This document shows, piece after piece, positions 1 to 21,742 of a DNA stretch of 21,742 nucleotides. Made by a program: the position numbers and the translations under genes. Under the pieces are notes generated by a model. That model was not told where the DNA came from, did no database searches, and saw nothing but the letters and a program-made list of their open reading frames with translations. Position 1 is the first letter of the stretch; each line of letters opens with the position of its first letter. The stretch comes from a virus: IMG/VR virus record IMGVR_UViG_3300037493_000288, positions 1 through 21,742 of that record; one strand, 5' to 3'.

Positions 1-130
1 CAATAAACGGTGTCAATACCGCAGCTATGATAAAGCCGCAGATGAAATGCATTTGCTTGTCGCAAGGCACTTTGCACACGATACAGAACTGGCTCAAGAA
101 AGCGTTGAGTTTAGCGATTATCTTTTCCAT
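1..130 (-). CDS. Small membrane protein, cut by the window edge
   Basis: The first 43 residues are visible and the C-terminus lies beyond base 1. The protein starts MEKIIAKLNAF, passes through a cysteine-rich stretch (CIVCKVPC), and enters a hydrophobic segment after DKQMHF (ICGFIIAAVLTPFI), which looks like a transmembrane helix. The start ATG overlaps the TAA of the preceding gene as TAATG, so translation is probably coupled; no clear Shine-Dalgarno is visible. A small membrane protein after the tail-fibre genes is where many podoviruses keep holin, spanin or other lysis genes. A lysis role is therefore possible, but it is inferred from position only and no family is recognised. The flanking sequence would decide. 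Confidence 0.6.
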   Translation of the reverse strand, partial: MEKIIAKLNAFLSQFCIVCKVPCDKQMHFICGFIIAAVLTPFI

Positions 131-294
131 TATGCAGATGTTACGGTTTGCCAAGCAGAGCCTGTGTAAACGCATAACTTACCTAATGTGCTATCAAACA
201 CAACATAACCTGCTGCTGGTGTTAAAGCATTTTTCTGCGTAGTGGTGACTACTGGACAACCACTACCATTTGTTCCGTCTAAGACCATTGACAT
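130..294 (-). CDS. Small fibre-module protein (54 aa)
   Basis: An unrecognised 54-residue protein starting MSMVLDGTNGSG. Its second half (GYVVFDSTLGKLCVYTGSAW, then QTVTSA) carries the same aromatic/Asn-G...YxGSAW module found at the end of the three larger fibre-type proteins read just before it. That makes it a stand-alone copy of the module, probably a small virion fibre or collar component. The start at 294 is supported by an AAGGA Shine-Dalgarno eight bases upstream (TAAGGAAACAATATG). The stop overlaps the next start as TAATG. No transmembrane segment or signal peptide is seen. It is about half the length of its 88-residue neighbour, and it could also be a remnant of a longer fibre protein. 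Confidence 0.65.
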   Translation of the reverse strand: MSMVLDGTNGSGCPVVTTTQKNALTPAAGYVVFDSTLGKLCVYTGSAWQTVTSA

Positions 295-303
295 ATTGTT
301 TCC

Positions 304-570
304 TTAAATTATTGTTCCAGTAATGCTATACCAAGCACTACCGTTATAGTACTCAAGTACACTTAAGTCTGTGTTATAGCGCCATTGGCCAGTTGCTGCT
401 GTAGGTCTTTGTGCAGTAGTCCCTGTAGGTAAGTATAGAGCGCCTGTAGTGGCTGTTTGAACAGGGAAGATACCTGATGTAGCAGGCAGTGTTATTGTCG
501 CCGTGACGTTATCAACCGCAGCGAGTGTGGTTGTGCCTGAGGTTGCCCCTTTGATGAGCAAGTTTGACAT
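304..570 (-). CDS. Small tail-fibre-associated protein (88 aa) with YNG-AW module
   Basis: A probable virion protein of 88 residues beginning MSNLLIKGATSGTTT. Nearly its whole length aligns by eye with the N-terminus of the poly-glycine adhesin read two genes earlier: TSG.TT, TATxTLP, SGI.P, TGAL.LPTGTT, RPTA.TG and RYN......EYYNG.AWYS occur in both, in the same order. It therefore looks like the anchoring half of that adhesin without the glycine-rich tip. A longer frame opens at 588, but I chose the ATG at 570. It overlaps the upstream stop as TAATG, has GAGG at good spacing, and gives the MSNLL start matching MPLLL of the paralogue. The precise function is unknown; a structural role at the tail tip is inferred. 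Confidence 0.75.
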   Translation of the reverse strand: MSNLLIKGATSGTTTLAAVDNVTATITLPATSGIFPVQTATTGALYLPTGTTAQRPTAATGQWRYNTDLSVLEYYNGSAWYSITGTII

Positions 571-935
571 TAGGCAGCCTCTACCCAAGCAGTTGCAGCT
601 TCATCCCAAACATAGACTTTATCGTCTGTAGGCATGGGTGTAGGAGCTTGCCATTGACAAGTGTCCTCTACTAATGTCCAGCTAGGGAAAGGTTTAGGTG
701 CAATGAAAGCATCACGAACACGGTCGTATGTGTAACCAATACCAGCGTAGTTCTTACGGATAGTGCCGTTGTATGAGGTTTGCACCCACTTAGGATAGCC
801 ACCTGACCAACGGATAAAGAAAGCCTTACCCATGTCCTCGGACTCTACACCTTCGGTAGTTAGCATCTCAATGTTGTTTAATGCGTGGACATCAATCACC
901 ACGTCGTTATCATCTAGTTTAGCGAAATAAGCCAT
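570..935 (-). CDS. Conserved phage protein of tail-fibre region (121 aa), function unknown
   Basis: A 121-residue protein starting MAYFAKLDDNDVVIDVHAL. It has conserved-looking blocks RKNYAGIGYTYDRVRDAFI, PKPFPSWTL and DTCQW, and ends WDEAATAWVEAA. From memory, proteins with this RKN.AGIGYTYD..RDAFI signature are frequent among tail genes of aquatic phages and carry no proven function. It has no transmembrane segment, signal peptide or enzymatic motif. Its place between two fibre-module proteins suggests a structural or fibre-associated role. The start is supported by AAGGA (TAAGGATTTACAATG), and the stop overlaps the next start as TAATG. A tail-fibre assembly chaperone is an alternative, but nothing in the sequence proves it. 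Confidence 0.75.
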   Translation of the reverse strand: MAYFAKLDDNDVVIDVHALNNIEMLTTEGVESEDMGKAFFIRWSGGYPKWVQTSYNGTIRKNYAGIGYTYDRVRDAFIAPKPFPSWTLVEDTCQWQAPTPMPTDDKVYVWDEAATAWVEAA

Positions 936-944
936 TGTAAATCC

Positions 945-1985
945 TTAGAATGTAATTGAACCTGAACCTGTCCATTTGTAGACACGATATCCACCAGCAG
1001 TTGTAACAGTTGGAGAGCCTGTAGTAGCTGAAGCAGCACCATAAGTATCAGCGTAACGAATGATTACAACACCAGAACCGCCAGCACCGCCAGCATTAGT
1101 CCCTTCAGGTGCGCTATTTCCTCCACCGCCTGTATTATTTCCTCCAGCGGCACTAGCTGCGTTTCCTTGAGAACCTGCTGCAGCAGTTCCCATATTATTA
1201 AACCCTGCGCCAACCCCACCTGTAGCATAGATAGTTGATGAGCCAGATATACTAGATGTTCCGCCAGCTCCACCATTACCACCAGTATCTCCAGAGCCTA
1301 CTGCTCCAACGGCTGTTGCACCACCACCTCCACCACCACCATTATTGGGATTAGCTCCACCATGCCCAGCGCCACCATTGTTACCTTGTGATGGGGATGT
1401 TGAAGGTGTGTTACCAGCAGCACCAGCATTAGCGCTAAATGAAGAACCACCACCAGAGCCTCCAGCATTTCCTGCAGTATTAAGCCCACCACCGCCACCA
1501 CCACCTGTTGATGTTATTGAACCAAATACAGAATCTCCACCATTACCACCATTTCCAGCGCCAGTAGTACCTGCCCCAGCAGCGCCAACGGTAACAGTTA
1601 TAGCAGAGCCAGCCGTTACAGCCAAACCAGTAGCTGTACGATAACCACCACCACCACCACCACCGCCTCGTCTGTAACCACCACCGCCACCACCTGCTAC
1701 TACTAAATACTCTACCGTTGGGGTAGGTGTTGTAGCAGTCACACTATACCAAGCTGTACCATTGTAGTATTCTACTATGCCTAGTGTTGAGTTGTACCTA
1801 ACCATACCTGTTGAGGCTGTTGGTCGTTGACCTGTAGTGCCTGTAGGTAGTGTCAAGGCACCTGTGGTTGTATCTTGTGTTGGAACGATGCCTGACACAG
1901 AAGGCAAGGTCATTGTAGCTGTCACCGTGTCTGTGGCTTGCACAGTAGTGACTCCCGAAGTTTGCCCAGCCAATAAAAGAGGCAT
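945..1985 (-). CDS. Poly-glycine tail adhesin / receptor-binding protein (346 aa)
   Basis: A probable host-recognition protein. Residues 1-85 form a module shared with the small protein at 304-570 (TATMTLP, LPTGTTGQRPTA, RYNSTLGIVEYYNGTAWYSV) and probably attach it to the virion. After a TPTPTVEYLVVAG hinge, residues 98 to about 310 are extremely rich in glycine, with many GGGGGG, GGNGG and GGAGG runs broken by short hydrophobic strands such as SAITVTVGAAG. The C-terminus is GSGVVIIRYADTYG and ends YRVYKWTGSGSITF. This matches the glycine-rich domain known from phage proteins. In Salmonella phage S16 gp38, long glycine motifs fold as a polyglycine II lattice that displays receptor-binding loops. 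A similar fold here is inference. The Shine-Dalgarno is CAGGGAG before ATG. A plus-strand frame over this gene is a low-complexity shadow. Confidence 0.75.
   Translation of the reverse strand: MPLLLAGQTSGVTTVQATDTVTATMTLPSVSGIVPTQDTTTGALTLPTGTTGQRPTASTGMVRYNSTLGIVEYYNGTAWYSVTATTPTPTVEYLVVAGGGGGGYRRGGGGGGGGYRTATGLAVTAGSAITVTVGAAGAGTTGAGNGGNGGDSVFGSITSTGGGGGGGLNTAGNAGGSGGGSSFSANAGAAGNTPSTSPSQGNNGGAGHGGANPNNGGGGGGGATAVGAVGSGDTGGNGGAGGTSSISGSSTIYATGGVGAGFNNMGTAAAGSQGNAASAAGGNNTGGGGNSAPEGTNAGGAGGSGVVIIRYADTYGAASATTGSPTVTTAGGYRVYKWTGSGSITF
1056..1694 (-). repeat. Glycine-codon-rich low-complexity tract
   Basis: This part of the adhesin gene is built of clustered GGN codons (ccacca/ccgcca on the plus strand) encoding runs of up to eight glycines. 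Many near-identical short DNA repeats sit close together. Such tracts can lengthen or shorten by slippage or recombination and would alter the adhesin tip. Confidence 0.7.
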
Positions 1986-2013
1986 TATTTAACTCCCTGT
2001 TCTGTATGTTTTA

Positions 2014-2568
2014 TCATGCTGCTATTTCCGTGGCAGTTAAAGTTGAAAGCGCATCGTTTGCATTTATAAAAACAGTACCACTTACGCTTTTATAATAAAG
2101 AGTATATGTCGTAGCTGATGTAGTGGCTGGAGAGTCAAGATAAATTGCATTAATAGGGCTAGTGGCAATATATCCAGCCGTTACCAATACTTTGTTAGTA
2201 GCTCCTAAATCAGTTGCATTTCTATAAATTGTTATAAGCAAACCTGTTGCTGCTGGGTTAAGAGAATATGCGCCAGAATAATTTATTAATACTTTGCTTG
2301 TAGAAGAAGATGGCGTAATAGTTACACTAAAGCTACTTGTAACATAAGATGTTGATGAAGTAGTTACTTGCGCCCCTGTAGATGTAGCTTGCACTACTTG
2401 CAATACACTACCTGTAGGTAATGATGCCTTACTCAATCCAGTAACCGCTACACCTGCTGATGTCACCGCTATCTTAGTTGAGCCACCGCTTTGTATGTTT
2501 AAGACACCAGAGGTGTCAGGAGTTAACTCCAGTCCTGCTGTCGTACTTGCGTTTAATGTAACTGCCAT
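2014..2568 (-). CDS. Probable tail-fibre / virion structural protein (184 aa)
   Basis: A 184-residue beta-rich, Ser/Thr/Ala-rich protein starting MAVTLNASTTAGLELTPDTSGVLNIQ. It has typical phage-fibre wording: GGSTKIAVTSAGVAVTG near the N-terminus, then LPTGSVLQVVQATSTGAQVTTSS, and a C-terminal domain with alternating hydrophobic strands (KVLINYSGAYS, LLITIYRNATDLG, TTYTLYYKSVSGTVFINA). The 'LPTGSVLQVVQ' opening of the second domain recurs in many phage structural proteins. It has no signal peptide or transmembrane helix. It sits directly after the main fibre gene with an 11-base gap and a GAGGA Shine-Dalgarno. A fibre tip or a second receptor-binding protein is the best guess. The exact role is not visible. 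Confidence 0.7.
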   Translation of the reverse strand: MAVTLNASTTAGLELTPDTSGVLNIQSGGSTKIAVTSAGVAVTGLSKASLPTGSVLQVVQATSTGAQVTTSSTSYVTSSFSVTITPSSSTSKVLINYSGAYSLNPAATGLLITIYRNATDLGATNKVLVTAGYIATSPINAIYLDSPATTSATTYTLYYKSVSGTVFINANDALSTLTATEIAA

Positions 2569-2579
2569 ATTTTAATCCT

Positions 2580-4229
2580 CTAAATTATTACCCAGCGAGA
2601 GCCTGATGGAATGGAAACTGTGGCGCCAGAATTGATTGTGATAGGGCCAACAGATACAGCTGACTTACCAGATGTAAGTGTATAGCTAGTAGTTACAATC
2701 ATACTGTTTTCACTAAATACCGTGTCACCACCTGCACCAGTCGCACCGCCCCCTACAGAACCCCAAGCAGAACCATTGTGTCCTTCAAAGGTACCAGTTG
2801 TGGTATTAAACCTAAAGTAACCAGCACTAGGACTACCGTCACGTTCACCTGTAGTGCCATTAGGAATATCAGCAGAGCCAGTTGTAGATGTCTGTGGAAC
2901 AAAGCCAGTACCAGACACATAAGCCGCTACCCAAGAAGAGCCAGTGTAAACATTCATTACACCGCTTACAGAGTTGAAGTATAACGCACCAGCAAGTAAA
3001 GCATTGCCATCATTATCTAGCGTAGGAGCTGATGTTTTAGAGCCTAGGTATCTATCATCAAAGCTATCAAAGGCTGATAGTGTTTGGTCTCTTGCCGCTT
3101 CAGCCGCAGTCTGTGCATTTGACGCAGATGTAGCCGAATTGGATGCGTTCGTAGCCGAAGTAGAAGCAGAACTAGCAGAACTAGCTGCATTGGTTGCTGA
3201 TGTACTAGCGGCACTAGCAGAAGTAGAAGCATTGCTTGCTTGAGTAGTCGCTGTGCTTGCAGATGAACTAGCAGATGATGCAGAGCTAGAAGCATTGCTT
3301 GCAGATGTGCTGGCAGAGCTTGCACTTGTCGAAGCATTAGAAGCTGATGTAGCGGCCGCAGTAGCAGAGTTACCAGCATTGGTAGCCGCAGTAGACGCAG
3401 TAGAAGCAGATGTACTTGCATTACTTGCGCTTGTAGCCGCGTTAGTTGCAGCAGTCTCAGCATTAGTCTCAGCAGTCTCAGCGTTTGTCTCTGCTGTTTC
3501 AGCATGTGTCTCAGCTAATTCAGCAGCAGCTTGGGCAGCCTCGGCAGCAATCTGTGCGGCACCAGCGGCAGCGGCATCAACAACTAGACCCCACTTAGCA
3601 GAGTCAGCGTTAGTGCTGATTGGCAATGCCCCGGTAGAGGTATGAGCCGTTAATACAATGTAGACATTGCTATTAGTCGTGTCTTTAACTAAGTCACGGT
3701 TTTGGTATGATACGCCAGAGGCCCAGTTACCACGCCAGTTACCAATAGCGTCACCAGCAATAGGATTACCATTAGAGTCAAAGGATAACGTCTTGCCAGC
3801 CCTAGCAGTATTAACTGGTAACACCATGTTAATGTTAGTAGGGTCAGTAACAGGAGCCTTAATACCACGCTCTGCTGTCTCAGCTACTTGTTGAACTAGG
3901 ATTGTCTGTGAATCCATCTCATCGTTCAATGTGTTAGCAAAGAAGTCACCGCCAGTAGTAAAGTCTGTGGTACGCTGTATTGCCCTAGCACCAACAATAG
4001 TAATACGGTCAGAGCCAGTAGCCGCAGTCACCAACGTAACCGAGCCTGTTCCTAATGTGGAACTAATGCTAACGGTATAGTCCGTTGTAAGTGTCAGCAA
4101 CAAGTCATTCTTATATACCTTGATGTCTGTGTTAGTCAGCACTTCAAAGCTAAAGGCATACGGCCCAACACCTGCCGAGCCTGTGTAGACTATGCGCCTT
4201 GCTACGTTACTAATTGGATAATCTGCCAT
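2580..4229 (-). CDS. T7-type tail fibre protein (549 aa)
   Basis: Residues 1 to about 130 match the T7 gp17 N-terminal anchor, which binds the tail (VYTGSAGVGPYAFSFEVL, DIKVYKNDLLL, DYTVS, IVGARAIQRTTDF, LNDEMDSQTILVQQVAE). Residues 163-216 look like a small carbohydrate-binding-like module: W.GNW..G.SY...DLV, VYIVLTAHTS, D.AKWGLV. Residues 218-380 are an Ala/Ser/Thr/Asn repeat shaft. Residues 395-549 are a tip with two YNG-AW-type modules (ALYFNSVSGVMNVYTGSSW and FRFNTTTGTFEGHNGSAW) and an ending (ENSMIVTTSYTLTSGKSAV...SGSRWVII) common at phage fibre C-termini. The fibre is expected to be trimeric and to bind the cell surface. No C-terminal chaperone or depolymerase motif is visible. The Shine-Dalgarno is AAGGGG before ATG. 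The stop codon of the preceding gene lies one base upstream of the start. Confidence 0.9.
   Translation of the reverse strand: MADYPISNVARRIVYTGSAGVGPYAFSFEVLTNTDIKVYKNDLLLTLTTDYTVSISSTLGTGSVTLVTAATGSDRITIVGARAIQRTTDFTTGGDFFANTLNDEMDSQTILVQQVAETAERGIKAPVTDPTNINMVLPVNTARAGKTLSFDSNGNPIAGDAIGNWRGNWASGVSYQNRDLVKDTTNSNVYIVLTAHTSTGALPISTNADSAKWGLVVDAAAAGAAQIAAEAAQAAAELAETHAETAETNAETAETNAETAATNAATSASNASTSASTASTAATNAGNSATAAATSASNASTSASSASTSASNASSSASSASSSASTATTQASNASTSASAASTSATNAASSASSASTSATNASNSATSASNAQTAAEAARDQTLSAFDSFDDRYLGSKTSAPTLDNDGNALLAGALYFNSVSGVMNVYTGSSWVAAYVSGTGFVPQTSTTGSADIPNGTTGERDGSPSAGYFRFNTTTGTFEGHNGSAWGSVGGGATGAGGDTVFSENSMIVTTSYTLTSGKSAVSVGPITINSGATVSIPSGSRWVII
3090..3578 (-). repeat. 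Ala/Ser/Thr/Asn repeat shaft of the tail fibre
   Basis: Residues about 218-380 of the fibre are short degenerate repeats. The first part is of ETAETNA type and the rest of SASNASTSAS type, nearly without hydrophobic residues other than alanine. Reading the same DNA in other frames or on the plus strand gives long but meaningless open frames. The repeats probably form an alpha-helical trimeric shaft and can vary in copy number. Confidence 0.8.
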
Positions 4230-4230
4230 G

Positions 4231-7230
4231 CTATTTAGCCCCTTGTCCTACGTCTCTAATTATGTCTGCCCGCTCTTGAATCCGTGCTTGTATGTCTTCA
4301 GAATATTGCGAGTTAGTATATAACAATTTCCTCGCTTTAGAAAATGTTTCTTGAATATAATCGTTTATCATTGATTGTTGTCTGTATAATGGCAAGTCCT
4401 TAATTTCTTCAGCATAACCTACAATACCCTCTTGTAAGTTCAAACCTGCTGGGTCATTAGCAATTAATAACATTTCATTATATTCATTTGGATTTAAGTC
4501 AACGGTAACACTTAATCCTTTTTCAACTGCTTCAGTTAAGTTTCTTGCTGGCATTTTTATTTTAGCGCCAGTTTGGATAATGATTTGGTCAGCCTCAGTT
4601 TGCTTGCCTTCTTTCATTCTGATTGGCGCCCAAGCATACTCATACTCTACAGGCTCTCCCCATAAGTTTAGTTTCAACGGCAAGGTATCGCTTAAGCCTG
4701 GAACTGTATTCAATACATCATTAATGCCTTGCCTAATACCAGTAGGCAAACTACTTTCTGCATTAGCGTCAATTTTATATTCGCGTTGATATGGGTCAAC
4801 CTTCTCACGCACAGAAGTAACTAATCCGCTTAATGGGATAACTGTTCTACCAGCAAAGTTAACTAATGATTGACCAAGCGTGTCCATCAACTTAACAGCG
4901 TCATCTTGGTTAGAACGATAAGACATGCCAAGTGATGATGAGATGTTGCTTAGGCCTTGCAAGAATGGGCTTTGCATCATATAGTCATAGAAGCCATAAG
5001 CTAGACCAGCCCTCATTGCATTGATTTTGCTATTGTCATTCTCATACTTAACGTATTCGTGATAGTTAGCAGACATGGCCATAAACGCACCAATAGGCTC
5101 CATACCTTGATATGACACATATACCTTGCCAGCATAATCACCAGAGCCATAACGAACGTCTACAGGAAGTTTAGCAAACTCACCTTTTTGTGATTCAGTC
5201 ATGTCTGAGAAGTCAAACACCAAACTATATGGTTGCCATCCTTGACGCATCAAAGCATCGCGCTGACCTTTATCTGCTGGGCCTGCTCCTGTAATCTTGC
5301 CTTCTTCAGCATAGCCAGCCATCATCATGCCAGCACTGGTACCCATGCCAATCTTAGCCAAGGCCATGTCGCCTTCTTTTCCACCTTTGGCAATGTCACC
5401 TCTAATCTTTTTACCTAAAGCTGCTAGTGGGGTGCGCTCTAATACTTGTAAGTTCAAGTTTACTGGAGTAGTAACAAATGGTATTTGCAATCTAGCCAAG
5501 AACCCCATAGCTGAATCATCGCTAATTAATTCTTGTGCTTTCTTAGCCCATCCTTCTAATGGCTTAGTAAATGTAGCCTCTTGAGCCAAAGCATTTAATT
5601 CATCAGGCGGATTGTCGTATACATTTTGTACTGCTTTGTCGTATATATTTTCAGCATCAGCAGAACTACTGCCAGCTTTAACAGCATCATCGTAGGCTTT
5701 AATGCCATTACGGGTTGCCATTGCTTCCATCTCAAAGCGATAGTTCACGCCTTTAAAAAACTCATCCGCAGTCAATAAAGAACGACCGGGCAATGTAGCT
5801 ACAAAGTTTACGCCTTTCAAGAAGCCTGCTAATGGGCTATCAGCGTTGTAATCAAATATTTCAGTCCTAGCTTTAGCTATACCAATCTTATTTGCATCAT
5901 CCATCGTAGATGAGTAACCTTCTTTGGCGGCAAACTTAGCCATGTTAAAACCATCTTTAATTGCTTGGTTAGTGGCAGACAGACTAGAGAATACTTCGGA
6001 AAAGTAATATTGCTCATCAGCACCTAAGCCCATTGCCTTTCTTGCAGTTCCTACACCAGCAGCAGTAGCTTTCTCAGCCAAACGTATTGGCATCATAATA
6101 GTGTTGCTTATGGCGTTCTTAACGTGTGTTGCTGGGCGAGATAAGATGTTATTAACAAACACAGAAAACGCTTTGTCTTTCCATCCGCCAATAGCAGTAG
6201 CATCAATTAACTTAGCACGTTTAACTGCATCAGCTTCACTTAAAAACGCATCAGCAAATTTACGCAAATCAGAACTAGACATCAAGCCACTTGTTGCTTC
6301 TTCAAGATTGACAAAGCCTTCACGCGGTATTCTCATAACAGCAAGAGATTGCGCCACGTTAGTTTGATAACCTTTTACACTGCGTTGAATTAAGCTATGG
6401 AATGAAATAGTTTGCATTGCCTCAAGCTCATCGGCAGGAGTAATGCTTTCTGGATTATCTTTAAAACGTCTCATCAAGTCTTGCAAATGCAATGCACTAG
6501 ACTTCTGAGCCTCTAAAGCCATGTAAGTGTTTTTAGGGTTTACAGTAAGAGTGCCTTCTGTCAACTTGCTAATAAACGTATCATCCATACCTGCTGATTT
6601 TGCAGATGCAACTACATCATCAAACGTGATGTTCTCTGTTTTAATGTTGCTAGTTTCAGCAATAGATTTAACTACTGCTTGCAAGTCTGTATCTTGAGAA
6701 AGCACTGGCAGATTAAATGGTTGCTTAACTGTATTCAACTCATCTTTAGCTTGAGCCAATTCTTCTTTAGCACTAGGAACACCATTAGCTACATCTTCTT
6801 CTAGCTTCTGCACATTAGCATTTTGCTTTTCAAGAACTGGAGTAGTTGAGTCAATCGTTTCCTGTAATTGCTCTACAGTTACTTGTGGCTCCTCGTTAAT
6901 CTTTTGCTGTATCTTGCCAGCTTTAGTCGCTTCAGTCTTAGTGCCAAGGCCAGACTTCTCTGCGCCAATAGCCATTTCCTTAACTTGCTCACCAGCAGGT
7001 TTAATTTTCTCAATGACAACGGCTGGCTTAACTTCACGCTCAAGAGTTTTCTTTATTGCTCCACCAGTTGCTTTCTCGATAATTTTTTTACCAATAGCAC
7101 CAATACCTGCTACCTTTTCGCTTTCACCAGTAAATACTGAATCAGCTTCAGACACAGGCAATGACTCATCAATTGCTGGGATGTCACCAGTTAATTGGTC
7201 AATCTTAGAATTAATGTTTTGATTAATCAT
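4231..7230 (-). CDS. Large internal virion / DNA-ejection protein (gp16-like position, 999 aa)
   Basis: The largest protein of the window, in the place of T7 gp16, last of the ejection genes before the fibre. It is packaged inside the head and is expected to enter the cell with the DNA. Residues 1-35 are acidic, and residues 40-64 form a cationic amphipathic stretch (VAGIGAIGKKIIEKATGGAI). Residues 115-170 look like coiled coil. The body carries NILSRPATHVKNAISN (361-376) and PGRSLLTADEFFKGVNYR (481-498), wording I recall from large internal virion proteins of other phages. A Gly/Met-rich stretch (KIGMGTSAGMMMAGYA) follows later. T7 gp16 is about 1300 residues and has an N-terminal lytic transglycosylase; I see no such domain here. 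The start overlaps the upstream stop (ATGA), so translation is coupled. The role is inferred from position and composition. Confidence 0.75.
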   Translation of the reverse strand: MINQNINSKIDQLTGDIPAIDESLPVSEADSVFTGESEKVAGIGAIGKKIIEKATGGAIKKTLEREVKPAVVIEKIKPAGEQVKEMAIGAEKSGLGTKTEATKAGKIQQKINEEPQVTVEQLQETIDSTTPVLEKQNANVQKLEEDVANGVPSAKEELAQAKDELNTVKQPFNLPVLSQDTDLQAVVKSIAETSNIKTENITFDDVVASAKSAGMDDTFISKLTEGTLTVNPKNTYMALEAQKSSALHLQDLMRRFKDNPESITPADELEAMQTISFHSLIQRSVKGYQTNVAQSLAVMRIPREGFVNLEEATSGLMSSSDLRKFADAFLSEADAVKRAKLIDATAIGGWKDKAFSVFVNNILSRPATHVKNAISNTIMMPIRLAEKATAAGVGTARKAMGLGADEQYYFSEVFSSLSATNQAIKDGFNMAKFAAKEGYSSTMDDANKIGIAKARTEIFDYNADSPLAGFLKGVNFVATLPGRSLLTADEFFKGVNYRFEMEAMATRNGIKAYDDAVKAGSSSADAENIYDKAVQNVYDNPPDELNALAQEATFTKPLEGWAKKAQELISDDSAMGFLARLQIPFVTTPVNLNLQVLERTPLAALGKKIRGDIAKGGKEGDMALAKIGMGTSAGMMMAGYAEEGKITGAGPADKGQRDALMRQGWQPYSLVFDFSDMTESQKGEFAKLPVDVRYGSGDYAGKVYVSYQGMEPIGAFMAMSANYHEYVKYENDNSKINAMRAGLAYGFYDYMMQSPFLQGLSNISSSLGMSYRSNQDDAVKLMDTLGQSLVNFAGRTVIPLSGLVTSVREKVDPYQREYKIDANAESSLPTGIRQGINDVLNTVPGLSDTLPLKLNLWGEPVEYEYAWAPIRMKEGKQTEADQIIIQTGAKIKMPARNLTEAVEKGLSVTVDLNPNEYNEMLLIANDPAGLNLQEGIVGYAEEIKDLPLYRQQSMINDYIQETFSKARKLLYTNSQYSEDIQARIQERADIIRDVGQGAK

Positions 7231-7739
7231 TCTTTAGCCTTTTGTTTTGATGCCTCTGATGCCGATATTGTAGCAGTTCCAGTTGCCAATTTAGCTTTAT
7301 TTTTCATTGCTGTTTTAGCTACTTTACCAACGCCTTTCTCAATCAACTTGCCAGCAGGCCCAAGTAATGATAACTCTGCACCAGCCTTGCCAAACTCAGG
7401 CTTTAATCTAGTCTGCAAGCCACTACCAACAGTTACAGGCATGCCACTACCAGCAGTCTTTAATGCTTCAGATGTGCCAGTATCAACTGGCATTAAGTCG
7501 CGTAATGTAAAGTCTATGCCACCTATATTAACTGAGCCTAAACCTTCTAAGAATTGTGCGGCTTGTTCAACACCAATCCCGGCTAACTCAAGACCTCTTT
7601 CATACGCACTTTGTGGCATGTTTTGCACTGTAGGCTTATTGTCTGCAAGCACTCGCTCAACTGGAGTTTCAACTGGAAATATGTCTGCATACAAATGTGC
7701 ATCGTATTCTTCACCGTAAAGCTGTTCTAATGTTTTCAT
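7227..7739 (-). CDS. Probable small ejection protein (170 aa), function unknown
   Basis: An unrecognised 170-residue protein placed between the gp15-like and gp16-like genes, sharing four-base ATGA overlaps with both. It is therefore translated as part of one coupled set. The N-terminus is acidic and aromatic (MKTLEQLYGEEYDAHLYADIF). The middle holds LTLRD-like polar sequence, and residues 122-150 are a hydrophobic-cationic helix-like stretch (LLGPAGKLIEKGVGKVAKTA). It ends in an Ala/Ser/Lys-rich tail. The cationic stretch resembles residues 40-64 of the 999-residue protein that follows, which suggests related roles in ejection or membrane contact (inference). It might also be a domain split off from that large protein, since the two adjacent frames could have been one gene in relatives. 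Confidence 0.65.
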   Translation of the reverse strand: MKTLEQLYGEEYDAHLYADIFPVETPVERVLADNKPTVQNMPQSAYERGLELAGIGVEQAAQFLEGLGSVNIGGIDFTLRDLMPVDTGTSEALKTAGSGMPVTVGSGLQTRLKPEFGKAGAELSLLGPAGKLIEKGVGKVAKTAMKNKAKLATGTATISASEASKQKAKE

Positions 7740-9433
7740 AATGCGCCAGCACCTAATCCAGTAATTGCTTTCTTAGCTTGGTAGTTTTTATATTGACGTT
7801 GCAATTTCACTTTCTCACCATCGCTTAATCCTTTTTTAGCGGCATAGCCATCAGGAGTCATGGTGTCAGGGTTAAAGCCAATAAAGCTAGTTTTCATAGA
7901 ATCATAAGCATTAGTCTGTGATTTTTTAGCCTCTTGGAATTGTTCTGATTTAGGGTATTCTTTAATAGCTAATTCTACTGCTTCATTAGGACTATACTTT
8001 AATGAGCCGTCAGGATTAGTAGTATTACGTAAGCCATCGGCTAATTCATTAATACTTTGAATACGTTTAGCAGTAGGCAAATCAACTGGAGACATTGGGT
8101 CTTCAGCAGCGCCAGCGGCTATTCTAACTTTAGCTTTATTATTAGCAACAACTTTACTTGCCATGCTTGTAATCAAAGAAGCACGTTGTTTTCTTGATAG
8201 AGTTGGGTATAGCGCATTTAATTGCGTTTCAGATGTAATGCGACCATAGATAATATCTGCTTCTGCATGAGCGCTAACTAATGGGTCACCTTTAGCTTCA
8301 TCGTCACCTTTAGGATTTAATACGCTATCAAGAGTAGATTGCGTAATAGCATTGCGCTTAAATAAATCTCTAGCTAAATTACGTTTGTCTTTGCTATTAT
8401 CGGGCAATTCATATAGCCGAATAACGTCATTGTTATCTTTTTCTTTGTTTTGCAATTTTGTATAATCTTCGGCTTGTTTACTAGCGTTAATTACATCACT
8501 CCAAGCAAGTAAAGAATTCTGTCTAACCTTTTTCTTTTCTTCTTCAGGCAGGCTTGCATATAACGCTGATGACTCACCAAAGTCACCTGCTCTAATCTTT
8601 TGTGCGGCAGTAACAATATCCTTTGCATACGCATCAGATGTAGCAACCTCAGTAAAATGATTTAACTTAATAGCATTAAATTCTTTTTTAAATTCATTAG
8701 CTTTAAGTTGAGCAAATTCTGTACCGCCTTCACGCGCTTGTTCATACACACGTTTAAACAATAAGTTTTCAGCTTCATCAAGTAATGCTGGGTCAGTGAT
8801 AGTGGCAACCATAGCCTTGGCAGCTCTCGCGCTATACACTAAATTTTCTTCAGCCAATATTTGTTGGTCGTTAATATAATCAGCAGTAAGTTTCTTTGTC
8901 GCTTCTTTATAAAACGCACCAGCAGTAGCGCCCATAGATTGTTTAAATCTAACAGCAGACTCAGGGCTAATATTAGCTAATGGCTTTTCAAACCCAGTAA
9001 CAGCAGACTCAAACTTTTGCTTAATCTCACTTGGGTCTGTTAATTCACGACGCTCTACTTGAGAAAGAATATCTGTTAATGCAGCTTGTCCATGAACTTC
9101 AAGCTGTGAACGTAATTGCTCACCTTGAAACTTGCGTAATGTATCTTCCCAAATCTGACCGCCACCACTAGCTTTAATTAAATCTTCAGCGTTGATACCA
9201 TTAGATTGAGCGTTCTTTAACTGGTCAATTGTAATTGGATTATCTAGCGCAAACTGTTCTGCTTGTTTGGCTGTAGTCTTGCCAATCTCAGTAAAGGCAT
9301 AGTTAGATAACCTGTCTAACTGGTTAGATAAGGCTTGTGATTGCTTAAAGGACTCACGCACATTGGCAAAGTCTAACTGAGGTAAATCAGAATAGACTCG
9401 ACCAGTAGATTGGTATCTTGGTAAATCAGCCAT
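7736..9433 (-). CDS. Internal virion / DNA-ejection protein (gp15-like, 565 aa)
   Basis: A long, almost wholly alpha-helical, Lys/Glu/Ala/Gln-rich protein with no transmembrane helix, in the place of T7 gp15. It begins MADLPRYQSTGRVYSDLPQLDFANVRESFKQ-like sequence, typical of this class (PRYQ..G.... followed by a helical domain). In T7 the gp15 protein forms a ring that builds the periplasmic tunnel with gp14 and gp16; here it would have the same task (inference). T7 gp15 is longer, about 750 residues. A frame is open back to 9448, but I chose the ATG at 9433. It overlaps the upstream stop as TAATG, has GGAG nine bases ahead, and gives the expected MADLPRYQ start. The 3' end overlaps the next gene by four bases. 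Confidence 0.75.
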   Translation of the reverse strand: MADLPRYQSTGRVYSDLPQLDFANVRESFKQSQALSNQLDRLSNYAFTEIGKTTAKQAEQFALDNPITIDQLKNAQSNGINAEDLIKASGGGQIWEDTLRKFQGEQLRSQLEVHGQAALTDILSQVERRELTDPSEIKQKFESAVTGFEKPLANISPESAVRFKQSMGATAGAFYKEATKKLTADYINDQQILAEENLVYSARAAKAMVATITDPALLDEAENLLFKRVYEQAREGGTEFAQLKANEFKKEFNAIKLNHFTEVATSDAYAKDIVTAAQKIRAGDFGESSALYASLPEEEKKKVRQNSLLAWSDVINASKQAEDYTKLQNKEKDNNDVIRLYELPDNSKDKRNLARDLFKRNAITQSTLDSVLNPKGDDEAKGDPLVSAHAEADIIYGRITSETQLNALYPTLSRKQRASLITSMASKVVANNKAKVRIAAGAAEDPMSPVDLPTAKRIQSINELADGLRNTTNPDGSLKYSPNEAVELAIKEYPKSEQFQEAKKSQTNAYDSMKTSFIGFNPDTMTPDGYAAKKGLSDGEKVKLQRQYKNYQAKKAITGLGAGAL

Positions 9434-9924
9434 TATGCTGGACTCCATTTGCCTTCAACGACGGGGGCTTTTGTTGTTGCTGTACCGGGTCTACCACTTT
9501 GGTATGAAGCAGCAGCCATCCCAAGTTTGCCAATAGCATCAAAGTAAGAACCTGTAATAGCATCTTTTGCCGCCTCGTTTAACATGTTAGATTGCACTTC
9601 ACCAAACGACAATGCTGATTTAGCACCTTCTTGCAATACTGCTACGTCTTTACCTGCAACCTTAGTATTACGCTCTTGAACCAATTTAGCTGAGCCTGAG
9701 AAGCCTGATACGCCACCAGCAAAACCTTTAGCTGCAGCAGTAGCATTATTCTGTAACACTCTGTCTAATACCGAGTTAGCTTGTTGCTCATACTGCAGAG
9801 CATCACGACTAGCCTTTAATGTGGCTTGCTGTGCCTGCATGCGATACATTGACGCTTGGTCTTTGCCTTGGCGTATAGAGCCAACAGCAGATACAACGGC
9901 GGCGGCGGCGGCTACATATTGCAT
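9433..9924 (-). CDS. Internal virion protein (gp14-like, 163 aa)
   Basis: A small ejection protein in the place of T7 gp14. It starts with a short hydrophobic Ala/Val segment (MQYVAAAAAVVSAVGSI), followed by a basic residue and a long Gln/Ala/Lys-rich helix (QGKDQASMYRMQAQQATLKASRDALQ region). Then come a glycine-rich turn (GFAGGVSGFSGSAK) and a further helix containing ERNTK and QSNMLNEAAKDA. This layout is usual for gp14-type proteins, which in T7 span the outer membrane as a pore. The hydrophobic N-terminus fits membrane insertion. The length is close to T7 gp14 (196 residues). The Shine-Dalgarno AAGGA stands well before the ATG, and the stop overlaps the gp15-like start. Confidence 0.8.
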   Translation of the reverse strand: MQYVAAAAAVVSAVGSIRQGKDQASMYRMQAQQATLKASRDALQYEQQANSVLDRVLQNNATAAAKGFAGGVSGFSGSAKLVQERNTKVAGKDVAVLQEGAKSALSFGEVQSNMLNEAAKDAITGSYFDAIGKLGMAAASYQSGRPGTATTKAPVVEGKWSPA

Positions 9925-9926
9925 AA

Positions 9927-11918
9927 TTAAGTTCCTTGATGTACGGCTATTTTATATTCCATCCCAAGCAAAGTAAACTTGAGTGGATATGTTTGTGTAA
10001 TTGTAATCTTAGCTTCATTGCTATAGCCAAGAATACCATGCAATACTTTAGTGCCAGTAAACTCTGGAATGTCAGTATCAAGTATACCAGCAGTATCAAA
10101 TGTCCTAAACGGAACTTCAACGCCATTTACCTTCATGTGCTGAGTCTCTAACACCAAAGCATTAACTTCAACAATGCGCTTCTTAAAGCCAACTCGCGTT
10201 CCAGTTTGCAACTTAATGTCCACTGGCATAGTCCTAGCTTCTACCGCAATGGGTAATCCAGCCTCATAACTCGCTGTAGATGACCTTGGAATCGTCACAG
10301 TGCCACCAGCACCGACGACCTCATCAGCTTGAACCAATCCATCCAACAACAAGTTAATCGTCTTTCCTACGAGGTGTGAGACGGTCAATGATGAAATAAT
10401 TCCACCAGACTGAGCGCAGTCAGTAAGTAGCGTATTGTCAAATCTTTCTACATAATATTGAACCACACCATTAATCGTACGCTTGACAACGGTATAGATA
10501 GTAGTAATGTCAACGCCAATCTCTTGGAACTCACCGCCAGTAGTTATAAACTCTGATGGGGCAATCACATTCTCTACACGCAATAATGAGTAAGCGGCTA
10601 TGGTGCCATCTGTCGCATTGACAATAAGCAACAAGTCATTTTCATCCGTGTCCACTGCTTTCCGCAATGCCATACGTTTAGGCGCTTTTAACAAGTGACC
10701 TGATAGCAATGAAATCTTACTGGTAATATACGTAAGTTGCGTATCGCTAAATGACACTTCGCTTAGGGCTTTGCCTTGACGTTGGATAAATAACGTGCCT
10801 GCGTCTAGCAATTGAACCCTAATGCCTGGCTTGCTACCATTACGGCCTGCACTGTTCACAAAGAATGATGCTGGGGTAATTGGCTCTAAGCCTTGTTGTG
10901 GCACATAGAACTCGCCACCAGTAGTAAACACTTGCAAGTCACGACCACTAATCATATCGACAATGGCGTTAAATGTATTGGTATCTAGCGTCGCTTCTAC
11001 AGCGTCATCATCAAAACCTTCTGTAGGCTCAAAGTCAAAGAACTGCCCTACACGGCTACCCCATATTGTTGATGGCCTTGTCTTGCTACCACCAAAGAAT
11101 AATCGGCCTTGATGGAATGTAACTGAGCGTGGATAACCGCGAGTTGATGACCATACATCTTCATAGCCAGTTTCTAAATCCCAGCTACCTGATGCAATGG
11201 CTGTAGTATTAAAGAATGGGAACTCTACAACGGCATTGACTACAGTGCTACTGGTATAGGCAACAATCTTAGCTCTGCCTTGTGGCGTAGCATTGATGTA
11301 TTGACCAACGTGGCCTGAGTTAAATACACCTGCAGACGCAGTAAGTGTAACCTTACCCGATACAGATGATGGAGTTAATGTCGCTGCTGGGTTAGTTACG
11401 GTAACAGAGAACGCATACTTAGGAACGCTATCAAACGCTAAGGCGGATGCTGTCCAAGATGAGTCACTGCCACCACGGACAATCTTAACTGGAGCAATGG
11501 TCTCTTGTGTAACGATAAGCGTATCAGCAGATTGTGTCCAGCACATATCGTTCAATACTGACGAACCAATAGTTGTTACTAAGTATGGGTTGCCAGTACC
11601 ATTTATGTTACTAATTAATGAGCCATTCTTAAATACATACATGCGATTATGCGTAAAGCACAACATGTAGCTATCAGAAGTGGAGAACTCAAACGCAACT
11701 AAGCGTGAGCCATTGCCAGCAGACTCAGTTCCAGAGTTAGGTAATGCTGTAACGTAACGTGTACCGGGTCTGCGAGTGATGCCGCCTTGTGGTTGGCAGA
11801 CTACATTGGTTGCTTTCTCTAACGCATTGCCGTAAGACTTTAAGTCATTACGCGCACGGATTAATGGGTCAAGCTCACCAGCCGTGAAGTTTGTCTGCAT
11901 TGTGACAAAGCGAGCCAT
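9927..11918 (-). CDS. Tail tubular protein B / nozzle (gp12-like, 663 aa)
   Basis: The nozzle of the short tail, built on the gatekeeper ring. The N-terminus carries the family hallmark: NFTAGELDPLIRARNDLKSY, then CQPQGGITRRPGTRYV (roughly residues 9-55). The mid-region has GYPRSVTFHQGRLFFGGS followed by RPSTIWGSRVGQFFDF, the second hallmark of gp12-type proteins. Further on come FTTGGEFYVPQQG and ALSEVSFSDTQLTYIT, also typical. T7 gp12 is 794 residues, so this is a shorter member. The Shine-Dalgarno is GAGGATAG before ATG. It sits three bases after the gatekeeper stop, so the two tail-tube genes are read together. The family assignment rests on clear motifs, not only on position. Confidence 0.92.
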   Translation of the reverse strand: MARFVTMQTNFTAGELDPLIRARNDLKSYGNALEKATNVVCQPQGGITRRPGTRYVTALPNSGTESAGNGSRLVAFEFSTSDSYMLCFTHNRMYVFKNGSLISNINGTGNPYLVTTIGSSVLNDMCWTQSADTLIVTQETIAPVKIVRGGSDSSWTASALAFDSVPKYAFSVTVTNPAATLTPSSVSGKVTLTASAGVFNSGHVGQYINATPQGRAKIVAYTSSTVVNAVVEFPFFNTTAIASGSWDLETGYEDVWSSTRGYPRSVTFHQGRLFFGGSKTRPSTIWGSRVGQFFDFEPTEGFDDDAVEATLDTNTFNAIVDMISGRDLQVFTTGGEFYVPQQGLEPITPASFFVNSAGRNGSKPGIRVQLLDAGTLFIQRQGKALSEVSFSDTQLTYITSKISLLSGHLLKAPKRMALRKAVDTDENDLLLIVNATDGTIAAYSLLRVENVIAPSEFITTGGEFQEIGVDITTIYTVVKRTINGVVQYYVERFDNTLLTDCAQSGGIISSLTVSHLVGKTINLLLDGLVQADEVVGAGGTVTIPRSSTASYEAGLPIAVEARTMPVDIKLQTGTRVGFKKRIVEVNALVLETQHMKVNGVEVPFRTFDTAGILDTDIPEFTGTKVLHGILGYSNEAKITITQTYPLKFTLLGMEYKIAVHQGT

Positions 11919-11921
11919 CTA

Positions 11922-12536
11922 CTATCCTCGTACAGAAATTAGAGAGAAGTCTTTAATGCTATTTGCTGGCTGGTTTTGACCATCAATGTTCATGGCAGTA
12001 CGCATATAACCACCACGACCGTTCTCACCAGGAGAACCTACTGCTACGCCTTGCCAATAAGCAGCTTTTTCTGTTTGGTCTGTGATAGGGATTGATATGT
12101 GCCATGCTGTTAGATACTTGAGTAACTGAATAAACCACACAGGCATTTCAGTCTCAGGGGTGTAATACTGGTAATCGACATAGATTATTTCTTCGTTAGT
12201 CAACAACTTAGAACCCATGATACGGTAGCCAACAATTGGCATTTCGCTCACACCACTAGAATTGTATACAGCACGTGGCGCACCAAGCCTATCAGCAGGC
12301 ATTTGGTATTCGTATTTAAATTCGTTGGTTGGAGTTGTTACTAGACGAGCAAGCTGTGTCTTTTTGAATGAGAAGCTCCATGGATAAATCATCAGAGCTT
12401 GGTCACGAATATCTGGGTATAGGCGGTCACATACAGAGGCCTCATCTGTGCCTTCAGTAAATGATGTGATAGGTTTTGCACCTAGCATTAACAATGCGTC
12501 AGAACAAATTGAAACGCCTGAATCACCTGCAGCCAT
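11922..12536 (-). CDS. Tail tubular protein A / gatekeeper (gp11-like, 204 aa)
   Basis: The adaptor ring between portal and nozzle. The N-terminus has the family pattern: VSICSDALLMLGAKPITSF, then EASVCDRLYPDIRDQALMIYPWSFS (C.......YP..R...L...PW.F). It is followed by KTQLARL..... and YEYQMPADRL, and later YYTPETEMPVWFIQLLKYLTAW. The length matches T7 gp11 (196 residues). A frame is open to 12563, but I start at the ATG at 12536. It has a strong AGAGGT Shine-Dalgarno seven bases ahead and gives MAAGDSGVSICSDAL. The longer start would also run into the terminator hairpin just upstream. This is the first gene after that terminator, so its expression must depend on read-through or on an unseen promoter. 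Confidence 0.9.
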   Translation of the reverse strand: MAAGDSGVSICSDALLMLGAKPITSFTEGTDEASVCDRLYPDIRDQALMIYPWSFSFKKTQLARLVTTPTNEFKYEYQMPADRLGAPRAVYNSSGVSEMPIVGYRIMGSKLLTNEEIIYVDYQYYTPETEMPVWFIQLLKYLTAWHISIPITDQTEKAAYWQGVAVGSPGENGRGGYMRTAMNIDGQNQPANSIKDFSLISVRG

Positions 12537-12550
12537 ATATACCTCTACAT

Positions 12551-12584
12551 AAATAAAAGCCACCCTACCTTTTGGGCAGGGTAG
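12551..12584 (-). terminator. Intrinsic terminator after the capsid genes
   Basis: On the minus strand a ten-pair stem CTACCCTGCC / GGTAGGGTGG (two G-T wobbles) closes a CAAAA loop and is followed at once by CTTTTATTT. It lies between the 92-residue capsid companion and the gatekeeper gene. Its position matches the T7 terminator T-phi, which sits after the capsid gene and is only partly efficient. Confidence 0.85.
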
Positions 12585-12599
12585 CTAGTTTGTTACTTC

Positions 12600-12878
12600 T
12601 TAGTCAGAATCGGTGTTAGCCAATACTGTGCCATCATTTACATCCACAACGCCAGAAGCGTTAGAAAGAACGTAATATAAAGCAGCAACAGCAGTAGTGC
12701 CTGTTGATGTTACGCCATAGATTAAATCACCTACGCTTAATACTGTAGACAAGTCGTTGAAATAGCCAGATGTATTAACATCAGCTAAAGCATCAGTAGT
12801 CTTGTAAGCGTAAATTGCAGGTGAATTACCAGCTTTAGAAGCTGCGATTGTTGAAAAACCAGTTTTTGAATATGCCAT
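12600..12878 (-). CDS. Capsid-companion virion protein (92 aa), possibly decoration
   Basis: A 92-residue protein starting MAYSKTGFSTIAASKAGNSPAIYAYKTTDALADV and ending VNDGTVLANTDSD. It is beta-rich with many Thr/Ser/Gly residues and has no transmembrane helix. The pattern 'YKT.D.lADV...GYF......l..GDlIy......' is one I recall from small proteins next to capsid genes of many phages, with no proven function. It is read in the same transcript as the major capsid protein (12-base gap, strong AGGGG Shine-Dalgarno) and is followed by a terminator. It should therefore be made in high amount, which fits a head decoration or other abundant head protein (inference). It is in the same frame as the capsid gene but separated by two TAA codons, so it is not a frameshift extension. 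Confidence 0.75.
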   Translation of the reverse strand: MAYSKTGFSTIAASKAGNSPAIYAYKTTDALADVNTSGYFNDLSTVLSVGDLIYGVTSTGTTAVAALYYVLSNASGVVDVNDGTVLANTDSD

Positions 12879-12890
12879 TATTTATTCCCC

Positions 12891-13733
12891 TTAACTTTCA
12901 CGAGCAACAATAGACACAATACCTTCTGCGTCGATAACAGTTGCGCCAGCAGAAAGCATAGAAGCAACCAAGAAAGATGTTTTTTCTGGGATGTAATTGA
13001 TTTCTGTTTTTGGAGCAATGCCTTCACCGTAGCCGATAGCATCTTTGTGGAATGCAAAACATGTGCGGTCTAATGAACCATCAATTGCTAAACCACCTTC
13101 TGTACGGTCGCCAATTACATGGAATTTAAAACCTAAGAATGTATCTAGTTCACCGTTTACTAATGCTTTAACAGTATTGAAGTCAGAGCTAGTTACTGCT
13201 GTCTCTGCCAATAATGATTGTAAACCATTAGAGTGAATGATAATGCCACGGTCTGTAGGTGGAACGTTGTTTTTGTCCATCAAGCCTTTTGCTTGACGAA
13301 GTTTAGCTACGTTCATGTTAGTGTCAGTACCACCAATATCATTAGAAACTGTTAATGATGTACCTGATGCTGCTAATGCGGCTAAGATAAGTTGGTCTTG
13401 ACGACGACCAATAGCGTTGCCTAATACTTGAACAAGCTCTGAACGCTCATCAAAGTTTACTTTTACTTGAGAGAAAATGTCGCTATACTCTGCGGCAATC
13501 CAATCTTCTAGTGTTAATGTAACGTTAGAAAAACCAACGTTTAACGGTGTAACATCTGTTTGACCAACACGAGGTGTAGCAACGCCACGACCTACTTTTG
13601 GAAACTTAACTGTAGAACCTTCTACCCCACGACGCTGACGTACAGCACCTACCAACATTGCTTTGCCTTGGTATGCTTGTTTAACTTCTGCGTCAAAGAG
13701 GGTTACAAAGGCATTTGATAATGAAATGCTCAT
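12891..13733 (-). CDS. Major capsid protein (280 aa)
   Basis: The head shell protein. It starts MSISLSNAFVTLFDAEVKQAYQ, then has KAMLVGAVRQRRGVEGSTVKFPKVG, an early segment like the N-arm and E-loop of HK97-fold capsids. Later come DERSELVQVLGNAIGRRQDQLILAAL and LRQAKGLMDKNNVPPTDRGIIIHS, then FHVIGDR and AFHKDAIGYGEG. The 'R.Q.....V.....D...L...G.......DRG.' plan is familiar from phage capsid proteins of about 280-340 residues. It is shorter than T7 gp10A (345 residues), and no slippery-site extension is seen. Its neighbours (scaffold upstream, small head protein downstream) agree. The Shine-Dalgarno is CAGGAG six to seven bases before ATG. The gene lies in its own cassette between two intrinsic terminators, which suggests separately boosted expression. 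Confidence 0.9.
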   Translation of the reverse strand: MSISLSNAFVTLFDAEVKQAYQGKAMLVGAVRQRRGVEGSTVKFPKVGRGVATPRVGQTDVTPLNVGFSNVTLTLEDWIAAEYSDIFSQVKVNFDERSELVQVLGNAIGRRQDQLILAALAASGTSLTVSNDIGGTDTNMNVAKLRQAKGLMDKNNVPPTDRGIIIHSNGLQSLLAETAVTSSDFNTVKALVNGELDTFLGFKFHVIGDRTEGGLAIDGSLDRTCFAFHKDAIGYGEGIAPKTEINYIPEKTSFLVASMLSAGATVIDAEGIVSIVARES

Positions 13734-13942
13734 AATGTATCTCCTGATAACGAATTAAAATAAAGTTTTGTGCTGTGGTGTGCCACCGAGATGGGCCGTT
13801 GCTTGCTACTTACGGAAGCCAATCGTCAAGGTTACTTGAGTTTGGGGTCAATTTAATGATATGCCCACGCTCTTTATAACACAAGTAATAAGTAAATACA
13901 ATTATTATTTGCAGATTGATAAGAAATATTTATGATTAGGAC
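13734..13942 (-). other. Capsid-gene leader region without coding potential
   Basis: About 209 bases between the upstream terminator and the capsid start hold no plausible gene. On the minus strand the first part is very A+T-rich and contains a candidate promoter. The later part has several small inverted repeats. TCAAG-TAAC-CTTGA (13826-13839) is framed by CCAA and TTGG, and GGTG-GCA-CACC lies at 13777-13787. The region ends in AGGAG before the capsid ATG. A structured 5' untranslated region of about 130 nt is plausible. Confidence 0.55.
13873..13901 (-). promoter_or_regulatory. Candidate sigma-70-like promoter for the capsid gene
   Basis: On the minus strand TTGTAT (13896-13901), a 17-base spacer, and TATAAA (13873-13878) lie just after the terminator of the preceding unit and about 140 bases before the capsid ATG. 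The -10 box is good (five of six) and the -35 is weak (three of six). In such an A+T-rich stretch it could be chance, but its position after a terminator supports it. Confidence 0.4.
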
Positions 13943-13970
13943 AAAAAAATACCCAACCGAAGCTGGGTAT
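13943..13970 (-). terminator. Strong intrinsic terminator after the scaffold gene
   Basis: On the minus strand a nine-pair stem ATACCCAGC / GTTGGGTAT (one G-T wobble) closes a TTCG loop inside C and G, the very stable C(UUCG)G tetraloop. It is followed directly by seven T. It lies 17 bases beyond the scaffold stop and would end the terminase-portal-scaffold transcript before the capsid leader. Confidence 0.9.
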
Positions 13971-13987
13971 CGTTCTTACGGTTGCAG

Positions 13988-14761
13988 TTAATTGAACGCT
14001 TGGTTAAACATTCTTTCAACTTTGGTGCGGTAAGCTGCATCAGTTTTATAACGTGGGTCAGCAACCATACCCATTAGCTCGTCTTTAGATGGTGCGCCAT
14101 CAATAGGAGCAGACTGTGTAGGAATACGGCCTTCGTATGCTTCACGTAGTTTAGTCAATGCTTGAATACCTTTTGCGGTACCGCCCATAAACTTGAACTC
14201 CTCAAAGTCATCCTTGCCCCAAATGCCTTTCTGCACTAAGCCACCTGCCCACTCTGTCATGCCTTTAATGATAACGTCAGCATTAGGGCCTAGCGCTTTC
14301 TTCTCGGCAGCGGCATCAAACTTAGCTTGTTGTTGTACTGCGCCAGCCTTCTCAATCACGCCACCAACTAAAGCATCAAGAGCTACTTGGCTTACGCCAT
14401 ACTCTTTAGCCCATCCTGATACGTGTTGACGAACTGGGTCGTCTTCAGGTGTTTCGCCAAATGCAGTAAAGTCATAGTTGCCATCTTCAGGCGCTTTATG
14501 TTTACCTTGGCTAATTTGCTTACGTAAATCTGTCCATGATTTTGCTATGGCTTCCAAGTCAGGCTCGGAGTCGTCTTTCTTCCAGAAATTCTCAGGCCAC
14601 CAATCTGGGCGCTCTAATGGTGAGTCATCTTCCGGTGCTTGTAGGTGACTAATTTCTGATTTGTTTGTATCTACTGGTTGATTACTTTCTAGTGAAATAC
14701 TGTCCAATAAGCCTTCGGCAGGTTGTTCTCCGCCTTGGGGTTGGGTATTTTCGTCTGTCAT
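13988..14761 (-). CDS. Capsid scaffolding protein (257 aa)
   Basis: An internal scaffold that shapes the procapsid and leaves before packaging. It starts with an acidic, Gln/Pro/Glu-rich, probably disordered segment (residues 1-50). The signature RPDWWPENFW is followed by D.EAIAKSWTDLRKQIS and KHKAPEDGNYDF (about 52-100), familiar from scaffold proteins of T7-type and other podoviruses. Helices rich in Ala/Gln follow (VIEKAGAVQQQAKFDAAAEK). A short positively charged C-terminal helix comes last (DPRYKTDAAYRTKVERMFNQ), as expected for capsid binding. The length is near T7 gp9 (307 residues). It lies directly before the capsid gene. The ATG overlaps the preceding stop, with AAGGA upstream. A strong terminator follows, so scaffold and capsid are probably on separate transcripts. 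Confidence 0.88.
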   Translation of the reverse strand: MTDENTQPQGGEQPAEGLLDSISLESNQPVDTNKSEISHLQAPEDDSPLERPDWWPENFWKKDDSEPDLEAIAKSWTDLRKQISQGKHKAPEDGNYDFTAFGETPEDDPVRQHVSGWAKEYGVSQVALDALVGGVIEKAGAVQQQAKFDAAAEKKALGPNADVIIKGMTEWAGGLVQKGIWGKDDFEEFKFMGGTAKGIQALTKLREAYEGRIPTQSAPIDGAPSKDELMGMVADPRYKTDAAYRTKVERMFNQAFN

Positions 14762-15033
14762 TTAATTTCCTTTGCTTGTTTAATCCGTGCTTCTAAATCC
14801 CTAATGACGCTTACTTGACCTTCTCTGTAATAAGCGAAACTAGAATCAGCCCCCGGCACGGCAACGGGATGCTCTATATGAGTAGTGCGTAACCATTCCA
14901 TTAACTTCTTACCATCTTCGTTAGATGCTAACACGCGATGGCATAACTTAGCTAAGTCATCACGCGCTTGCTCTACATCTCGAATGTCTCTAGCTTGAAA
15001 CTCAAGCCCTTCCCATCCATCAAGTGCTGCCAT
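14758..15033 (-). CDS. Bbp19-like phage protein (91 aa)
   Basis: A 91-residue helical protein. Its core CHRVLASNEDGKKLMEWLRTTHIEH, followed by SFAYYREGQVSVIRDLEARI, has the 'F....G..vL.wL......, ...Y.eG.r..i..i...l' pattern of Bbp19-like proteins, named after Bordetella phage BPP-1 and usually found between portal and scaffold or capsid genes. That is exactly its place here. Its molecular function is not established; a role in head assembly is inferred from position. No transmembrane helix or enzymatic motif is seen. The start overlaps the portal stop as TAATG, with AAAGG nine bases upstream, and the end overlaps the scaffold start. The assignment to this family is from memory of the pattern. 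Confidence 0.75.
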   Translation of the reverse strand: MAALDGWEGLEFQARDIRDVEQARDDLAKLCHRVLASNEDGKKLMEWLRTTHIEHPVAVPGADSSFAYYREGQVSVIRDLEARIKQAKEIK

Positions 15034-16610
15034 TACATTGCACCTTTCATAGCTTCGCCTGCAACTTGAGCCGCCATATCAGGATTAGCTTGTGCGGCTT
15101 GTTGAGCCATTTGCATAGCTTCTTGTTTCATCGTATCACGCTCTGCTGGTGAATTACGCACAGACTGCGGTATCGCCATCTTATCTGCAATCAAGTCTAG
15201 CAACATATCAGTCTTCAATGCGAACTGACCTTCAGGGCCAGCTTGCTGTGTGATTTGCAAGTATTGCATAATGTTTTGCACATCATCCATGTTCTGTGAC
15301 ATGGCTAGTGGCGAGATAGGAGTAACTTTAATCTCAAGACCATTTACTTTTAATGGCAAGTCAATGATGCCACGGTCATCCATAATCTGTAGTATCTTCT
15401 CTACCAATGGAACCATAGTCTCGTTAATCAAACGACCAAACGCAGAACCTAAGTTTTGTGATAGCTGTTTCATGCGCTCAATAACTTCTGTCGCAGAACG
15501 AGCAGACATGTTATCCGGCGGCAATGATTCATCTAGCAAGATAGACTTAATGTTCATACGCAAGTCGTTCATCACGATTTGAGAAACATTGAAGTCACCA
15601 GCGCGTGGTAGAGGCTTCAACGACTCGCCTTGTGGCCCACCGTTACGGGCAACAGGAATAATCACGCCCGGAGCGATTGTGACAGTATTAGGGTTAAGCA
15701 CACCATCATCAGCCGCAGTGTAAACACCAGCAATAGCCAATGAAGCGTTTTTAAGCACTAACTCTAGCACTTTGTTCAATGTCTTAATGTCAGGCAACGC
15801 TGTGATTAACGGGCCACGACCATAGATTTCACCAGCCACTTTCATGTAACGGCTAACAACCCAAGGACTAAACTTCATGCGACGATAGACAATCTCTGAC
15901 TTGCTTTCCTTGTGGATAACATGGTAGCAATAATCACCGCGTTTAGCATCAAACACTGTCGCTTCTATTAGCTCAATATCTTCTGTCGGCTTCTGTTCGA
16001 TTTTGCTCTTTAACGCTCCCTCAATCTTAGCGTCTTTCCATTGCTGGGCAATAGCCTCGCCTTTTAAACGCATGCGACGATACACATTATCCACACGACC
16101 ATTAGCGCCTTCTTCAAACGCTACTAGAAACTGTGGCACTGGTATAAAGTTGATTGGGCTAGTATCGTCACCGGGTTGCACCATCATTACGGATGTGCCT
16201 ACGCACAAGTCTAGCAATGACTCACCAACGGCAATGTCAAAGTTAGATTGCTTGATAGTAGCAAACATCTTCTCTGTGTAAACGTCTAGCGCACCTTGTG
16301 CTTCAGCCTTACGGTCAGCAGGTATATCAGTACCAGCCTCAAGGCGACACCACTTAGTTTGCGGTGGAAATATGCCTGACTGCATACGGTTAGCAAAGCG
16401 TTGTGTAGAGTTGATAGCCGTAGCGTCAAACACACGATTCATCTTCTTAGCGCCGCCTACCTTACCATCATAAAATCCATCGTATAAGTTACGTTGTGGC
16501 AACGCAAACTCATAAGCCTCGTCATATAAGCTACGAAATTCCTCTTTCTTGGTTAGCGCAATCTCGTGACGCTTTAAAATATCTTCCGGTTTTAATCTCA
16601 TTTCAGCCAT
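15033..16610 (-). CDS. Portal / head-to-tail connector protein (gp8-like, 525 aa)
   Basis: The dodecameric ring through which DNA enters and leaves the head. Family marks seen in order: an N-terminal helix pair with EEFRSLYDEAYEFALPQRNLY (about 22-43), then RVFDATAINSTQRFANRMQSGIFPP..KWCRLE, SLLDLCVGTSVMMVQPG, GRGPLITALPDIKTLNKVLE (a strong hallmark), and MSARSATEVIERMKQLSQNLG with FGRLINETMVPLVEKI. It ends in a Gln/Ala/Met-rich tail that probably forms the barrel (MKQEAMQMAQQAAQANPDMAA). The length equals T7 gp8 (536 residues) closely. The start at 16610 is supported by AGGAAAAATT before ATG. The neighbouring terminase, Bbp19-like and scaffold genes agree. I am confident of the family. Confidence 0.95.
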   Translation of the reverse strand: MAEMRLKPEDILKRHEIALTKKEEFRSLYDEAYEFALPQRNLYDGFYDGKVGGAKKMNRVFDATAINSTQRFANRMQSGIFPPQTKWCRLEAGTDIPADRKAEAQGALDVYTEKMFATIKQSNFDIAVGESLLDLCVGTSVMMVQPGDDTSPINFIPVPQFLVAFEEGANGRVDNVYRRMRLKGEAIAQQWKDAKIEGALKSKIEQKPTEDIELIEATVFDAKRGDYCYHVIHKESKSEIVYRRMKFSPWVVSRYMKVAGEIYGRGPLITALPDIKTLNKVLELVLKNASLAIAGVYTAADDGVLNPNTVTIAPGVIIPVARNGGPQGESLKPLPRAGDFNVSQIVMNDLRMNIKSILLDESLPPDNMSARSATEVIERMKQLSQNLGSAFGRLINETMVPLVEKILQIMDDRGIIDLPLKVNGLEIKVTPISPLAMSQNMDDVQNIMQYLQITQQAGPEGQFALKTDMLLDLIADKMAIPQSVRNSPAERDTMKQEAMQMAQQAAQANPDMAAQVAGEAMKGAM

Positions 16611-16618
16611 AATTTTTC

Positions 16619-17203
16619 CTATTCATACCATTCTAAAATTAATTCTGCCATGTGAGCAGTGCCATTGACATTTGTTAATCTAAATACATAAGTTGTTAAT
16701 GGTTTTAATACCATCTCTAAAGCAGAAGTTCCTGCTCCACCAGATTTTTTACCAGAGCCACCAGTAATTATTTCAGCATCAATCTGAGTGCCAGTAACAG
16801 TAACCGTTGGATTAATTAAGATTGCTGATTGACTTGCAGTATCAAGTACACGATGACGATTAATAGCCGTAAATGATGTTCCGCCAGTAACGGTTGACCC
16901 CTCATAAATATAAAGCTCTGCATCTCCGCCACAACTTGCATCAACTAATATGTGTGGAGTTACGCCACTTGCCCATGCAATTGCAATATTAACGCTTGCT
17001 CCTGCTCCAAGCATAGCTGCATCAGGATAGATTCTATATGCTTTAAATGCCCTGCCTTCATGTAACCGCAAATGGTTAATATCCAATATAGGCATTGACC
17101 TATCAGAGCCAACTGTTTGCTGTAAGCCATCCTTGTCTGTATAGGTAGGCGATACAAACCTAGACTTGGTGGTTATGGATTCACGTTCGACTTGAATAGC
17201 CAT
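16619..17203 (-). CDS. Probable virion protein upstream of portal (194 aa)
   Basis: A beta-rich protein starting MAIQVERESITTKSRFVSPTYTDKDG. It has the distinctive blocks DINHLRLHEGRAFKAYRIYP, CGGDAELYIYEG, INPTVTVTGTQIDAEIITGG, TTYVFRLTN and ELILEWYE. I recall proteins with the 'ILD..HL.LHEGRAF' and 'CGGDAE.YLYE' blocks next to the head genes of many phages, annotated only as hypothetical or structural. Composition and conservation fit a decoration or head fibre protein, but this is inferred. A flexible Gly/Ser/Lys loop (GGSGKKSGGAG) separates the last two strands. It has no membrane segment. The start overlaps the preceding stop as TAATG, and the portal follows after eight bases. Confidence 0.75.
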   Translation of the reverse strand: MAIQVERESITTKSRFVSPTYTDKDGLQQTVGSDRSMPILDINHLRLHEGRAFKAYRIYPDAAMLGAGASVNIAIAWASGVTPHILVDASCGGDAELYIYEGSTVTGGTSFTAINRHRVLDTASQSAILINPTVTVTGTQIDAEIITGGSGKKSGGAGTSALEMVLKPLTTYVFRLTNVNGTAHMAELILEWYE

Positions 17204-17355
17204 TAGTCATCCATTTCATCTTCAGGCATATCTTCAATAAGCGACTTTTTCTTTTCTTTAGATTGTTTTGCAAGCATCTGCATTACATACTTAGATAAAC
17301 GCTTATCTTTCTTTAAATCTTCTGCGTCAAGCTCTACGCTAACTTCTACTTTCAT
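17203..17355 (-). CDS. Very small acidic-tailed protein (50 aa), unknown
   Basis: Not recognised. It is a 50-residue charged protein starting MKVEVSVELDAEDLKKDKRLSK, with a Lys-rich middle (KQSKEKKKSLI) and an acidic end (EDMPEDEMDD). It has no membrane helix or cysteine. It is locked into the operon at both sides: its ATG overlaps the stop of the 52-residue gene (ATGA), and its TAA overlaps the start of the 194-residue gene (TAATG). This tight coupling and the absence of non-coding space make it a real gene in spite of its length. Confidence 0.65.
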   Translation of the reverse strand: MKVEVSVELDAEDLKKDKRLSKYVMQMLAKQSKEKKKSLIEDMPEDEMDD

Positions 17356-17510
17356 TTCTTTTTCATCCTTTCAGCTTCAGACATGGCAATAGCAATAGCT
17401 TGCTTATCGTCAGTAACTACTGGGCCACCTTTGCCAGAATGTAATGTGCCAGCCTTATACTCACGCATTACTTTAGATACTTTCTTTTGCATCTTGGTTT
17501 TTTCTTTCAT
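17352..17510 (-). CDS. Very small basic protein (52 aa), DUF6496-like
   Basis: A 52-residue basic protein, MKEKTKMQKKVSKVMREYKA, then a GTLHSGKGGPVVTDDKQAIA segment and IAMSEAERMKKK. The pattern 'KV..VM.E.K.G.L.SG.G..V....QAIAIALSEA' is, from memory, that of the DUF6496 group, small proteins common in phages and bacteria with no known function. High lysine content would allow nucleic-acid contact (inference). An AGGA Shine-Dalgarno stands eight bases before the ATG. It starts three bases after the preceding gene and overlaps the next by four bases. Confidence 0.7.
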   Translation of the reverse strand: MKEKTKMQKKVSKVMREYKAGTLHSGKGGPVVTDDKQAIAIAMSEAERMKKK

Positions 17511-17513
17511 GGC

Positions 17514-17741
17514 TTATCCTAATGTGCTTGTTGCTGATAAACCTTCTTGTGCATTAACTCTAGCATCAGAAAGCAAAGCACGAGAACCGCCGCGTGTACG
17601 GGCATTTTTCTTAGCCGCTAATTGCTCAGCCATGCTGCCTTCTACACCCATAGAGTTTGCCAACAGTTTAACTGGAGATGCTTCTGCAACCATATTTGCT
17701 GTTGCTGCTGACTTTGGCGTTCCGCCAACTACTTTGCCCAT
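17514..17741 (-). CDS. Small protein (75 aa), paralogue of its upstream neighbour
   Basis: A 75-residue protein starting MGKVVGGTPKSAATANMV. Its C-terminal half (EQLAAKKNARTRGGSRALLS, then DARVNAQEGLSATSTLG) matches the C-terminal half of the preceding 80-residue protein at about 20 of 37 positions by eye, and both begin MGK(L/V)(I/V)GG. The pair therefore arose by tandem duplication. The ARxRGGxRxLLS block resembles the endings of small proteins found between terminase and portal in other phages; their role is unknown. It has an AGGAG Shine-Dalgarno, and only one base separates it from the preceding stop. A structural or assembly role is inferred from position. Confidence 0.72.
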   Translation of the reverse strand: MGKVVGGTPKSAATANMVAEASPVKLLANSMGVEGSMAEQLAAKKNARTRGGSRALLSDARVNAQEGLSATSTLG

Positions 17742-17742
17742 G

Positions 17743-17985
17743 CTATGCTCCTAGTGTAGTAGAAGAAGTAACGCCTTCTTCAGGATTTAAACGCGATTCA
17801 GATAACAACATACGCGCACCACCTCTTGCTCTGGCTAAACGCTTGGATGCAATTTGCTCACCAAGGTCACGCTTCTCTGCTTCTGTCTGCTGACGTAGCT
17901 TTTCTGTCTCAGCTTGAGATTGTTTCAATTGTTCTTGAGCTGCGGCTGCTGAAGCACCACCGCCACCGCCAATAAGTTTACCCAT
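17743..17985 (-). CDS. Small protein (80 aa) with coiled coil and RGG-LLS C-terminus
   Basis: An 80-residue protein: MGKLIGGGGGASAAAAQEQL at the N-terminus, a Gln/Glu/Lys-rich helix (residues about 16-50, a likely coiled coil), then KRLARARGGARMLLSESRLN and EEGVTSSTTLGA. The C-terminal block is shared with the next gene, its paralogue. The glycine/alanine-rich N-terminus could be a flexible or membrane-near element, but there is no real transmembrane helix. Similar short proteins ending in an ARxRGG..LLS block occur near terminase and portal genes of other phages, where their function is unknown. The Shine-Dalgarno is TAGGAG before ATG, and the start follows the previous stop by two bases. 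Confidence 0.72.
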   Translation of the reverse strand: MGKLIGGGGGASAAAAQEQLKQSQAETEKLRQQTEAEKRDLGEQIASKRLARARGGARMLLSESRLNPEEGVTSSTTLGA

Positions 17986-17987
17986 TT

Positions 17988-18476
17988 TTATCTCCTAACC
18001 ATCAAATCATAATCTTGTTTATCATCACTATACTGCTTCATGGTGCATTCAGATATAAACCCGATAGCTTTGCCCCAAGAAATAGCTCGCGCATCAGACG
18101 TTTTAACAGTTATTTGCAATCTATGCAAGCCCATAGCTATCTCAGCCATATCTGCCAGTGTAATTCCTATCTTAGTCATGGCGATTGGCCGAGTTCTTGC
18201 TACGTCTCCAATGACTGACCACATTTCAGCCACGCCTTTCCACAAAGGAACGCATCCAAAACAGGCGACTGGCTCACCATATAGGAAACAAGTATAAGCA
18301 AAGCCGTGTTGTGCTTGACTTTCTAATAATGCCCTAACTCCAACTATCCGTTGAGCTGAATACCCTGCAAATTCTCCTGCAGAAATATCCATAGCATGCT
18401 CAACTAGGAACGGAACTAGGATAAGCCCATTAACTTTTGGAATATTATCGTTTATGTCTTTAATATTTAAATACAT
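17988..18476 (-). CDS. GNAT-like / T7 gp13-like protein (162 aa)
   Basis: It resembles the phage proteins of the T7 gp13 group, which have an N-acetyltransferase-like fold. Seen: a beta strand pair with FAYTCFLYGEPVACFGCVPLW (substrate or cofactor side), MWSVIGDVARTRPI, and a C-terminal block HRLQITVKTSDARAISWGKA, IGFISECTMKQYSDDKQDYDLM. That block has the usual GNAT ending 'A..W...lGF..E...r.Y......Y......R'. A canonical acetyl-CoA loop (RxxGxG/A) is not obvious, so activity is doubtful. In T7, gp13 is needed for correct virion assembly. I chose the ATG at 18476; a GTG at 18485 in the same frame is possible and would add three residues. Neither has a clear Shine-Dalgarno. The gene overlaps the terminase end by 17 bases. 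Confidence 0.75.
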   Translation of the reverse strand: MYLNIKDINDNIPKVNGLILVPFLVEHAMDISAGEFAGYSAQRIVGVRALLESQAQHGFAYTCFLYGEPVACFGCVPLWKGVAEMWSVIGDVARTRPIAMTKIGITLADMAEIAMGLHRLQITVKTSDARAISWGKAIGFISECTMKQYSDDKQDYDLMVRR

Positions 18477-20016
18477 CGAAGTCACTCATAACAGTTCTTG
18501 CAAAGATTGGGCCACTTGCGGCTAGTGGATTGCGTGTCATGCGCTTATGTTCGCCACCACCAAGCATTAAATAGCCAAAAGCGTCACCAACGTGTGAGTG
18601 TTCGTTCTTATTTGGTGCGTCACGGAAGCGTTCTTGCCCTGCGCCTACAGAAACACGCTTGAAATGGTACCCACCAGCCAATGATTTACGTAACATCTTG
18701 CATGAAGTGTCCACAATTAGGCCAGGCTTCCCATCAATGAGTCGTTGCATTGGTGCCGCAGCGCCTTCACGACGTACTTTAAAGTCATTTGAGTGCGTAG
18801 GTTGCGCTCTTAGCCCTAGTGTTCGCAGATAATCAAAGGCTGTGACCTCATAAATGGCATCTCGTTGCATACCGGCAGGGTCGCCCCACATCATAATCTG
18901 TGCTTTAGGGTATCTAGCGTTCAATTCTGCCAGCAATTGCTGACCAAAACGCTCTAGCCCCATGTCTTCTGTGACTATTTCATGTAACACTACCCATCTG
19001 CCATTAGATAAACGCTGTCCAATGACTGCTGCTGGTGTCAAACCAAAGTCCAAACCTATCTGTATAGGCTGTGAATCGTCGTATTCCACGGTAGCAGACA
19101 TCATTTGGTCATTATATTCTGGCCATACAGGGCGACCTTCTTGCACATAGGTATACTTACCCTCGGCATAACAACGAATCCAGTCCAAGTTCTTACCACC
19201 AAGCATCTGTGGATAGTAACCAGCAGGCAGATTGTTTAAGTTCTCTGCTTTAGGATTAATCTTCCACCAGCGACCAGACGCAAAGATGTGGTCATTGGCT
19301 TCAGGATTGTCAGGCAGGTCAGATGGGTCAACTTCTATCACGCCACCGGGCTGATTAAAGAATTTCCAAGCGTATGCGCCAGTTACTTTCTCTTTCTCAG
19401 CTACCCTATGCCACCAATGGTCGTCATCCATAGGGTTGGTGTCCATGAATACACCATGCCATGTAGCGCCACCATCACGTTTAGTAGGATAACGGCCCAC
19501 CCTGTGTGTAAGCCCATCAATTACAGCCTTTGGCAATTCTCGCGCCTCGTTTACCCACGCACCAGTCAACTCTAACGACAACAACTTACGCACATCTTTA
19601 GGTTGGTCTAGCGCTAAGAAGATAACTTCGCAATCTACACCAGCAGCTTCACCTTTTGCAGGCAAACGGATGTGGTGAGTAATAGGCGGAGTCCAAAGCA
19701 ATGGGCCAAACGTAGATTCTGGAAACAAGTCTAGCCATGTCTTGATGGTAGTCGTCTTTAACATAGGATAACTGTTCCGCACTACGGCAAAACGCGTGTA
19801 TCTAATGTTATCCACAGGAGAAGGCTTCTGTTGTAGCGCTTTAATGAATATCTTTGCACAGCAAGCGTATGACTTTCCACTACCTACAGGCCCCATTAAG
19901 CCTTGCACAAAGGAATCGTCTTGCAGGAACCTATATACCTCTGGGCTTTTACTGAAGTTTAGGTTTAAGCCATCAAAAGATACCTGTTTACCACTTTGTT
20001 CTTTAACTTTCGCCAT
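18460..20016 (-). CDS. terL: Terminase large subunit (518 aa)
   Basis: The motor and nuclease that package DNA into the procapsid. The N-terminal ATPase has Walker A GPVGSGKS (42-49), an adenine/Arg region VVRNSYPMLKTTT (78-90), a Walker B-like strand with the catalytic acid, AWVNEARE (153-160), and the coupling motif DTNP (192-195). The C-terminal RNase H-like nuclease shows the three expected acids: D323 in GLDFGLTP, D379 in WGDPAG and D478 in HVGDAFGYL. All key residues are present, so it should be active. The length is usual. The start has GAGG six bases upstream and overlaps the small-subunit gene by 14 bases. Unlike in T7, where terminase is the last gene, it lies before the portal. Confidence 0.96.
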   Translation of the reverse strand: MAKVKEQSGKQVSFDGLNLNFSKSPEVYRFLQDDSFVQGLMGPVGSGKSYACCAKIFIKALQQKPSPVDNIRYTRFAVVRNSYPMLKTTTIKTWLDLFPESTFGPLLWTPPITHHIRLPAKGEAAGVDCEVIFLALDQPKDVRKLLSLELTGAWVNEARELPKAVIDGLTHRVGRYPTKRDGGATWHGVFMDTNPMDDDHWWHRVAEKEKVTGAYAWKFFNQPGGVIEVDPSDLPDNPEANDHIFASGRWWKINPKAENLNNLPAGYYPQMLGGKNLDWIRCYAEGKYTYVQEGRPVWPEYNDQMMSATVEYDDSQPIQIGLDFGLTPAAVIGQRLSNGRWVVLHEIVTEDMGLERFGQQLLAELNARYPKAQIMMWGDPAGMQRDAIYEVTAFDYLRTLGLRAQPTHSNDFKVRREGAAAPMQRLIDGKPGLIVDTSCKMLRKSLAGGYHFKRVSVGAGQERFRDAPNKNEHSHVGDAFGYLMLGGGEHKRMTRNPLAASGPIFARTVMSDFDVFKY

Positions 20017-20464
20017 CTACTACCTCAGCTTCTATAGGGTCTGGAGCTACAATGTTTACGCCAATGACTGAAGGCTTGTCAGATTCTTGCGCTTGGTCTA
20101 ATAACCCAGACGCTTTAGCCAATAACCGGAGTACACCGATTTTATCGAATAACTCAATATCCAATGTCGTCGTCGCGTTACCATCCTTGTCATAGCGAGT
20201 GTTCGATTTAATGCTTTTAATTGCCTGAAGTGCGTGTTCCGGTATGTCCTTCGATGCCTTAACTTTAATCGTGCCATTTTCATCCCAACTCATTATGTCA
20301 GTAAGGTTTGTGTTAGCCATGGTTAACAGTGCATAAGCCACGGCCTCACGGTTAGCCTCTAGTGTTGCAGAACGTTCTAATGTCTTCTGTATAGTGCGAA
20401 CACCACCGTAGTTCTTTAGGGATGGTATTCGTTTAATCTTACGCGTATCTTCTGTCTCAGCCAT
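20003..20464 (-). CDS. Probable terminase small subunit (153 aa)
   Basis: It is placed directly before the large subunit and overlaps it by 14 bases. The C-terminal half has the pattern common to many small subunits: ANTNLTDIMSWDENGTIKVK, then ASKDIPEHALQAIKSIKS, and DIELFDKIGVLRLLAKASGLLD ('..D...w...G.v.......l.p....aIksik...... .i.l.DK..aL..L.k..G'). The N-terminal half (KRIPSLKNYGGVRTIQKTLERSATLEANREAVAYALLTMA) shows no clear DNA-binding helix-turn-helix and is shorter than in the usual family. DNA recognition may therefore be divergent. The protein would choose the packaging site and stimulate the large subunit. The ATG overlaps the end of the RusA gene by eight bases. Confidence 0.75.
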   Translation of the reverse strand: MAETEDTRKIKRIPSLKNYGGVRTIQKTLERSATLEANREAVAYALLTMANTNLTDIMSWDENGTIKVKASKDIPEHALQAIKSIKSNTRYDKDGNATTTLDIELFDKIGVLRLLAKASGLLDQAQESDKPSVIGVNIVAPDPIEAEVVDGES

Positions 20465-20807
20465 TTATTACCTCTAATATAACTATGCAAGCACCATTAG
20501 GGCATGGGTCACCACGCGTTATGTGCAAATCGTCTACTTGACTGTCATCATCGTATACACCAGCGTTCATCATCGCATCGAGAATAGCTTTGAGCAGATT
20601 GTCAATATCAAATATGCGACGACTACGAGGGCGAATAACAATGCCCACACGCAAGCGAGCATCGCCAAGTTTAGGAATTGCATTATTAATAACATATTCC
20701 TGCACAGCGCTTTTAAACTCCACACCAGCTTTAGATAAAAATCGTCGCTTTCCATTGGCTCTCCAGTAAGTATTAACGCTTGGCGGATATGGCAACGTCA
20801 ATATCAT
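20457..20807 (-). CDS. rusA: RusA-type Holliday junction resolvase (116 aa)
   Basis: A small homodimeric nuclease that cuts four-way DNA junctions. The start MILTLPYPPSVNTYWR is the usual RusA opening (PPS.N..wR). The core is FDIDNLLKAILDAMM..AGV, followed by DDDSQVDDLHITRG. The catalytic acids correspond to D67, D69 and a D in the later SQVDDL block (D92/D93), with the conserved lysine K73. The length is that of the family (about 120 residues). In phages such enzymes resolve branched DNA before packaging, which fits its place directly before the terminase genes. The start overlaps the stop of the preceding ribbon-helix-helix gene (ATGA), and the end overlaps the next gene. A complete and probably active enzyme. 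Confidence 0.93.
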   Translation of the reverse strand: MILTLPYPPSVNTYWRANGKRRFLSKAGVEFKSAVQEYVINNAIPKLGDARLRVGIVIRPRSRRIFDIDNLLKAILDAMMNAGVYDDDSQVDDLHITRGDPCPNGACIVILEVING

Positions 20808-20989
20808 TTAGCCAACCTGCTAATCCGTTCATTTAAACTACCATCATTGTATTTACTAAGGTAGGACTTTAAAGCATTGTTAATAATATGCGCCCTAGGC
20901 ATCTCTAATTCTTGGTGGGCAATGTCAAGCAAGGCTCTGCTCTTAGGAGTTAGCCTTACTAAGAAGTTATTGTAATCACTAGCAGCCAT
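20804..20989 (-). CDS. Ribbon-helix-helix-like small protein (61 aa)
   Basis: A 61-residue protein, MAASDYNNFLVRLTPKSRAL, then LDIAHQELEMPRAHIINNAL and KSYLSKYNDGSLNERISRLAK. A short beta strand (FLVRLTP) followed by two helices with 'A..........A.ii..AL..yl' is the layout of Arc/MetJ-type ribbon-helix-helix DNA-binding proteins, so it may be a transcriptional regulator acting on its own or a nearby promoter (inference). The Shine-Dalgarno is GAGGA (AGAGGATATAGATTATG). It overlaps the upstream 44-residue gene by 11 bases and the RusA gene by four bases. A family match would decide. Confidence 0.7.
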   Translation of the reverse strand: MAASDYNNFLVRLTPKSRALLDIAHQELEMPRAHIINNALKSYLSKYNDGSLNERISRLAK

Positions 20990-21113
20990 AATCTATATCC
21001 TCTAAGTCGTTCTCTTTCTCTAATCTCTCTATTTCGCCAAAAGCAGTCTTAACGTAATACAGAATAAACGTCACTAGCAATAAACAGCTAGTCCCAATCA
21101 ATACTAAATCCAT
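20979..21113 (-). CDS. Tiny single-pass membrane protein (44 aa)
   Basis: The first gene of the minus-strand unit, 44 residues. A hydrophobic helix comes first (MDLVLIGTSCLLLVTFILYYV, residues about 3-21), then a charged, possibly coiled-coil cytoplasmic tail (GEIERLEKENDLEDIDYGC). An AAAGGG Shine-Dalgarno lies eight bases before ATG, and a candidate promoter lies about 35 bases further upstream. The stop falls 11 bases inside the next gene, so translation may be coupled. The layout (short N-out helix and charged tail) occurs in small phage membrane proteins, for example of lysis or superinfection-exclusion type, but nothing identifies the role. Real coding is supported by the signals rather than by homology. 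Confidence 0.6.
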   Translation of the reverse strand: MDLVLIGTSCLLLVTFILYYVKTAFGEIERLEKENDLEDIDYGC

Positions 21114-21146
21114 TTGTCAACCCTTTATATATCTTATCCATATCTG

Positions 21147-21174
21147 AGTATAACATAATAAATGTCTTGCACAA
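21147..21174 (-). promoter_or_regulatory. Candidate promoter of the minus-strand unit
   Basis: On the minus strand TTGTGC (21169-21174), a 16-base spacer and TATACT (21147-21152) lie about 35 bases before the first gene of the unit. The -10 is five of six, the -35 three of six. It overlaps the -35 of the opposite promoter. Confidence 0.5.
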
Positions 21175-21194
21175 TATAACGATTGGGGTATAAT
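21167..21194 (+). promoter_or_regulatory. Candidate promoter of the structured RNA and HNH gene
   Basis: TTGCAC (21167-21172), a 16-base spacer and a perfect TATAAT (21189-21194). Transcription would start near 21201, just at the first hairpin of the RNA. It shares its -35 bases with the divergent minus-strand promoter. Confidence 0.6.
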
Positions 21195-21198
21195 AACT

Positions 21199-21294
21199 TT
21201 ATCTGTTCTAGCCAGATAAGAGCTTATTAATTGTGGTGTTGCCGGTGGGGATTCCTGCTGGGCTAGACAGCATCACATTTAATAGGCTTTTTTT
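21199..21294 (+). ncRNA. Structured leader RNA with loop-bulge pseudoknot upstream of HNH gene
   Basis: Hairpin 1: TTATCTG (21199-21205) pairs CAGATAA (21213-21219) with loop TTCTAGC. Hairpin 2: 21221-21241 pairs with 21268-21288, giving 20 of 21 pairs (17 Watson-Crick, three G-T) with one T-T mismatch. Inside it an eight-pair stem, 21242-21249 with 21254-21261, closes a GATT loop. Between inner and outer stem on the 3' side lies a six-base bulge, GCTAGA (21262-21267), exactly complementary to TCTAGC (21207-21212) in the loop of hairpin 1. A loop-to-bulge pseudoknot is therefore likely. Hairpin 2 ends in TTTTTTT (21288-21294) directly before the HNH ATG at 21295. The element may be a small RNA with its own terminator, an attenuator, or a ribosome-site-masking leader. 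It matches no RNA family that I recognise. Confidence 0.7.
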
Positions 21295-21738
21295 ATGGCA
21301 TTAACTAGAAACTATGAGCCATCAATATATGGCAAAGTAAACAAAAAGAGTAGGGCAAAGAAAGCCATTGCTGCTAAAAAAACATTATCTAAAATGTTAC
21401 TTAGTGACAAGGCCGTTCAAGAAGTTTTGCAGAAAGAATTAGCCAAAATAAAAGCTAAGCATACCAAGCAATATAAGACATGGTTGCCGTATATAGCTGG
21501 GATGAAAGGCGTTGACTTCTATAGAACAAGAGAATGGGCAGAACTGAGATATAAAACACTTGTAAAATATGGGAAAGTATGTCAATGTTGTGGTGCTGAC
21601 AAAGTGGTATTACATGTTGACCATATTAAACCGAGGTCTAAATATCCACAACTTGAATTAGATATAAATAACTTGCAAGTTTTATGCGAAACATGTAATG
21701 TTGGCAAAAGTAATAAAGACGTAACTGATTGGCGTTAG
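21295..21738 (+). CDS. HNH endonuclease (147 aa)
   Basis: A complete small HNH nuclease and the only plus-strand gene. The N-terminus is basic (residues 12-60, Lys-rich, with helix KELAKIKAKHTKQYKTW). The C-terminal part has FYRTREWAELRYKTLVKYG, a zinc pair C96/C99 (CQCC), the catalytic block LHVDHIKPRS with D109-H110, then DINNLQVLCETCNVGKSN with N125/N126, the second zinc pair C131/C134, and K138. HNH proteins of this size act in phages as homing endonucleases or as partners of terminase in packaging. The divergent orientation, the private promoter and the structured leader favour a selfish or homing type (inference). The only Shine-Dalgarno-like bases, AGG at 21284-21286, lie in the leader stem, so translation may be held low. 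It is not IscB or IshB: no RuvC parts or PLMP-type N-terminus is seen. Confidence 0.9.
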   Translation: MALTRNYEPSIYGKVNKKSRAKKAIAAKKTLSKMLLSDKAVQEVLQKELAKIKAKHTKQYKTWLPYIAGMKGVDFYRTREWAELRYKTLVKYGKVCQCCGADKVVLHVDHIKPRSKYPQLELDINNLQVLCETCNVGKSNKDVTDWR

Positions 21739-21742
21739 TGAA

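Follow-up and report, generated by a model that had tools for sequence, protein, structure and literature searches.

Structure of the RNA locus

The window, which is the whole stretch of viral DNA analyzed here (21,742 nucleotides), carries near its 3′ end a promoter-like sequence, a structured RNA of approximately 96 nt at 21198-21294 (plus strand), and a gene for an HNH endonuclease. The features are as follows.

21167..21172 (+): −35-like box TTGCAC, weak (3 of 6 consensus matches, 16-nt spacer)
21189..21194 (+): −10 box TATAAT, ending 3 bases before P1
21198..21220 (+): 5′ hairpin P1, 8 pairs (21198-21205 with 21213-21220), the outermost being U-G
21206-21212 (+): loop of P1, TTCTAGC, read in the sequence
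21207..21212 (+): 5′ strand of the pseudoknot, TCTAGC, inside the P1 loop; two compensatory pair changes in the relatives L003/L004
21221..21241 (+): 5′ arm of P2, a terminator-like hairpin, pairing with 21268-21288
21242..21261 (+): inner hairpin P3, loop GATT, 8 of 8 pairs (21242-21249 with 21254-21261), several of them G-U
21262..21267 (+): 3′ strand of the pseudoknot, GCTAGA, in the bulge between P3 and P2; exact complement of 21207-21212, covarying with it
21268..21288 (+): 3′ arm of P2, 20 of 21 positions paired, one U.U mismatch
21288..21294 (+): run of seven T, presumed 3′ end of the RNA and terminator U-tract; the first T pairs with A21221
21295..21738 (+): HNH endonuclease gene, 147 aa, ATG at 21295, Pfam PF01844 (E 1e-11)

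The sequence and its fold give two hairpins joined by a pseudoknot. The pairing counts in the first-pass annotation, 20/21 for P2 and 8/8 for P3, agree with a direct reading of the sequence, as does the fit of loop and bulge reported there, where GCTAGA is the sole unpaired stretch on the 3′ side of the second hairpin and exactly complements six bases of the loop. The minimum free energy of 21190-21310 is −47.6 kcal mol−1 (z = −6.9), and none of 200 shuffled sequences was equally stable.

The promoter proposed in the same annotation stands in part: the TATAAT box is perfect and lies just before P1, but the −35 box is weak, and a consensus scan omits the promoter. The TTGCAC box is conserved in relatives, including close ones with another RNA in the slot. 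The run of seven T is indeed located directly 3′ of P2, immediately before the ATG of the HNH gene. The terminator scan of the window does not list the P2/P3 hairpin because the scan permits only a plain stem-loop with a loop of 3-8 nt. The HNH gene is predicted to be transcribed from the TATAAT promoter only via read-through. Directly behind the HNH gene, just past the window end at 21742, lies a conserved non-coding block of ~270 nt (L025:1811-2080, minus strand; L001:2435-2703), the fold of which is mildly more stable than those of shuffled sequences (z −2.3).

Comparison with known RNA families

Rfam 15 at gathering thresholds gave no family for the window RNA or for modules in the related loci scanned, which is in line with the earlier description as an RNA of unknown family. 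At a relaxed E-value, the window RNA gave weak hits far below the gathering scores, and scans for tRNA and tmRNA found none.

In the pistol ribozyme, hairpin 1 uses its loop to pair with a strand inside hairpin 2, and this strand lies 5′ of the inner stem. The window RNA shares this loop-to-internal-strand pairing; however, its pseudoknot strand is on the 3′ side and it has no Rfam hit, and this candidate was rejected. In type III toxin-antitoxin systems, the pseudoknot RNA ToxI, arranged in tandem repeats, is followed by a terminator and then by a nuclease-type gene for a ToxN-type RNase. The order of pseudoknot RNA, terminator and nuclease-type gene is the same in the window; such a system was rejected because the RNA is a single copy, the gene product is a Pfam HNH protein, and other copies of the RNA precede other genes. 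The HEARO or IscB omega RNA was also rejected, as the 147-aa protein has HNH matches only in Pfam and the RNA has no Rfam match.

Compensatory changes in the near relatives

IMG/VR contains four close relatives of the HNH protein, and the RNA is kept alongside each of them. The pseudoknot TCTAGC/GCTAGA of the window is replaced by TCTCAC/GTGAGA in L003/L004, which corresponds to two two-sided exchanges (A-U to C-G and G-C to A-U). In P3, two two-sided and three one-sided pair changes separate the window from L003/L004, with all 8 pairs kept; L002 has one A.C mismatch. The first-pass annotation had named the loss of the stems and of the TCTAGC/GCTAGA pairing in homologues as a result that would speak against the RNA, and compensatory changes were found in L003/L004 instead.

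Diverged modules and the units behind them

A first covariance model, built from four window-family sequences, led to one further copy, L150, which differs in sequence and in which the loop GTGACAC faces the bulge GTGTCAC. When a strict descriptor was run over 1.39 Mb of DNA from related phages, only members of the window family and L150 scored above 27. The claim that the coincidence of loop and bulge goes beyond chance is borne out by this nearly exclusive recovery of the window family and by the two-sided changes in the relatives.

With more phages added, the descriptor also gave L218 and L187, while L184, L176 and L198 were recognized by eye and later recovered by a promoter-anchored scan. 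The modules of L218, L187, L184, L176 and L198 are located in the interval from the scaffold gene to the major capsid gene, before a large non-coding RNA. Relatives of the window carry a second, different module before the replication-initiator operon (L166, L167); L166 and L002 denote one contig, and its two modules differ in their loops. A scan with the replication-initiator (rep) protein gave many more leader modules, and a covariance model from 11 rep leaders found 21 leaders at E < 1e-11 in 80 loci. L388 (GenBank phage record MW202462) was reached through a blastn match of 27 nt and then confirmed with the covariance model; its module is flanked by a Cro-like gene and by a rep-like gene of another kind. 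The promoter-anchored scan of 3.2 Mb gave 36 unique hits in the real sequence, 4 of which were judged by eye to be chance, against 9 in the reversed sequence.

The curated set consists of 31 modules, where 3 are the window and its near relatives and 28 lie outside the window's slot, and the sequences of these 28 are almost all unrelated. Three kinds of unit follow the modules: replication-initiator operons, large non-coding RNAs of two kinds upstream of the major capsid gene, and the HNH gene; the module alone is shared across them. The HNH context is restricted to the window's clade, so that the placement in front of an HNH gene, as first described, holds for this clade, whereas most copies precede replication-initiator genes or large non-coding RNAs. 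The HNH association was rejected as a defining feature because other copies precede other units, and the HNH link of the RNA is incidental.

A sequence-only homolog search with nhmmer returned near-identical copies only, and none of the blastn matches of the modules in annotated phages and plasmids covered a whole module. For bacterial loci with related rep proteins, the covariance model was applied to 48 of 80 and none matched; the promoter-anchored scan of all loci likewise left the bacterial rep-related loci without a module. In the Methylophilales phage MEP301, the nearest cultured relative by capsid protein (79% identity), the module was found neither with the covariance model nor with the promoter-anchored scan. 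Whole records of L009-type phages are also without the module, which indicates that it is dispensable in these phages. In L009 itself (2330-2610, minus strand), a different conserved non-coding RNA of ~270-300 nt fills the slot of the RNA and the HNH gene; it has a similar promoter region and no Rfam match, and it is also present in L007-L018, L023, L034, L036, L051, L058 and L059, that is, in most relatives.

Between the scaffold and capsid genes, the window has no second copy of the module and holds a capsid leader instead. This structured leader of ~110 nt (13740-13880, minus strand) lies directly upstream of the major capsid gene, is conserved in 14 aligned phages with two-sided compensatory changes in 13 of 20 predicted pairs, and has no Rfam match in the window. 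The large non-coding RNAs of type A (L184:4590-4919) and type B (L176:1806-2105), which are conserved and located between module and capsid leader, have no Rfam match either. An insert before the type A RNA of L218 contains a T-arm-like stretch, GGTTCGACTCCAGACAA. L166:2765-4312 holds a phosphoesterase-like ORF with an apparent intein (CLSPHHKVLTADLKYVELRDVKVGDTLVSFDE ... VVEGYPHHNC), recognized by eye only.

Some copies are incomplete. In L223 (reverse complement, ~5830-6250), the module of L222 is present minus the pseudoknot strand, the P2 3′ arm and the T-run, which may be a real deletion or an assembly error. The module of L236 is without one P2 arm, where an assembly error may be the cause. 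L281 is a doubtful member with a short pairing only.

Covariation and pairing statistics

Two alignments of diverged modules were made with MAFFT and were not fitted to the structure: A5, consisting of 11 rep leaders, and A6, consisting of 8 capsid-side modules. In A5, 94.5% of the cells are paired and 24 of 40 pairs have two-sided changes; in A6, the values are 90.2% and 19 of 42, where each structure was taken from one member, which favors the true register for the paired cells and less so for the two-sided changes. The covariation score of A5 is 0.551, compared to 0.196 for shuffled alignments (reached in 0 of 500) and at most 0.113 for slid ones; that of A6 is 0.404, compared to 0.198 (0 of 500) and at most 0.132. 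Every helix covaries in both alignments, including the pseudoknot.

The match between the P1 loop and an unpaired stretch of the hairpin behind it averages 6.2 nt and is at least 6 nt long in 27 of the 31 modules. None of 10,000 permutations reached the observed sum of loop-partner matches, with the modules being partly non-independent (~20 distinct loop sequences). Mismatched loop-partner pairs match so well in 5.4% of cases within a class and in 0.4% between classes. The description as a pseudoknotted RNA is upheld by the covariation, which is seen both among the near relatives and in the two independent sets of diverged modules, and the pseudoknotted RNA of the window is real.

Two modules with different loops on one contig (L002 and L166) and the lack of a conserved binding core across the classes are difficult to reconcile with a ligand- or protein-sensing attenuator that answers a shared factor in the manner of a riboswitch. 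The leader position, the pseudoknot and the terminator-like stem would fit such an element, which is nevertheless considered very improbable.

Common anatomy and cassette exchange

All 31 modules have a −10-like box, the end of which is 2-12 nt (median 6) upstream of P1, and a T-run of at least 5 T directly after the P2 stem. The features of an intrinsic terminator, namely a GC-closed stem and a U-tract, are present in the sequences and folds of the 31 modules. The P1 loop is complementary, with covariation, to a loop or bulge in the T-tailed hairpin that follows. Where the downstream unit is coding, its first gene begins 0-19 nt past the T-run, and no new promoter is seen between module and first gene.

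In every module, the distance from the predicted start to P1 is a few nt at most, the fold is compact, and non-coding RNAs are also preceded by it, as can be expected if the 5′-end hairpin and the kissed stem guard transcripts from 5′-dependent decay, with the T-run being an accessory U-rich element, e.g., for ribosome standby. Such a stabilizing role leaves the ubiquitous GC-based terminator-like stem with its five or more T unexplained, and its likelihood is rated as low.

The own promoter, the compact fold, the U-tail and the several unrelated downstream units can also be read as an independent small RNA gene, where the ~96-nt RNA would have its target in trans, be it an mRNA, a defence system or a protein, and would be tied to the downstream genes by proximity only. 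However, in coding contexts the T-run is immediately followed by the SD or start codon of a gene, which leaves no room for another promoter, and there is no sequence conserved across the classes to pair with a fixed target. The small RNA gene is regarded as unlikely.

In the rep leaders of L242, L243, L257 and L259, P1 is long, and the kissing contact is formed by its apical loop and that of the terminator hairpin. L245 matches L242, i.e., the apical kissing form. L244 and L245 have flanks that are 86% and 99% identical, while their modules are 53% identical and of two different designs, which indicates that the bulge-pseudoknot and apical-kissing designs are interchangeable at one site. In L228 and L230, the flanks are 92% and 98% identical and the modules 64%. 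Judged from these sequences, the module appears to behave as a swappable cassette.

Proposed function and related systems

The promoter, the compact RNA and the T-tailed stem directly precede operons, including replication operons with no other promoter seen in between, which suggests a leader with a partly or conditionally read-through terminator. With a probability of roughly one half, the module is a transcription leader (attenuator), namely an intrinsic terminator that lies close to the promoter and is locked by the kissing contact, where termination at the T-run and regulated read-through are predicted from sequence and fold. A host-type RNA polymerase would start at P1 or a few bases before it; P1 would form, followed by P2/P3, and the P1 loop would pair with the strand ~20 bp above the base of P2. 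When the U-tract is reached, part of the transcription would end to give the compact RNA of ~96 nt, and the remainder would read into the next unit, which at the present locus is the HNH gene with the conserved non-coding block behind it. In other phages, that unit is the replication operon or a large non-coding RNA. The contact between loop and partner strand, whether kissing or pseudoknot, is what selection has retained, and it would set the ratio of termination to read-through. The RNA probably controls the amount of transcription entering the genes behind.

Some observations count against the reading as a leader terminator: P2, at ~20 bp, exceeds the usual length of terminator stems; the module is dispensable in L009-type phages; and no alternative antiterminator hairpin is apparent by eye, so that a classical two-state switch is not seen.

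In phage HK022, putL is located at PL, and put RNA acts in cis, as two hairpins of the nascent early transcript (PMC9378689). The modules resemble it in having two hairpins at the start of a transcript, where the early class is deduced here from the rep genes. If they acted like put, the module would bind RNA polymerase and make it resistant to later terminators, including its own T-run. The placement just 3′ of an early promoter, the two hairpins and the cis layout correspond to putL as portrayed in the excerpt of the source (PMC9378689), and the module of L388 lies between a Cro-like and a rep-like gene. However, the put element outlined there is ~70 nt long and V-shaped, putL and putR share sequence, and neither a kissing contact nor a terminal T-run is part of that outline (PMC9378689), whereas the modules have a T-run in 31 of 31 cases, a kissing contact and sequences that are almost all unrelated. 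A put-like action is given a slim likelihood.

The preferred leader terminator also has partial counterparts among small phage RNAs. IsrK of the Gifsy-1 prophage is a small RNA with its own terminator, and read-through yields an mRNA (PMC4825925); in the excerpted account, it differs in that no pseudoknot with the terminator is described and the short form activates translation in trans (PMC4825925). In phage P4, pairing of the CI RNA in the leader of the replication genes (seqA, seqC) controls premature transcription termination (PMC4825925). Both P4, as summarized in this source, and the present phages combine a small RNA and RNA-RNA pairing in a replication-gene leader (PMC4825925). The processed CI RNA pairs with two separate sites according to the same summary, whereas here the loop and its partner are within one terminator-like fold, with their complementarity in cis.

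The cassette swap with near-identical flanks makes an allele-specific action in trans, as with the P4 CI RNA, possible. By this analogy, the loop or bulge of the released RNA would pair with a nascent leader of the same type and force termination of the replication operon, which would result in superinfection immunity or replication control; the chance of this is considered slender. If true, the cassette swap between near-identical phages would represent specificity switching.

Many uncultivated phages carry, at the head of replication units and other transcription units, structured RNAs of a class that covaries strongly and is not in Rfam. The model is compact and easily tested, with six loop bases set against six bulge bases. 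The results suggest that a terminator locked by RNA controls essential operons in these phages, for which a dedicated protein is perhaps not needed.
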